A DNA stretch of 64,000 bases from Gammaproteobacteria bacterium (GTDB taxonomy: Bacteria; Pseudomonadota; Gammaproteobacteria; Steroidobacterales; XN24). The position numbers and the translations under genes are program-made. Below are positions 1 through 64,000 of this stretch, in pieces (the stretch's first letter is position 1; every line of letters starts with the position of its first letter). Location: NCBI GenBank assembly GCA_020341735.1, contig CP070833.1, forward strand, positions 2,543,029-2,607,028, written 5' to 3'. The notes below the pieces were generated by a model. The model had not been told where the DNA came from. It saw only the letters and a list, made by a program, of their open reading frames with translations, and ran no database searches.

Positions 1-1860
1 CAGCCGGGCATTTTCGCCGACAAACGCGTTCTGATGGTGCCCGGACTGAATCACTCGGGGCTGGCTGCAGCATTCGTGAGCCATGGCTGCGAGGTTCGCT
101 ACGCTGATCCGTTGGTATTTTTCGGTCTGCCGCGCTTCCCGGGCATGGCCAGTCGCATGACTCTGGAGCAGGCGGCGGCGGCCATACTCGAGACACTCCG
201 GACCGACCCGCTCGAGCGGCTCTATCCGCCGCCCGGGCCCCGCGAGACCCATGGTCAATTGGGACTGTTCCGGTGGGCCGACGTGCTGGCCGGCGACGTC
301 GCCACCATCCGGCGGTTTGCACCGGACGATCTCAGACACAAGACGGTCGTCGTGGAGTCCGCGATGCCGGATGATCTGGCCGATCTTGCTGGTCGCGGTG
401 CCTCCATAATAGTCACGGTCATGCCGTCGCTGTCTGCCGCGGGAGGCCTGGCAGCCTGCGCATCGGCAGTCATCGAGGCCGTGCTGGTCGCGCTCAGGCC
501 CGACCCGCAGATGTCTCTCGACGAGGATACCTACCTGGACCTCATCGCCGATCTGGACTGGTCGCCAGGGATTCGTTACCTGCAGCCCGAGGAAGCCGAC
601 GTCAACCGGTTCGCTTTCGTCATCCATCCGCTATCGGTGCGCATGATCAAAGCACACCCGAAATTCAGATGGGCGAAGCCGCTGCCGGACGGTCTCGTGG
701 AGTGGGCAGCGTCCTTCATGCCACCCATGTACGTTTCCAAGGTCACGGGCGCCGTATCCCCGACCAGCGGACAGAGGGTAGAGGGTGTCCTGTATACACT
801 CGGTGCTACGCCGCGCAGGATGATGCGCCAGGGGACCAGATCTACCTATGACAAGCTGCTTGACGTGGCGCACCGCGCCCAGCGGCGCGGAGCCCGCATC
901 ATGGGGCTGGGTGCGTTCACGTCGGTTGTGGGGGACGCGGGAAGGACTGTCGCCCACGAGGCAGATATCGCGATCACCAGTGGGAACAGCCTCACGGTAG
1001 CGGCCACGCTGGAGGCCGCCAAGCAGGCCGTGGTCCGAATGGGCGCGACCGACCTAACCAAAGGGCGGGCAATGATCGTCGGAGCCACGGGATCCATCGG
1101 TGCAGTCTGTGCTCGCCTTATCGCCCAGGCTATCCGGGATGTCGTGCTGATCTCCATCGAGCCCGAGCGCCTCATCGAACTCAAGCGCCGCATTCTGGCC
1201 GAGACACCTGGCGCCCGTGTCGTTATCGGCACCCGCAGCAGCGATCTGCTGCCGGAGTGCGATCTCGTGGTCACGTCGACCAGTGCTTTCGGACAACGCG
1301 TGGTGGATATCTCCCAGTGCAAGCCCGGTGCCGTGGTCTGCGACGTGGCCCGTCCGCACGATATCAGTCCTGCGGAGGCAGCGATCAGACCTGACGTGCT
1401 GGTGATCGATTCTGGAGAGGTGCTGATCCCCGGAGAAGTGGACTTCGGTTACGACATCGGGCTGCCGCCAGGCGTGTCTTACGCCTGCCTGGCAGAGACT
1501 TGCCTGCTGGCGATGGCCGGTCGCTTCGAGGACTATACGATCGGCCGGGAACTCAGTATGGCACGCGTCAAGGAAATCTACCGGCTGTTCCAGGCCCACG
1601 GCTTCCGGATAGCGGGCCTGCACTCCTTCGACGAGAGCGTCACGGAGGAGCAGCTTGCGGAGAAACGACGGCTGGCCGAGAGGCTTCGGAAAGACCCGGA
1701 ACTCCTCGGACGTTCGATGCAGGAGGGTGCTGAACGGATCGCCCGTCTTCCGGTCGCGGCCAAAGGTGTCAGGTCGGGTCAACGAAGCCGATGGGTGCCG
1801 CGCTCGTGGCTAAATCACTTGTTCGCGCACCTGGACCGGAGGTTGGCTCACCATAGCTGA
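1..1860 (+). CDS. Acyl-ACP-reductase-like dehydrogenase with long N-terminal extension (5' partial)
   Basis: The frame is open to base 1, so the start lies outside the window; the first ATG inside is at 34, and residue numbers here count from it. The part from about residue 190 to 540 resembles cyanobacterial long-chain acyl-ACP reductase (AAR, COG5322). I recognise a GLGAFTS motif (291-297), an ITSGN motif, an NADP-type GATGSIG loop (350-356), and an ACLAE segment whose Cys485 aligns by eye with the thioester-forming cysteine of AAR. AAR makes fatty aldehyde from acyl-ACP or acyl-CoA. The first 190 residues and a basic, amphipathic tail of about 70 residues are not in the roughly 340-residue cyanobacterial enzyme, and I do not recognise them. 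Substrate is unproven; another acyl or amino-acid-type dehydrogenase is possible. Confidence 0.6.
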
Positions 1861-1862
1861 AG

Positions 1863-1881
1863 CCGGTCCCCTTGCGACCGG
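1863..1881 (+). terminator. Weak hairpin after the dehydrogenase gene
   Basis: A 6-bp inverted repeat (CCGGTC / GACCGG, 7-base loop) begins three bases after the stop codon. No T tract follows, so intrinsic termination is doubtful; it may only stabilise the mRNA 3' end. The next gene is convergent. Confidence 0.25.
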
Positions 1882-1920
1882 AGGCAGCGAGCGGTGCGCA
1901 TGTGACTCTGCTGCTGTCAG

Positions 1921-2337
1921 CTAGCGGGGCGGATAATCCTCGAACTTCGGTAGTTCGTCAGTACCGCGGTACCAGGGAGCCCGGGCAGCCCAAAAGATGT
2001 TTCGCTCAGGGCGTAGCCCCGGATCGTCATCCAGTGTGCCCGCGGTAACGATCATCCATCGACCGTCCCGTGATCGCCAAGGCAGTTTAGAGCCGCAGGT
2101 AGTACAGAATGCGTTGCAATAGCGCTTTGCGCTGGCGTGTCTGTACTGACGTACGTGCTGCTCGCCCTCTACCCAACTGAACTGCCCGGAGGGCACGATC
2201 AGATTGGCGGCATGCGCTGCGCCGCCGGTCTTGCGGCAGCGGGAACAATGACAGTACTGAAAGTTTCCACCAGCAGGTTCGACTGCATACACCACGCTGC
2301 CGCAAAGGCAGGAGCCGTGTACTCTTGATTTGGACAT
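1921..2337 (-). CDS. GFA/CENP-V family zinc protein
   Basis: A 138-residue protein of the glutathione-dependent formaldehyde-activating (GFA) fold. The zinc cysteine pattern is complete: C10 and C12 (CLC), C29, C31 and C34 (CHCSRC), and C78/C81 (CTTCG). Family members bind zinc in a beta-tent fold, and a few are reported to act on S-hydroxymethylglutathione, but most have no proven activity, so the annotation should stay at family level. The ATG at 2337 has a good AAAGGAG ribosome site. It appears monocistronic, convergent with the preceding dehydrogenase. Confidence 0.85.
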   Translation of the reverse strand: MSKSRVHGSCLCGSVVYAVEPAGGNFQYCHCSRCRKTGGAAHAANLIVPSGQFSWVEGEQHVRQYRHASAKRYCNAFCTTCGSKLPWRSRDGRWMIVTAGTLDDDPGLRPERNIFWAARAPWYRGTDELPKFEDYPPR

Positions 2338-2493
2338 AGAAAGCTCCTTTGGGAAGGCGCTGCGCTTCGATCGATTGCAGGATTTCCCTGACGATTCGCT
2401 CCCCGCGGATATCTACACGGTATCCCGGACTATCCGTTGGTAACTGGCGCCCATGCCGCCGTGATGGCACGGGCGCCCCAAGCGCAGTGCGTC

Positions 2494-2865
2494 TCAGCCC
2501 ATGCAGAAAACGTTAAGTTTGTTACCGTCCGGATCACGGAAATAGCCGGCGTAGAATCCGCTGTCGCCGCGCGGGCCGGGCGCGCCTTCGTCCTTTCCGC
2601 CCAGGGCAAGGGCCTTGGCATGCACGGTATCGACCTTGTCACGGGAATCCGCTATCAGAGCCACCATGACACCATTGCCGACAGTGGCAGGGTCGCCGTC
2701 GAAGGGCCGGGTGAGCGCCAATCCGGGTTTGTCCGGACCCGCGCTCCAGGCGATAAAAGTTTCAAATTCCATGAAGCGACTTGCGCCCAGGTCGGCCAGC
2801 AGCGCATCGTAGAATTGTGCGGCTCGCTCGATGTCGTTGGTTCCAAGCGTCACGTATCCGATCAT
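2494..2865 (-). CDS. VOC (glyoxalase/dioxygenase fold) family protein
   Basis: A 123-residue single VOC-module protein. It begins MIGYVTLGTNDIERAAQFYD, the usual first beta-alpha unit, and ends with a FRDPDGNKLNVF segment carrying the family's C-terminal metal-ligand region. Such proteins are metal-dependent lyases, isomerases, dioxygenases or drug-binding proteins, and the sequence does not say which. A GGAGGAG ribosome site lies before the ATG. It follows zapE on the same strand by 54 bp and may share its transcript. Confidence 0.85.
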   Translation of the reverse strand: MIGYVTLGTNDIERAAQFYDALLADLGASRFMEFETFIAWSAGPDKPGLALTRPFDGDPATVGNGVMVALIADSRDKVDTVHAKALALGGKDEGAPGPRGDSGFYAGYFRDPDGNKLNVFCMG

Positions 2866-2919
2866 CCCAATACTCCTCCGTCTGTTATTCGCAACGGCAC
2901 ACCCCGGGGTCGAGCCCCA

Positions 2920-4029
2920 TCAGGGCAGATGTGCTTTTGCCAGGTAATCGCGGGACTGCATCTCCTCCAGCCGACTGCGGGTCCGGCGAAATTCAAACGC
3001 AAGCCGTTTGCCTTCGTAGAGATCCTCAAGCGGAACGGCTGCCGACAGAATCAGCGTAACGTTCCGATCGTAGAATTCATCGACCAGCGCAATGAAGCGC
3101 CTGGCCTGATTCTCTAGCGTTTCATCGAGCCGCGGCACGTTCGAGACCAGGACGCTGTGGAAACTCCTGGCGATCTCAATGTAGTCGGCCTGGCTGCGAG
3201 GGCCGTCACAGATGTCCGCAAAATCGAACCAGGCCACACCATCGGCCCGCCGCACGGATGGGATTATTCGACCCTTGATCACCAGTTCTTCCTTGCGCCA
3301 GCAGGCTTCTGGAGCGATACCCTCGAAGCTCCTGGTCAGGCCGTCGCGAGCCGCCTGGTCCAGCGGGCTGTGGTAAATCTCCGCGCGTTCGAGAGTACGC
3401 AGCCGATAGTCTTCGGAACCGTCCAGATGCACCGTTCTGGTATGTTTTTCCAAAAGCTCGATTGCAGGCAGAAACCTGGCGCGCTGCAGCCCATCTCGGT
3501 ATAGCTCGGTCGGCGGCACGTTCGAGGTTGCGACCAGGCTGACGCCGCGTCGAAACAGCCCGTCGAAGAGAGTCCCCAGGATCATGGCGTCGGCAATGTC
3601 GGCGACGAAGAACTCGTCGAAGCAGAGTATCCGCGTTGTTTCAGCAAGCTTCTCTGCCACGATGTCCAATGGATCCTGGCGATCTCCGAGGTCCGCCAGT
3701 TCCTCGTGGACATCGGCCATGAAACGATGGAAGTGTTTTCTCAGCTTGTCGGGGAAGGGCAATGCCTCGAAGAACAGATCCACCAGCCACGTCTTGCCGC
3801 GACCGGTATCGCCCCAGACATAGAGTCCCTGCTGCGGTTCGGACTCAGGGCGTCTGAACAGCGATCGCAAACCACCGCTCCTGTTGGGTCCGGCTGAGAT
3901 CAGGCGCCGCTGCAGATCGTCGAGCATCTCGGCAACTCTGGACTGAGCAGGATCGAAGCTGAAGTCCGAGCGTCGCAACTCGGTGCGATAGAGGCCGAGT
4001 ATGTCGGCGGCTGGCGGCAAAGAACTCAT
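2920..4029 (-). CDS. zapE: Cell-division ATPase ZapE (AFG1/LACE1 family)
   Basis: A 369-residue P-loop ATPase. The Walker A GDTGRGKT spans residues 73-80, a Walker B-like ILCFDEF lies near 135, and an ATSNVPP sensor segment follows, all diagnostic of the AFG1/ZapE family. In E. coli ZapE interacts with FtsZ and is needed for division under stress or low oxygen; the mitochondrial homologue helps turn over respiratory-chain proteins. Length matches the family. The gene lies 3 bp after the acetoacetyl-CoA synthetase gene, so the two are probably co-transcribed. Confidence 0.93.
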   Translation of the reverse strand: MSSLPPAADILGLYRTELRRSDFSFDPAQSRVAEMLDDLQRRLISAGPNRSGGLRSLFRRPESEPQQGLYVWGDTGRGKTWLVDLFFEALPFPDKLRKHFHRFMADVHEELADLGDRQDPLDIVAEKLAETTRILCFDEFFVADIADAMILGTLFDGLFRRGVSLVATSNVPPTELYRDGLQRARFLPAIELLEKHTRTVHLDGSEDYRLRTLERAEIYHSPLDQAARDGLTRSFEGIAPEACWRKEELVIKGRIIPSVRRADGVAWFDFADICDGPRSQADYIEIARSFHSVLVSNVPRLDETLENQARRFIALVDEFYDRNVTLILSAAVPLEDLYEGKRLAFEFRRTRSRLEEMQSRDYLAKAHLP

Positions 4030-4032
4030 GGT

Positions 4033-5994
4033 CTATTCGCTGGTCAGTTCTGCAAGATCGCGGAACAACTCGAGGGCTTCCGGGTTGGCAAGGGCATCCG
4101 TGTTCCGCACCGGCAATCCGTTGACGACATTGCGCACGGCCAGTTCGACGATCTTGCCGCTGATGGTTCGCGGGATATCCTTCACCTGGACGATCTTCGC
4201 AGGCACGTGGCGCGGTGTCGTATTGGTGCGGATCTGGTTGCGAATCTGTTGACGGATTTCGTCAGTAAGGCTCATACCGTCGCGCAGTCGCACGAAAAGT
4301 ATGACGCGCACATCGCCTTGCCAGTCCTGACCGATCGCCAGAGACTCGACGACATCGTGGAGCTGCTCTACCTGACGGTAGATCTCCGCGGTGCCGATCC
4401 GTACTCCGCCGGGATTGAGCACCGCGTCCGAGCGGCCATGGATAACGAGACCTCCGTGGGCAGTCAGCTCGGCATAGTCGCCATGGCACCAGACCCCTTC
4501 GAATCTGTCGAAATAGGCCTTGCGGTATCTGACGTCATCCGGATCGTTCCAGAACCCTGTCGGCATGGAGGGGAAGGGGCGGGTGCACACCAGCTCGCCT
4601 TTCTCGCCGACCAGAGGCGTGCCCGAATCGTCCCAGATTTCTACCGCCATGCCGAGACCTCGACACTGCAATTCGCCGCGATAGACGGGCAGGATCGGGC
4701 AGCCTAATGCGAAGCAGGAGATGATGTCCGTGCCTCCGGAGATAGAGGACAGCTGGAGATCGGTCTTGATCTCACGGTAGACATAGTCGAAGGAAGTCGG
4801 CGCCAGCGGCGAACCCGTCGAAAGGAGTGCTCTCAGCGCGGACAGGTCGCAGCTTCTGGCGGGGCGCTCACCCGCTTTCTCAAGTGCCTCCAGATACTTG
4901 GCCGAGGTCCCGAATACCGTGACGCCCTCCTGCTCTGCCATCCGCCAGAGGCTGCCGGGGTCCGGCGCGAACGGCGAGCCGTCATAGAGCACAAGGGTGA
5001 CGCCCTGGGCCAGCCCGGACACCAGCCAGTTCCACATCATCCAGCCACAGGTCGTGAAATAGAACAGTACGTCGTCGGGACCCAGGTCGGTGTGCAATCC
5101 ATGTTCCTTGACGTGCTGCAGCAACGTGCCTCCGGCACCATGGACGATGCACTTCGGTACTCCGGTGGTTCCAGACGAGTACATGACGTAGAGAGGGTGA
5201 TCGAACGGCATGGCTGGGAATGCCATTTCGGTTTCGTCACCCAGAAATGTCTCCCACAGCACCGCTCCGTCGATGGTCGAGACGTCGGGGACTTCCGAGA
5301 CGAAAGGCACGACGACGACGGTCTCGATGCCTTCGAGGCGCTCGAGAACTCCGGCGATCCGGGTCAGCGAGTCTATTGTCTTGCCGTTGTAATAGTAGCC
5401 ATCGGCGGTGAACAGCACTTTTGGCCGAATCTGACCGAAACGGTCAAGAACCCCGTTGGTGCCGAAATCCGGGGAGCAGGATGACCAGATCGCTCCGATG
5501 CTGGCGGTCGCCAGCATCGCCATGACGGTTTCCGGACGATTGGGCAGGAAGCCGGCGACCCGATCTCCGGGCTCGACGCCTGCCGAACGCAACGCGCCGG
5601 CGAGGCGGGCGACCATCGCGTAGAGTTCGGCATAGGTGACCTGCTCGCGGCGACCGTCCTCACCACGGAATACGAGGGCCGGATGATCGTCCCGACGGCG
5701 CAACAGATTTTCCGCGAAATTCAGTCTGGCATACGGGAACCAGCGAGCTCCCGGCATGGCCTCGCGATCGATGGTCACCGTCTTGACCGCGCTCTCACCG
5801 AGGATCGAGAAGAAGTCCCATACGGATTGCCAAAAAGCTTCCCGTTCAACAATGCTCCACTCGTACAGAGCCTCGTAATCGCCGAACTCCCGGTGCGCTC
5901 TTTGGCCCGCGAAATCCATGAAACTGACCAGCCGGGTGCCGGCGATCCGTTCCGCGGAAGGCGTCCAAAGAGGCGCGTCCTGCATGCCGGCCAC
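4033..5994 (-). CDS. aacS: Acetoacetyl-CoA synthetase
   Basis: A 653-residue acyl-CoA synthetase of the ANL superfamily. It has the adenylate P-loop-like YSSGTTGVPK motif, a GDYAELTAHGGLVIHGRSD hinge segment, and a C-terminal TISGK catalytic lysine motif. Length and the N-terminal domain fit acetoacetate-CoA ligase rather than the closely related acetate enzyme. Acetoacetate is a product of the leucine pathway encoded upstream, so this enzyme would return it to acetoacetyl-CoA for thiolysis. The frame opens with GTG at 5994, directly abutting the etfA stop; an ATG at 5985 is the alternative start. Confidence 0.92.
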   Translation of the reverse strand: MAGMQDAPLWTPSAERIAGTRLVSFMDFAGQRAHREFGDYEALYEWSIVEREAFWQSVWDFFSILGESAVKTVTIDREAMPGARWFPYARLNFAENLLRRRDDHPALVFRGEDGRREQVTYAELYAMVARLAGALRSAGVEPGDRVAGFLPNRPETVMAMLATASIGAIWSSCSPDFGTNGVLDRFGQIRPKVLFTADGYYYNGKTIDSLTRIAGVLERLEGIETVVVVPFVSEVPDVSTIDGAVLWETFLGDETEMAFPAMPFDHPLYVMYSSGTTGVPKCIVHGAGGTLLQHVKEHGLHTDLGPDDVLFYFTTCGWMMWNWLVSGLAQGVTLVLYDGSPFAPDPGSLWRMAEQEGVTVFGTSAKYLEALEKAGERPARSCDLSALRALLSTGSPLAPTSFDYVYREIKTDLQLSSISGGTDIISCFALGCPILPVYRGELQCRGLGMAVEIWDDSGTPLVGEKGELVCTRPFPSMPTGFWNDPDDVRYRKAYFDRFEGVWCHGDYAELTAHGGLVIHGRSDAVLNPGGVRIGTAEIYRQVEQLHDVVESLAIGQDWQGDVRVILFVRLRDGMSLTDEIRQQIRNQIRTNTTPRHVPAKIVQVKDIPRTISGKIVELAVRNVVNGLPVRNTDALANPEALELFRDLAELTSE

Positions 5995-6939
5995 TCAGCC
6001 GCTGCCCAGCGCCTTCTCAAACTCCGGCACGATCTGGAAAAGATCACCCACCAGACCGATATCGGCGGCCTCGAAGATAGGCGCATCGCCGTCCTTGTTG
6101 ATCGCGACGATGACGCCGGCGTCCTTGATTCCGGTCATGTGTTGAATAGCGCCAGAGATGCCGATGGCGATGTACAGGTCCGGCGCAATGATCTTGCCCG
6201 TTTGTCCTACCTGCATGTCGTTGGGCACGTAGCCTGCATCTACAGCGGCACGCGAGGCGCCGACCGCGGCGCCGAGGCTGTCGGCGAGCTGGAAGATCAT
6301 CGCGAAGCTTTCTTCGCTACCCAACCCACGACCGCCAGCGACCACTCTGGTCGCTGACTGCAAGTCCGGCCGGTCGCCGCCCGAGGCCTGAAGGCTGATC
6401 CACTGTGTGTGATCAGGAAGGGATGCGTCCGTGGCGATGGTTTCCACCGGCGCCGGAGTCGCAGCGGCCTCGACTGCTGTGAACGAAGCGATCCGCACGG
6501 TGGCGACGATCTTGCACTCGGCCGGGACCCGTACCGTGGTGATGACATTGCCCGCATAGATCGGTCGTTTGAACGTGCGCTCGTCGACGATCTCCATGAT
6601 GTCGCTGATCTGCGGTGCGCCGAGCAGGGCGGCCGCCCTGGGGAGTACGTCCTTACCGAAAGTCGAGGAAGGAGCCAGGAGGACGTCGTAGTCTGCGGCC
6701 AATGCTGCCAGTTGTGGTGCGATCAGTGCCGCGAGGGGACTGGCGTTTTCGGGGCGATCCACGTGCAGGACGCGATTCGCTCCCTGCAGCGCGGCTGCGG
6801 CCTCAGCGGCCTTGCCAGCGCCGGATCCGAAAACCGCGACATCCACTTCTCCCAGTGCGGCCGCGCAGCGCAGGGCACGAGTCGTGGAGACGTTCAGGGA
6901 GTCGCCGTTATGGTCTGCCAGAAGAAGTACCTTGGCCAT
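5995..6939 (-). CDS. etfA: Electron transfer flavoprotein alpha subunit
   Basis: A 314-residue ETF alpha subunit. The C-terminal FAD domain is intact, with [10 protein letters not shown], a [15 protein letters not shown] segment, VGQTGK, and an [10 protein letters not shown] motif. It pairs with the beta subunit encoded immediately upstream; the start codon overlaps the etfB stop. The heterodimer accepts electrons from acyl-CoA dehydrogenases, such as the isovaleryl-CoA dehydrogenase encoded at 20.5-21.7 kb, and passes them to ETF-ubiquinone oxidoreductase (8.6-10.2 kb). Confidence 0.96.
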
Positions 6940-7685
6940 CAGAGCACCCCCTTGTCCTTAAGAGTCGCTACAAGCGCGTCGACCGAATCTACCTTGACGC
7001 CGCCGCTTCGTGACGGGGGCGGCTCGCAGCCCAGGCTCTCGAGCCTGGGAGGCATTTCGATCCCGAGTTCACTGAAGGCAATCGTCTCCAAAGGTTTGCG
7101 TTTGGCCTTCATGATGTCAGGCATCTTCACGAATCTCGGTTCGTTCAGCCGCAGATCGACGGTGACCACAGCGGGCAGCGTAATCTCGACGGTCTCCAGG
7201 CCGGCGTCCACTTCGCGCACCGCTCGTATCCGGCCTCCGTCCAGTTCGAGTCCTGAAACGAAGGTGGCCTGAGGTTTGTCCCACAGCGCGGCCATCATCT
7301 GACCAACCTGGTTGGCATCGTCGTCGATCGCCTGTTTACCGAGCAGAACCAGGCCAGGTTGCTCTTTCTCGACGAGATTCATCAACGCCCGGGCCGCCGC
7401 GAGCGGCTGCACCTCGTCATCAGTCTCGAGGAGAGTGGCGCGATCCGCCCCCATGGCGAGTGCAGTGCGCAGCTGCTGCTGGGCGGCGCCCGGGCCAATC
7501 GAGACTACGACCACTTCCGTAGCCTGGCCGGCCTCCTTCATCCTCAGCGCGGCCTCCACCGCTATCTCGTCGAAGGGGTTGATACTCATCTTCACCCCTT
7601 CCTTGATGACGTCCGTGCCTTCCCGATTGATTTGCACGCGCACGTTGTAGTCGATGACGCGCTTTATGCCGACCAGTACTTTCAT
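6939..7685 (-). CDS. etfB: Electron transfer flavoprotein beta subunit
   Basis: A 249-residue ETF beta subunit starting MKVLVGIKRVIDYNVRVQ, the conserved N-terminus. Typical DDDANQVGQ and TVDLRLNEPRF segments follow. The frame is open for 43 more codons upstream, but that extension is unlike the family, and the ATG at 7685 has a GGGAGAGGA ribosome site, so I start it there. It is the first gene of an etfB-etfA-aacS-zapE string. AMP replaces FAD in this subunit in the characterised homologues. Confidence 0.95.
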   Translation of the reverse strand: MKVLVGIKRVIDYNVRVQINREGTDVIKEGVKMSINPFDEIAVEAALRMKEAGQATEVVVVSIGPGAAQQQLRTALAMGADRATLLETDDEVQPLAAARALMNLVEKEQPGLVLLGKQAIDDDANQVGQMMAALWDKPQATFVSGLELDGGRIRAVREVDAGLETVEITLPAVVTVDLRLNEPRFVKMPDIMKAKRKPLETIAFSELGIEMPPRLESLGCEPPPSRSGGVKVDSVDALVATLKDKGVL

Positions 7686-7928
7686 GTCCTCTCCCATCAG
7701 GGACCTGTTCCGAAACTGCCATTGTAACGTTTTCGCCGCGTATACTCGTGGGGTCCGCAGGCCCGCGAACCTTGATGCAGCGGCCAGGACACCGCGCCGG
7801 CCGATGTGCCGCACCGGTTTCCCTGCCCGCGAACCTTTCCCGGGTCCGGATGTGCACAGGTTAGGGCTGTCCCGGTAGCGGCCCTGAAGATGGACTCACG
7901 TCTGAACAGACAGAGACGATGTGTGGAT

Positions 7929-8525
7929 ATGGAATCTTTTTTTGCAGTCTACGATGACGAACTCTCCCCGGAATTCTGCCGGGACGTCATCGATCGTTTC
8001 GAGGCCGATTCCAGAAAGGTAGTCGGGATGGCGGGTGGCGGCGCCACAGGTCGCGTGGATACCCGGGTCAAGGCGACGACGGAGATCCTGTTATGGACGC
8101 ATCGGGAAGGTTGGGAAGACGTCAACCAGGTCATCATGGAGTCCCTAAAACGGCGGCTGAAGGATTACATGAAGAAGTGGGGAATGGCATTCCCGATCGG
8201 CGTCTTTCCAGAGGAGCCACGCGTCACCCGGTATCGTGAGGGAGAGGGATTCTTCGCCTGGCATTCGGATAACATCGGCCGCAGCCCAACGCGGGTCCTG
8301 ACCGCGATCTGGTATCTGAACACGGTGGACAAGGGCGGCGAGACAGACTATCGATGGCAGGGCGTCGCCATCAAGCCGGTGGAGGGGAGAATGATGTTAT
8401 GCCCGGTGGGCTGGCCTTTCATTCACCGCGGCAATCCACCCGAGAGCGGGCCGAAATATATTCTTATCACGCAGCTCCACCAGGATTCGCCAAAACCGAA
8501 ACACACTGATCACCAGTCCGCCTAA
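7929..8525 (+). CDS. 2-oxoglutarate/Fe(II) oxygenase, prolyl-4-hydroxylase-like
   Basis: About 198 residues with the double-stranded beta-helix iron site of the P4Hc family. It shows WHSDN (HxD), a distal FIHRG histidine, and a GPKYIL segment that probably supplies the basic residue for 2-oxoglutarate. Bacterial homologues hydroxylate proline in proteins or peptides; the substrate here is unknown. The frame is open upstream to 7806, and ATG codons at 7890 and 7929 are possible; I prefer 7929 because the conserved fold begins there. It lies alone on the plus strand, divergent from etfB and convergent with the ETF-QO gene. Confidence 0.8.
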   Translation: MESFFAVYDDELSPEFCRDVIDRFEADSRKVVGMAGGGATGRVDTRVKATTEILLWTHREGWEDVNQVIMESLKRRLKDYMKKWGMAFPIGVFPEEPRVTRYREGEGFFAWHSDNIGRSPTRVLTAIWYLNTVDKGGETDYRWQGVAIKPVEGRMMLCPVGWPFIHRGNPPESGPKYILITQLHQDSPKPKHTDHQSA

Positions 8526-8559
8526 GCGCCAAGCCTGATACCCGTTGGGCCGGCAGGGT

Positions 8560-10164
8560 TCAGAGATTCTGATAGTTTGGTCCGGAGCCGCCCTCCGGCG
8601 GCACCCAGTCGATGATCTGATAGGGATCCTTGATGTCGCAGGCCTTGCAGTGGACGCAGTTCGAGGCATTGATCTGCAGGCGTCGTCCGTTATCGTCTTC
8701 GACCATCTCGTAGACCTGCGCGGGGCAGAAACGAGTGCAGGGATTGCGGTATTCCTCGTAACAGCGCGTCTCGCAGATAGACGTGTCGGCCACTCGCAGA
8801 TGGACAGGCTGATCCTCGTCGTGGGCATTGTTGGCAAAGTACACGGATGCCAGCCGATCGCGGGGCGGGAGGTCGCGATCCTGTACCCAGTTGTCTGCGA
8901 AAGCCGGAGCCGGGTTACTGCCGACCACATCGAGGCTATCGTGGTCCGAACGGGTACGCAGGGTCCATGGACTGCGACCGCCGGTGAGTGTCTCCCAGGC
9001 GGCGTTGATGAGCCCGAGCCAGAGTCCCCGATTGAATCCCGGCCGGACGTTACGGACCTTGTGTAATTCTCTGGCCGAGGCGGACCCCCGCCAGCGGGCG
9101 TCGAAGCCTTCGGCCGTGCCTGATTCCACGATGTGATCCGCTGCGCTGATCCCGGCGTTTATCGCCATATGGATCCCCTTGATCTTGGGTACGTTCAGAG
9201 TGCCAGCAGCATCGCCCACGAGCATGGCGCCAGGCATGTCCAGCTTGGGGAGGGCCTGAATCCCGCCCTCGATCAGGGTCCGCGCGCCACTGGCAAGAAT
9301 CTCCCCGCCCTCGAGCAGGCCGCGGATCCTCGGATGATGCTTGTATTGCTGGAACGCCTCGAATGGCGAGAAGGCGGCGTCCTCGTAGTCCAGCCCGACG
9401 ACGAACCCGATGTAGACCCGGTCCTGATCCAGGTGGTAGATGAAACTGCCGCCGTAGGTCGCTGAGTCGAGCGGCCAGCCGACAGTATGCTGGATCAGAC
9501 CGGGGCGGCACCGGCCGGGGGGTAGTTGCCAAAGTTCCTTGAAACCCAGTCCATAGGTCTGCGCAGAGCGACCCTCGCTCAGCCCGAATCGAGCGATCGC
9601 CTCTTTCGTCAGGCTACCCCTGCAGCCTTCCGCCAAGACGGTTGTTCCGGCCTGGATGTCGACACCGGCGGCATAGGCAGGACCTGGTTGTCCATCCGCC
9701 TGGACGCCCATATCTCCACAGCGAACGCCTGTGACACGACCTTCGTCCAGCAGCAACCCGGCGCCGGCGAAACCTGGGAAAACATCGACGCCCAGTGCCT
9801 CGGCGCGCTCACCGAGTTTTTTCACCAGGGCGCCCAGTGAGATGATGAGATTGCCATGATTCTTCATCTGCGGCGGCGTGGGCAAGCGCATCCCCTTGCG
9901 CCTGGTGAGCAGGAGGAACTCATCGTCGCCCGCGGGTACGCAGATGGCGGGCGGCTCGTCGCGCCATTCGGGCCAGAGTGCATCGAGCGGGCCGGGTTCC
10001 ATCACCGCCCCGGAGAGGCTGTGAGCACCGAGCTCCGAGCCTTTTTCCAGCAGGCAGACCGACAGATCCGGGCTGTTCTTTTTGATCTGTATGGCGCAGG
10101 CGAGGCCCGCGGGTCCGCCGCCGACGATGGCAACGTCGTATTCCATGACGTCTCTGTCTGACAT
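8560..10164 (-). CDS. Electron transfer flavoprotein-ubiquinone oxidoreductase
   Basis: About 534 residues. An N-terminal FAD Rossmann motif (VAIVGGGPAGLACA) is followed by the ETF-QO body and a C-terminal 4Fe-4S ferredoxin segment with CPAQVYE and NCVHCKACDIKDP. This inner-membrane-associated enzyme passes electrons from ETF to ubiquinone. The frame runs 16 codons further upstream, but the ATG at 10164 (MSDRD) gives the usual N-terminus; 10146 is also possible. It completes the electron path from the acyl-CoA dehydrogenase encoded in the same block. Confidence 0.96.
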   Translation of the reverse strand: MSDRDVMEYDVAIVGGGPAGLACAIQIKKNSPDLSVCLLEKGSELGAHSLSGAVMEPGPLDALWPEWRDEPPAICVPAGDDEFLLLTRRKGMRLPTPPQMKNHGNLIISLGALVKKLGERAEALGVDVFPGFAGAGLLLDEGRVTGVRCGDMGVQADGQPGPAYAAGVDIQAGTTVLAEGCRGSLTKEAIARFGLSEGRSAQTYGLGFKELWQLPPGRCRPGLIQHTVGWPLDSATYGGSFIYHLDQDRVYIGFVVGLDYEDAAFSPFEAFQQYKHHPRIRGLLEGGEILASGARTLIEGGIQALPKLDMPGAMLVGDAAGTLNVPKIKGIHMAINAGISAADHIVESGTAEGFDARWRGSASARELHKVRNVRPGFNRGLWLGLINAAWETLTGGRSPWTLRTRSDHDSLDVVGSNPAPAFADNWVQDRDLPPRDRLASVYFANNAHDEDQPVHLRVADTSICETRCYEEYRNPCTRFCPAQVYEMVEDDNGRRLQINASNCVHCKACDIKDPYQIIDWVPPEGGSGPNYQNL

Positions 10165-10201
10165 CGGGCCTGTACCTCGCAATCCGGGGCAGATGAAAAA
10201 G

Positions 10202-10229
10202 AAAACGGCCACCGAGGCGGCGGCCGTTT
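10202..10229 (-). terminator. Intrinsic terminator after the M16 peptidase pair
   Basis: Read on the minus strand, an 8-bp stem (AAACGGCC / GGCCGTTT) with a GC-rich 11-base loop is followed by TTTCTTTTTC. It begins 25 bp past the stop of the upstream M16 gene and lies just ahead of the ETF-QO gene. It should therefore separate the leucine/M16 transcript from ETF-QO expression. Confidence 0.8.
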
Positions 10230-10254
10230 ATTTTAGCTCAACAACGGTCGGCTC

Positions 10255-11652
10255 TCAGTCTGACAGGTACGAGGCGATCTCAGGTACCTTCGTGAGCTGT
10301 TCATCGATCACGCTTCGGTCGCCGACCACGACGATGGTCATCCCGCCAACGGGCCACTGGGAGGCCGCGATTTCGGAGACCTGTTCCGGACTGATACGGG
10401 CGAGACGCTCCGTGTACTCGGTCAGATAGCTGTCGGGCAGGTCATGAAAGTTCATGAAGGCCAACGTGCCGATGATCCCGCCTCGCGATGCGTTGGCGAG
10501 CACGAAGATGCCGCCCCGGTAGCCACGTATCCGTTCCATCTCGTCATCTGCCGGCGCTTGAGACTGCAGCCGACGAATCTCCCTGAAAAACTCGGTCAGT
10601 GACGGACCGGTGGCCTCGGTAGCCACGTCGGCGCTGAATGTCCAGACCGCGCTACGGTAGTGGTTTCCGGTGGACGTGCTCGCGCCGTAGGTATAACCCT
10701 TGTCTTCGCGGAGGTTCTGGAAGAGACGCGACAGGAAACCGGCGCCACCCAGAATGTCGTTGGCCATTAGCAATTGGCTGTAGTCAGGATCGGCGACGCC
10801 GATCACCGGTATTGCGACGTTGATAGTCGATTGTGGCGCACCGGGGCGGTCGATCACCTGCAGGCTGCCTTCGCGGGTGGGGTCGGGGACGTTGACATAC
10901 ACGTCCGGACCGGCCTGCCAGTCCCCAAAGCTCTCGATGATCGCCTGTCGCATGGTCGCGGTGTCGAACCGGCCGCTGACAAACAGATGGGACCGCCTCG
11001 CGCCGAAGTTACCCTCGTAGTATCGGCGCAGATCCTCGATCGTGTAACTCTGTAGCTGCTCCTCGGTCGGGAATACCACCGAGAACGGATGGTCGCCATA
11101 CAGCCGCGCGTTCATCGCGACCGACGCCAGTCCCTGCGGGCGCACGCGAGAGATACTCAGGTTGCGGATGAAGTCCGCCCTGATTCTGTCCAACTGGTCG
11201 CCCGGGAAAGCCGGATTGCGGACGACGTCGGTCAGCAATTCGAGAGCCTGCACGCCCTTCTCTGCCAGACTGCTTACACTGACACTGGTCATCTCGGGCC
11301 CAACGCTGATGCCGATAGCGCCCCCGAGCGCCGCGGCTGTCTGCCGCAGTGCCGTGGCGTCCAGAGACTTCGTGCCTTCCTCCATCAGCGCACCGGTCAT
11401 GTCTGCCAGCCAGGTGTCCTCGCCCTCGTTCAGGTTCCCGGTGCGGATACGCAGAACCATGCTGATCTTCGGCAGATCGCCGAAAGGAACCATCGTGACA
11501 CCCATACCGTTGTCGAGTTGAAAGCTCGTCTTCTCCGGGAGGCTGAAATCTCGCGGGACGCCAGCCGGCGGGGGTCCGTCAATTGCCAGGGCCTGGTGCC
11601 CGAGACTGAAGAGGCAAACCAGGGTGATGAGTGTTCGTATCGCCTTGATCAT
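10255..11652 (-). CDS. M16 family peptidase-like protein, zinc motif absent
   Basis: A 465-residue periplasmic M16 (pitrilysin/insulinase-clan) protein with an N-terminal signal peptide ending near ALAIDG. The region that should carry HxxEH reads ADMTGALMEEGT, so the zinc site is lost, as in the non-catalytic partner of two-subunit M16B enzymes. A C-terminal M16 half is present (APQSTINVAIP; a GFLSRLFQNLREDKGYTYG segment). The start overlaps by 4 bp the stop of the catalytic homologue upstream, so the two are translationally coupled and probably form a heterodimer. Confidence 0.9.
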   Translation of the reverse strand: MIKAIRTLITLVCLFSLGHQALAIDGPPPAGVPRDFSLPEKTSFQLDNGMGVTMVPFGDLPKISMVLRIRTGNLNEGEDTWLADMTGALMEEGTKSLDATALRQTAAALGGAIGISVGPEMTSVSVSSLAEKGVQALELLTDVVRNPAFPGDQLDRIRADFIRNLSISRVRPQGLASVAMNARLYGDHPFSVVFPTEEQLQSYTIEDLRRYYEGNFGARRSHLFVSGRFDTATMRQAIIESFGDWQAGPDVYVNVPDPTREGSLQVIDRPGAPQSTINVAIPVIGVADPDYSQLLMANDILGGAGFLSRLFQNLREDKGYTYGASTSTGNHYRSAVWTFSADVATEATGPSLTEFFREIRRLQSQAPADDEMERIRGYRGGIFVLANASRGGIIGTLAFMNFHDLPDSYLTEYTERLARISPEQVSEIAASQWPVGGMTIVVVGDRSVIDEQLTKVPEIASYLSD

Positions 11653-13058
11653 TGCTTGGCCCTCGCTGCAGCTCCGGGCTCGAGAAACAGGAGCGTCCGA
11701 TTGGTCGGTCGCAGGTACTCTCGCGCGACCCTCTGAATCTGCTCCGGTGTGATCTGGAGCATTTCGGTTTCGATCCGGTTTATTCGCGTGGGATCGTCAT
11801 TGAACAGGGCGAAGTCGGCCAGCAGATTTGCGCGTCCGATGCCGAAGCTTCCACCCTGGGTCTCGTAGAATCCCGATCGGAACTTCAGTAGCGCACGAGC
11901 CAGCGTATCCGCGTCGACCAGAGTCGACTTGAAGGTCGCGAAAACGTCGTCGATATCGTCGACGATGACCGTGGGATCGAGATCCACGTCATGTATCAGG
12001 TAGCCGGCGAACAGTACTGGCCCGACGGCGTCGAACAGGCTGCCCTGCAGGTTGACGCCGCCTCCGACGAAGCTGGAATAGCCTCTCTCTGTTACGAGTC
12101 GTTGGTAGAGCTGACTGTCTGAACCTTGCAGCAGGATCAGGCTGATGATCTGCATGGCCAGATAATCGCTGCTGTCCGGCGGCGGGGCGTGATAAGCGAA
12201 CGCCAGCATGGGCTGGGGTGCCAGAGGATCAAGAAAAGTATCCCGCTTCTCCGCAAGCTGCCGTGGTTCGGAGAGATCCGGCATCGCCGGCCGTTGCCGC
12301 GCAGGGATGTGTCCGAAGTACTTCTCTACCGCGGCAATAGCCGCTTCGGGATCAACGTCTCCGACGATGACGACGGCCGCATTGTTGGGAGCATAGTAGG
12401 TTTCATAGAACTCCCGTGCGGCTTCCACGGTCGCGGCATCGAGGTCATCCATGTCACCCCAGAAGTTGTGGCCGTTCTGCCAGTTTTCGAAGGCATGATC
12501 GCTGATTTCCACAGATAGAAAACGGCTGTAGGGCTGATTCTCAATCTTCAGCCGGTATTCGTTCTTAACTACCTCACGCTGGTTGTCCAGATTCTCCTGC
12601 GTGATATCGAGCTGGGACATCCGATCTGCTTCGGCCCACAGCACGGGCTCCAGCATGTTGGCGGGAACGACCTCGTAGTAGAGAGTCATGTCGGGCTTGG
12701 TCTGGCCCTGCATGATGCCGCCATTCCCCTGAATGAGTTTGTCCAGCTTGCCTTTGCCAAGCTGCTCCGTGCCCTGAAACATCATGTGCTCGAACAGGTG
12801 GGCAAAGCCCGTCAGACCACGCGGTTCCGTCCTCAAGCCGACGTTGTAGTACACGCCGACCGTCGCGACAGGCGCGGTGTCGTCCCGCGAGACGACGACT
12901 TTCAGCCCGTTGTCCAAGGTGTGATACACCACCGGAACGGAATAGCTGCCCGGTCCCGCGGTCGCCTCACCCTGGTAGTCCTGAGTCTGGCCCGGTCCCG
13001 TGCAGCCATTGATCAGCATCGCCGCGGTCCATGCCAGCGGCAGCCATCGTCTCACCAT
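11649..13058 (-). CDS. M16 zinc peptidase, lipoprotein (catalytic partner)
   Basis: About 469 residues from the ATG at 13058, chosen for its signal peptide and AGGAG site (the frame is open to 13094). The lipobox LINGC places the lipidated cysteine at residue 19. The inverted zinc motif HLFEH is at residues 87-91, with the downstream EADRM region supplying the third ligand. This is the active subunit of an M16B-type pair; substrates are likely periplasmic peptides, not predictable here. It follows the SDR gene and overlaps the inactive homologue downstream. Confidence 0.92.
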   Translation of the reverse strand: MVRRWLPLAWTAAMLINGCTGPGQTQDYQGEATAGPGSYSVPVVYHTLDNGLKVVVSRDDTAPVATVGVYYNVGLRTEPRGLTGFAHLFEHMMFQGTEQLGKGKLDKLIQGNGGIMQGQTKPDMTLYYEVVPANMLEPVLWAEADRMSQLDITQENLDNQREVVKNEYRLKIENQPYSRFLSVEISDHAFENWQNGHNFWGDMDDLDAATVEAAREFYETYYAPNNAAVVIVGDVDPEAAIAAVEKYFGHIPARQRPAMPDLSEPRQLAEKRDTFLDPLAPQPMLAFAYHAPPPDSSDYLAMQIISLILLQGSDSQLYQRLVTERGYSSFVGGGVNLQGSLFDAVGPVLFAGYLIHDVDLDPTVIVDDIDDVFATFKSTLVDADTLARALLKFRSGFYETQGGSFGIGRANLLADFALFNDDPTRINRIETEMLQITPEQIQRVAREYLRPTNRTLLFLEPGAAARAKQ

Positions 13059-13090
13059 ATCCTTGCTCCTGTCGCGATCGGCTCGACCGC

Positions 13091-13858
13091 TCACTTCGGT
13101 TGCATTCGAATCGCACCGTCTTGTCGGATGGTTTCAGCATTCAGCATGACGTTGCCATAGAGGTAGACCACCAGATCGGCGAATTCTTCCGGACGGCCCA
13201 ACCTGGACGGGAAAGGCACCTGGGAAGCCAGTGAGTCCTGAATGTGTTCCGGCATCGACTCCATCATCGGGGTCAGGAAGATCCCCGGCGCTACCGTGTT
13301 GACCCGAACGCCGATGCGTGAGAACTCCCTCGCCAACGGTAGACCCATGCCGGCAACACCGGCCTTGGATGCGGAATAAGCGGCTTGGCCGACCTGACCT
13401 TCGAAGGCTGCCACGGAGGCAGTGTTCACGATGACACCTCGCTCGCCTTCCTCGTTGGGTTCGTTGTTCTGCATCTGATTTGCCGCCGCCTTAGATAACA
13501 AGAACGTGCCGATCAGGTTGACCTGAATGACTTTGGCGAAATACTCACCCGGCATCGGGCCTTCTCGTCCCAGCACTCGACCGGCCCCCAGAATGCCGGC
13601 GCAGTTGACGCAAAATGTCACCCCGCCAAAGGTGTCCGCGGCCGTTGCCACGGCGTCGTTCACCTGTTGTTCGTCGCTGACGTCGGTCTGGATGAATATG
13701 GCCCTGTTTCCCAGTTCGGCAGCGGCATTCGTCCCTTGTTCCTCGTTGACGTCCAGGATCGCAACCCTGCCGCCCTCTGCGATCACGCGACGCGCGACGG
13801 CATTGCCGAGACCGGATGCGCCCCCGGATACGATAGCGATGGCATTGCTGATGTCCAT
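13091..13858 (-). CDS. SDR 3-hydroxyacyl-CoA dehydrogenase, HSD17B10-like
   Basis: A 255-residue short-chain dehydrogenase. It has the NAD loop SGGASGLG (11-18), an NCAGI segment, and the catalytic YSASK. The N-terminus and the GVIVNTASVAAFEGQ segment resemble mammalian HSD17B10 / bacterial type II 3-hydroxyacyl-CoA dehydrogenase, which oxidises 3-hydroxy-2-methylbutyryl-CoA in isoleucine degradation. The setting, directly after HMG-CoA lyase in a leucine operon, supports a role in branched-chain acyl-CoA oxidation. The exact substrate is inferred. Confidence 0.87.
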   Translation of the reverse strand: MDISNAIAIVSGGASGLGNAVARRVIAEGGRVAILDVNEEQGTNAAAELGNRAIFIQTDVSDEQQVNDAVATAADTFGGVTFCVNCAGILGAGRVLGREGPMPGEYFAKVIQVNLIGTFLLSKAAANQMQNNEPNEEGERGVIVNTASVAAFEGQVGQAAYSASKAGVAGMGLPLAREFSRIGVRVNTVAPGIFLTPMMESMPEHIQDSLASQVPFPSRLGRPEEFADLVVYLYGNVMLNAETIRQDGAIRMQPK

Positions 13859-13902
13859 TCGATTCCTCCAGATGGATTGAACAGGCCTCCTGGCCCGCGA
13901 TT

Positions 13903-14823
13903 TCAGATGGTGTCCTGTCCTGCGGCCAACGCCGCAATCTGTCCAAGTCTGCTGGCAGGGCGCCGGCCAAGCGCCCGGCTTATGAACAATCCCGTTTCGA
14001 CCAGTGCGTCGAGGTCGACGCCGGTCTCCAGGCCCATCCCGTGCAGCATGTAGATCAGATCTTCGGTGGCCAGATTGCCCGTCGCGCCCTGCGCATATGG
14101 ACAGCCGCCCAGACCGGCGACCGAGGCGTCGACGGTGGCCACGCCGACCTGCAGGCAGGCGAGCACATTTGCCAGCGCCTGCCCTCGAGTGTCGTGGAAA
14201 TGTACCGCAATTCTATTCATGCCGATCTTCGCAGCCACAGAGTCGATCAGGGCGCGGGCCTCGCCAGGCGTGCCGAGGCCGATCGTGTCCCCGAGAGAAA
14301 CTTCGTAGCACCCCGCATCTAACAGTCGGTGGGCGACCTCGACCACGACGTCTGAGCGGACGCGACCTTCGTACGGGCAACCCAGTACGCACGAGACATA
14401 TCCGCGTATCCGGATGTCCGCATCGAGAGCGGGGCCGGTGATTTGTCTGATCCTTTCTAAGGATTCGTCGATGCCCGCATTGATGTTCTTGCGGTTGAAC
14501 GTCTCGGAGGCAGCGGTAAACACCGCAATCTCGCGCACGCCTGAAGACAAGGCCCTCTCCAGGCCACGCAGATTGGGTACGAGGGCCGGATAGTCCGTTC
14601 CGGGTCGACGATCGATTCCGGCGAGGACTTCCTCCGCGTCGGCCAGCTGCGGGATCCTTCTGGGACTGACAAAACTCGTCGCCTCGATAGCTGGCAGGCC
14701 AGCCGAGCTCAACCGGTTGATCAGTTCGATCTTGGCAGCGGTGTCGATAGCCTTGCTCTCGCTCTGCAGCCCGTCGCGAGGACCGACTTCGACCACCCGA
14801 ACGCGCTCGGGAAGCCCCTTCAC
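13903..14823 (-). CDS. liuE: Hydroxymethylglutaryl-CoA lyase
   Basis: A 306-residue DRE-TIM-type lyase. VGPRDGLQ sits at the N-terminus, and the family signature SVAGLGGCPYA with the catalytic cysteine near the C-terminus. It cleaves HMG-CoA to acetoacetate and acetyl-CoA, the last step of leucine breakdown. Start is GTG at 14823, overlapping the stop of the carboxylase alpha gene (GTGA), which indicates coupling. Confidence 0.96.
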   Translation of the reverse strand: MKGLPERVRVVEVGPRDGLQSESKAIDTAAKIELINRLSSAGLPAIEATSFVSPRRIPQLADAEEVLAGIDRRPGTDYPALVPNLRGLERALSSGVREIAVFTAASETFNRKNINAGIDESLERIRQITGPALDADIRIRGYVSCVLGCPYEGRVRSDVVVEVAHRLLDAGCYEVSLGDTIGLGTPGEARALIDSVAAKIGMNRIAVHFHDTRGQALANVLACLQVGVATVDASVAGLGGCPYAQGATGNLATEDLIYMLHGMGLETGVDLDALVETGLFISRALGRRPASRLGQIAALAAGQDTI

Positions 14824-16823
14824 GTAGCGGCGTCCGTTTCAGGCTCGATATCCACCAGCGCAGTATCCGCCTCGACCATGTCGCCAGCCGAGAAGAAAAT
14901 CCGACTGATGCGGCCCGCGACGGGCGCCTTGAGCGTGTACTCCATCTTCATGCCCTCGAGCGCGAGTAGCGACTGGCCAGCCGTGACACTTTCGCCTTCC
15001 GTGACATACACGACGACAATCCGACCCGGCATCGGAGCCACGGGGTGGGTATCTTCTTCGCCGTGTTGGGAAGAAGGATCATAGTTCGGGACCCGCCGCA
15101 GTTCGAATCCGCCGAAATCCAGGCCGACGTAGCAGCTGTCGCCGTCTGTGAGCACGGTCGCCTGATATTGCTCCTCGCCTACTGACAACTCGAGATGATC
15201 CGGGTCAAGTTTGCTCGCCGTGACCGGCGTGGGTACGTCGTCGATCGTCACCGCGAATCGACCATCCCAGCCTGACAGCGTCACCTCGCTGCTCTGGCCG
15301 CAGGGGTCCTCGAAGCGCATCCGGACGCCGCCGCCGCCATGGCGCCAGCCATCCGCCCGATCCCATGGCGAGTATGGATCCGCCGCTTCCGCGGCGGCCT
15401 CCGCTGAACCGAGTTGCAGTGCGCAGGCCGCGGCGATCAACGCGATCTGATCTGCAGAACTGGCTTCGGAGAGTAGGGCGTCGAAATTGCGCTCGAGGTA
15501 GGCGGTGTCCATCTTGCCCGCGACGAAATCGGCATGGCCGGCAATGCTGCGCAACAAGGCAAGATTCGTCATGGGACCGGTCAGCATCGTTCTGGCAAGG
15601 GCCCGACGCAGTCGCCTTATGGCTATCTCGCGATTCTCTCCCCAAACGACGAGCTTCGCCAACATGGGATCGTAATACACATCCACCCGGTCGCCGCTGT
15701 CCACGCCGCTGTCTATGCGCAGGTCCAGCGCGCCCACGGGATGAACGAACCTGCCGATGCGCCCGGTCGAGGGCAGGAAATCGTTGAATGGATTTTCGGC
15801 ATATATTCTCGCCTCGATCGCGTGACCGTGGCGTGTAATTTCTGACTGGGTGACCGGCACAGGCTCGCCAGCAGCAGCCCGTAGCTGCCACTCCACGAGG
15901 TCGACACCGGTGATGGCTTCGGTCACTGGATGCTCGACCTGTAGCCGGGTATTCATCTCCATGAAGTAGAAGTGACCGCTTTCGTCCAGTAAAAATTCGA
16001 CGGTGCCTGCATTTCGGTAATCGACAGCCACGGCCGCGGTCACCGCCGCCTCGGTGATGGCTGCCCGAAGTCCTTCATCGAGCGCTGGACAGGGGGCTTC
16101 CTCGATGATCTTCTGCTGACGCCGCTGGATCGAGCACTCGCGCTCGAACAGATGCAGAACGTTCCCGTGATTATCCGCGAAGATCTGAACCTCCACGTGC
16201 CGTGCTCTCTCCACGAAGCGTTCGATGATCATGTGATCGTTGCCGAACGCGGCCTGGGCTTCCCGTCGCGCACTGGCGACAACGGCCGACCAGCCGTCTG
16301 CGTCGCGCATGACACGCATACCCTTACCGCCGCCGCCGGCGGAAGGCTTGAGGATCACCGGGAATCCGATCCTCGTGGCCTCGGCGAGCAGCGTCCCTTC
16401 ATCCTGTATTTCGCCCTCGAATCCAGGGACGACCGGCACGCCGGCTTCGATCATCATGGTGCGAGCCTGGCGCTTGGAGCCCATCGTCCTGATGGTCTCG
16501 GCTTCCGGTCCGATGAAAACCAGACCGGCATCCCTGACCGCACTCGCAAACTGCGGGTTTTCCGAAAGAAAGCCGTAGCCCGGGTGAATCGCGCCTGCCT
16601 TGCTCGCAATCGCAGCTTCTATCACCCGATCAATATTGAGGTAGGAGTCGGTCGGCTCGGCAGGTCCGATCCTGATCGCATCGTCAGCTTCGCGAACATG
16701 ACGTGCCTGGGCATCCGCATCCGAGTAGACCGCAATGACATGGATGCCGAGTCTGCGGCAGGTCCGGATGACCCGGCAGGCGATCTCCCCTCGATTGGCG
16801 ACCAGTATCCGGCTGAACATCAT
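14820..16823 (-). CDS. liuD: Methylcrotonyl-CoA carboxylase, biotin (alpha) subunit
   Basis: A 667-residue biotin-dependent carboxylase subunit. The order is biotin carboxylase N-domain (ILVANRGEIACR), ATP-grasp domain with a PSAGGGGKGMR glycine loop and MNTRLQVEHPVTE, a middle BT-like region, and a C-terminal biotinyl domain with EGMKMEY, biotin on Lys626. It carboxylates biotin for transfer to 3-methylcrotonyl-CoA by the beta subunit. The neighbouring liuC, liuB and liuE genes point to methylcrotonyl- rather than propionyl-CoA. The start overlaps the liuC stop by 4 bp. Confidence 0.95.
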   Translation of the reverse strand: MMFSRILVANRGEIACRVIRTCRRLGIHVIAVYSDADAQARHVREADDAIRIGPAEPTDSYLNIDRVIEAAIASKAGAIHPGYGFLSENPQFASAVRDAGLVFIGPEAETIRTMGSKRQARTMMIEAGVPVVPGFEGEIQDEGTLLAEATRIGFPVILKPSAGGGGKGMRVMRDADGWSAVVASARREAQAAFGNDHMIIERFVERARHVEVQIFADNHGNVLHLFERECSIQRRQQKIIEEAPCPALDEGLRAAITEAAVTAAVAVDYRNAGTVEFLLDESGHFYFMEMNTRLQVEHPVTEAITGVDLVEWQLRAAAGEPVPVTQSEITRHGHAIEARIYAENPFNDFLPSTGRIGRFVHPVGALDLRIDSGVDSGDRVDVYYDPMLAKLVVWGENREIAIRRLRRALARTMLTGPMTNLALLRSIAGHADFVAGKMDTAYLERNFDALLSEASSADQIALIAAACALQLGSAEAAAEAADPYSPWDRADGWRHGGGGVRMRFEDPCGQSSEVTLSGWDGRFAVTIDDVPTPVTASKLDPDHLELSVGEEQYQATVLTDGDSCYVGLDFGGFELRRVPNYDPSSQHGEEDTHPVAPMPGRIVVVYVTEGESVTAGQSLLALEGMKMEYTLKAPVAGRISRIFFSAGDMVEADTALVDIEPETDAAT

Positions 16824-17617
16824 TCCTCGCTGGCCCAGCCAGGCGTACGCTTGGCGAGGAATGCCTTCAGGCCCTCCTGACCCTCTTCGGATACCCGCAT
16901 CTGGGCAATGATCTCGGCGGTTCGCTGTCGAAGTGCCTGATCCGCGCTCTGAGAGTGCCCGCCGACCATATTGATGAGTAGCTTGCTCTCGCGCTGCGCT
17001 TCGGGGCCGCCTTTGAGCAACATGACAATTTGATCGCCGACGGCCTGGTCCAGCTTGCCCGGGCGAGCTATCTCATGGATCAGACCTATGCGGCGAGCTT
17101 TCTTGGCCGACATGGCTTCGGCACTCAGGAAAAATCTCCTGGCGTGCTGGACGCCGATCGCTTCGATCACATACGGAGAGATCACGGCCGGCACGATACC
17201 CAATCGCACCTCGCTGAAACAGAAGCGAGCATCCGTGGTTGCGATAGCTATGTCGCAACAGGCCACCAGGCCCAGTCCGCCGCCGAATGCGTGACCGTTC
17301 ACCCTTGCCACCGTCGGCTTGGTCAGGCCGTTCAGAACAGACATCAGCTCGGCGAGTTGCAACGCATCCTCATAGTTTTGCTCTTCGGAGAAGTCGGCCA
17401 TCGACCGCATCCAGCCGATGTCGGCGCCGCTCGAGAATGAAGTGCCTTCTCCGGTGAGTGTCACCAGGCGTACATCTGCGCGAGACTGCAGTTCGGATAA
17501 CTGCGAGGTCAGTTCGGTGACGAGATGCCTGTCGAAGGCGTTGTGAACGTCTGGCCTGTTCAGGGTGAGCGTCGCTACGCCGCGAGTGTCTACACTGAGA
17601 ATGACTGCATCCGACAT
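16820..17617 (-). CDS. liuC: Methylglutaconyl-CoA hydratase (enoyl-CoA hydratase family)
   Basis: About 266 residues of crotonase fold. The oxyanion-hole segments GEGTSFSSGADIGWM and GHAFGGGLGLVACCDIAIA are present. It hydrates 3-methylglutaconyl-CoA to HMG-CoA, between the carboxylase and the lyase. The frame is open to 17722, but those extra 35 residues are not family-like, so I start at the ATG at 17617. This places it 31 bp after liuB. Assignment to methylglutaconyl-CoA rests mainly on operon position. Confidence 0.92.
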   Translation of the reverse strand: MSDAVILSVDTRGVATLTLNRPDVHNAFDRHLVTELTSQLSELQSRADVRLVTLTGEGTSFSSGADIGWMRSMADFSEEQNYEDALQLAELMSVLNGLTKPTVARVNGHAFGGGLGLVACCDIAIATTDARFCFSEVRLGIVPAVISPYVIEAIGVQHARRFFLSAEAMSAKKARRIGLIHEIARPGKLDQAVGDQIVMLLKGGPEAQRESKLLINMVGGHSQSADQALRQRTAEIIAQMRVSEEGQEGLKAFLAKRTPGWASEE

Positions 17618-17648
17618 TTCTGTTACCCCGATGGCGCCACGCAAGGCG

Positions 17649-19259
17649 CTACATTCTGAAAATTCCGTAGGGGCCTTCCTGAGGTGCCGGGCCATTGAAT
17701 GCCGCAGAGAGCGCCAGACCAAGGGTGCGCCTGGTGTCGGCCGGGTCGATCACGCCATCATCCCAGATCCTCGCCGTCGCATAGTAAGGGTGCCCCTGGG
17801 TCTCGTAGCGCTGACGAATCTCTTCCTCGTAGGCCCTGCGCTCGTCCTCCGGCCACGACTCTCCGCGAGCCTCCAGGCTGTCCTGACGGACTGTGGATAG
17901 CACGGACGCTGCCTGTTCTCCGCCCATGACGGATATGCGCGCGTTCGGCCAGGCCCAGAGCATGCGAGCGCCATAGGCACGCCCGCACATGGCGTAATTT
18001 CCGGCCCCGAAGGAGCCGCCGATAATCACGGTGAATCTGGGCACCGTGGACGTTGCAACAGCATTCACCATCTTTGCCCCGTCCTTGGCGATCCCGGCGT
18101 TCTCGTACTTTCTGCCCACCATGAAGCCGGTGATGTTCTGCAGGAATATGAGCGGGATGCGCCGGCGGTTGCACATCTGGATGAAATGGGCTCCCTTGAG
18201 AGCCGACTCCGAGAACAGGATGCCGTTGTTGGCAATAACGCCGATCGGATATCCATGCAGGTGCGAGATGCCGCAGACGAGTGTCTTGCCATAGAGTGGC
18301 TTGAACTCGTTGAACTCCGAGCCATCCACCAGCCGGGCGATGATCTCGCGGACCTCATAGGGATATCGATTATCCCGCGGCAGGATGCCGTAAATCTCGT
18401 CGGCCTCGTACAGGGGCTCCGACGGATCACGCACGGCGGCCCAGACATGTTTTTTCCGGTTCAGGCTGGCAACGATATCCCGGGCGATGACAAGTGCGTG
18501 GGTATCGTCGTTGGCGAGATGGTCGGTCACCCCTGATACCCGGCTGTGAACTTCACCGCCACCGAGGGATTCCGCGTCCACTACTTCTCCGGTTGCCGCC
18601 TTTACCAGCGGTGGACCCCCGAGAAAGATCGTGCCCTGGTCACGCACGATGATGGCTTCATCGCACATCGCCGGGACGTATGCGCCGCCGGCGGTACAGG
18701 ACCCCATCACGACTGCGATCTGAGGGATACCTGCCGCCGAAAGTCGCGCCTGATTGAAAAAGATCCGGCCAAAATGATCACGGTCTGGGAACACTTCGTC
18801 CTGCATCGGCAGAAATGCGCCACCGGAGTCCACCAGGTAAATGCACGGAAGGTGATTTTCGAGGGCGATCTCCTGCGCCCTGAGATGTTTCTTGACGGTG
18901 ATCGGGAAGTAAGTTCCGCCTTTTACAGTGGCATCGTTTGCGACCACTATCACCTCGCAGCCCCGGACGCGACCGATGCCGGTCACGATGCCGGCGCAGG
19001 GGGCCGCACCCTCGTATAAGCCGTAAGCGGCAAGGCCTGAAAACTCCAGAAAAGGGCTTCCCGCGTCGAGCAGCGCCTCGATCCGCTCGCGGGGCAGGAG
19101 CTTGCCCCGCGTGGAGTGGCGTTCCCTGGCGCGCTCGCTGCCCCCGCGGGCCGCTTGTGCGATCTGCCGTTCCAGATCGTCCACGATCTGACGCATGTGC
19201 GTGTGGTTGGCCGCAAACTCCTCGCTGCGGGTGTCGATCTGGGAGCGAATTACCGGCAT
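17649..19259 (-). CDS. liuB: Methylcrotonyl-CoA carboxylase, carboxyltransferase (beta) subunit
   Basis: About 536 residues, a two-part carboxyltransferase: an N-terminal CoA-binding half ([30 protein letters not shown]) and a C-terminal half ([26 protein letters not shown]). Transfers the carboxyl group from biotin to 3-methylcrotonyl-CoA. The start at ATG 19259 gives the standard N-terminus MPVIRSQID; the 21-codon upstream extension to 19322 would overlap the thiolase gene and is rejected. It sits 14 bp after the thiolase stop. Confidence 0.95.
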
Positions 19260-19273
19260 ATGGACCGTTCCTG

Positions 19274-20458
19274 TTAAATGACTTCGACGGCTACCGCAGT
19301 CGCTTCGCCACCACCGATGCACAGCGAAGCGATGCCGCGCTTCTGGCCACGATTCCGAAGCGCATGCACGAGCGTCACCAGGAGCCGGGCCCCGGTTGCG
19401 CCGATAGGGTGACCCAGGGCACAGGCGCCACCATGGACGTTTACTTTCTCGTGGTCGAGTCCCAGATCCTTCATCGCCGCCATGGCAACGACGGCGAACG
19501 CCTCGTTGATCTCGTATAGATCGACGTCATCCGATGTCCAGCCGAGTTTGTTCTGGAGAGCCTCGATAGCAAACACCGGCGCCGTAGTGAACCACTCCGG
19601 AGCATGGGCAAATCCACTATGCGCGACGATCCTCGCCAGCGGTTTTATGCCGCGGGACTCTCCTTGTGCCGCGCCGGTAATGATCAATGCCGCCGCACCG
19701 TCCGAGATCGATGAGGAGCTGGCCGCAGTCACCGTACCTCCGTCGCGGCGGAATGCCGGCCGCATGTCCGGAATCTTGTCGATCTCGCAGCGGTATGGTT
19801 CTTCGTCGCGATCGACTCGTGACTCCTTGCGCCGGGTCCGGACCAGAACCGGTACGATCTCCGACTCGAAATCGCCCTTCTGTGTCGCCTCGAGGGCTCT
19901 ACGGACGGATGCGGTAGCGAAAGCGTCTTGTTCTTCCCGGCTGAACTGATATCGGTCGACCGTTTGCTCCGCGAAGTGGCCCATCATGTTGCTGTCGTAA
20001 GGGTTCTGCAGACCATCGAAGAACATGTGGTCGAGGACCTGCTGGTGACCCATGCGGTAACCCTCCCGCGCCTTCGGCATCAGGTACGGCGCATTGGACA
20101 TAGACTCCATGCCGCCTGCGAGCACGATGTCGGCAGAGCCCGCCAGGATCAGGTCATGGGCCATCATGACGGCTTTCATGCCTGAGCCGCAGACCTTGTT
20201 GATCGTCGTGCATCCGACTGAGTTCGGGACTCCGGCTGCAAGAGCAGCCTGACGCGCCGGAGCCTGACCGAGACCGGCCGGTAACACGCAGCCGAAGATC
20301 ACCTCGCTGATATCTTCGGGCTTGATACCGGCATCCTCGATGGCTGCTGCCGCGGCCGTTGCTCCAAGGTCGGGGGCGGGAACAGGAGAGATGGCGCCTT
20401 GGAATGCGCCGATGGGCGTGCGTCTCGCGGAGGCGATGACGATGGCATTTTCAGTCAT
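19274..20458 (-). CDS. atoB: Acetyl-CoA acetyltransferase (thiolase)
   Basis: A 394-residue thiolase. The nucleophile Cys90 is in [10 protein letters not shown], the histidine in [16 protein letters not shown], and the second active-site cysteine, Cys380, in LCIGGG. Cleaves acetoacetyl-CoA (supplied by AacS) to two acetyl-CoA; a 2-methylacetoacetyl-CoA role in isoleucine degradation is also possible. A GAGGAGG ribosome site precedes the ATG. It lies between isovaleryl-CoA dehydrogenase and liuB on the same strand. Confidence 0.94.
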
Positions 20459-20484
20459 GATTTGGTTCCTCCTCGGAGAGAAGT

Positions 20485-21660
20485 TTAGGCGCCCGCGGCG
20501 TCTCCCGCCCGAACGAGTTCGCGCCCGATCAGCATGCGTCGAATTTCGCTCGTCCCGGCCCCGATTTCATAGAGTTTCGCGTCTCGCAGCAGCCGCCCCG
20601 TGGAGTATTCATTGATGTAGCCGTTCCCGCCGAGGCTCTGGATCGCATCGAGCGCCACCTGCACCGCAGACTGGGATGCCAGCAACAAGGTCGCGGCAGC
20701 GTCCTGCCGGGTCGGTTGGCCCCGGTCAAACTGCTCAGCCACGCGGTAAGTGAATGCCCTCGAGGCTTGCAGCGCCGTATACATATCGGCGAGCTTGGCC
20801 TGCATGATGCCGAATTCGCCGATGGGCTGGCCGAATTGCTGCCTCTCCCTGACGTACGGTAGCACTACGTCCATGCATGCCTGCATGATGCCGATCGGGC
20901 CTGCCGAAAGTACCAGCCGTTCCGAATCGAGCCCCCTCATCAGGATGTAGACGCCCCTGTGAACTTCCCCCAGGACGTTGGCCTGGGGAATCTCGCAGTC
21001 CTCGAAAACCAGCTCGCAGGTGTTGGAGCCGCGCATCCCGAGTTTGTCGAGTTTCTGCGCCGTGCCAAAGCCTTGCATGCCTTTCTCGACCAGGAACGCC
21101 GTCATGGAGCGGGAGCCCGCGCCGGCGTCTGCCGTTCTCATGTAGGTCAGGGCCACGTGAGCCTCTGGCCCGTTCGTGATCCACATCTTTGAGCCGTTTG
21201 CGATCCAGGAGTCGCCGCGCCGCTCCGCCCGGCACGCCATCGATCCAACCACGTCCGAGCCGGCGCCGGCTTCGGACATGGCCAGCGCGCCTACCCACTC
21301 ACCGCTGCACAGCTTTGGCAGGAACCGTTGGCGTTGTTCCTCGGTGCCATTGATAAACACATTGTTTACGCACAGGTTCGAGTGCGCGCCATAGGACAGC
21401 CCGACGGACGCCGAGGCTCTGGATATCTCCTCCATGGCCACGACGTGGGCCAGGTAGCTCATCCCGGATCCGCCGAATTCCTCTGGAACGGTGATGCCCA
21501 GAAGGCCCATTTCTCCGAGCTTGGGCCAGAGATCCTGCGGAAACTCGTTGGCCTGATCGATTTGCGCGGCTCGAGGAGCGATCTCTGAGTCAGCAAATCT
21601 CCGGACCGCCTCCCGGAGCATGTCCAGGTCATCGTTGATTGATATGTTGAAGGCGCTCAC
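20485..21660 (-). CDS. liuA: Isovaleryl-CoA dehydrogenase
   Basis: A 391-residue acyl-CoA dehydrogenase. It has the N-terminal [14 protein letters not shown]-type region, [11 protein letters not shown], the WITNGP flavin segment, and the C-terminal [19 protein letters not shown]. It oxidises isovaleryl-CoA to 3-methylcrotonyl-CoA, passing electrons to ETF. The start is GTG at 21660 with a strong GAGGAG site 7 bp before it. The isovaleryl-CoA assignment relies on operon context as well as the family match. Confidence 0.93.
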
Positions 21661-21692
21661 GCCGACTCCTCACATTGAGTGTGCAGAAAGCT

Positions 21693-21714
21693 GCCCGTGC
21701 CTGCAGGCACGGGC
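21693..21714. repeat. Perfect 22-bp palindrome between leucine dehydrogenase and liuA
   Basis: A complete 11+11 inverted repeat built on GCCCGTGCCTG. It sits in the 67-bp gap between the two genes, 13 bp after the leucine dehydrogenase stop. Without a following T run on either strand it is not a classical terminator. It could be an mRNA-processing or stability hairpin that sets different levels of the two genes, or an operator. Confidence 0.7.
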
Positions 21715-21727
21715 GCGTCGCATGCCG

Positions 21728-22849
21728 TCAGCTGTTGGTGGCGGTCGTGTGCGGTCGCCGTCCGGACAGGCGATCCTTGAATCGCTTGGAATAAAAGCGC
21801 CGGACCTTGGCGATTGCAGCGATGCGCTCCTCGGCCAGCCGATCGGCGGCTTGCCAGCTTGGTATGCCGTCTCTCCGGGCAATGCCGAAGATCGTGCGTA
21901 TGATGCTGTAAATGGTACTCACGGTGCGATATGCCCGGTCACGATCATAGCCCTGGAGTTCGATCGCCACGTTCATGAGGCCGCCCGCGTTGATGGCGTA
22001 GTCAGGCGCATACAAGATGCCGCGCTCCTCCAGCACGGTACCCCATTCCTCGGACTCCAGCTGGTTATTGGCGCTGCCGGCGACAATGTCGCACTTCAGA
22101 CGCGGGACGGTATCTTCGTTGATCACGCCGCCTAGGGCGCAGGGCGCAAACACCTTTGCGTCGGTATCGTAGATCTGCTCCATCGGTACGGCCTCGGCCC
22201 CCAGTTCATCGACGGCTCGCTCGACGCGATTCTCGTTGATGTCGCAGACGAATACCTTCGCGCCCGCTTCACGCAGATACTTGGTCAGGTAGTAACCCAC
22301 ATGCCCCACACCCTGGACCGCGAAACTGACCTGTCCGGGGTCATCGCTTCCATACTTGAGCTGGAGGCACGCCTTGATGCCCTGCAGTGTGCCGTAGGCG
22401 GTGAATGGGGACGGATCCCCGCTACCGCCATGGACCCGATGGACACCGACCACCCGATCGGTTTCCTGATAGATATAGTCCATGTCCTCGACACTCGTAC
22501 CGACGTCTTCGGCGGTGATGTAGCGTCCCCCGAGCGAGCCGATGAATCGCCCAAAAGCCCGGAACAATTCTTCGCTCTTGTGTTCCTCGGGGTCGCCGAT
22601 CAGTACCGCCTTCCCGCCGCCGAGATTCAGCCCGGACACGGAAGCTTTATACGTCATGCCGCGGGACAGACGCAGGACATCGCGCAGCGCCTCTTCCTCG
22701 TTCTGATAAGGCCACATCCGGAGTCCGCCCAGCGCTGGACCGAGGGTCGTGTCGTGAATGGCGACGATGGCTTTCAGCCCCGTTGCCTCATGATGAAAAA
22801 ACACGACCTGCTCGTGCCCTTTCTCGTGCAGGGTGTCGAATAACTCCAT
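21728..22849 (-). CDS. Leucine dehydrogenase (Glu/Leu/Phe/Val family)
   Basis: A 373-residue NAD-dependent amino-acid dehydrogenase. The catalytic region LNLGGGKAVLIGDP is followed by YITAEDVGTSVEDM and a Rossmann VQGVGHVGYYL loop. It deaminates leucine (and usually valine and isoleucine) to the 2-oxoacid, the entry step for the downstream pathway genes. The C-terminal 20 residues are polar, without homology I recognise. A GAGGA site precedes the ATG. First gene of the long minus-strand branched-chain block. Confidence 0.93.
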   Translation of the reverse strand: MELFDTLHEKGHEQVVFFHHEATGLKAIVAIHDTTLGPALGGLRMWPYQNEEEALRDVLRLSRGMTYKASVSGLNLGGGKAVLIGDPEEHKSEELFRAFGRFIGSLGGRYITAEDVGTSVEDMDYIYQETDRVVGVHRVHGGSGDPSPFTAYGTLQGIKACLQLKYGSDDPGQVSFAVQGVGHVGYYLTKYLREAGAKVFVCDINENRVERAVDELGAEAVPMEQIYDTDAKVFAPCALGGVINEDTVPRLKCDIVAGSANNQLESEEWGTVLEERGILYAPDYAINAGGLMNVAIELQGYDRDRAYRTVSTIYSIIRTIFGIARRDGIPSWQAADRLAEERIAAIAKVRRFYSKRFKDRLSGRRPHTTATNS

Positions 22850-23194
22850 CAGAAATCCTCCATTGGATTCGCTTGCAGCGCGGCGGGCCTTGCGGCTCGA
22901 TCGCGTTCTACCTGGACGGCAGGCGCAGAGAGCGTTGCTCGAGTCCGGGCAGAGTCAAAATTTTCTTATCGAGATCGGGCGGGCCGTTGGAACCATGGCT
23001 CTACAGGGTCCCTTCGTAGCGGATTTTTTCCGGCCGACCTAAGCCCCCGACGGCGCGCGAAATTATAGTCGTGTGGGACGAATTCTGCATGACAGTTTTT
23101 CGTTGCGATGCAGCAATCCAGTGGGCGCGGAGCGTTCCCGATTGTCGGTATACTGTCTCTCTCTTGAGCGCCAGGAAGAGCGCCGGAATATCCG
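22850..23194. other. Divergent intergenic region, leucine dehydrogenase / icmF
   Basis: These 345 bp hold no convincing gene. On the minus strand an exact TATAAT lies at 23062-23067, without a good -35 partner. On the plus strand TATACT lies at 23149-23154, suitably placed for icmF, also with a poor -35. Both transcripts probably start here, and a shared regulator could bind between. I see no clear operator dyad. Confidence 0.4.
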
Positions 23195-26100
23195 ATGAGT
23201 ACCGCAGCAAATGATGCCAGATTGCCGGGCAGAGACCGCAGCGAATCGACGCTGAGGTTCATCACTGCTGCCTCGCTTTTTGATGGTCACGATGCGGCCA
23301 TCAACATCGTGCGCAGGCTGCTGCAATCCAATGGCGCGGAAGTCGTCCACCTAGGGCATAACAGGAGCGTCGCCGACATCGTGCGCGCTGCGTTGCAGGA
23401 AGATGCGGACGCGATCGCCTGCAGCTCGTACCAGGGCGGGCACAACGAGTACTTCCGCTATATGGTGGATATGCTCCGTCAGGCAGGCGCCGAGCATGTG
23501 CGCATCGTTGTTGGCGGCGGAGGCACAATTGCGCCTGACGAGATCGAGTCCCTGGAAGCATACGGCGTGGAGAAGATCTACGACGCTGACGAGGGTCTTG
23601 CGCTCGGACTCCAGGGGATGGCCGAGGACATTTTCCGAAGAGTGCGGTCCTGGCCACGGCCGGAGTTCGACACTGATCCCGCAGATCCTGCGGATCCTCG
23701 AGGTATCGGCCAGACCCTGAGCCTCCTGGAGGAGGCGGTGGATTCCCCGGAGCGCATCGAGCCGTTGCGAAGGCGCTGGTCGGAAACGGACCGGCAGATT
23801 CCGGTGATTGGCATGACCGGAACCGGCGGGGCCGGCAAGAGCAGCCTGGTTGACGAGTTGCTGAACCGGGTTCTGAGATGTTTTCCCGATCGTAGGATCG
23901 CGGTTCTCGCAGTGGATCCGACGCGGCGCCGCTCTGGCGGCGCCCTGCTCGGCGACCGCATCCGGATGAATAGCCTGTCGGACGACCGTATCTTCATGCG
24001 CTCGATGGCCACGCGGCGTCAGCACCTGGCTACCAGCGCCGTTCTCACGGACAGCATCGCCTTCCTCAAGCACGCCGGTTATGACCTGATCCTCGTTGAG
24101 ACCGCCGGGATCGGTCAGAGCGACACAGAGATCGTCGATCTGGTCGACGTCTCGCTGTATGTCATGACCAGTGAGTACGGGGCAGCCAGCCAGCTCGAGA
24201 AGATAGACATGCTGGATTACGCCGACCTGGTTGCGCTGAACAAGTTCGAAAAACGCGGCTCAGAGGACGCGCTCAGGGATGTCCGGAAACAGTGGAAACG
24301 TAATCGCCATGCGTTCCAGATGCCCGACGATGAGGTTCCCGTTTATCCGACGATCGCCAGTCAGTTCAATGATCCAGGCGTCAACGAGCTGTTCCTCGCC
24401 ATATGCGATGCGATTTCGGCTATGAGCCCGGAACTGAGCGAAGCCTGGACCCCGCAGGAGGCGCCGCCGCAGCCCGGCGAGGCGCGGCTGGCGCTGATAC
24501 CCCCCCAACGTGTGCGCTACCTCGCCGAGATCGCCGAGGATGGTCGTCACGCGGCCCGTGAGGCCCAGGATCAGGCCGGCATTGCAGCCCGAGCCCACGC
24601 CTGCTACCAAGCACTGGAGCAGATTGGCGATGAAATCCCGGAACCGTTAACAGGTTATCGGGCCGAGGCGCTGGAGGAGGGCGACGTCACGCTCCGCAAG
24701 CTCCGGCGTGGATACAACGACGCGCTGGCCGCACTGACTCCGGAGATCGTCAGCCTGCTCAGATCATGGCCCGATCTGCGTGCTTCCGTCGAGGACGAGA
24801 ACTACTCATACCGCGTACGCGACCGAGAGATCACGGGCAGCAACTATACGACGTCGCTCAGTCATCTGTCCGTGCCGAAGATCGCTGCTCCGCGGTTCCG
24901 TGACTGGGGCGAGTTGCTCGACTTCCTGCTACGGGAAAATCTGCCCGGACACTATCCGTACACAGCCGGTGTCTATCCCTACCGACGTGAGCGTGAAGAT
25001 CCCATCCGCATGTTCGCGGGTGAGGGCACCGCAGAGCGAACCAATCGGCGATTCCACTATCTGTCGGCCGGCCACGAGGCGACCCGGCTATCTACCGCCT
25101 TCGATTCGGTAACGCTTTATGGCGAAGATCCGGACCGCAGGCCTGATATCTACGGCAGGATAGGCAACTCAGGCGTCTCGATCGCCAGTCTGGACGACAT
25201 GAAGCGGCTGTATTCTGGCTTCGACCTCTGCTGCCCGGCGACATCCGTCTCCATGACCATCAATGGTCCGGCGCCGATTATCCTCGCGATGTTCCTGAAT
25301 GCCGCGATCGATCAGCAGGTCGAGAAGCACTTGAAAGACAGTGGCGGCTGGGACGCGGCTCAATCCAGGATCGCCGAGATTATCGGAGACAGACCGCACC
25401 CGAGGTACCGTGGCGACTTGCCTGAAGGTCACGACGGGAGCGGACTCGGGCTGCTGGGCGTCAGCGGTGATCGCCTGCTTGACGCGGAAACCTATGGCCG
25501 GATCCGTGAGCAGGCGCTGTCCATGGTCCGCGGCACCGTGCAGGCGGACATCCTCAAGGAGGATCAGGCCCAGAACACATGCATTTTCTCCACGGAATTC
25601 GCCCTGCGGATGATGGGTGACGTCCAGGACTTCTTTATCGATCACGGTGTGCGGAATTTCTACAGCGTTTCGATTTCCGGATATCACATCGCGGAGGCGG
25701 GCGCGAATCCCATCAGCCAGCTGGCATTCACGCTCGCAAATGGATTGACGCTCGTCGAGTACTATCTGAGCCGGGGCATGCAGATCGACGATTTTGCCCC
25801 TAATCTGAGTTTCTTCTTCTCGAACGGCATGGATCCGGAATACGTCGTCATCGGCCGAGTTGCGAGACGCATCTGGGCGCGCGCCATGAGGAGACGCTAT
25901 GGAGCCGGGCCTCGCAGCCAGATGCTGAAATACCACATCCAGACGTCCGGTCGCAGCCTGCATGCCCAGGAGATCCAGTTCAACGACGTCCGCACCACGC
26001 TGCAGGCGCTCTACGCCCTTCTCGACAGCTGCAACAGTCTGCATACGAATTCCTACGATGAGGCGATCACCACGCCGACGGAGGAATCCGTGAGACGGGC

Positions 26101-26632
26101 GGTCGCCATCCAGATGATCATCAACAAGGAGCTAGGGCTCAACCGGAATCAGAATCCATGGCAGGGTTCCTACCTCATCGACTACCTGACAGACGCGGTG
26201 GAAGAGGCCGTCTATCAAGAGTTCGAGCGGATTTCCGATCGCGGCGGAGTGCTGGGAGCGATGGAGACGATGTACCAGCGTGGCAAGATTCAGGAGGAGA
26301 GCCTCTACTACGAGTCGCGCAAGCATGACGGCACCCTGCCCATCGTGGGAGTGAACACATTTAAGCCGCCGGCGGTGCAGCAACAGGAAGCCGTGGTCGC
26401 GGAGCTGATACGTTCTACGGAAGCCGAAAAAATTTCTCAGGTGGAGGAGATATCTGCCTTCCAAACGACACACGAGGATCGGTCGAAACAGGCGCTCCAA
26501 CAGCTCGGTGAAGTTGCCGCCAGACAAGGGAATGTCTTTGCGGAATTGATGGAAGCGGTTAAAGTCTGTTCGCTCGGGCAGATAACGCACGCCTTGTACG
26601 AGGTGGGCGGACAGTACAGAAGAAACATGTAG
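23195..26632 (+). CDS. icmF: Fused isobutyryl-CoA mutase IcmF
   Basis: A 1145-residue three-part protein. The N-terminal cobalamin domain has DGHDAA with axial His32. The MeaI-type GTPase chaperone has P-loop GTGGAGKSS (209-217) and NKFEKRG. The C-terminal part is the acyl-CoA mutase TIM barrel. It interconverts isobutyryl-CoA and n-butyryl-CoA with adenosylcobalamin, while the G domain protects or loads the cofactor. Aligned by eye with methylmalonyl-CoA mutase, the specificity positions are Phe607 (RMFAGEG) and Gln793 (AQNTCIF), the ICM pattern rather than Tyr/Arg of MCM. Transcribed away from the leucine genes; likely handles valine-derived isobutyryl-CoA. Confidence 0.95.
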
Positions 26633-26723
26633 CACGGGGGTCTAAAGAGAGTCGGCTTGCAAACCGAATCTTTTGATTAAGTTAATAAAAACAAAAAGTT
26701 ATGATGCATTTCTGCCGCCGTGT

Positions 26724-26748
26724 AGCATGCAATTCCATGCTTTTTTTT
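26724..26748 (+). terminator. Intrinsic terminator after icmF
   Basis: A 6-bp stem (AGCATG / CATGCT, 6-base loop) is followed directly by a run of eight T. It lies 92 bp past the icmF stop and 74 bp before the DUF3450 gene, insulating the two transcription units. A weaker TCGG/CCGA hairpin with a TCTTTTG tail at 26652-26674 may assist. Confidence 0.8.
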
Positions 26749-26751
26749 CCA

Positions 26752-26789
26752 GAGGCTTTCTGCTAGCGTTAATCGCTTCCGGAAGCCTC
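26752..26789. promoter_or_regulatory. Overlapping inverted repeats ahead of the TonB operon
   Basis: GAGGCTT (26752-26758) is repeated inverted as AAGCCTC (26783-26789), and inside its right half is a perfect 12-bp palindrome, GCTTCCGGAAGC (26775-26786). The two foldings exclude each other. A CATAAA -10-like element follows at 26794-26799. This is a candidate operator or leader structure for the downstream operon; it does not look like a Fur box. Confidence 0.4.
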
Positions 26790-26822
26790 CTTGCATAAAC
26801 AGTCTCTAGCGAAGGGAAGCTA

Positions 26823-27617
26823 ATGCAAACACATAAGAAACTGCGCCTGACCGTCTGGTTCAGATCAGCGCTTGCGGCCCTGCTCACGCTTGGCCTGACG
26901 TCGGCGCTCGCCTCCGAGCGTGCGCTGTCCGCCAGCCTCGCGGAGCAGAAAGCCAGTGACCAGTCCTCGGCCAAGTCGCAACAGCGCATAGCCCAGCTGG
27001 CCGATCAGACAACTGAATTGCTGGGTGAGTATCGCCTCGCTCTGCAGAAACTGGATCGGGTGAAAATCTACAACGCGCATCTGCAGACGCTCGTCAATGA
27101 TCAGGAAGCTGAGAAGGCGAACATCGAGAGGCAGTTGACTGATTTCCAGACTGTCCAGACCGATATCGTGCCGCTCATGTTCAACATGATCGACACGCTG
27201 GAGAAATTCATCGCTGCCGATCTGCCCTTCAACCTGGAAGAGCGCCAGAGGAGGGTGGACAACCTGAGGACGATGATGGATGACTCGGAAATCACCATTT
27301 CCGAGAAGTATCGCAAGATCATGGAGGCCTACCAGATCGAGGTCGGCTTCGGCCGCGATATGGAGGCTACGGTAGGCGACCTGTCCACGGGTGGAGAGGC
27401 ACGAAAGGTCGAGTTCCTTCGCATCGGCCGCATCCTTCTCGCCTATCAGACCGCCAACAAGGAAGAGACCGGATTCTGGAACAAGAACACCGGCGACTGG
27501 GAATTGCTGCCCGATGAGTATCGGTCGGCGATCACGGACGGTCTGCGCATCGCCCGCAAGCAAGCGGCGCCTGATCTCCTGAAACTGCCGATCAGCGGAC
27601 CGGAGGCAGCCCAATGA
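26823..27617 (+). CDS. DUF3450 periplasmic coiled-coil protein of the TonB operon
   Basis: A 264-residue DUF3450 protein. A signal peptide ends near ALASERA, and heptad-rich coiled coil covers roughly residues 35-105. A conserved DTLEKFIAADLPFNLEERQRR-type region follows (about 120-140). The function is unknown; the family is regularly found upstream of extended ExbB (TtpC) genes, and a periplasmic role in the proton-channel complex is inferred. A good AAGGGAAG ribosome site precedes it. The stop overlaps the next start by 4 bp. Confidence 0.85.
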   Translation: MQTHKKLRLTVWFRSALAALLTLGLTSALASERALSASLAEQKASDQSSAKSQQRIAQLADQTTELLGEYRLALQKLDRVKIYNAHLQTLVNDQEAEKANIERQLTDFQTVQTDIVPLMFNMIDTLEKFIAADLPFNLEERQRRVDNLRTMMDDSEITISEKYRKIMEAYQIEVGFGRDMEATVGDLSTGGEARKVEFLRIGRILLAYQTANKEETGFWNKNTGDWELLPDEYRSAITDGLRIARKQAAPDLLKLPISGPEAAQ

Positions 27618-28969
27618 GAAAGTTCATCATCACCACATTCGCGGTGGTCTGCGGCAGCCTCGCAACCGGCTCGGTCATGGCGCAGCAATCACTCGACCAA
27701 CTCCTGCAGGACGTCAAGAAAGCGCGCAGCGAGATGTCTGCAGAAAACAAGCAGCGCGAGCAACGTTTCCAGCGGGAGAGAGACAACCAGAGAGCCCTGC
27801 TTCGAGACGTTCAGGGGCAGTTGTCGAGGGAAGAGGCTCGCAGCGACAGCCTCACCCAGCAGTTCAACACGAACGAGCAGGCGCTTTCCGAGATGTCCGA
27901 GAACCTGCGAGTGCAGGTCGGCAACTTCGGCGAGATGTTCGGCGTCGTGCGCCAGGTGGCCGGCGACACCGTCGGTGTCGTCAGAAGCTCGCTGGTGTCC
28001 GCCCAGTATCCCGAGCGCGGTGACGTCGCCAAGCGCCTGGCGGAGATCAAGGGGCTGCCCTCCATAGATGACCTGGACGCGCTGCGAATCCTGCTGTTCG
28101 AAGAGATGGTGGAATCAGGCAAGGTCACTCGTTACCCGACCACCATTGTTACAGCTGACGGCAACACGGAGGAGGCCGATGTTGTGCGCGTCGGTGTCCA
28201 CAATCTGGTCACCGGCGACCGCTTCCTAAAATACAACGCCGAGGATCCGGTCCATTCCTTCGTGGAGGAGCTTGCTCGACAGCCTCAGGACCGATTCCGC
28301 AGCATGGCTGCGGACCTGTTCAATGCCAGCCCCGGCGAAGTTGTCGGCACGGCGGTCGATCCGAGTCGCGGTTCTCTGCTGGGATTGCTGATCCAGGCGC
28401 CCAGCCTGCCCGAACGTATCGATCAGGGTGGCGTCGTCGGCTACGTGATCATCGTACTGGGGATCATCGGCCTGCTGATTGCCGTTTGGCGTCTGCTGTA
28501 TCTCAGTGGCGTCGGCTCGGGGATCCGCCGTCAGCTCAAGAGTGAGACGGCCAGTGAGAAGAATCCGCTTGGCCGGATACTCAAGGTTTATGACGACAAT
28601 TCCGATGCTGATACCGAGACTCTGGAACTCAAGCTCGACGAAGCCATTTTGAGGGAAGCTCCGAGCCTCGAGAAGTGGCAAGGCGGAATCAAGGTGCTGG
28701 CTGCCGTCGCGCCCCTGCTGGGCCTGCTGGGTACTGTGACCGGCATGATCGCGACCTTCCAGGCCATCACGCTATTCGGCACCGGCGACCCCAAGCTGAT
28801 GGCCGGCGGTATCTCCCAGGCGCTGGTAACCACGGTGCTCGGACTTTGCGTGGCTATCCCGCTCGTGCTTCTGCATAGCTGGGTCGCGGGACGCAGTCGT
28901 GCCCTGATCGAGATTCTGGAAGAGCAGACAGCGGGGATTATCGCCAGGAAGGCGGAAGCCGATCGATGA
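27614..28969 (+). CDS. Extended MotA/TolQ/ExbB proton channel protein (TtpC-like)
   Basis: A 451-residue protein. After a signal sequence (cleaved near VMAQQS) comes a long periplasmic coiled-coil part (about 25-265), then a C-terminal three-helix ExbB domain: TM around VGYVIIVLGIIGLLIAVW, then APLLGLLGTVTGMIATF with the conserved TM2 residues, and GLCVAIPLVLL. This architecture is that of Vibrio TtpC, an essential extra component of the TonB2 system. It should assemble with the ExbB, ExbD and TonB encoded next. Overlaps exbB by 4 bp. Confidence 0.88.
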   Translation: MRKFIITTFAVVCGSLATGSVMAQQSLDQLLQDVKKARSEMSAENKQREQRFQRERDNQRALLRDVQGQLSREEARSDSLTQQFNTNEQALSEMSENLRVQVGNFGEMFGVVRQVAGDTVGVVRSSLVSAQYPERGDVAKRLAEIKGLPSIDDLDALRILLFEEMVESGKVTRYPTTIVTADGNTEEADVVRVGVHNLVTGDRFLKYNAEDPVHSFVEELARQPQDRFRSMAADLFNASPGEVVGTAVDPSRGSLLGLLIQAPSLPERIDQGGVVGYVIIVLGIIGLLIAVWRLLYLSGVGSGIRRQLKSETASEKNPLGRILKVYDDNSDADTETLELKLDEAILREAPSLEKWQGGIKVLAAVAPLLGLLGTVTGMIATFQAITLFGTGDPKLMAGGISQALVTTVLGLCVAIPLVLLHSWVAGRSRALIEILEEQTAGIIARKAEADR

Positions 28970-29493
28970 TCTTCCTGTACGAGAGCCTGTTCGTCCCGAT
29001 CCGCGACTTCTTCGAAGCGGGCGGGGACGTCCTGTTCGGGATCCTCTTCGTGACGATCCTGATGTGGACGCTCATCATCGAGCGGATCTGGTTCTACTAT
29101 TTCGTGCTTCCCGGCAGGGTCAAGGACATCGAGGGGCGATGGAATGCCCGTCCGGACACATTTTCCTGGTTCGCCCGGCAGGTTCGCCAGCAGATGGTGT
29201 CGGAGATAGGCGTTGAGTGCCGACAGTATCTGCAGATCATCAAGGCGCTGATGGCGATCCTTCCGTTGCTCGGCCTGTTGGGGACAGTCACGGGAATGAT
29301 CTCGGTTTTCGACGTCATGGCTTTCGCCGGGACGGGCAATGCCCGCTTGATGGCTGCCGGCGTTTCGAGGGCCACTATCCCGACGATGGCCGGTCTGGTT
29401 GCCGCGCTTTCCGGTCTCTACTTCACCGCCTGGCTGGAACAGAAGTCCAACCGCGCGGTCGCTAAAGTAGAAGACGTCCTAGCGCATCACTGA
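28966..29493 (+). CDS. exbB: ExbB proton channel subunit
   Basis: A 175-residue MotA/TolQ/ExbB-family inner-membrane protein of the short type. The first TM is DVLFGILFVTILMWTLII. The diagnostic LPLLGLLGTVTGMISVF is followed by a third TM segment (TIPTMAGLVAALSGLYFTA). With ExbD it forms the proton channel powering TonB. The ATG overlaps the preceding stop (ATGA), indicating translational coupling. Confidence 0.93.
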   Translation: MIFLYESLFVPIRDFFEAGGDVLFGILFVTILMWTLIIERIWFYYFVLPGRVKDIEGRWNARPDTFSWFARQVRQQMVSEIGVECRQYLQIIKALMAILPLLGLLGTVTGMISVFDVMAFAGTGNARLMAAGVSRATIPTMAGLVAALSGLYFTAWLEQKSNRAVAKVEDVLAHH

Positions 29494-29503
29494 GGGAACC
29501 TGA

Positions 29504-29908
29504 ATGCGTCACAGAGTGGCTAGCCATGCCGAAGAGGCCGAGATCAACATCACGCCGATGCTCGACATCGTGTTCATCATGTTGATCTTCTTCATCGTGA
29601 CCACGTCCTTCGTCAAGGAAGTCGGGCTCGACGTGAACCGGCCATCCAATGCGCCCATCAAGGAGCAGAAGATCTCGGAAGTGATCGCCATACGTATCGA
29701 CGAGAACGGGACGATCTCCGTGCAGAACCGCGAGGTAGACATAAGGGCGGTGCGCGCAAATATCGAGAGCGAACTGGCGACCAAGCCGGAGGCCAGTGTC
29801 GTGGTGATTTCTGACCGGAATGCTGACGCCGGCATCCTGGTAAAGGTCATCGATCAGGCACGCGTCGCAGGCGCGGACAAGGTGTCTCTGGCCGCGATGG
29901 CCAAGTGA
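29504..29908 (+). CDS. exbD: ExbD subunit, first copy
   Basis: A 134-residue ExbD/TolR protein. A short cytoplasmic N-terminus (EEAEINITPMLD) leads into one TM (IVFIMLIFFIVTTSFVKE) with the conserved membrane aspartate in MLD. A periplasmic domain follows. It has a GAGGGAA ribosome site. Paired with a second exbD directly downstream, with which the N-terminal 45 residues are nearly identical while the periplasmic parts differ. Confidence 0.94.
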   Translation: MRHRVASHAEEAEINITPMLDIVFIMLIFFIVTTSFVKEVGLDVNRPSNAPIKEQKISEVIAIRIDENGTISVQNREVDIRAVRANIESELATKPEASVVVISDRNADAGILVKVIDQARVAGADKVSLAAMAK

Positions 29909-29937
29909 CGCGAAAATCTGATCTGCCGAGGGATTAA

Positions 29938-30345
29938 ATGGCAAGAAGACACGCAGTACAGCAGGAAGAAACGGAGATCAACATCACGCCGATGTTGGAC
30001 ATCGTGTTCATCATGCTGATCTTCTTCATCGTGACCACCTCCTTCATCAAGGAGACGGGTATCGATCCGAACCGGCCCGAGGCGGAGACCGCGTACAAGC
30101 AGGAGCGCGGCAACATCCTTATCGCCATCAATGAGGCAGGCGATATCTGGATGAACAAGCGCAAGGTGGAGTTGGGGCAGGTTCGTCAGTTGGTGGAGCA
30201 GGCCAAGAACGAGAGTCCCGAGAGTAGCGTCGTCATTATCGCCGACCAAAAATCATCGACCGGTGTTCTCATCGATCTGATGGATCAGATCAGGCTGGGC
30301 GGGGTTGCAAACATATCGGTCGCGGCCGAACTGGCAGGAGGCTGA
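29938..30345 (+). CDS. exbD: ExbD subunit, second copy
   Basis: A 135-residue ExbD/TolR protein with the same EEEINITPMLD-like N-terminus, aspartate-containing TM, and a diverged periplasmic domain (GNILIAINEAGDIWMNKRKV). The strong identity to the first copy at the DNA level around the TM suggests tandem duplication with later specialisation, or selection on the channel-forming part. Its stop overlaps the tonB start. Confidence 0.94.
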   Translation: MARRHAVQQEETEINITPMLDIVFIMLIFFIVTTSFIKETGIDPNRPEAETAYKQERGNILIAINEAGDIWMNKRKVELGQVRQLVEQAKNESPESSVVIIADQKSSTGVLIDLMDQIRLGGVANISVAAELAGG

Positions 30346-30974
30346 TGATGCGCTATCTCATCTCTACCGCACTTGGCGTCGTTATGGCCCTTCTTCTGTT
30401 CTTCCTGATGCACAGCCTCATCAGTGGAGGGGACGGCTTTGATGCCTCGCAGGCGGGTGGCAAGGTCGTCGACTTTGTCAGGGTGCGGCAGGACGAGATG
30501 ACTCAGACGAAAGACCGACGAGTTCCAAAGAAGCCGCCGCCGCCGAAGAAACCGCCGCCGCCGCCGAAGATGAAGATTTCGCAGCAGCAGCAGCCACCAC
30601 CGACACCGCTGGACATCGAGACTCCCGACATCGATGTGGGCTTCAGTGGCAGCGGACCGTATCTCGGTTCGTGGCAAGCCGGCGACCCCTCGTCGGAGGG
30701 CGACGTTATCCCTATAGTGAGGATCGAACCCCAATACCCGCGCGAGGCCCTGCTCAAGGGCATCGAGGGCTGGGTGAGGGTGCAGTTCACGATCATGGAG
30801 GACGGATCCGTAGACGATCCCGTCGTGGTAGAAGCGGAGCCGAGACGCCTGTTCAACCGGGCAGCTATCCGCGCAATCCTGCGGTGGAAATTCAAGCCCC
30901 GCATCGTCGACGGTCGGGCCGTAAAGCGGCAGGCCGAGCAGGTCATCGATTTCAAACTGGATAGCGCGTCATGA
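30345..30974 (+). CDS. tonB: TonB family energy transducer
   Basis: A 209-residue TonB2-type protein. One N-terminal TM (ISTALGVVMALLLFFLMHSL) is followed by a Pro/Lys-rich spacer (PKKPPPPKKPPPPPK, about residues 62-76). The C-terminal TonB domain has IEPQYPREALLKGIEGWV and ends in WKFKPRIVDG. It couples proton-motive force to TonB-dependent outer-membrane receptors. The spacer is short, as in TonB2 proteins, which may explain the need for extra periplasmic partners. CAGGAGG precedes the start; two adjacent ATG codons are possible. Confidence 0.94.
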   Translation: MMRYLISTALGVVMALLLFFLMHSLISGGDGFDASQAGGKVVDFVRVRQDEMTQTKDRRVPKKPPPPKKPPPPPKMKISQQQQPPPTPLDIETPDIDVGFSGSGPYLGSWQAGDPSSEGDVIPIVRIEPQYPREALLKGIEGWVRVQFTIMEDGSVDDPVVVEAEPRRLFNRAAIRAILRWKFKPRIVDGRAVKRQAEQVIDFKLDSAS

Positions 30975-32254
30975 GAGCGATTATTCCCCTCGCAGCGATT
31001 CTTTCTGTCGTCGGCCTTCTGGGCACGCCAGTCTCTGTCGCGCAGGAGCAGACCTGCGAAGGTCCGGAAGGCGTAGAGCGGAAGGAGAGACCCAATCTCA
31101 TCGGAGAGCGTACGTTCCGGCGCCTGTCGGCGGTCCACGAGCAGCTCGGCGAAAATAATTATGCCGATGCTCTGAAGGGCCTGAAGGCGCTCAAGAGCGG
31201 CAACCTCAACGATTACGAGTCGGCCATGGTCAACCAGACCTTCGGCTATGTCTATGCCGCGCAGGGCAAGTATGGCGAGGCCATTCCGTATTTCGAGAAC
31301 GCGCTCAATACCGACGCGCTGCCGAACTCCGCGCACTTCGGGCTGATGTACTCCCTGGCCCAGCTTTACGCTGGTCAGGAAAAGCATCAGCAGACCGTCG
31401 ACCTGATGCTGCAGTACCTCAAGTTTCAATGTGATCCGCCGCCGCAGGCATATATTGCGCTCGGTTCCAGCTACGCGGCTCTGGGTCAGTTCAACAATGC
31501 GTTGCCATATGTCCAGAAAGCCATCGTCAAGGCTGGCGACGATGCCCAGGAGGCCTGGTACCAGTTGGAGCTGGCCATTTACTTCGAGCAGAAAGACTAT
31601 CCGGCGGCGGCGCGTGCGCTGACGCGGATGGTGGCCAAGTGGCCCGACAAGCTGAAGTATTGGGAAATGCTGTCCGGCGCTTATCAGGAACAACAGAAAG
31701 ACCTGGAAGCGCTGGGGACGTTGATGCTGGCCTATCGCAAGGGCCTGGTCTATGAGGCGCCCGGCGATCAGGTCGAGAAGAAACTCCTGAACATCATCCG
31801 GATGAACATGTTCGTCGACGTGCCTTTCATGGCCGGATCCATGCTGGAGAGCGAGATGGCCGCGGGCCGGATCGAGGCCAACGAGAAGAATCTCACGCTG
31901 CTGCTGAGCGCGTGGACTCAGGCGCGGGAATTCGACCGCGCGATCGCTACGATCGACCGACTGGCTCCGATGAAGCCGACCGGCGAACTTTACCTGCAGA
32001 AAGCGCAGCTGTTGGCGGAGAAGAGTGACTGGAGCGGCACCGTAGAGGCGGCCAGACAGGCGATCGCCAAGGGTGGTCTCAAGAAGCCCGGTGGCGCTTA
32101 TCTGCTGATCGGTATTGCCTCAAATGAGTTACGCGACTGGCAGCAGGCCATGGATGCGCTCAAGGAAGCGCGCCAGTTCGACATGAATACCCGGCGACAG
32201 GCCACAGACTGGATGAAATTCGTGGAAGACCGGATGGCGGTCGCCCGCAACTGA
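30971..32254 (+). CDS. TPR protein of the TonB operon
   Basis: A 427-residue exported TPR protein with a signal peptide ending near VSVAQEQ. Repeated helix-turn-helix units include a GKYGEAIPYFENAL-type repeat near residue 100. It is coupled to tonB by a 4-bp overlap. TPR proteins at this position occur in TtpC-type clusters; a scaffolding role in the periplasm is likely but not shown. Last gene before the terminator at 32282. Confidence 0.86.
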   Translation: MRAIIPLAAILSVVGLLGTPVSVAQEQTCEGPEGVERKERPNLIGERTFRRLSAVHEQLGENNYADALKGLKALKSGNLNDYESAMVNQTFGYVYAAQGKYGEAIPYFENALNTDALPNSAHFGLMYSLAQLYAGQEKHQQTVDLMLQYLKFQCDPPPQAYIALGSSYAALGQFNNALPYVQKAIVKAGDDAQEAWYQLELAIYFEQKDYPAAARALTRMVAKWPDKLKYWEMLSGAYQEQQKDLEALGTLMLAYRKGLVYEAPGDQVEKKLLNIIRMNMFVDVPFMAGSMLESEMAAGRIEANEKNLTLLLSAWTQAREFDRAIATIDRLAPMKPTGELYLQKAQLLAEKSDWSGTVEAARQAIAKGGLKKPGGAYLLIGIASNELRDWQQAMDALKEARQFDMNTRRQATDWMKFVEDRMAVARN

Positions 32255-32281
32255 TCCATAAAGCGAAGTTGGACTCGGAAG

Positions 32282-32305
32282 GGGCCCGCAACAGCGGGCC
32301 CTTTT
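32282..32305 (+). terminator. Intrinsic terminator of the TonB operon
   Basis: A perfect 8-bp GC stem (GGGCCCGC / GCGGGCCC, AACA loop) is followed by TTTTCATTT. It lies 27 bp after the TPR stop. The T tract reaches the stop codon of the convergent acyltransferase gene, so the element is shared by the two ends. Confidence 0.88.
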
Positions 32306-33048
32306 CATTTCTGCGGCGAGATAAGGTCCGGTTCATCGAGGTGTTCCAGTATCCGTTCGCGGGACAGGCTGAGCAGCCGGCTGGCCCGGTGCCCCTGTTC
32401 GCTGGCGCTTAGATCGATCGGCGTTGTGATGAGGACTTCGAGAGGGGCACGACTTGGCAGCCAGCGTTCGGCCGGGAGAACTTGGCGAGCTCCCCTGATG
32501 ATGACGGGAACGACGGGCATGCCTGCCCGGGCGGCCGCCGCAAACGCTCCGGTCCGGAACCTCTGCAGTCCACACTGTGCGGTAAACGTTCCCTCCGGGA
32601 AGAACGCCAGTGCTTCGCCGTCGTTCGCCTTGCGGAGAATCCGGCGAGCGTCTGAAGCACCACGATGACGGTCGAAACGCTCGACGAACTCCGAACCCAG
32701 CCGTCGCAGCAGCAGGTGGGCTAGCGGAACGGAGGTAATCTCCCGCTTGATTACGAAGCTGAAGTTAGGTGGCAGCGCGGCGGTCAGGATGACTCCATCC
32801 AGATAACTCGCATGATTGGCCACCACGACGCACGCTTCGTTCGGTAGCTTGCCGATCTCGGAGATGTGAAGCCGAATGCCCGATGCAAAGAAAATGAACC
32901 TTGCACCGAGTCGGGCGGCCTGGCGGCGATTTGAAAGTCCGGGCAATACTGCGACGAGGAACGTGGTTGCCAGTGAAACCGTGGCGAATACTGTCACCGC
33001 ATAGGCGCCCCAGGTGACCCGGACAACTTTTCCGAGAAATTTTCTCAT
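32305..33048 (-). CDS. 1-acyl-sn-glycerol-3-phosphate acyltransferase family protein
   Basis: A 247-residue PlsC-type membrane acyltransferase. An N-terminal hydrophobic segment (about 13-37) is followed by the catalytic HASYLD motif (His79/Asp84). FPEGTF and a PVVPVIIRG motif follow. It transfers an acyl chain to lysophosphatidate or a related lyso-lipid. PlsC itself is one option; the family includes several paralogues with other acceptors. Monocistronic, convergent with the TonB operon. Confidence 0.88.
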   Translation of the reverse strand: MRKFLGKVVRVTWGAYAVTVFATVSLATTFLVAVLPGLSNRRQAARLGARFIFFASGIRLHISEIGKLPNEACVVVANHASYLDGVILTAALPPNFSFVIKREITSVPLAHLLLRRLGSEFVERFDRHRGASDARRILRKANDGEALAFFPEGTFTAQCGLQRFRTGAFAAAARAGMPVVPVIIRGARQVLPAERWLPSRAPLEVLITTPIDLSASEQGHRASRLLSLSRERILEHLDEPDLISPQK

Positions 33049-33309
33049 CTGCCTACCCGTGTCCAGGCATCTCCGTTATGTGAACTCGGTCACGTTATGT
33101 TAATAACCAGCACGATCTGTGATGGGAGTCACGGTCAGACCTGAATCCGGCGGGAATAATCCAACGCCATGGGCCGGCCCGTCCGACCGATTGCGGCGGA
33201 GCCGGCAAGACGGCCGATTGTACGTTGCAGTCGACGTGCAGGCCACGGCAGGAAGAGTTGGGGTGCAACCTGCCGAATGAGAGGATCGCCGTCATAGGCA
33301 AAGGGAATT

Positions 33310-34248
33310 ATGGGCAGCAAGTACGCCAAGCCGACCAAGGGCAACCCCACCCCGCTCGAAGTCTCCGAAGCGGCCGTTGAACGATTCGTGGATACGGTGT
33401 GGATGGAGCGAGGGCTCTCCAGGAACACGCTCGCCGCCTACCGTACCGATCTGAATTCCTTGTCACGCTGGCTCGGCGAGTCCGGCAAGACCCTGGAAGA
33501 GGCCCGTCGTAGCGACCTGCTCGACTATATCGCGGCGCGGGTCGAGTCTGGTGCGAGGCCGAGATCGACAGCCCGACAATTATCGAGTTTCCGTCGATTT
33601 TTCCGTTATCTTCTCAGGGACGGGGATCGTAAGGACGACCCCACATCCCAGATCGAGATGCCTAAAATCGGCCGACCGTTGCCGAAGTCCCTGACCGAAG
33701 CCGAAGTGGAGGCGCTGCTCGAGGCGCCGGATACGTCAGACTGCCTGGGCCACCGCGACAGGACCATGCTCGAGGTGCTCTACGCCACCGGCTTGCGGGT
33801 CACTGAACTCGTCAATCTAAGTCTCAACCAGATCAATCTGAATCAGGGCGTTCTGCGGATCGTCGGCAAAGGAAATCGAGAGCGTCTCATCCCGCTTGGA
33901 GAGGAGTCGCTGGAGTGGATAGAACAGTTCATCCGCGGCCCACGTTCGGAGATTCTGCTGGACAGGCAGTCGGACTACCTTTTCCCGACACGCCGTGGCG
34001 ACCACATGACGCGTCAGGCATTCTGGCACCTGATAAAACGCTATGCGCAGAAAGCAGAGGTTGGCAGAGCGTTGTCACCCCACACCTTGAGGCACGCCTT
34101 CGCCACCCATCTGCTCAATCATGGCGCTGATCTCAGGGTGGTCCAGATGCTGCTAGGCCATAGCGATCTGTCCACAACCCAGATCTATACGCATGTGGCC
34201 CGCGAGCGGCTCAAGGACCTGCATGCCAGGCATCATCCTCGCGGGTGA
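33310..34248 (+). CDS. xerD: Site-specific tyrosine recombinase XerD
   Basis: A 312-residue tyrosine recombinase. The SAM-like N-domain (ERFVDTVWMERGLSRNTLAAY) precedes a catalytic domain with Arg163 (ATGLRVTE), Lys187, His258, Arg261 (HTLRH), His284 and Tyr293 (QIYTH), the complete set. With XerC it resolves chromosome dimers at dif near FtsK. It belongs to the housekeeping recombinase, not a mobile element: dsbC follows it, the common gammaproteobacterial arrangement. Confidence 0.94.
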   Translation: MGSKYAKPTKGNPTPLEVSEAAVERFVDTVWMERGLSRNTLAAYRTDLNSLSRWLGESGKTLEEARRSDLLDYIAARVESGARPRSTARQLSSFRRFFRYLLRDGDRKDDPTSQIEMPKIGRPLPKSLTEAEVEALLEAPDTSDCLGHRDRTMLEVLYATGLRVTELVNLSLNQINLNQGVLRIVGKGNRERLIPLGEESLEWIEQFIRGPRSEILLDRQSDYLFPTRRGDHMTRQAFWHLIKRYAQKAEVGRALSPHTLRHAFATHLLNHGADLRVVQMLLGHSDLSTTQIYTHVARERLKDLHARHHPRG

Positions 34249-34346
34249 GCCCACCGCCAGCGGATTTCCATTAGAATAGGCGCCTTTCCGGAACCACCAG
34301 GGCCGGGGATTGTCCCACCCACTGCCGTCCGCTAAAGAGTCATTTT

Positions 34347-35054
34347 ATGCGCAAGATCACTGCAATCATTGTCGCCGCGGTTCTGTTGCCCGCGTCGGCA
34401 CTGGCCGATGAACCCACCGACCCGCGTGCGGATATCGCCGCCATGATCCCGGGCCTGTCACCCGAAGATGTTCACAAGGCGCCGATGGATGGCCTCTACG
34501 AGGTCGCCATGGGGTCCCAGATCTTTTACGTCTCCGATGACGGAAAGTATCTGTTCAAGGGCGACATCATCGACCTGACCACCAACGAGAGCATCACCGA
34601 GAAGCGGCGCAGTGGCCTCAGGCTGGCCGAAGTCAACCAGCTCGGTGACGACGACATGGTGATCTTCGGGCCGGCCGACGCGAAGCACACAATCACCGTA
34701 TTCACGGACGTCGACTGCACCTACTGCCGCAAGCTGCACCAAGAAATGGCTCAGCTGAATGCCAGCAGCATACGGATCAGATATGTTTTCTTCCCGAGAT
34801 TCGGACCGGGTTCAGAGTCTTGGGCCAAGGCCGAAGCGGTCTGGTGTTCCGAAGATCGGCAGTCCGCGATGACGGCGGCCAAGAATGGCGAAGAACTGAT
34901 CGCGAAGGCATGCCCGAACCCTGTCGAGGAGCACTACTCCTTGGGCAACAAGGTGGGAGTCAGAGGGACTCCGGCCCTGATGATGGAAGACGGCCAGCTT
35001 TTTCCGGGGTACGTGCCTGCGGCGGAGCTCGCCGCATTCCTGGAACAGGGTTAG
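34347..35054 (+). CDS. dsbC: Thiol:disulfide interchange protein DsbC
   Basis: A 235-residue periplasmic disulfide isomerase. The signal peptide is cleaved after ALA (residue 20). A short dimerisation domain is followed by a thioredoxin fold with active-site CTYC (124-127) and the cis-Pro region VRGTPAL. It isomerises wrong disulfides in exported proteins, kept reduced by DsbD. It overlaps the stop of the convergent ferredoxin gene by 4 bp. Confidence 0.95.
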
Positions 35055-35374
35055 CGTTCCAGATACTGGAGTTTATCGGGGACGCCGTCCCACTCCTCTG
35101 CATCGGGCGGAGAGTCGCCTTTCTCTGTGATCACCGGCCAGTCCGCGGTCAATTCCTCGTTGAGCTTCAGGAAATGTTCCTGGCCTTCCGGCAGGTCCTC
35201 CTCCGAGAAAATCGCCTCGGCCGGGCACTCTGGCTCACATAACGTGCAGTCGATACACTCCTCCGGATCGATGACCAGGAAGTTGGGTCCCTCGTGGAAG
35301 CAGTCCACCGGACACACTTCGACGCAATCCATATATTTGCAGCGTATGCAATTCTCCGTGACGACGAAGGTCAT
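35051..35374 (-). CDS. fdxA: 7Fe-8S ferredoxin FdxA
   Basis: A 107-residue ferredoxin. Cysteines at 9, 12, 17, 21, 25, 40, 43, 46 and 50 give the two-cluster pattern of Azotobacter-type 7Fe ferredoxins (3Fe-4S by Cys9, 17, 50; 4Fe-4S by Cys21, 40, 43, 46). A C-terminal acidic extension of about 50 residues is normal for this family. An electron carrier; the partner is unknown. A GAGG site precedes the ATG. Confidence 0.95.
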
Positions 35375-35406
35375 GTCCGGCCTCGCGATCTGATAGTTAA
35401 ATTTGG

Positions 35407-35424
35407 GGGCCGCCGGAGCGGCCC
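35407..35424 (-). terminator. Hairpin after the Nudix gene
   Basis: A 7-bp GC stem (GGGCCGC / GCGGCCC) closes a UCCG (UNCG-type) tetraloop on the minus strand, 31 bp after the Nudix stop. CCCAAATTTAA follows, only partly T-rich. It may end the Nudix transcript or sit in the fdxA leader. Confidence 0.5.
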
Positions 35425-35455
35425 GGCATATTCTGCCACAAGCCCGACGGGTCCC

Positions 35456-35995
35456 CTAGCTCAGACGTCGGTCAAGGACGGTCGAATGCAGCATGTGTCG
35501 ATCCAGGCTGCGATCCTCGAACCATTTTTCGAGGGCAAATCGGACGCTGGGGAAAGCGATATCGGCCCACGGGACCTCTTCTTCGAGAAAGAGCCTGGTT
35601 TCCAGACTCTCGAGTCCAGCGCCAAATTCCTCACCGACCATCGTCGCGCGGAACATCATGTGCACCTGGCGGGCATGGACTACATCGATGATGGCGAACA
35701 ACTCGCCCATCTCGACCGTGGCCATCGCTTCCTCGAGGGTTTCCCGCGCGGCTCCTTGCTGCATGGTTTCGCCGTTTTCCATGAAACCAGCCGGTACAGT
35801 CCAGTAGCCCCGCCGCGGTTCGATTGCCCGGCGGCAAAGAAGCACGTGCTTGCCAACCTCAGGAACGCAGCCCACCACGATTTTGGGGTTCTCGTAGTGG
35901 ATAGTGGCGCAGCTGTCACAGACGTACCTCGGGATGGTGTCTTCGTCGGGAACACGCAATCGAACCTTGCTACCGCACTGACTGCAAAAATTCAC
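35456..35995 (-). CDS. Nudix hydrolase with N-terminal zinc ribbon
   Basis: About 179 residues from a GTG at 35995; the frame runs to 36031, but the GTG follows a GGAG site and starts next to the zinc ribbon. The ribbon has FCSQCG and VCDSC cysteine pairs. The Nudix box is intact (GFMENGETMQQGAARETLEE). Similar zinc-ribbon Nudix proteins (NudC-like and others) hydrolyse NADH or related dinucleotides; the substrate here cannot be set. The first 12 codons of the longer frame look unlike coding. Confidence 0.85.
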   Translation of the reverse strand: MNFCSQCGSKVRLRVPDEDTIPRYVCDSCATIHYENPKIVVGCVPEVGKHVLLCRRAIEPRRGYWTVPAGFMENGETMQQGAARETLEEAMATVEMGELFAIIDVVHARQVHMMFRATMVGEEFGAGLESLETRLFLEEEVPWADIAFPSVRFALEKWFEDRSLDRHMLHSTVLDRRLS

Positions 35996-36134
35996 TGAAG
36001 AAAAAGCTCCGGCTGCACTGGAAGGGCGCACATGATACCCGATGCGCGTGTCGCGATGATCGTGCCCGCGATTCGGGCGGCGATCCCGAATTCCGAGCGA
36101 GGATGGCGTGTTAAAGCCCGTTGATACGACCGAA

Positions 36135-36167
36135 ACCCCGCCGATGGTTTAGAGACCAAACCGGGGT
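36135..36167. repeat. Long imperfect hairpin upstream of the pilus leader
   Basis: ACCCC then, after a 6-base bulge, GGTTT pairs with AAACCGGGGT over 10 bp, closing a 7-base loop. It lies between the Nudix start and the pilus promoter, with no T tract on either side. Nothing else is recognisable in 36000-36290, which contains no gene I can support. Confidence 0.5.
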
Positions 36168-36296
36168 GCGCAGGGGTCAATCGCATTTTATGGGCATTCC
36201 TCCCCATCTATAGAAATTAGACCCATTCGAAATTAGGCCGCCATTCGGTGCTTATGTAAAAAACTTGAACGGGGTCTCAATTCTGGCATTAAGCAA

Positions 36297-36326
36297 TTGA
36301 CCTAACATAATGATTTACACCATAGT
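36297..36326 (+). promoter_or_regulatory. Sigma70-type promoter for the pilus operon
   Basis: TTGACC (36297-36302) and CATAGT (36321-36326) are spaced by 18 bp and match the consensus at 5/6 and 4/6. Transcription would begin near 36333, so the whole riboswitch and the hairpin just 5' of it lie in the transcript. Confidence 0.55.
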
Positions 36327-36347
36327 TTGCGTGTCTCGAAGCCGGAT

Positions 36348-36441
36348 GGTTTCGACAAAGGCAAACCCGCCGCGAGGTGGGGACGCAAAGCCACAGGTCT
36401 CCGACCAAGGACAAATTGGAGACGGCTGAGCTACCGAGATC
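36348..36441 (+). ncRNA. Cyclic-di-GMP-I (GEMM) riboswitch
   Basis: The aptamer core is clear: GGCAAACC, then a P2 stem (CCCGCC/GGTGGG) capped by a GCGA tetraloop, then GGGACGCAAAGCC. A P3 stem (GTCTCC/GGAGAC) and GGCTGAGCTACCG follow; the GNRA loop and its receptor side are hallmarks of the class. P1 can form between GGTTTCG (36348-36354) and CGAGATC (36435-36441). The aptamer ends 7 bp before the GGAG ribosome site of the pilin gene, which suggests translational control. No terminator follows, so the sign of regulation cannot be read directly. Confidence 0.9.
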
Positions 36442-36459
36442 ATTACCGGAGAAAGGACA

Positions 36460-36948
36460 ATGAAATCACGCAATCTAAAAGCGCTCCGAGCAATCGGCGC
36501 TACGGCCACTCTCACCGGCATTCTTGTCATCCCAGCCGCCATGGCCGCTACGGCCACCGGTACCTTCCAGGTGACGGCTGAAGTCCAGGCCCAGTGCGAA
36601 GTAGATACGTCAACGACTGATATGGATTTTGGAGTCATTGATGTATCTGCTGACAATGACGCAACTTCCAGCCTTGCGTACCGATGCACGGCGGGAACAC
36701 AGCCAGACGCCGCGTTGACTTACAGCCAGATGAGCGGCACCGGTGGCAACCTTGCTTACACGTTGTACCAGGATGCCCCGGGCGGTGTGGTCTGGAGTGA
36801 CACCAGCACTCAGACGCTGCCTGCGGCGACCGGATTCGGGACTGCCGATACGGTGACCGTGTATGGACGAGTTACGGCATTGAATGCCAGTATCGCAGGC
36901 GTCGGCAACGACTACAGCGACACCGTGACCGTCACTCTCACGTTCTGA
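36460..36948 (+). CDS. Csu-type major pilin (spore coat U domain)
   Basis: A 162-residue exported pilin. The signal peptide is cleaved near AMAATA, and a spore coat U (SCPU) immunoglobulin-like domain follows, with paired cysteines (QCEVD; YRCTAG) and a C-terminal TVTVTLTF strand used in donor-strand exchange. It is the first gene of a four-gene chaperone-usher operon directly under the c-di-GMP riboswitch. Members such as CsuA/B form biofilm pili. One major pilin is seen here, fewer than in Acinetobacter csu. Confidence 0.88.
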   Translation: MKSRNLKALRAIGATATLTGILVIPAAMAATATGTFQVTAEVQAQCEVDTSTTDMDFGVIDVSADNDATSSLAYRCTAGTQPDAALTYSQMSGTGGNLAYTLYQDAPGGVVWSDTSTQTLPAATGFGTADTVTVYGRVTALNASIAGVGNDYSDTVTVTLTF

Positions 36949-36952
36949 GCTG

Positions 36953-37684
36953 ATGAGCACTGAGGGAAGGAGGGGGGCGGTCCTGCTGGCCGTTCTCCCT
37001 CTTTTTTTTCTGGCAGCCATCGCGCAGGGCGCGTCGATCGGCATCGCGCCGGTGCGGGTCAACTTCGAGCCGGCTGACCGTAGCCAGGTGGTAACGCTCA
37101 CCAATGGCGGAACCGAGCCCGTATCCATGCAGGCCGACCCCCGACTGTGGGTGCAGGATGAGCAGGGAGGCGACGTCTATTCGGAGACGTCGGACTTGCT
37201 CGTGGTGCCGCGCATCTTCACCATCGCGCCGGGCGCATCACAGGTTGTACGAATCGGCCGACTAACTCTCAGCAATATCCCACGGGAGCAGGCCTACCGG
37301 GTTTTCTTCACCGAACTGGCGCCAGGCGAGGAGAGCGGCTCCCAACTGCAATTCCGTCTTCGTTTGGCCATTCCGGTCTTCATGGCTCCGGCGGGCCGCA
37401 GCGAGCCGCGGCTCGAGTTATTGCAGGCCGGTCACACGGAGGAGGGTTTCGAAGTCGTGCTGGGGAATACCGGAAATACCCACGTGCAGGTGCTCGAACT
37501 GAGCGGGAATCCGGTGGCTGACTACCCGGCGGAGAAGCCGCCTCGCATCGCCGGCGGTTACATGTTGCCGGGTACAAGTCGCCGATTCTTGTTGCCGATC
37601 CCGCAGCACATTGTCGTGACTTCTGTGAAAGCCGAGACGGACGTGGCGGGGAACCTAGAGTATGGACTCTCTCCGCCGGATTAG
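36953..37684 (+). CDS. Fimbrial chaperone (PapD/CsuC-like)
   Basis: A 243-residue periplasmic pilus chaperone. After the signal peptide (ending ...IAQGA) it starts ASIGIAPVRVNFEPADRSQV, the first G1-strand region. Two Ig-like domains follow, with NIPREQAYRVFFTEL before the second. It caps pilin subunits in the periplasm and hands them to the usher. It follows the pilin by 4 bp, and its 3' end overlaps the usher by 23 bp. Confidence 0.93.
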   Translation: MSTEGRRGAVLLAVLPLFFLAAIAQGASIGIAPVRVNFEPADRSQVVTLTNGGTEPVSMQADPRLWVQDEQGGDVYSETSDLLVVPRIFTIAPGASQVVRIGRLTLSNIPREQAYRVFFTELAPGEESGSQLQFRLRLAIPVFMAPAGRSEPRLELLQAGHTEEGFEVVLGNTGNTHVQVLELSGNPVADYPAEKPPRIAGGYMLPGTSRRFLLPIPQHIVVTSVKAETDVAGNLEYGLSPPD

Positions 37685-40046
37685 GATTTTTGCATTTATC
37701 GCTTGCCTGTTGTTCGGCGGGCGCGGCGCGGCATCCGACTTCGAGATGCTTATGGTGGAAGTGTCGCTCAATCAGAGCACGCCCGGTCCGGCTTTCGTTC
37801 TACGGGATGCGGATGGCGGGTACTGGATCGAGGAAGAGGTCATTGATGCCTGGCGTATCAACGGACACCGGCCGCCGGCGGTAGAGCATCGCGGCATGCG
37901 CTTCTTCCCCATCACCGGTTTCGAAGGCAGCACGAGCCGATTCGATCAGGCCCGCGTCCGATTAGATATCACGATTCCCCCCCGCTTCATCAAGGGACAG
38001 GTGCGTTCGGTTCGGCATGATGTCGAGACGCCGGCCTCTTCGTCAATCGGCGTGTTTGCCGACTACGATCTCGCCTACCAGGAAGTTGCTCGCGGCGGCA
38101 ACGGACTGTTCACTGCTCTTCTGGAACCCACGTTTTTCAGTCCCGCAGGTGTTTTGCGCAACGCCGTCCTTTACCGCCATGGCGATTACGATACCGATGA
38201 CGATTCCGTCTGGCAGGACTATGAGGACGATGCTGGCGATGAGGATCGGGACGGGCTGATCCGCTTGGAGAGTACATGGGTGAAGGACGACCCGGTTAAG
38301 CTCAGGAGCCTGAGGCTGGGCGATACGATTCTGGCTCCCGGCATGCTGGGTTCGGCCGCTCGCTTCGGCGGAATACAGCTGGCAACGAATTTTGATACGC
38401 GACCCGACCTGGTCACTTTTCCTCTACCGCAATTTGCTGGCGAGGCCTTGATGGACTCGACGGTAGAGCTGTACGTCGATGGGCAACTCGCTTTGTCCGA
38501 TGACATCGGCTCCGGACCCTTCCGATATAACGAAATTCCTGTTGTCAACGGGGCAGGGCAGCTGAGCGTTGTGACCCGCGACCTTACCGGTCGGGAGCAG
38601 GTCGTAGTGACCGACTTCTACGCCAGTCAGCGACTCCTTCGCAAAGGGCTGTCGGAATACTCCTACAGCCTGGGGTCATTACGGGATGACTACGGCGTTG
38701 AGAGCAACGACTACGACGACGTATTTGTCTCAGGGTTCCACCGTTACGGCATCAACGATTACCTGACCATCGAGGGGCAGGCGCAGACCTCCGGCGAGAT
38801 CAGCCGATTGGGCACCGGTGTCACCTGGGCCCTGCCACGCATTGGGGTCACTTCAATCGGCGTCGGCGTTAGCCAGGCAAATTCGGCCGATACGGGAGCA
38901 GAGACTTTTTTTGCCCACGAGTACCGGACCCGAAGGTACCGCGCGAATCTCGCCGTCCGCCATTCGAGCCAGGACTACCGCCAGATCAATGATGATGAAG
39001 ACCGGTCGCGGGTGAAGCTGTTCGCCACTCTCGGCGGTGGCGTTAGCTTCGACCGCTACGGCTCTCTTTCGGCCGCGGTCGGTCGACGCGAATTTCACGA
39101 TGACGGTTCCGACCTCAATCTCGTCAGTCTGAGCTACTCGAACTCCATCGGCAGGGACTGGTCGCTGGTCGGTTACGGTTCCTATCTTGACAGCGAGAGG
39201 TCGGACTACACGATTGGTATCAGCGTCACACGGTTCCTTGGACAGAGGCGATCCGCCAATACGGACATCAGCCTAAATGATGGGCAACTGCGCGCCCGGG
39301 CGGAGGTCCGATCGTACGTGCCCAGGGGGCAGGGATACGGTTACAGGCTTGCCGCTGGCCGCCAGGGCGACGAGGACCTCTGGGAAGCTGACCTGTCGGC
39401 CAATAGCCGCACCGGACGTTATCGCCTCGAGTCGGATCATAACGACGATGGCCTGTCCTGGCGCGCAAGCGCTGCCGGGTCGGCGGCCTGGATCGGCGGA
39501 ATGCCGTTCTTCACGCGGGAGATCAGGGATGCGTTCGCGGTAGTCAAGGTGAGTGGCTTCGAGGACGTCAGGGTCTACCTGGACAACCAGGAGATGGGCC
39601 GGACGGATGACTCGGGCCGGATACTGCTGCCTGGCCTCCGCCCGTTCGAGCGCAATCGGGTGCGTATCGACTTGGAGGATATTCCACTGGATGCTCGCGT
39701 CGATCGGCTAGAGACGATCGTCACTCCCTATGCCGGCGCCGGGCTGTTGGCCGACTTTCCCGCCAGCGAAAGCACGGACGTCATGCTGCGCTTGTTATTG
39801 CCTGACGGGGCTGTCGCCTCGCAGGGCGGTTACGTGACTCTCGAGGGATCCGAAGAGCGTTTTCCGGTTGGCCTGGAGGGCTCCGTTTATCTAAGAGGCG
39901 TGTCGGACCGCCAGCAGGCCCTGCTGCATTGGCAAGGGCACGGTTGCAGGTTTATGGTGATAATACCGGCCGAATCCGGGCCGGTCCCGGACCTCGGAGA
40001 CATCGGATGCCGATTCGAGTCAGAATCGCAAAACACGCGCCCCTGA
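37662..40046 (+). CDS. Outer-membrane fimbrial usher (CsuD-like)
   Basis: A 794-residue usher. A signal peptide precedes an N-terminal chaperone-binding domain, the beta-barrel, and a plug-like segment (around FRYNEIPVVNGAGQLS). The C-terminal domains follow (VFSV-like; HGCRFMVIIP). It forms the outer-membrane pore that polymerises pilins. Acidic tracts (EDDAGDEDRDG, near residue 190) lie in an extracellular-loop-like segment. It overlaps the chaperone by 23 bp and the tip pilin by 40 bp. Confidence 0.92.
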   Translation: MDSLRRIRIFAFIACLLFGGRGAASDFEMLMVEVSLNQSTPGPAFVLRDADGGYWIEEEVIDAWRINGHRPPAVEHRGMRFFPITGFEGSTSRFDQARVRLDITIPPRFIKGQVRSVRHDVETPASSSIGVFADYDLAYQEVARGGNGLFTALLEPTFFSPAGVLRNAVLYRHGDYDTDDDSVWQDYEDDAGDEDRDGLIRLESTWVKDDPVKLRSLRLGDTILAPGMLGSAARFGGIQLATNFDTRPDLVTFPLPQFAGEALMDSTVELYVDGQLALSDDIGSGPFRYNEIPVVNGAGQLSVVTRDLTGREQVVVTDFYASQRLLRKGLSEYSYSLGSLRDDYGVESNDYDDVFVSGFHRYGINDYLTIEGQAQTSGEISRLGTGVTWALPRIGVTSIGVGVSQANSADTGAETFFAHEYRTRRYRANLAVRHSSQDYRQINDDEDRSRVKLFATLGGGVSFDRYGSLSAAVGRREFHDDGSDLNLVSLSYSNSIGRDWSLVGYGSYLDSERSDYTIGISVTRFLGQRRSANTDISLNDGQLRARAEVRSYVPRGQGYGYRLAAGRQGDEDLWEADLSANSRTGRYRLESDHNDDGLSWRASAAGSAAWIGGMPFFTREIRDAFAVVKVSGFEDVRVYLDNQEMGRTDDSGRILLPGLRPFERNRVRIDLEDIPLDARVDRLETIVTPYAGAGLLADFPASESTDVMLRLLLPDGAVASQGGYVTLEGSEERFPVGLEGSVYLRGVSDRQQALLHWQGHGCRFMVIIPAESGPVPDLGDIGCRFESESQNTRP

Positions 40047-40489
40047 CCTCCGCTGTGGCGGTCACCTTGATGCTGGCCGGTGCTAAGGCTATGGCGGCGC
40101 TGTCGTGCTCTGTGTCGCCCACTCCTGTCAGTTTTGGCCTGTATACCCCCATGTCGGCGACGGATCTGGATTCCACCGGCAACGTGCAGGTCAATTGTGA
40201 TGGCGGCAAGGGCCAGGTGACTATCCAGCTGGGCGCGGGCGCCAGCGGCGACGCCACCGATCGTCGTATGTTTTCTGGCCCCAATACGCTCAGATACAAC
40301 CTTTACGACAGGGCGGCTCGTAACCAGGTCTGGGGCGACGGCGCCGGTGGCACTCGGACCGTAAAATTCAACATCCCGAAGAACCAGCCGGTCACCTACG
40401 ATGCCACAGTCTACGGACGGATCTTCTCGGCACAGAGTCCGTCAGCCGGTTTCTATGTGGACAATATCGTCGTCACCGTATTTTTTTGA
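40007..40489 (+). CDS. Csu-type second (tip/adhesin) pilin
   Basis: About 160 residues from the ATG at 40007, chosen because a signal peptide starts there (cleaved near AMAAL); the frame is open to 39929. A single SCPU domain: LSCSVSPTPVSFGLYTP, then DCNC-type spacing in VNCDGGKG, ending VTVFF. CsuE-type tip proteins have two domains, so this one-domain protein may be a minor or tip subunit. Last gene of the operon. Confidence 0.85.
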   Translation: MPIRVRIAKHAPLTSAVAVTLMLAGAKAMAALSCSVSPTPVSFGLYTPMSATDLDSTGNVQVNCDGGKGQVTIQLGAGASGDATDRRMFSGPNTLRYNLYDRAARNQVWGDGAGGTRTVKFNIPKNQPVTYDATVYGRIFSAQSPSAGFYVDNIVVTVFF

Positions 40490-40506
40490 GTCCGCACCGT
40501 CGCCGC

Positions 40507-43251
40507 TTACTCCCGACTCGCAGACAATGCCGCAATCGCCAGGCAGCGTTCCTCTTCCTGATGTGCGATCCGCAGCGCCTTGTACAGCAGAGGGTTCATG
40601 TCGGACTGCTCCTCGATCGCCGTCCACAGGCGTTCGACATTTTCCTGTCGGCAAAGGCGCGGAATTAGATTGCCGTAGGAATTCAGGAAAGCATCTTCGT
40701 TCTGCCGGCCGACTTGCGTGAGTGAATCGACGATCTCGTCCGCGAACACCGCGTGCAGCTCCCGTTGGCTGGCGGGGAAGATCGTGTTCATCGCGGCACG
40801 CCGCTGAGCCAGCGACAGGCCACTCCCGTGATCCCGGATCCTCTCCAGCCAAGTCCTCTTGATCGATTCGAGTGGCTTGGCTGACTCTGCAGCCATGGCG
40901 ATGCGCCGTCCCGTTTCGGAGGGGTCACGTTCTCGTTCGCTTGCGATCAGGGCGTCTGTATCTTCCGCACCCATGGCGCTGAGCTTGACGACGGTTAGCC
41001 AGCGTCGGTCCTGATCCAGCCTTGGTTTCGGGCCGGAATCTCCGACTTTCAGCATCGCCCCCAGCCGGGCTTTGGCCTCGTCTGACTGGGCGACCCGCCT
41101 GTAGGTGTCCAGCCATAACAGACCGAGATCCGATCCGGGCTCTGCCTGTTCTGCAAGCCGCCAGGCCAGGCCTTCGATATCGGCAGCCAATCTTTCTTTC
41201 AGAGCCGCATGCTCAGAAGGGAGCGACCACAGGTAGTGCATGGTCTCGAGCAGATTGGCAGCAAGTTGGCGGATGACCTTCTCCGAGTTCTCCAGGGGAA
41301 TCCCTTGTAAGGCTATATCCCCGTATTCGGGCAGGCTCAGTTTCGCGTCCCGCACCATGTCCCACAGGCTCTGCCACAGCATGGAGCGCAGCAATGGGTC
41401 CGCCAGTTTTCCGACATGACCCGGCAGCTCGCCCAGCGTGACCGGGTCAAGTTCAACCTTGACGAATCCCCAGTCGCCCTGGTTCGGGTACACGAGCGTT
41501 GGACAGCTGCTACCGGCGACCGCCTCGACTTCGGTGACCTCCCCCCGAGCGGTCAGAGGTACGATCGTAGTCTCGAAGCGCTGGCGCTGATCGTCCCAAC
41601 GGTACAGACCCAACTGCAGGCGATGCTGGCGCAAGATCGGGAAGTTCTCCGGGGCCGCCTGCCTAACCCGCAGCGAGACAATGGTGCCGTCCCTGCAATC
41701 GACTTCGGTCGCCAGGGTGTTCAGGCCAGGCTGTTCCAGCCAGTCTCGTACCCAGTGAGTCAGGTCGCGGCCTGAAGACTCTTCTATGGCGGTGACGAAG
41801 TCCTGAAGTTCGGTGACGCCCTCGGCATGCCGCTTCAGATAGGTCCGGACACCGCTGCGAAAGTCCTCGCTGCCGACGAAGTGGCTGAACTGGGTCAGCA
41901 CTGAGGCCCCTTTCTGGTAGGTGATCCGGTCGAAGTTGGCGAAAGCGTAGTGGGTATCCTGCACCGGGACTTCGATGGGATGCGTCGTGACTTGTTGGTC
42001 AGCCACATAAGCGAGCTGCTTGCTGGTCGAGTAGAACTGGTGCCAGGCTTCGCGGAAACGGGTGGCCTCTGCCTGGGCGAGGAACGCCATATACGTCGCG
42101 AACGCCTCCTTGAGCCAGAGTCCGTCCCACCAGGCCGGGGTGACGAGATCGCCGAACCACATGTGCGACATTTCATGGAGCAGTACGTTGGCCAGCTGCT
42201 CCATGTCGTCTCGCGTGTAACGGCCACGCCGGATGTACGACTCGCTGTACGTGACGGCCGCGACATTCTCCATGCCCCCGATGTTGAATTCGGGCACGAT
42301 CAGCTGGTCGTACTTGCTATAGGGATAGGGGATATCGAACCAGCCCTGGAAGAATTCGAAGCCCTGTCGCGTGAGTTCGAACCAGGCCTCCGGATCTACG
42401 TGTGCAGCGAGCGAATGTCGGGCAAAGAGGCGCAGCGGGATTCCATCCGCGTCTGCTTCCCATACCCGATACTCACCGGCGTGCAGCGGAAAAATATAGG
42501 TGCTGATCGGACCGGTCCGCGGGAAACGCCACAGTTTGTTCGCGCCCTGATCGACGACCTCTTGCTCGGCTGCGGCGGAAACGATCGTCCACTTCGGAGG
42601 CGCGGTGACCTCGACCGTGTAGTGGGCCTTCAGGTCCGGTTGATCAAAACACGGAAAGAGACGATTGGCGTCATAGGGCTCAAAATGCGTATGCAGGTAG
42701 GCACGCCCGTCCTGCGTGTCCAGGAAGCGGTGCAGTCCCTGGCCGGAGCGACTGTAAGGATGACTGTACTCCACCATCACCTGATTAGTCCCCCGGTGCA
42801 GGGCAGTTTCAGGCAGGCTGATGAAAGAGCCGTTGTATTCGATGTCGACGGTTTGCCCGTTGATCGCCAACTTGTCCACGACGCCATCCGTAAAGTCCAC
42901 GGTCAGAGGGGCATCCGGCTCAGTCAGCGTAAAGGTCATCGTCACGATGCCGGCGAATTCGGGCGATCGGCTGTCCAGGTCAAGGCTGATGTGGTATTCG
43001 ACGTCCGAGATCCGGGCCGAGCGGAAAGCGGCGTAATCGGCAGTCAGGCGACGCTCTGCGGGACGAGTGACGGTTTCGACCATAGGTTTGTTCTCACAAC
43101 CGGTGAGCAGCAGTATGGATACGGCCGCCGCGGCGGCTGTCGCGGATAGAGTCAGGGCCGCCCTATTGTAGCGGCGATGAGCCGACCGCGAATCCGCACG
43201 GGTCTTACCCCACCGGCCCCTGGCTCGTGCGCACCTCGGAAAAGGCGGCAC
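40507..43251 (-). CDS. M1 family aminopeptidase, probable lipoprotein
   Basis: About 914 residues in the M1 (aminopeptidase N/ERAP) family: GGMENVAAVTYSE (the GxMEN exopeptidase motif), HEMSHMWFGDL and the downstream KEAFA glutamate for zinc, and an ERAP1-like helical C-terminal half. A lipobox LLTGC follows a hydrophobic run, so it is probably a lipoprotein cleaving N-terminal residues from periplasmic peptides. The start is unclear: GTG at 43251 gives an unusually long basic n-region, and TTG at 43344 is the limit; both overlap the upstream gene. Confidence 0.9.
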   Translation of the reverse strand: MPPFPRCARARGRWGKTRADSRSAHRRYNRAALTLSATAAAAAVSILLLTGCENKPMVETVTRPAERRLTADYAAFRSARISDVEYHISLDLDSRSPEFAGIVTMTFTLTEPDAPLTVDFTDGVVDKLAINGQTVDIEYNGSFISLPETALHRGTNQVMVEYSHPYSRSGQGLHRFLDTQDGRAYLHTHFEPYDANRLFPCFDQPDLKAHYTVEVTAPPKWTIVSAAAEQEVVDQGANKLWRFPRTGPISTYIFPLHAGEYRVWEADADGIPLRLFARHSLAAHVDPEAWFELTRQGFEFFQGWFDIPYPYSKYDQLIVPEFNIGGMENVAAVTYSESYIRRGRYTRDDMEQLANVLLHEMSHMWFGDLVTPAWWDGLWLKEAFATYMAFLAQAEATRFREAWHQFYSTSKQLAYVADQQVTTHPIEVPVQDTHYAFANFDRITYQKGASVLTQFSHFVGSEDFRSGVRTYLKRHAEGVTELQDFVTAIEESSGRDLTHWVRDWLEQPGLNTLATEVDCRDGTIVSLRVRQAAPENFPILRQHRLQLGLYRWDDQRQRFETTIVPLTARGEVTEVEAVAGSSCPTLVYPNQGDWGFVKVELDPVTLGELPGHVGKLADPLLRSMLWQSLWDMVRDAKLSLPEYGDIALQGIPLENSEKVIRQLAANLLETMHYLWSLPSEHAALKERLAADIEGLAWRLAEQAEPGSDLGLLWLDTYRRVAQSDEAKARLGAMLKVGDSGPKPRLDQDRRWLTVVKLSAMGAEDTDALIASERERDPSETGRRIAMAAESAKPLESIKRTWLERIRDHGSGLSLAQRRAAMNTIFPASQRELHAVFADEIVDSLTQVGRQNEDAFLNSYGNLIPRLCRQENVERLWTAIEEQSDMNPLLYKALRIAHQEEERCLAIAALSASRE

Positions 43252-44680
43252 GAGCCGGCGCCATGTCAAACGCGATGCTGATGCGTGGCCTGTCGTCATC
43301 GAATGGAATGGTCCGGTGGTAGAAGTAGGATGGGAACAACACAAGCAGCCCCTCGCTCGGTTCGAGGATCATTTTGCTGGCCGGTTCCTTGAAAGGAAAG
43401 TTGGCCGGTGGTTCCCCGAACTCTAACCAGCCGCGCATGCCCGGATCCGCCTGTTCGAATGGGCAAGCCACGTAGTAGACGCCACTCAGCCATCCAGAGG
43501 GGTGGATATGCGGTATCTGGTGACCTCCCTGGTGCAATACCGTTGCCCACATATCGAGGCGCCAGTGATCCGGAACCGGCCGCTGCCAGGTTGCGCCGCT
43601 TTCAGACTCGTACTCGTTAAGGTACGAGCGTATCCGGTCACGGATGATGGATCCGAGCAGATCGAAGACCGGCTCGCCCGCGTCGAGCAGATTGCCCGTC
43701 TGCTGACCCAGTCTGGTGGTGTGGCTGTGCGGTTCATACTCAAGGCTACGGTGAGACAAGACGAGCTTCTTGAGCTCTTGGTTGAAAGCCTCAACCGACC
43801 CATAGCGATCGGGCGTATCGATTGGCCGCAGGGACACCAGGCGCTCATAGTCGAGTATCACGTCGCGGCTATTGTGTTCACCCAATTCGTTGTGGATGGC
43901 AGCCTGCATCGCCAATGCAGTAATGTCGCCGGGAGCGCGTGCGAGCGTCTCCCGATAGGCCGCCTGTGCTTGCTTCCAGTCGCCACGTTGCAGGTAGCAG
44001 CTGCCGAGATTGGCATAGGTAGTGGGGTTCTCCGGTTGCAACTCTATGCAACGATCGAAGGCCGCGATGGCTTCGTCGTAGCGCTCCTCCACGGCCAGTG
44101 CATTGCCCAAATTGCCATAGGCGGCCGCACGCTGCGGATCGAGCTGGATCGCGCGCCGATACAGCTCGATCGCCTTGCCGGTCTTGCCGAGAGCGTTGAG
44201 CGCTGATCCCATGTGCACCAAAAGGACGGCGTTATCTGGATCCAGGATGCGGGCCTTCTCATAAGACCTGAGTGCGTCATCGAGTTCCCCGAGCCGGTGT
44301 AGCGCGTTCGCGAGCTGGTAGCGCGCGTGCACATTGCCCGGGGACAATTCCAGTGCCCGCTCGAAGCATTGGGTCGCGTCCCGCTCGCGGCCAGTCCGAG
44401 CCAGCAACACGCCCAGACTTACGTGGTAGAAGGGCTCATTGTTTTCGCTGGCGAGCGCGTCGAGAAAGAAAGCTTCAGCCGCCTCCATGTTCCCGGCTTG
44501 CTGGGAAAGTAATCCGAGAAGATGCAGGGCCCGGCCATTCCCGGGATGCAGGTCGAGCGCCTGTCGGTAGCACTCCTCCGCCTCGCCCAGCCGCCCGCCC
44601 TTCTGCAAGCGCATACCGGTCTTGAGCAAGGCGACCAATTCGGGTCCGCCCTGCCCGGATGATGGTAGGCCTTGCTTCAT
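43205..44680 (-). CDS. TPR protein with C-terminal 2OG-Fe(II) oxygenase domain
   Basis: A 491-residue fusion. About nine TPR units cover residues 20-270 (e.g. NPTTYANLGSCYLQRGDWKQ). The C-terminal domain, about 340-490, looks like the putative 2OG-Fe(II) oxygenase family (TIGR02466/PF13759), with IPHIHPSGWLSGVYYV supplying HxH-type ligands, a distal FYHRT histidine, and RPRISIAF for the 2-oxoglutarate arginine. It should hydroxylate a bound protein or peptide, but the target is unknown. It overlaps the downstream aminopeptidase gene, suggesting co-transcription. Confidence 0.85.
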   Translation of the reverse strand: MKQGLPSSGQGGPELVALLKTGMRLQKGGRLGEAEECYRQALDLHPGNGRALHLLGLLSQQAGNMEAAEAFFLDALASENNEPFYHVSLGVLLARTGRERDATQCFERALELSPGNVHARYQLANALHRLGELDDALRSYEKARILDPDNAVLLVHMGSALNALGKTGKAIELYRRAIQLDPQRAAAYGNLGNALAVEERYDEAIAAFDRCIELQPENPTTYANLGSCYLQRGDWKQAQAAYRETLARAPGDITALAMQAAIHNELGEHNSRDVILDYERLVSLRPIDTPDRYGSVEAFNQELKKLVLSHRSLEYEPHSHTTRLGQQTGNLLDAGEPVFDLLGSIIRDRIRSYLNEYESESGATWQRPVPDHWRLDMWATVLHQGGHQIPHIHPSGWLSGVYYVACPFEQADPGMRGWLEFGEPPANFPFKEPASKMILEPSEGLLVLFPSYFYHRTIPFDDDRPRISIAFDMAPARAAFSEVRTSQGPVG

Positions 44681-44787
44681 GATTCTCCCTGACGCCGCAT
44701 GTTGCGAAGGTCTCCTGGCGGAGCATAAGCGAATTGCGGACGGGCTGATATCACATCAGCGCCAAGGCTCCCCCTTGCCATGTAACT

Positions 44788-44874
44788 TGGTACCGGGAGC
44801 GGGAGTCGAACCCGCACGGGTTTTACCCCACCGGATTTTGAGTCCGGCGCGTCTACCAGTTCCGCCATCCCGGC
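44788..44874 (-). tRNA. tRNA-Leu(CAA)
   Basis: An 87-base class II tRNA including an encoded CCA. The acceptor stem is GCCGGGA/TCCCGGT (one G-U pair). The D arm has GGCGGAA...GGTAGACGC. The anticodon arm CCGGA-CTCAAAA-TCCGG gives anticodon CAA; the variable arm and T arm (GCGGGTTCGACTCCCGC) are normal. It reads the UUG leucine codon. Confidence 0.97.
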
Positions 44875-44885
44875 ATGGGCCCGCA

Positions 44886-44914
44886 AAGCTAACCGCAAGG
44901 GCAACGGTTCGCAA
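44886..44914 (-). promoter_or_regulatory. Candidate tRNA-Leu promoter
   Basis: On the minus strand TTGCGA (44909-44914) and TAGCTT (44886-44891) are exactly 17 bp apart, and transcription would start about 5 bases before the tRNA. The -10 match is poor. The remaining intergenic DNA to 45103 shows nothing further that I can name. Confidence 0.4.
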
Positions 44915-45103
44915 GCGCTTCGATCACCTAGCCGTCCGGTTCTTAACGCCTGGCAGAGGAGCCGGCAAGGCCGTACGCCGTGGATCCGTTGGAGGCGATC
45001 GGCCAGGATCGGCTGACTTGACAGGTGCGCAGGACTGACTCTGTGACACATACTGGATATCGGCTGCGACCGTTCACGCGTTTGCGGCGTCTAGGAGAAC
45101 AAG

Positions 45104-45709
45104 ATGCCCGGTTTTTCAGACTGCAATGTCGAGCCTGCCATCCTGGCGAGAGCCAGGCGTGGAGATATGAAGGCCCACGAGATTCTGTACCGGGTGTATG
45201 CAACCCCTGTTTACACATTGGCGCTCAGGATGCTCCAGAACCCGTCCCAGGCAGACGACATATTGCAGGAAACTTCGATCGAAGTGATCCGGAAACTCGA
45301 CACTATCCGCGAGGAAAAGACCTTTCCGGGGTGGATAAAAAGGATCGCCGTCAACAAGTGCCTTGGCCATCTCCGCTCCGCCTGGAACAGGCATTCGTCT
45401 ACGAGTGAAGTAGACGCGGCTACGGGGGGCAAACGCAGTGTTGAGGGCAGCGATAGGGGCGTCGATGCGGCCGGAGCGGAACTGCGGCTCGATGCGGCCC
45501 AGGCACTGAGTCTGCTCTCCCCGACAGCCCGGGCCGTGGTCTGGCTCTTCGAAGTCGAGGGCTACACGCATCGGGAGATTGGTGAACTCATGGGCAGGAC
45601 GGCAAGTTTCTCCAAGTCCCAACTGTCTCGCGCCCATCAGAAGCTCCGGGCGGTGCTCGGATCTATGGAAGGTGATGAATCATGCATGCGAACACAGAAC
45701 AGCTGCTGA
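45104..45709 (+). CDS. ECF sigma factor
   Basis: A 201-residue sigma70-family ECF factor. The sigma2 region (LYRVYATPVYTLALRML...DDILQETSIEVI) and sigma4 region (LSPTARAVVWLFEVEGYTHREIGELMG) are complete. The linker is Gly/Asp-rich and unusually long. It directs transcription of a stress or envelope regulon, likely including its own genes. It overlaps the anti-sigma gene by 28 bp, so the two are made in a fixed ratio. An ECF-type promoter for itself is not obvious upstream. Confidence 0.93.
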   Translation: MPGFSDCNVEPAILARARRGDMKAHEILYRVYATPVYTLALRMLQNPSQADDILQETSIEVIRKLDTIREEKTFPGWIKRIAVNKCLGHLRSAWNRHSSTSEVDAATGGKRSVEGSDRGVDAAGAELRLDAAQALSLLSPTARAVVWLFEVEGYTHREIGELMGRTASFSKSQLSRAHQKLRAVLGSMEGDESCMRTQNSC

Positions 45710-46323
45710 GTCTCAGAGATGGTGAGCCGGTGTCTGCGGACGTCGTGGATCACGTGAAGGCCTGCCATGAGTGCCGCAGCGAGATCGCAAGGCTCGAGCG
45801 CGTTCGGGACGCCCTGAGGGCCCTTCCAGAGGTGCGGCCTGGCGCCCATCTCTGGGAGACAGTGGCGGTAGGAAGTCTCGATCGTGCATCTCCTAACCGC
45901 TTCCACTGGGGTTCAGCGGTTGCGATCGCGGCGTCATTCGTCATGGGGGTCGCATTGATGACGCGTATCCAGGACGGCGGGAATGATGCGGGGAACGCCC
46001 CATTGGAGACGACACCGGCAGCAACCGTGGCCGATGTCGCACCAGCGGGAGAACGGTCAGTGCCCGCACTCCAGTTACGTTCAAGACGTCTGGAGACGCT
46101 GCGTGCGGCACTGCCACGCAGACAGGGTGTGGAACGAGCCGCTACTGCAATGACGATCGCCGAGCTGGAGGACCGCATCGCCCTCGTCGATCTGAAGCTC
46201 AACAATGCTGACACACTCGGATTGACCATTGCTCAGGAACGCATCCTCTGGAAAGAGCGCGTCAATCTCATGCAATCACTCATACAAGTCGAGTATGCGC
46301 GACTGCAGAACCCCGGACGGTAA
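45682..46323 (+). CDS. Anti-sigma factor with zinc-binding motif
   Basis: A 213-residue membrane protein. The N-terminal HxxxCxxC motif is His24, Cys28, Cys31, typical of zinc-binding anti-sigma domains. A single TM follows (AVAIAASFVMGVALM, about residues 76-90), with a periplasmic part that is partly coiled coil. It should hold the ECF sigma at the membrane until a signal releases it. Its start lies inside the sigma gene. Confidence 0.85.
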   Translation: MHANTEQLLSLRDGEPVSADVVDHVKACHECRSEIARLERVRDALRALPEVRPGAHLWETVAVGSLDRASPNRFHWGSAVAIAASFVMGVALMTRIQDGGNDAGNAPLETTPAATVADVAPAGERSVPALQLRSRRLETLRAALPRRQGVERAATAMTIAELEDRIALVDLKLNNADTLGLTIAQERILWKERVNLMQSLIQVEYARLQNPGR

Positions 46324-46357
46324 AGCTGTGAACACAAGAGGCCTCGGAGGCATCGAA

Positions 46358-47455
46358 ATGACCAGGAACCACATCAGATGGACGGCCGGGATCGGCTGGC
46401 TCTTACTGGCGGCCTTCTTATTGCTCGCCGGCAGGGCGCATGCGCAGGAATCCGGCGCGAGCAAAGAGGAAATCGCTGCGCGCGAGGAAGACGCTCGTGC
46501 CCGTGCGGAGGAGAGAGTGGCGCGGCAGGAAGAAGTGGAAGCGCGGCTCGAGGAGGCCCAGGGCAGGCTTGAGGAAGCCGCCCGCGAGGTCGCCGAGCTC
46601 TCCGCCAAGCTGAGCGAGGAGGGCCTCTATCTGGCAATCCGCGGCCTGAAGTCTGTTACCCCGAGGCCGATGCTGGGGGTCAATATCGGATCGAGCTCCC
46701 CGGAAGAACCGGGCGTCCCCATTCTCGGCGTCACTCCTGGCGGACCTGCCGATCATGCAGGTCTGCGGGCCGGCGACGTGATTGTGGGCATCGACGGCGA
46801 AGAGTTGGTCGCTGGCGATGGCGTGAAACGGCTGTCAGCCTACATGGAAGGCGTTGCCGAGGATCAGGCGGTCGAGGTCCGTTATCGTCGCGACCAGGCG
46901 GAGAACTCGGTCACGGTAGTGCCCGAGCTGATGGGCCCGATGAGCTTCGTCATCGGCGTTCCCGATGCCGACTGGGAGATCGATCTGGAAGGGCTGGAAG
47001 AACTCGAGGAACTGGCGGAGCTGGAACGTTTGCGTGAGTTTGGATCGGGCCACGGACCATCATTTCATTTCAGAACGAATTTTCCGGAACGCTGGGGCGA
47101 TCTCGAATTGATCACCCTGACGCCCGAGCTGGGCGAATACTTTGACGCGGACAAGGGGCTCCTCGTCGTCCGTGCGCCGGATGACGATCAGTTGGGGCTC
47201 GAAGACGGTGATGTGATCCTGTCGATCGACGGCCGTGAGCCTTCCAGTCCGCGACACGCGATGCGGATTCTGAGGTCGTACGAGCCTGGCGAATCGATCA
47301 CCCTTACCATCGTCCGCAAGAAGAAGCGACAGGATCTCGAGCTCCTGATGCCAGGGGTAAAGGTCGGTGAATCCTGGTCTTGGCCGGCCCCACCGAAAGC
47401 CTATCCAGTGACGACCCCGCGGGCGCCGGTTCCGGTCATACCGGTCGATGCCTGA
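46358..47455 (+). CDS. Periplasmic PDZ-domain protein
   Basis: About 365 residues from the ATG at 46358, preceded by GGAGG; the frame extends to 46229 but has no signal peptide there. The signal peptide ends near AHAQES; an Arg/Glu-rich coiled coil follows (about 35-92). PDZ1 has VTPGGPADHAGLRAGDVI, and PDZ2 lies near the C-terminus (LGLEDGDVILSIDGREP). There is no protease domain. Placed after the sigma/anti-sigma pair, it could sense misfolded envelope protein or guard the anti-sigma from proteolysis; this is inference. Confidence 0.85.
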   Translation: MTRNHIRWTAGIGWLLLAAFLLLAGRAHAQESGASKEEIAAREEDARARAEERVARQEEVEARLEEAQGRLEEAAREVAELSAKLSEEGLYLAIRGLKSVTPRPMLGVNIGSSSPEEPGVPILGVTPGGPADHAGLRAGDVIVGIDGEELVAGDGVKRLSAYMEGVAEDQAVEVRYRRDQAENSVTVVPELMGPMSFVIGVPDADWEIDLEGLEELEELAELERLREFGSGHGPSFHFRTNFPERWGDLELITLTPELGEYFDADKGLLVVRAPDDDQLGLEDGDVILSIDGREPSSPRHAMRILRSYEPGESITLTIVRKKKRQDLELLMPGVKVGESWSWPAPPKAYPVTTPRAPVPVIPVDA

Positions 47456-47463
47456 CTAAGCCC

Positions 47464-47491
47464 GGGGGCGAAGCTGCTAAGATTCGCCCCC
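47464..47491 (+). promoter_or_regulatory. Hairpin abutting the queA start codon
   Basis: A perfect 9-bp stem (GGGGGCGAA / TTCGCCCCC) with a 10-base loop ends one base before the queA ATG, which has no Shine-Dalgarno sequence. TAAGAT in the loop/right arm resembles a -10 box, so a leaderless queA mRNA is one option; the hairpin blocking ribosome entry on read-through transcripts is another. Confidence 0.5.
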
Positions 47492-47492
47492 C

Positions 47493-49633
<2,141 letters not shown>

Positions 49634-49825
49634 GCGGCACGGTAAGCCCGCCGCCATGCCGGCACGGGTGCCCGAGAAGACCCGCAGTCCCGAATGTGTC
49701 GGGTGGAGTGCCGGCCATAGCCGGTCCGCCGTATCCCCCGGCGTAGGTTTGACCGCGCGATTCAGGCATAATGTCCCGCTGGTTTCGGTGCCGCGCCCGG
49801 TCGCGGCTCACGTGAGGAAGTGACC

Positions 49826-50155
49826 ATGGATTTCTTTATCTCCAGCGCCTGGGCCCAGGCGGCGCCCGCCCAGCAGCCCGACGCGCTGACCAGTTTCATA
49901 CCGCTGATCATCATTTTCGTGGTGTTCTATTTCCTGCTCATCCGGCCGCAGACTAAACGGGCCAAGGAGCATCGGAAGATGGTTTCCGAGCTCAAGGTGG
50001 GCGATGAGGTGGTTACCAGCGGCGGCGTGCTGGGCAAGATCAGCGAGGCAGGTGATCAGTTCCTGGAGGTGGAGATTGCCACCGGCGTGACCGTAAAGGT
50101 CCAGCGCAGCACCGTATCCATGGTGATGCCGAAGGGTACCTACAAGAGCGCCTGA
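49826..50155 (+). CDS. yajC: Preprotein translocase subunit YajC
   Basis: A 109-residue YajC. One N-terminal TM (SFIPLIIIFVVFYFLLI) is followed by RPQTKRAKEHRKM and the cytoplasmic GDEVVTSGGVLGKI. It binds SecDF and the holotranslocon. The frame starts with GTG at 49820, but the ATG at 49826 follows GAGGAAG at the right spacing and is preferred. The 190 bp before it contain GC-rich inverted repeats and a -10-like CATAAT (49767-49772), possibly a secDF promoter. Confidence 0.95.
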   Translation: MDFFISSAWAQAAPAQQPDALTSFIPLIIIFVVFYFLLIRPQTKRAKEHRKMVSELKVGDEVVTSGGVLGKISEAGDQFLEVEIATGVTVKVQRSTVSMVMPKGTYKSA

Positions 50156-50172
50156 TCCAGGAGTCTTCTATC

Positions 50173-52029
50173 GTGACCGTCCTGAACCGATATCCCACGT
50201 GGAAGAACGTGCTCGTAGCAGTGGTCGTACTGTTTGGTCTGTTTTTCGCGTTGCCCAACATTTTCGGTGACGATCCCGCCGTGCAGATCTCGCTGGAAAC
50301 GACAGCGCCGTTGGACGACGCTGCCGTCAAACGGGTAGAGGGCGTCCTTCTTCAGGCAAATATTCTGCATGAGCCGGCTTACCTCGACGAGGGGCGGGTC
50401 ATGGTGCGTTTTGCCAATGTGGAAGGACAGTTGCGGGCTGTCGACCTGCTGCGCGAGGACCTCGGGCCGAGCCACGTTGTCGCACTGACGCTGGCGCCAC
50501 GGACGCCAGGCTGGCTCCGCGACCTGGGGCTTGAGCCCATGAGTCTCGGGCTCGATCTCCGTGGCGGAGTCTATTTCCTCTACGAAGTCGACATGGAAGC
50601 CGCCATTGGCCAGGCCCTTGACCGTTACGAGTCTGATTTCCGGTCCATGCTGCGTGACGAGAGGATTCGCTACACGGCCGTGCGGCGCGATGGCGACAGG
50701 GTGGTGGTCACGCTGCGTACCCAGGAAGACATGCGCGGCGCTGAGGACCTTATCCGCGATGCCGACCCGGACCTGATCGTCAACACGAGCGGAGCTGCCG
50801 ACTCGTGGAACGTTACCGTGCGCATGAGCGACGACCAGGTACGCCAGCGACAGGATTTTGCTATCCAGCAGAACACCGTGACGCTGCGCAATCGGGTCAA
50901 CGAACTGGGCGTAGCAGAGCCGGTGGTGCAGCGGCAGGGGGTGGACCGCATCGTCGTCCAGCTGCCCGGAGTGCAGGATCCCGCGCAGGCGGAACGAGTT
51001 CTCGGCGCGACGGCGACCCTGGAGTTCCGTCTGGTGGACGAGAACAACAACCCAATCGAAGCCGAGCGCCGCGGTCGGGCGCCGCTGGGTTCCAAGCTCT
51101 ACAAGCGACGTGACGGGTCGCCGGTCCTGTTGAAGCGGGATGTCATCGTCACTGGCGACCAGTTAACCGACGCGGCTGCCGGGTTTTCCGAGGGCCAGCC
51201 AGCGGTCTTCGTCGATCTGGACGCCAAGGGTGCCCGCAAGATGGGCGAGACCACCCGCCAGAACCTGAACAAGGGTATGGCCGTCGTCTTTATTGAGCAG
51301 AAGCGCGATACGGTGGAGCGGGCCGGTGAGATGGTCAGCGTCACCCGGATCGAGGAAGAGGTTATCAGCGTGGCCACGATACGTGGCGTCTTCAGCTCCA
51401 GTTTCATGATCACCGGGCTTGACCCGGTCGAGGCACGCGACCTGGCGCTTCTGCTGAGGGCGGGATCTCTCGCCGCGCCGATCTACAAAGTCGAGGAACG
51501 TACGATTGGTCCCAGCCTCGGCCAGGACAATATCGACAAGGGGATGCGGGCCGTTGTCATCGGTTTCGTCATGGTCGTACTGTTCATGGGCATTTACTAC
51601 CGAGTATTCGGGCTGGTGGCTGACCTTGCCCTGCTGACCAACCTGGTGTTGATCGTTGCACTGCTGTCGATGCTGCAGGCCAGCCTCACGCTGCCCGGCA
51701 TCGCGGGTATCGTGCTGACCACGGGCATGGCTGTCGACGCGAATGTGCTGATCTTCGAGCGCATCAGGGAAGAGCTGAAGAATGGCAACTCACCCCAGGC
51801 CAGTATCCAGGCCGGTTATGAGAAAGCGTTCTCTTCCATCGCGGATGCCAATATCACCACGCTCATTGCGGCTATCGTGCTGTTCACATTCGGTACCGGC
51901 CCGATCCGCGGATTCGCGGTGACTCTGTCGTTGGGCATCATCACTTCCATGTTCACGGCCATCGTCGGAACGCGCGCGGTGATCAACTTGATCTACGGCG
52001 GCCGCCGGGTCCAGAAGCTGGCCGTCTGA
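50173..52029 (+). CDS. secD: Protein translocase subunit SecD
   Basis: A 618-residue SecD. The N-terminal TM is followed by SLGLDLRGGVYFL, a periplasmic P1 domain, and six TM helices with ILTTGMAVDANVLIFERIRE. It uses the proton gradient to pull exported proteins through on the periplasmic side. The start is GTG at 50173, 17 bp after yajC. secF follows by 10 bp. Confidence 0.97.
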   Translation: MTVLNRYPTWKNVLVAVVVLFGLFFALPNIFGDDPAVQISLETTAPLDDAAVKRVEGVLLQANILHEPAYLDEGRVMVRFANVEGQLRAVDLLREDLGPSHVVALTLAPRTPGWLRDLGLEPMSLGLDLRGGVYFLYEVDMEAAIGQALDRYESDFRSMLRDERIRYTAVRRDGDRVVVTLRTQEDMRGAEDLIRDADPDLIVNTSGAADSWNVTVRMSDDQVRQRQDFAIQQNTVTLRNRVNELGVAEPVVQRQGVDRIVVQLPGVQDPAQAERVLGATATLEFRLVDENNNPIEAERRGRAPLGSKLYKRRDGSPVLLKRDVIVTGDQLTDAAAGFSEGQPAVFVDLDAKGARKMGETTRQNLNKGMAVVFIEQKRDTVERAGEMVSVTRIEEEVISVATIRGVFSSSFMITGLDPVEARDLALLLRAGSLAAPIYKVEERTIGPSLGQDNIDKGMRAVVIGFVMVVLFMGIYYRVFGLVADLALLTNLVLIVALLSMLQASLTLPGIAGIVLTTGMAVDANVLIFERIREELKNGNSPQASIQAGYEKAFSSIADANITTLIAAIVLFTFGTGPIRGFAVTLSLGIITSMFTAIVGTRAVINLIYGGRRVQKLAV

Positions 52030-52039
52030 GGAGCGCGTC

Positions 52040-52975
52040 ATGGAATTTCTCAGCAAGACAACGCACATCAATTTCCTCGGGAAGCGCAAGATCGCCGCGA
52101 TCATTTCGGCTGCAGTCTTACTGATCAGTTTGGCCTCGATGGCCATCCGTGGACTGAACTTCGGAATCGAGTTCACCGGCGGCGTCGTCATCGAAGTCGG
52201 ATTTCCCGAGGCGCCCGATCTGACTGTCATACGCGATGGCTTGGCGACTACCGGATACCCTCAGGCCATCGTCCAGAATTTCGGTAGTTCCCGCGATGTC
52301 GTGATCCAGATGGAAGCCCGGCAGGACCGGGCTGGCAGCAAGGTTCGGGACGAAGTCATGGGCGTACTCCAGGGCCTCGACCCGGACTTCACCCTGCGGC
52401 GAGTGGAATTTGTCGGCCCGCAGGTCGGCGAGGAACTGGCTGAGGCGGGCGGGCTGGCGACATTGTTTGCCCTGTTGATGATCCTGGCCTACGTCGCGTT
52501 CCGGTTCCAGTGGAAATTCGCGGTGGGCTCGGTGACGGCGCTGGTCCACGATGTGATCATTACGCTGGGGTTTTTCTCGCTGACCCAGCTGGCATTCGAT
52601 CTGTCTGTACTGGCCGCTATCCTGGCGGTGATCGGTTATTCACTCAACGACACGATCGTCGTATTCGACCGGATCCGCGAGAACCTGCTGCGCATTCGCA
52701 AGCAGTCGACAGTCGACGTCATGAACCTGTCGATCAATCAGATGCTCGCCCGAACGCTGACCACCTCGGGAACGACCTTGCTCGTTTTGATCGCGCTCTT
52801 CACCTTCGGCGGTGAAGCAATCTATGGTTTCTCCGTCGCGCTGATCGTCGGCGTCATCGTGGGCACCTATTCGTCGATCTACATCGCGAGCCCCACGGCC
52901 CTGGCACTGGATGTAAGTGCTACTGATTTGATGCCGCCCCAGAAGGACGACTCTGAGGTCGATGCTCTGCCCTGA
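52040..52975 (+). CDS. secF: Protein translocase subunit SecF
   Basis: A 311-residue SecF. An N-terminal TM (KIAAIISAAVLLISLASM) is followed by GLNFGIEFTGGVVIEV, and later VIGYSLNDTIVVFDRIREN in TM4. It partners SecD. A GAGGAGCG site precedes the ATG. Its end is 6 bp from the convergent suhB, with no terminator seen. Confidence 0.97.
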   Translation: MEFLSKTTHINFLGKRKIAAIISAAVLLISLASMAIRGLNFGIEFTGGVVIEVGFPEAPDLTVIRDGLATTGYPQAIVQNFGSSRDVVIQMEARQDRAGSKVRDEVMGVLQGLDPDFTLRRVEFVGPQVGEELAEAGGLATLFALLMILAYVAFRFQWKFAVGSVTALVHDVIITLGFFSLTQLAFDLSVLAAILAVIGYSLNDTIVVFDRIRENLLRIRKQSTVDVMNLSINQMLARTLTTSGTTLLVLIALFTFGGEAIYGFSVALIVGVIVGTYSSIYIASPTALALDVSATDLMPPQKDDSEVDALP

Positions 52976-52981
52976 CCGGTC

Positions 52982-53779
52982 TCAGGCCGGCTCAGTCGGC
53001 AGCAGGGGACTCAGGAGAGCAGACAACGCATCGTGGATGCGGGCGTTGCCGGTGAGAATCTGTCCGCACCGGAGATAGTCATCCGCTCCCGAGAGACTGG
53101 TGACGATTCCGCCGGCTTCCTGGATCAGCAGACTGCCGGCCGCCATGTCCCACGGCTGCAGTCCGAGTTCCCAGAATCCGTCAAGGCGTCCGGCTGCCAC
53201 GGACGCCAGATCGAGGCTGGCAGCGCCTGGACGCCGGACACCGGCGGTACTTGCTATCACAGCCTTCAGCATCGGCATGTACGTGTCCAGCCAGGTCTCC
53301 TTGCCGCGGAACGGGAATCCGGTGCCGATTAACGCGGAATCGAGATTGCGCTGGCCACTGACGCGAATCCGCCGCCCGTCAAGCTGGGCACCCACGCCAC
53401 GACTCGCCGTGAACAATTCCTGGCGCATCGGGTCGTAGACGACAGCGTGTTCCAGTCGGTCACGGTACGCGACAGCGATGGACACGGCGAAGACAGGGAA
53501 TCCGTGCAGGTAATTGGTCGTTCCGTCCAGCGGATCGATAATCCAGACGAATTCCGAGCTCCCCTCGCTGCCACGCTCCTCGGCGAGAAACGCGTGCTCG
53601 GGATAGCTTCTCCGGATCGTCTCGATAATATCGGCCTCCGCCTGGCGATCGACTTCACTGACGAAGTCATTGCGACCCTTGGTGCTCACCTTGATGCTAT
53701 CGAGGCGATTGATGTTCCGGATGATGATGTCGCCGGCGCGCCTGGCGGCGCGGATGCCGATGTTCAATAAAGGGTGCAT
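52982..53779 (-). CDS. suhB: Inositol monophosphatase family protein SuhB
   Basis: About 265 residues. The metal-binding motif WIIDPLDGTTNYLHGFP and the C-terminal WDMAAGSLLIQEAGG are complete. In E. coli SuhB hydrolyses inositol-1-phosphate and also helps rRNA antitermination with NusA/NusG. The frame runs to 54010 but the ATG at 53779 (MHPLLNIGIRAAR) gives the family N-terminus. It is divergent from trmJ across 71 bp, as in E. coli. Confidence 0.96.
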   Translation of the reverse strand: MHPLLNIGIRAARRAGDIIIRNINRLDSIKVSTKGRNDFVSEVDRQAEADIIETIRRSYPEHAFLAEERGSEGSSEFVWIIDPLDGTTNYLHGFPVFAVSIAVAYRDRLEHAVVYDPMRQELFTASRGVGAQLDGRRIRVSGQRNLDSALIGTGFPFRGKETWLDTYMPMLKAVIASTAGVRRPGAASLDLASVAAGRLDGFWELGLQPWDMAAGSLLIQEAGGIVTSLSGADDYLRCGQILTGNARIHDALSALLSPLLPTEPA

Positions 53780-53850
53780 GATGTCTCGAGGTGCCCGGAA
53801 AGGATTCCGAGGCGCTTCTGCCTCTGTCGCGGGCAGGTAGAATAGCAAAG

Positions 53851-54636
53851 ATGCAGTCGCGAGTTGATGAGTCTTGGGTTGACGACGCCCTGCCGGTGCG
53901 CATCGTGCTGGTCGAGACCTCCCATCCCGGCAACGTGGGAGCGACGGCTCGCGCCATGAAGAACATGGCACTGGATCGGCTCTGGCTGGTAAGCCCGGCG
54001 TCGTTTCCAAGCGCCGAAGCCAGCGCCCGCGCCTCGGGCGCGGCGGATCTGCTGCACTCCGCCAAGGTCTGCACTACGCTGGCCGAAGCTCTGGAAGGTT
54101 GTGGATTCGTGGTTGGCGCCAGCGCCCGGCAACGCTCTCTGGCCTGGCCGACCCGGACGCCGCGGGAATGTGCGGGTAAAATTGTGGAGGAAGCCGCCTC
54201 GGGAGAAGTGGCTGTCGTCTTCGGGCGCGAGAATTCTGGTCTGAGGAACGACGAGTTGCAGCGCTGCCATGCGCACGTGCAGATCCCGACCAATCCGGGA
54301 TACAGTTCTCTGAACCTGGCGATGGCGGTCCAGGTGATCGCCTACGAAATCATGATGGCGCGTGCCGGTTCCAGTGTCCCCACGCGATGCCGGGAGACGC
54401 CTCTGGCGACGGCTGAAGATATAGAGCTGTTCTTCCAGCACCTGGAGCGTGTGCTGGTTGGAGTTCAGTTCCTGGATCCGTCCAACCCAAGGCACCTGAT
54501 GATGAGACTCAGGAGGATGTTTGCCCGGGCAGAACTGGATCGAAATGAGGTCGCGATCCTGAGAGGAATACTGGCGGCGCTTGTGCCCGGCTCGGGGAAG
54601 CAGCCCCGGAACAATGCAAAGGAAGAGTCGCAATGA
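53851..54636 (+). CDS. trmJ: tRNA (cytidine/uridine-2'-O-)-methyltransferase TrmJ
   Basis: About 261 residues, SPOUT superfamily. Motifs are the N-terminal [33 protein letters not shown], and [17 protein letters not shown] (trefoil knot). It methylates the ribose of position 32 in tRNA. The C-terminal tail after about residue 165 is family-typical. ATG at 53851 is preferred over an upstream in-frame start at 53791. The stop overlaps iscS by 4 bp. Confidence 0.95.
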
Positions 54637-55832
54637 TCTGTTCCAAGGACATCATCTACATGGACTATGCGGCCACGACGCCCGTCGACGACCGCGTGGC
54701 TCGATTGATGTGTGAGTGCATGACACGTGAGGGCGTCTTCGCCAACCCGGCGTCGCGATCACATCAGTTGGGTCGTGATGCTCAGGGCCGTGTCGAGATG
54801 GCGCGGCACGAGATCGCCAGCCTGCTGGGTGCATCACAGACGGAGATCATCTGGACGTCCGGTGCTACCGAGTCTGACAACCTGGCGCTAAAAGGGGTGG
54901 CGCATTCCCTTCAGGATCAGGGCCGGCACCTGATCACCAGCAAGACCGAGCACAAGGCCGTGCTAGACACTGCGCGACAGCTTGAACGAGAGGGGTTCGA
55001 TGTGAGCTTCCTGATTCCGGCCGATCAGGGTCGCGTGACTGCAGAACAGGTGGCCGCCGAATTGCGTGACGACACCATTCTCGTATCGATAATGCATGCT
55101 AACAATGAAACTGGCGTCGTCAGTGACATCGCTTCAATCGGCAAACTCTGTCGGGAGCGCGGAATCCTGTTCCATGTCGACGCCGCGCAAAGCGCCGGCA
55201 AGCTGCCAATCGACGTAGAGGAAATGTGCGTGGATCTCTTGTCAGTTTCGGGTCACAAAATCTATGGCCCCAAGGGGATCGGCGCGCTCTACGTGCGCAG
55301 CTGTCCCGCAACGAGGCTGGAACCTCTTATCCATGGCGGTGGTCATGAAAGGGGGATGCGCTCGGGTACGCTGCCTACCCACCAGATTGTCGGGATGGGC
55401 GAGGCCTTCAGACTGGCTCGCCACCAGATGGAGCCAGAGACGCACAAGTTGACCGGTCTGCGGGACCGTTTTTGGGCAGGAATAAGCAAACTGGGTGGTG
55501 TATTGCTGAACGGTCACCGTGATGCCCGGATCCCCGGGATCCTGAATGTAAGCATCGAAGGGGTAGAGGGAGAGAGTCTGCTGTTCGCGTTGCGGGAACT
55601 CGCCGTGTCGAGCGGTTCGGCGTGCACGTCCGCCAGCCGGGAGGCGAGCTACGTGCTGAGAGCCTTGGGAAGGAGCGATCAACTGGCGCAGAGCTCTATC
55701 CGGTTCAGTATCGGGCGCTATACGACTGAGGATGAAATTGATCGGGCAGTGGCCATCGTGGCGGAGCAGGTGCATCGACTCAGGGGTCTGGCACCGAAAA
55801 CGCCAGTGACCAGCGATCGAGAAGCCGGATGA
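54633..55832 (+). CDS. iscS: Cysteine desulfurase IscS
   Basis: A 399-residue PLP enzyme. It has [17 protein letters not shown] (His107), the PLP lysine Lys209 in [10 protein letters not shown], and the mobile catalytic Cys331 in [10 protein letters not shown]. Supplies sulfur from cysteine for Fe-S clusters and tRNA thiolation. In most gammaproteobacteria iscR lies between trmJ and iscS; here none is present. Downstream are only a degenerate IscU and IscA, without hscB, hscA or fdx. Confidence 0.95.
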
Positions 55833-55846
55833 GGGGAGAGTGGGAG

Positions 55847-56227
55847 ATGGATTCACTGGATTACAGTCAGCAGGTCAGGGATCGATTCGAAAGGCCTGCC
55901 AATGCCGGTCGGCTGCTTGGGCCAGTCATCAGTGGGGCCGCCGGGGAAGAGGGCCTGGGCACCCGGGTCGAGTTCGACTTCCGGCTGCGTTCCGGTACCG
56001 TGGAGGAGTCCGCGTTCCGGGTCTATGGATGCCCTCACGCGATTGCGGCGGCGTCCTGGGTGGCTGAGAACGCGCGTGACAGGCGACTGGACGACACCAG
56101 CTGGATGGATCCTCTGAGACTTGCAGCGCTGCTCGAGGTGCCGGAACATAAGCTGGGTGTGCTGCTGGTGGTCCAGGATGCGCTGGAAGCCGCAGCCGCC
56201 AAATTCGACCAATCGGAGGACAGATAA
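55847..56227 (+). CDS. Degenerate IscU/NifU-like scaffold homologue
   Basis: About 126 residues aligning with IscU over the full length: DYSQQVRDRFERPANAG, then FRVYGCPHAIAAASWVAEN, and a C-terminal VVQDALEAAAA helix. IscU needs three cysteines plus an aspartate/histidine. Only one remains, Cys62 in YGCPHA (E. coli Cys63). The PACGD site reads LGTRV, and the HC site reads KLGV. It probably cannot hold a cluster alone and may bind IscS as a regulator or chaperone. ATG 55847 follows GGGGAGA; an in-frame ATG at 55829 overlapping the iscS stop is possible. Confidence 0.8.
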   Translation: MDSLDYSQQVRDRFERPANAGRLLGPVISGAAGEEGLGTRVEFDFRLRSGTVEESAFRVYGCPHAIAAASWVAENARDRRLDDTSWMDPLRLAALLEVPEHKLGVLLVVQDALEAAAAKFDQSEDR

Positions 56228-56230
56228 GCG

Positions 56231-56554
56231 ATGGCGATCAATTTGACCGAATCAGCTGCGGGTAGGATCCGGGACCACCTGCAGCGACGCGGCAGCGGGC
56301 TCGGTTTGCGACTTGGCGTCAAGAAAACCGGTTGCTCGGGCTTCGCCTATGTTGTCAATTATGCCGACGAGATCAGCGAAGACGACGTGGTCTTCGAAGA
56401 TCGCCAGATAAAGATCGTCGTGGATCGAGACAGCCTTGCGCTCGTCGACGGGACCGAAGTCGATTTCGTCCGCCAGGGCCTGAACGAGGCTTTCAAGTTC
56501 CGCAATCCGAACGTAAAGGGTGAGTGCGGTTGCGGAGAAAGCTTCTCAGTCTAG
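56231..56554 (+). CDS. iscA: A-type iron-sulfur carrier IscA
   Basis: A 107-residue A-type carrier with all three ligand cysteines: Cys35 (TGCSGF) and Cys99/Cys101 in GECGCGES. It delivers clusters or iron to target proteins. It follows the IscU-like gene by 3 bp. ErpA-type proteins share these motifs, so iscA versus erpA naming is by context. Confidence 0.92.
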
Positions 56555-56678
56555 CCCCCCGGCCGTTTGCAGCGGGTCAGGGCCCCATTTAAACTTGATA
56601 GTTTGACTCGTTCCCGCGCGCGAATCCGCGATCGCGGCCTTGGAACGGGCGTTTCCGTGACCGATTGTGGGGTGAAAA

Positions 56679-57110
56679 ATGGCTATCGAGAGGACTCTCT
56701 CTATCATCAAGCCCGACGGTGTTGAAAAGAACATCATCGGCGAGATCTACCGACGCTTCGAGGTTGCCGGGCTGAGTATCATCGCCGCTCGCATGATGCA
56801 CCTCGATCGTCAAAAGGCCGGAGATTTCTATGCTGTCCACCGGGAGCGGCCGTTCTACACGGATCTGATCGAGTATATGACCTCCGGGCCAGTTATCGTG
56901 CAGGTGCTGGAGGGCGAGGACGCGATCGCCCGACATCGGGAGATCATGGGGGCCACGGACCCATCGAAGGCCGATCCGGGTACGATCCGGGCGGACTTCG
57001 CCGAAAGCATCGAACAGAACGTCGTGCATGGTTCGGACGGACCCGAAACCGCGCGGGAGGAAGTGGCTTTCTTCTTCTCCGACGAGCAGATCTGTCCCCG
57101 TACACGCTGA
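56679..57110 (+). CDS. ndk: Nucleoside diphosphate kinase Ndk
   Basis: A 143-residue Ndk, N-terminus [12 protein letters not shown] and phosphorylated His117 in NVVHGSD. It equalises nucleoside triphosphate pools. Length is normal. A GGGGTG site precedes the ATG. Some 125 bp separate it from iscA, containing a short AAACT/AGTTT hairpin, so it may have its own promoter. Confidence 0.97.
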
Positions 57111-57129
57111 CCTCGCACCTGGAACCCAA

Positions 57130-58233
57130 GTGAGCACAGATCCTGTCAATTTGCTCGGCCTGCCGAGAGCTGAACTCGAGACTTTCTTTGAGAGCCTCGG
57201 CGAGAAGCCCTTCCGTGCCCGCCAGGTCATGAGCTGGATCTATGGCCGAGGGGTGGCCGATTTCGCGCAGATGACCGACTTGTCACGCAAGCTGCGGGAG
57301 CATCTGTCCGAAATCGCCAGGGTCAGTGTGCCGGGCATCGTGACCGAACAGCGTTCCAGGGACGAGACCCGCAAGTGGATGCTGGGCATGGATGGCACCC
57401 AGGGCATAGAGACCGTGTTCATCCCGGAGCCGGCCCGGGGCACGTTGTGCATCTCCAGCCAGGTCGGGTGTGTGCTTGACTGCTCTTTCTGCGCGACGGC
57501 ACAGCAAGGGTTTAACAGGAATCTGAGTACGGCCGAGATTGTCGGCCAGGTGTGGCTGGCGAACCGCGAACTCGGTTATCAGTATGACGGCAACCGGGTC
57601 GTGACGAACGTCGTGCTGATGGGCATGGGCGAACCGCTGGCGAACTACCGGAGCGTGGTGCCGGCGCTCGATCTCCTTGTTGACGATTTCGGGTTCGGCC
57701 TCTCCCGTCGGCGCGTGACCCTGAGCACATCAGGGATCGTGCCGATGATCGACCGGCTCGGTCAGGACTGCAATGTTGCGCTGGCCGTCTCCCTGCATGC
57801 ACCGGAGGACGGGCTCAGGAACGAACTCGTGCCGATCAATCGCCGCTACCCGATCGCGGAACTCATGGATGCGTGCTGGCGCTACGCTTCGGAAGCATAC
57901 GGGCGTTTCATCACGTTCGAGTACGTGATGCTCGACGGGGTCAACGACCAGCCATCTCACGCCCATGCGCTGGCTAAGCTGCTGAAGTATCGTCCCGGCA
58001 AGGTCAACCTGATCCCCTTCAATCCTTTCCCCGGGACGTCGTACGCTCGATCGCCCGTAGCGACGATAGAGAGATTCCGGGAAATATTGCTCAAACAGGG
58101 TATTCGGGCCACCATCCGCAGGACACGCGGAGATGACATCGACGCTGCATGCGGGCAGTTGGCTGGCAGGGTCCGGGACCGCACACGCATCAGGCTGGGC
58201 AAGAAACTTATTCAAGTGGCGGTTAGAACATGA
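57130..58233 (+). CDS. rlmN: Dual-specificity 23S rRNA/tRNA adenine-C2 methyltransferase RlmN
   Basis: About 367 residues. The radical-SAM motif [12 protein letters not shown] (CxxxCxxC) and [10 protein letters not shown] are present. It methylates A2503 of 23S rRNA and A37 of tRNAs, with a C-terminal catalytic cysteine in [10 protein letters not shown]. The frame is open from 57028, inside ndk, but the GTG at 57130 ([12 protein letters not shown]) gives the family N-terminus. The next gene overlaps its end by 4 bp. Confidence 0.95.
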
Positions 58234-58988
58234 TCCGATCCCTGAAAGTCCTAATGCTGACCGCGCATCTTGCGGTGCTGGGCGGCTGCATAACGACGGA
58301 AACGAATCCAGTCGAGACTTCGCCGGAAGATGCGGCCAAGGCGAATCTCCAGCTGGGTGCGACTTACCTGCAACGCGGCGAGCTGGGGCGCGCCCGGGAG
58401 AAACTTGAGAAAGCGGTCTCGCAGGATCCGAAGCTGCCAAACGCCCGCGTCTATCTGGCCGTGTTGTACGAGCGGATCGGTGAACCGGAAGATGCGGATG
58501 ACGAGTATCGCGCAGCGATCAGGTTGGCGCCGAAGGACCCCTCTGTGGCCAATGCTTACGGCGGATACCTTTGCCGCACCGATCGTCGATCCGATGGTAT
58601 CAAGCACTTCGTCAAGGCTGCGGAGAACCCCCTGTATCAGACACCAGAGGTGGCGTACACGAACGCGGCCGTGTGCGCGCAGGCGATCCCGGACGAGGCC
58701 GCCGCCGAGTCCTATCTTCGGCAGGCTCTGGCCGTCAATCCGAGATTCCGCGACGCGCTGCTGCGAATCGCTGTCCTGAGTCTGGATACCGAGAGGCCTC
58801 TGCAGGCGAGGGCTTTCCTGGAGCGATTCCATGCCGCCGGTCCAGCGACCGCGGACTCTCTGGCGATGGCGGTACGCGCGGAGACCGCGCTTGGCGACGA
58901 AGCCGCGGCGGAATCCTATCGCCGTCGACTGCGTGACGAGTTTCCCCAAAGAGCAGATTCCCTGGGGGCGACAGGGGGCGGCATGTGA
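58230..58988 (+). CDS. pilW: Type IV pilus biogenesis lipoprotein PilW/PilF
   Basis: A 252-residue TPR lipoprotein: lipobox VLGGC, lipidated near residue 20, followed by about six TPR units (e.g. [20 protein letters not shown]). The PilF/PilW pilotin puts the secretin PilQ into the outer membrane. Its position between rlmN and rodZ is the usual one. Coupled to rlmN and rodZ by 4-bp overlaps. Confidence 0.93.
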
Positions 58989-59959
58989 CCGACGGGATCG
59001 ATCATCCCGATGCCGATCCGCGTCAGGTAGAGGCTTTCGAGCCCCTGCCGGGCGATCTGCTGCTGTCTGCGCGCAAGGCGCGTGGCCTGTCGCAGGCCAA
59101 GGTCGCCGAGTCACTGAATTTGGACAAGTCCCAGGTGCGCGCGCTGGAAGAGAATCGATTCGAGGACCTGGGGGCGCCTGTCTTCGCCCGCGGACACTTG
59201 CGCAAGTACGCGCGCCTGGTCGATCTGGACCCTGCCGAGGTCATGCGGGCCTACGATAATATCGCGATAGAACAATCCGGCGCCTCGCTGAATGTGCCCG
59301 GCGGGCAGCCGGCCAGTGCCGACAAAGATGCCGGCAGTCCGGCCCTGTTGCTGGCGGCGGCGCTTGGGCTAGCCGTCCTTGCGGCCGTGACCTGGCGTTT
59401 GTCCCGCGAGGACGCGGCTACTGAGCCGGCGCGCCCGGTGGATTCCGCTGGCGAGGAACGCCTGGAGTCTGTCGCGATGCCCGCAGAGAAGAGCACTGCG
59501 TTGGATCTGCCGGCCAGATCTGAACCGGAGACGGCTCCGGACGTCTCCCCGGAGGCCACGGTCACCAGGCCAGCGGCAGAGACGGCTGCACAGTCGATGG
59601 ATAGAACAAGTACGGGCGGCCCGGTGGCCTCGAGTGACGACAGGACGTCGACCGTTACAGCCGAAGCTCTTGGCACACCGCCAAGCGGCACGGCACGGAT
59701 TGCTTTCGTGTTCAAGGAAGATTCCTGGATCGAGGTCTATGACGCGGACGGCCGTCGATTGGCCTATCAGACAGGCAGGAAAGGGACGCGCCGCACACTC
59801 GCAGGGGCACCGCCTTTCACGGTGTCACTCGGCTATGCCCCCGGCGTGGAGGTATTGCTGGATGAGCGACCCTTCGAGATCCCGGTGGTGTCGATGCGTG
59901 GCAACACCGCTCGTTTTACAACGCGGTACGAGCCGGCCGAAGAGCAGCGGCCCAACTGA
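58985..59959 (+). CDS. rodZ: RodZ-like cytoskeletal/HTH membrane protein
   Basis: A 324-residue protein. The N-terminal HTH_25 domain (LLLSARKARGLSQAKVAESL) is followed by one TM (LLLAAALGLAVLAAVTW), a Pro/Thr-rich linker, and a C-terminal DUF4115 beta domain (ARIAFVFKEDSWIEVYDADG). RodZ links MreB to the wall synthesis machinery. GTG start overlapping pilW. In E. coli ispG follows here; it is absent, and hisS is next. Confidence 0.92.
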   Translation: MTDGIDHPDADPRQVEAFEPLPGDLLLSARKARGLSQAKVAESLNLDKSQVRALEENRFEDLGAPVFARGHLRKYARLVDLDPAEVMRAYDNIAIEQSGASLNVPGGQPASADKDAGSPALLLAAALGLAVLAAVTWRLSREDAATEPARPVDSAGEERLESVAMPAEKSTALDLPARSEPETAPDVSPEATVTRPAAETAAQSMDRTSTGGPVASSDDRTSTVTAEALGTPPSGTARIAFVFKEDSWIEVYDADGRRLAYQTGRKGTRRTLAGAPPFTVSLGYAPGVEVLLDERPFEIPVVSMRGNTARFTTRYEPAEEQRPN

Positions 59960-59968
59960 TCCGGAACC

Positions 59969-61276
59969 ATGCCCATGAGCCAATCGGTCAACTCCATACG
60001 TGGGATCAATGACATCCTTCCCCCGGAGAGTGCTGCCTGGCAGTGGTTGGAGGCGGCCGCGCGCGGGGTACTGCAGTCCTATGGTTATGCAGAGATTCGG
60101 TTGCCGATCATGGAGCGTACCGAGCTGTTTGCCCGATCCATCGGCGAGGTCACCGATATCGTCGAGAAGGAAATGTATACCTTCGATGACCGCAATGGCG
60201 ACAGTCTCAGCCTGAGGCCGGAGGCCACGGCGAGTTGCGTTAGAGCCGGGATCACGCACGGTTTGTTCCACAACCAGCAACAGCGACTCTGGTATGCCGG
60301 CCCCATGTTTCGCTATGAGCGGCCGCAGAAGGGCCGCTACCGCCAGTTCCATCAGATGGGCGCCGAGGCCTTCGGATTCGCCGGGCCGGACATCGACGCG
60401 GAGTTGATTTTCGTCAGTGCACGCATCTGGAAGCAGCTCGGCTTGAAAGGCCTGGAGCTCGAACTGAATTCCTTAGGCAGCAGTGAGTCCCGGGGTCGCT
60501 ATCGTGAGCTGCTGGTCACCTTTTTCAATGACCGGTACCAGGATCTCGATGAAGACAGTCGCCGGCGCCTGCTGCAGAATCCGTTGCGCATCCTGGACAG
60601 CAAGAACCCCGAGATGGCGAATCTCGTTGCCGAGGCGCCGGTCATCACCGAGCATCTCGACGATGAGTCCGCCGAACACTTCGCAGCCTTGCGTGCCATG
60701 CTCGATGCTAGCGGGGTCGAGTACAAACTGAATCCCCGCCTCGTGCGCGGTCTGGACTACTACAATCGCACGGTGTTCGAATGGGTAACTGACCGCTTGG
60801 GTGCCCAAAGCGCGGTCTGTTCAGGCGGCCGCTATGATGGCCTGGTCGAGCAACTCGGGGGCCGGCCAACGCCTGCCATCGGTTGGGCCTTGGGCATTGA
60901 AAGGCTGGTCGAACTCATTCGCGGTGATTCACTCGTGCCGGCCCCGGCCGGTCCCCATGCGTACATAGTGCCGCTGGGGGAAGCCGCCGAGAAACGTGCT
61001 CCGGCCTTGGCTGAGTCGCTGCGCGATCAGCTTCCCGAACTCCGTCTGCATATGCACTGCGGTGGCGGGGGAATGCGGTCGCGAATGAAACGAGCGGATC
61101 GCAGCGGTGCGCTCTGCGCACTGATCATCGGGGACGATGAGCTGGCCTCCTCGACGGTGGTGTTGAAGCCACTGCGTGGCCAGCGGGACCAGGAAATCGT
61201 GGCGCTGGAGGAACTGCAGTCGCGTCTTGCGGGGCTTTGTAACGACGGCGGCGCAAGCAAGCTGAAGACTTACTAG
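59969..61276 (+). CDS. hisS: Histidine-tRNA ligase HisS
   Basis: A 435-residue class II synthetase: motif 1 region ([13 protein letters not shown]), motif 2 ([19 protein letters not shown]), the histidine-A site [12 protein letters not shown], and motif 3 ([12 protein letters not shown]). A C-terminal anticodon domain completes it. It follows rodZ by 9 bp; the ATG at 59969 or 59975 are both possible. Confidence 0.97.
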
Positions 61277-61306
61277 GCGGGCACTCGGCTCGCAGCGAGG
61301 AAAGAA

Positions 61307-61975
61307 GTGGACGATTATCTCTCTGAAAAAGAACAGATCCAGGCGATAAAGAGCTGGTGGAAGGAGAACGGTCCTTTCATCATCGCGGGTCTTGTGCTCG
61401 GCATTGCCGGTCTCTCCGGGTGGAACTTCTGGCAGAACTACAAGCTGGAGCGTGCCGAGGCGGCCGGGGCCGTGTATTCGGACCTCGTGGCGGCCGTGGA
61501 TCGGTTTGATCTGGATCTGGCGTCCGCGAGCCTAGAGATCCTGGAGTCAGACTATTCGTCGACTCCATACCTCGCCCAGGGCCGCCTGATGCTGGCAAAA
61601 CTCCACGTAGCAAAGGGTGAATTCCCGGCAGCCGCGGATCAACTGGAAAGTGTCGTCGATGAAACCGGTGACCCGGAACTGGAGCAAGTCGCCCGGGTCC
61701 GACTGGCCCGGACATTGTTGGCTGCAGAGGAATCCACACGTGCCCTTGAAGTGCTGGACCTTTCCCGGGCGGGCGCCTTCGAGCCCCGATTCCACGAGGT
61801 CCGCGGCGACATCCTGCGGTCACGCGGGGAGACGGCCGCTGCGATCGAGGAATATACCCGTGCTCTTGAAGGTCCGCAGGACGGGGTCATAGACCGTCAA
61901 GCGGTGCAGCTCAAACTGGACTCTCTTGGCGCGCCCGCCGGAGAGCCGCAGGTCGACCCGACGGGCGACGCATGA
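61307..61975 (+). CDS. yfgM: YfgM family Sec-translocon-associated TPR protein
   Basis: A 222-residue protein of the YfgM/ancillary SecYEG translocon type. The cytoplasmic N-terminus (DDYLSEKEQIQAIKSWWKEN) is followed by one TM (PFIIAGLVLGIAGLSGWNFW) and a periplasmic TPR_21 domain. With PpiD it sits next to SecY and passes exported proteins to chaperones. The start is GTG at 61307 after GAAAGAAG. It overlaps bamB by 4 bp. Confidence 0.92.
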   Translation: MDDYLSEKEQIQAIKSWWKENGPFIIAGLVLGIAGLSGWNFWQNYKLERAEAAGAVYSDLVAAVDRFDLDLASASLEILESDYSSTPYLAQGRLMLAKLHVAKGEFPAAADQLESVVDETGDPELEQVARVRLARTLLAAEESTRALEVLDLSRAGAFEPRFHEVRGDILRSRGETAAAIEEYTRALEGPQDGVIDRQAVQLKLDSLGAPAGEPQVDPTGDA

Positions 61976-63132
61976 TCCGAATTCTGCTGCTTGCGATTCT
62001 GGCAGTACTGGTGACGGGCTGCTCGATATTCGGCGACGACGACACTCCGATTGACCCGCCTGCAGAGCTGCCTGATTTCGAGGCGAGCCTGAAGGTCAGC
62101 CGGGTCTGGGATGTCCGCATCGGCGGCGGTACGGAGCACTTGATGCTGGCTCTGTCGCCGGTCGCGGACGGCGGCCGTGTTTACGCCGGGTCCCATGACG
62201 GCAAGGCTATTGCGGTAGACGCCGAGAATGGGCGGATCGTGTGGGCGGTCAATACCAAGCTCGAATTCGCTGCGGGTCCTGCGGTGGGCGAGGGTCTGGT
62301 GGTCTTCGGAACCAGCGGCGGTGAGGTCGTTGCACTGGATGCGCTGGAAGGGACCGCACGCTGGCGGGTAGATGTCACCGGGGAAGTCCTGGCAGCGCCT
62401 GCCATCGCCCGTGGAACAGTCGTGGTGCGTACCGTGGATGGCCGTCTTCGCGCGCTGGACGCAGCAGATGGAACCGAGTTCTGGAATATCGAGCAGACGG
62501 TGCCGCGTCTGTCACTCCGTGGTACGTCGGCACCGGTAATCTCCGGATCCGCCGTTATCTCCGGCTTTGCCAATGGTCGGATCGCGTCCTACGACCTGGA
62601 CGACGGTGACATTCGCTGGGAGAACGTCATTGCGCCACCGAGCGGGCGTACCGAGCTGGAGAGGCTGGCCGACATCGACGGATCCATCGTAGTGATCGAT
62701 CAAGATTTGTATACAGGCAGCTATGCCGGACGTGTGGCAAGCATCGCCGCCGAGTCTGGTCAGGTTCTCTGGTCTCAGGAAGTGTCCACCTACAGGACCC
62801 TGGGCGTGGACTGGTCCAGCTTGTATGCGACCGACCTGGAAAGCCACGTATCAGGGCTCAGCCGTGCCAGCGGAGCGGTCCTCTGGACTCAGGAGGCCTT
62901 GCACATGCGTGACGTCACATCGCCGACTCCGTATGAGACTTCGATTGTCGTCGGTGACTTCGAAGGTTACGTGCACTGGCTTAATGCGGCTACCGGCGAC
63001 ATCGAGGCCCGTTCCCGGGTCCACAGCGCTGCGATCAGTGGGCGGCCGACCGTCGCCGGTGACCTGGTTTTCGTGCAAAGCGAGTCGGGACGTCTGGCGG
63101 CATTCCGGGCAAAACGCCCGGGGTCGGACTGA
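61972..63132 (+). CDS. bamB: Outer-membrane assembly lipoprotein BamB
   Basis: A 386-residue lipoprotein with lipobox LVTGC, lipidated near residue 17, and a seven/eight-bladed PQQ-like beta-propeller with repeats such as [19 protein letters not shown]. It is a BamA partner in outer-membrane protein assembly. Its location between yfgM and der is standard. Confidence 0.95.
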
Positions 63133-63148
63133 TTCCGGAGGGGCTGCC

Positions 63149-64000
63149 ATGCTGCCCGTTGTCTCACTGGTCGGGCGTCCGAATGTCGGAAAGTCGACTC
63201 TTTTTAACTATCTAACGCGCACCCGAGACGCGCTTGTGGCGGATCTTCCCGGCCTGACCCGAGATCGGCGCTACGGTTACGGCCGTGTCGGGCCGGTCCC
63301 CTACATTGTCGTCGACACAGGCGGGCTGGGTGGTGGCAAAGCGGGCCTGGAGGCGCTCATGGCCCAGCAGACGCTGTTGGCTCTCGAGGAGAGCGACCGG
63401 GTGCTGTTCATGGTCGATGCCCGCGAGGGTATCACCGCGTCGGACGAGGAGGTGGGAGACCTCCTTAGGCGCCGCGGCGCCAGCGTGACGCTGGTCGTGA
63501 ACAAGGCGGAAGGGATGGAGAGCGCGACCGCCGCGGCCGATTTTTATGGCCTGGGCTTCGGCGACCCTGTCGTCATCTCTTCCGCTCACGGAGATCGTGT
63601 CGGTTACCTGATGGAGCAGGTACTGGAGGCGTTCCAGGATGCGCAGGCGGAACCAGAGGAGTCCGATGCGACGCGAGTGGCCGTGATCGGCAGGCCGAAT
63701 GTCGGCAAGTCGACCCTGGTCAACCGCATGATCGGTGAGGAGCGGGTCGTCGCATTCGACCTGCCGGGGACGACCCGGGACAGCATCGAGGTTCCTTTCG
63801 AGCGTGATGGGCGCCGTTACATCCTCGTGGATACTGCGGGCATACGGCGCAAGGGCCGGATCGATGAAGCGATAGAGAAGTTCAGCGTCATCAAGGCGCT
63901 GCAGGCGATCGACAGCGCCCACGTCGTGATCGCCGTGCTCGATGCGAGCGAAGGCATCACGGATCAGGATGCGAGCCTGCTCGGGCTGGCCGCGCAGCGC
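63149..64000 (+). CDS. der: Ribosome assembly GTPase Der (3' partial)
   Basis: 284 residues up to the window end, without a stop. The two G domains begin with P-loops GRPNVGKST at residues 9-17 and 181-189; G2/G3 elements ([26 protein letters not shown]) are also intact. The G1-domain G4 motif reads NKAE rather than NKxD, a variant I have seen in other bacteria. The C-terminal KH-like domain lies outside the window. Needed for 50S maturation. Confidence 0.95.

Follow-up and report, generated by a model that had tools for sequence, protein, structure and literature searches.

Gene content and promoter of the pilus operon

The window, by which the whole 64,000-nt stretch of DNA analysed here is meant, contains a four-gene operon encoding an SCPU-domain pilin, a PapD-like periplasmic chaperone, an outer membrane usher and a further SCPU protein whose true start probably lies inside the open reading frame listed in Table 1. 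The presence of SCPU pilins, chaperone and usher in one operon marks it as an archaic SCPU chaperone-usher pilus operon, and relatives show the same gene order in their SCPU operons. As the initial annotation had proposed from the sequence, these genes directly follow a GEMM-I (c-di-GMP-I) riboswitch aptamer. The distance from the aptamer to the pilin ATG at 36460 is 20 nt, and P1 ends 6 nt 5' of the GGAG of the Shine-Dalgarno (SD) sequence. An intrinsic terminator was sought between aptamer and pilin; none was found on the plus strand, and the interval leaves no room for one.

The putative promoter matches the consensus at 9 of 12 positions, and its TTGAC is kept in the nearest relative (locus L052). 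Its -10-like hexamer CATAGT ends 24 nt 5' of the aptamer, compared with mostly 4-7 nt for such hexamers (CATAGT/CATATT) at other GEMMs of the order, so that the leader hairpin is most simply read as a transcribed insertion between promoter and aptamer. From this promoter, transcription is predicted to start at about 36333, upstream of the leader hairpin; a start 3' of 36343, which would have spoken against the initial annotation, is not what the position of the hexamer suggests. The source genome contains a single copy of the promoter region. Positions 36140-36262, which lie between the promoter and the divergent Nudix gene, hold short direct and inverted repeats that resemble a mobile-element relic and are likewise single copy in the genome.

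Table 1. Positions of the promoter, leader, aptamer and pilus genes in the window
Feature	Position	Strand	Details
Putative promoter	36297..36326	+	TTGACC 36297-36302, 18-nt spacer, CATAGT 36321-36326
5' leader hairpin	36336..36355	+	arm TCGAAGCC 36336-36343, loop GGAT 36344-36347, arm GGTTTCGA 36348-36355; from folding and recurrence in all eight pilus-operon GEMMs
Leader strand able to extend P1 outward	36342..36347	+	CCGG 36342-36345 pairs with CCGG 36446-36449, covering the first GG of the SD; from folding
P1 5' strand	36348..36354	+	also within the 3' arm of the leader hairpin; paired with 36435-36441 in the predicted fold; from folding
c-di-GMP-I aptamer (Rfam clan CL00126)	36351..36439	+	Rfam covariance-model matches, folding
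Aptamer P2	36366..36381	+	GCGA loop 36372-36375
Aptamer P3	36389..36427	+	
P1 3' strand	36435..36441	+	
Ribosome-binding region CCGGAGAAAGGA	36446..36457	+	GGAG 36448-36451, AAGGA 36453-36457; partner of extended P1
SCPU-domain pilin, first gene of the operon	36460..36948	+	PF05229, E 2.1e-19
PapD-like periplasmic chaperone	36953..37684	+	PF00345, E 2e-16
Outer membrane usher	37662..40046	+	PF00577, E 1.2e-36
Second SCPU protein, likely tip subunit	39929..40489	+	PF05229, E 6.1e-30

The aptamer and its probable ligand

The check suggested in the initial annotation, a scan with RF01051, gave 63.4 bits (gathering threshold 35), and RF03167 (c-di-GMP-I-GGC) scored 70.9 bits (gathering threshold 59), which bears out the assignment to GEMM-I. 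The ligand-contact motifs GGC, GACGCAAAG and ACCG are all found, and the residues that we take to be the contacts, G20, A47 and C92 in Vc2 numbering, are matched. In the RF03167 consensus, GACGCGAA, a G replaces A47; the window carries GACGCAAA instead, hence its binding site is of the ordinary G/A/C kind. P2 bears a GCGA (GNRA) loop, while the usual CUAA/UAGG-type receptor is absent from P3, which forms a continuous helix. The ordinary A47 site, together with 12 GGDEF matches and nine further GEMM-I matches elsewhere in the source genome, makes c-di-GMP the most likely ligand.

A leader hairpin that excludes P1

Just 5' of the aptamer core, the leader forms a hairpin of 8 pairs, one of them G-U, with a GGAT loop. 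This 20-nt stem-loop has a folding energy of -9.9 kcal/mol (z -3.64), and none of 200 dinucleotide shuffles is equally stable. Its 3' arm contains all 7 nt of the P1 5' strand, so that hairpin and P1 are mutually exclusive; both the hairpin and this exclusion had been recognized in the initial annotation and are confirmed. Its further proposal, that absence of the ligand favours the hairpin, does not follow from thermodynamics alone, since at equilibrium the minimum free energy structure of the window has P1 formed and lengthened across the SD, and the hairpin fold is about 1.8 kcal/mol less stable, a difference within the error of the energy model. Prefix folding of the window predicts the hairpin with a probability of about 0.95 up to the point at which the P1 3' strand has been transcribed, and in L052 the same energy model favours the hairpin throughout.

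Pilus-operon GEMMs in related bacteria

Searches of related genomes for pilin and usher, followed by Rfam scans at the loci, identified seven further SCPU operons in which a GEMM aptamer immediately precedes the pilin (L052, L053, L054, L056, L084, L085 and L130). Together with the window they span three GTDB families of the order, and the pilins of the four relatives that were aligned are 31-39% identical to that of the window. Most of the SCPU loci L119-L141 and L152-L165 lack a GEMM and contribute nothing to the comparison; at L153, a distant case of a GEMM on an SCPU gene, the 3' spacer is long. The operon of the closest genus mate (G001) is cut at a contig end, and in G036 and G103 the available sequence starts only within the pilin or shortly ahead of it.

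The distance from the aptamer end to the start codon is 14-29 nt in each of the eight pilus-operon GEMMs, as opposed to mostly 50-400 nt for other GEMMs of the order, and each has a leader hairpin that takes bases of the P1 5' strand into its 3' arm, with sequences that are unrelated between families. This recurrence and the near lack of space for a 3' platform support the 5'-side platform first suggested for the window; the set comprises eight usable loci, of which L085 is a near-duplicate, and it was found by seeking pilus operons and inspected afterwards, which makes the pattern partly post hoc. The hairpin of L052, CGGAACC-CCCA-GGUUUCG, has 7 bp and a CCCA loop; both differences from the 5' arm of the window are G-U/A-U exchanges that keep the pairing, while the loop is altered. 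Between L085 and L130, which represent one family, identity is 76% in the leader (-20..0) and 75% in the aptamer but only about 48% in the DNA further upstream (-80..-21), indicating that the leader is conserved there as part of the RNA element. In L084, L085 and L130, which are related to each other, hairpin and P1 share just about three bases, so the exclusion is partial in these members, and L054 has a poor P1. At L056, positions 852-900 hold a five-codon open frame (ATGGAAACGACACGATAG) 5' of the pilin start that ends right at the SD, and GGAAAC occurs there twice, with both copies capable of forming pairs with the leader loop.

Within a fixed 22-nt leader, the median energy with which the leader engages the P1 5' strand is -6.6 kcal/mol for the eight pilus-operon loci and -1.6 kcal/mol for the order's 107 other GEMMs (Mann-Whitney p=1.3e-4; p=0.0016 on z-scores). 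In the fixed 22-nt leaders of the eight loci, hairpins are stronger than in shuffles with a Fisher p=9e-4, although the hairpins of L054 and L056 are individually no better than shuffles in this fixed-window test. The 107 other GEMMs as a group also differ from shuffles (Fisher p=0.003), because a minority of them have strong leader hairpins. When the P1 strand was kept fixed and the remaining leader shuffled at per-locus lengths, the hairpins of the seven loci with a definable P1 were again stronger than expected by chance, with a Fisher p=1.8e-4, and p=3.5e-4 if the near-duplicate L085 was left out. The share of shuffles meeting two criteria jointly was not taken as a p-value.

Possible pairing of the leader with the SD and the predicted direction of control

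In the window, the leader strand just outside P1 can continue the helix across the beginning of the SD, which yields an extended P1 of 13 bp in total with a 2-nt bulge, a pairing absent from the model of the initial annotation. Folding of L084 and L085 with P1 imposed pairs their leader UCAUUUCC with GGAAAUGA at the SD, and the complement of the SD region lies inside the hairpin; L130 keeps the complement as GUUCC/GGAAC, and L054 can form a long leader:SD duplex. The pairing is not clearly seen in L052 or L053. The shared SD complement of L085 and L130 was considered as strict covariation and dropped, since the pairing register shifts by one. Taken by itself, leader:SD pairing is not beyond chance, with a Fisher p=0.08 in leader shuffles and p=0.04-0.22 in leader/SD swaps. 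Given this weakness as an independent statistic, it is kept as a hypothesis that in several members the hairpin may also hold an SD-complementary strand and that closure of P1 could extend into an SD-masking duplex.

From folding, c-di-GMP would turn the pilin OFF, a direction towards which we lean with some uncertainty: the extended P1 masks the SD, which implies OFF logic, whereas the hairpin-locked fold of the window pairs the start codon, which implies ON logic. An OFF switch for a pilus runs counter to the usual role of c-di-GMP.

Proposed mechanism and alternative explanations

The recurrence of the hairpin, the statistics on P1-strand engagement and the short 3' spacers are best explained by a 5'-side translational platform, and we consider it somewhat probable, at slightly better than even confidence, that the window carries a translational c-di-GMP class I riboswitch with its expression platform 5' of the aptamer. 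Transcription would probably begin near 36333, and the first 23 nt of the transcript are expected to fold at once into the hairpin that sequesters the P1 5' strand. After the P1 3' strand and the SD have emerged, P1 could displace the hairpin and would itself be stabilised by the ligand. The leader strand released by closure of P1 could then lengthen this helix into the first bases of the SD (CCGG/CCGG); the predicted default is thus that c-di-GMP reduces pilin translation and that the hairpin state is the ON state. More tentatively, and with somewhat less than even confidence, this may be a conserved GEMM-I architecture specific to SCPU pili, in which a single 5' leader strand pairs in three mutually exclusive ways, within its own hairpin, with P1 or with the SD region, and in which the entire platform precedes the aptamer and is transcribed before the ligand can bind.

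The alternative that most deserves weight, although we regard it as unlikely, is an ordinary GEMM-I aptamer in which closure of P1 near the SD suffices to change ribosome access, the 5' hairpin being incidental or only protecting the mRNA end against decay. The 6 nt between P1 and the SD would suit such an arrangement, and strong upstream hairpins also occur at some non-pilus GEMMs (L025, L214, L205); however, a hairpin with no more than a protective function would not have to overlap P1, as the hairpin does in eight of eight pilus operons, and the leader shared by L085 and L130 is conserved like the aptamer. A 5' platform with the reverse, ON logic appears more unlikely still. Here, the hairpin state would free the P1 3' strand (AUCAUU) to pair with the start codon (AAUGA), and ligand-driven closure of P1 would release the AUG. 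The start codon of the window is unpaired at 4% in the hairpin-locked fold and at 92% in the P1 fold, the segment 36435-36470 alone folds at -5.5 kcal/mol, the hairpin fold of L053 has a similar GACAA/UUGUC pairing around the start, and ON control would agree with the role that c-di-GMP usually has in adhesion. Yet the local stem is weak, with 16 of 200 shuffles as good, the SD of the window is more open in the hairpin state than in the P1 state (0.71 vs 0.51), and L085 has an open SD (0.96) in its hairpin state.

Two further explanations carry little weight. By inspection, the 5' strand of P3 has six bases (UCUCCG, 36399-36404) complementary to CGGAGA at 36447-36452 and might mask the SD as a conventional platform that uses an aptamer strand, but this would require opening of the stable 8-bp P3 helix and is absent from the predicted folds; with about 4 bp left by eye in L052 and L053, it was rejected as not conserved and is very improbable. 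Scarcely credible at all is a reading of the dyad as a DNA operator for a regulator rather than an RNA hairpin: TCGAAGCC-N4-GGTTTCGA is a near-perfect DNA palindrome immediately 3' of the promoter, but its mismatch at the DNA level is a G-U pair in RNA, differently positioned in L052, and the dyad sequences of the other members are unrelated.

Other GEMM-I loci

Apart from the pilus operons, the loci examined include 18 distinct copies of a GEMM-I subclass whose P3 carries an almost invariant extension of about 35 nt (CACGGGUCCUCGCUUCCUCCGnGA ... CGAAGGACCCcAAGAUCGCCGGGCUGCC), namely L066, L177, L179, L184, L193, L222, L223, L226, L228-L232, L234-L237 and L062, the last of which lies in the source genome (C1:246371-246432) and is interrupted by a run of N. 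In L066, L179, L228 and L229 of this subclass, the core pair beside the ligand site, presumably G21-C46 in Vc2 numbering, is swapped to C21-G46 (AAAGCCAAA ... GACGGAAAGCC). Tandem GEMM-I aptamers about 140-160 nt apart, mostly 5' of a predicted lipoprotein gene, are found in the source genome (L001/L003, C1:466496-466809) and recur across genera (G001, G002, G004, G005, G006, G036). In the source genome and relatives, a GEMM-I aptamer also lies 237-324 nt 5' of a gene whose product has, by eye, a PilM-like start (type IV pili; L004, L065, L167, L221).

Comparison with known riboswitches

Expression platforms are usually sought 3' of the aptamer. Within the collection of papers covered, which did not extend to subscription literature, a phrase search for "upstream expression platform" found no paper, and a full-text search judged by titles found none that links a c-di-GMP riboswitch to chaperone-usher pili. 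If the proposed mechanism is true, leader sequence that annotation omits may control riboswitches whose 3' spacer is very short, the kinetic logic would change as the switch element folds ahead of the sensor, and an archaic pilus operon would be under direct control by c-di-GMP at the RNA level.

The GEMM-I aptamer, translational control by GEMM-I and competition between helices in the ligand-free state are already known. With the c-di-GMP-I riboswitches of clan CL00126 (RF01051, RF03167), the window shares the aptamer core, the P1/P2/P3 layout, the GNRA loop of P2 and the G20/A47/C92 contacts, and it differs from them in the upstream hairpin that competes with P1 and would replace a 3' platform, with the start codon only 20 nt off. 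PMC9262584, with reference to Inuzuka 2018, describes how Vc2 of Vibrio cholerae acts as an OFF switch of translation. As far as that account goes, Vc2 resembles the window in being a translational GEMM-I riboswitch in which the stability of P1 is central and the ribosome-binding site is masked; judging by the cited title, Vc2 masks a ribosome-binding site distant from the aptamer, whereas in the window this site is adjacent and the competing strand lies 5'. A parallel for the helix exchange is the translational add adenine riboswitch of Vibrio vulnificus, in which the ligand-free form apoB replaces aptamer helices by the alternative helices P1B and P2B (PMC5847336). Both systems would set alternative helices against aptamer helices in the ligand-free state, but in add the switch strand comes from the 3' side of P1 and pairs into a 3' P4 domain, while in the window it is the 5' side of P1 that would be captured by the leader hairpin.
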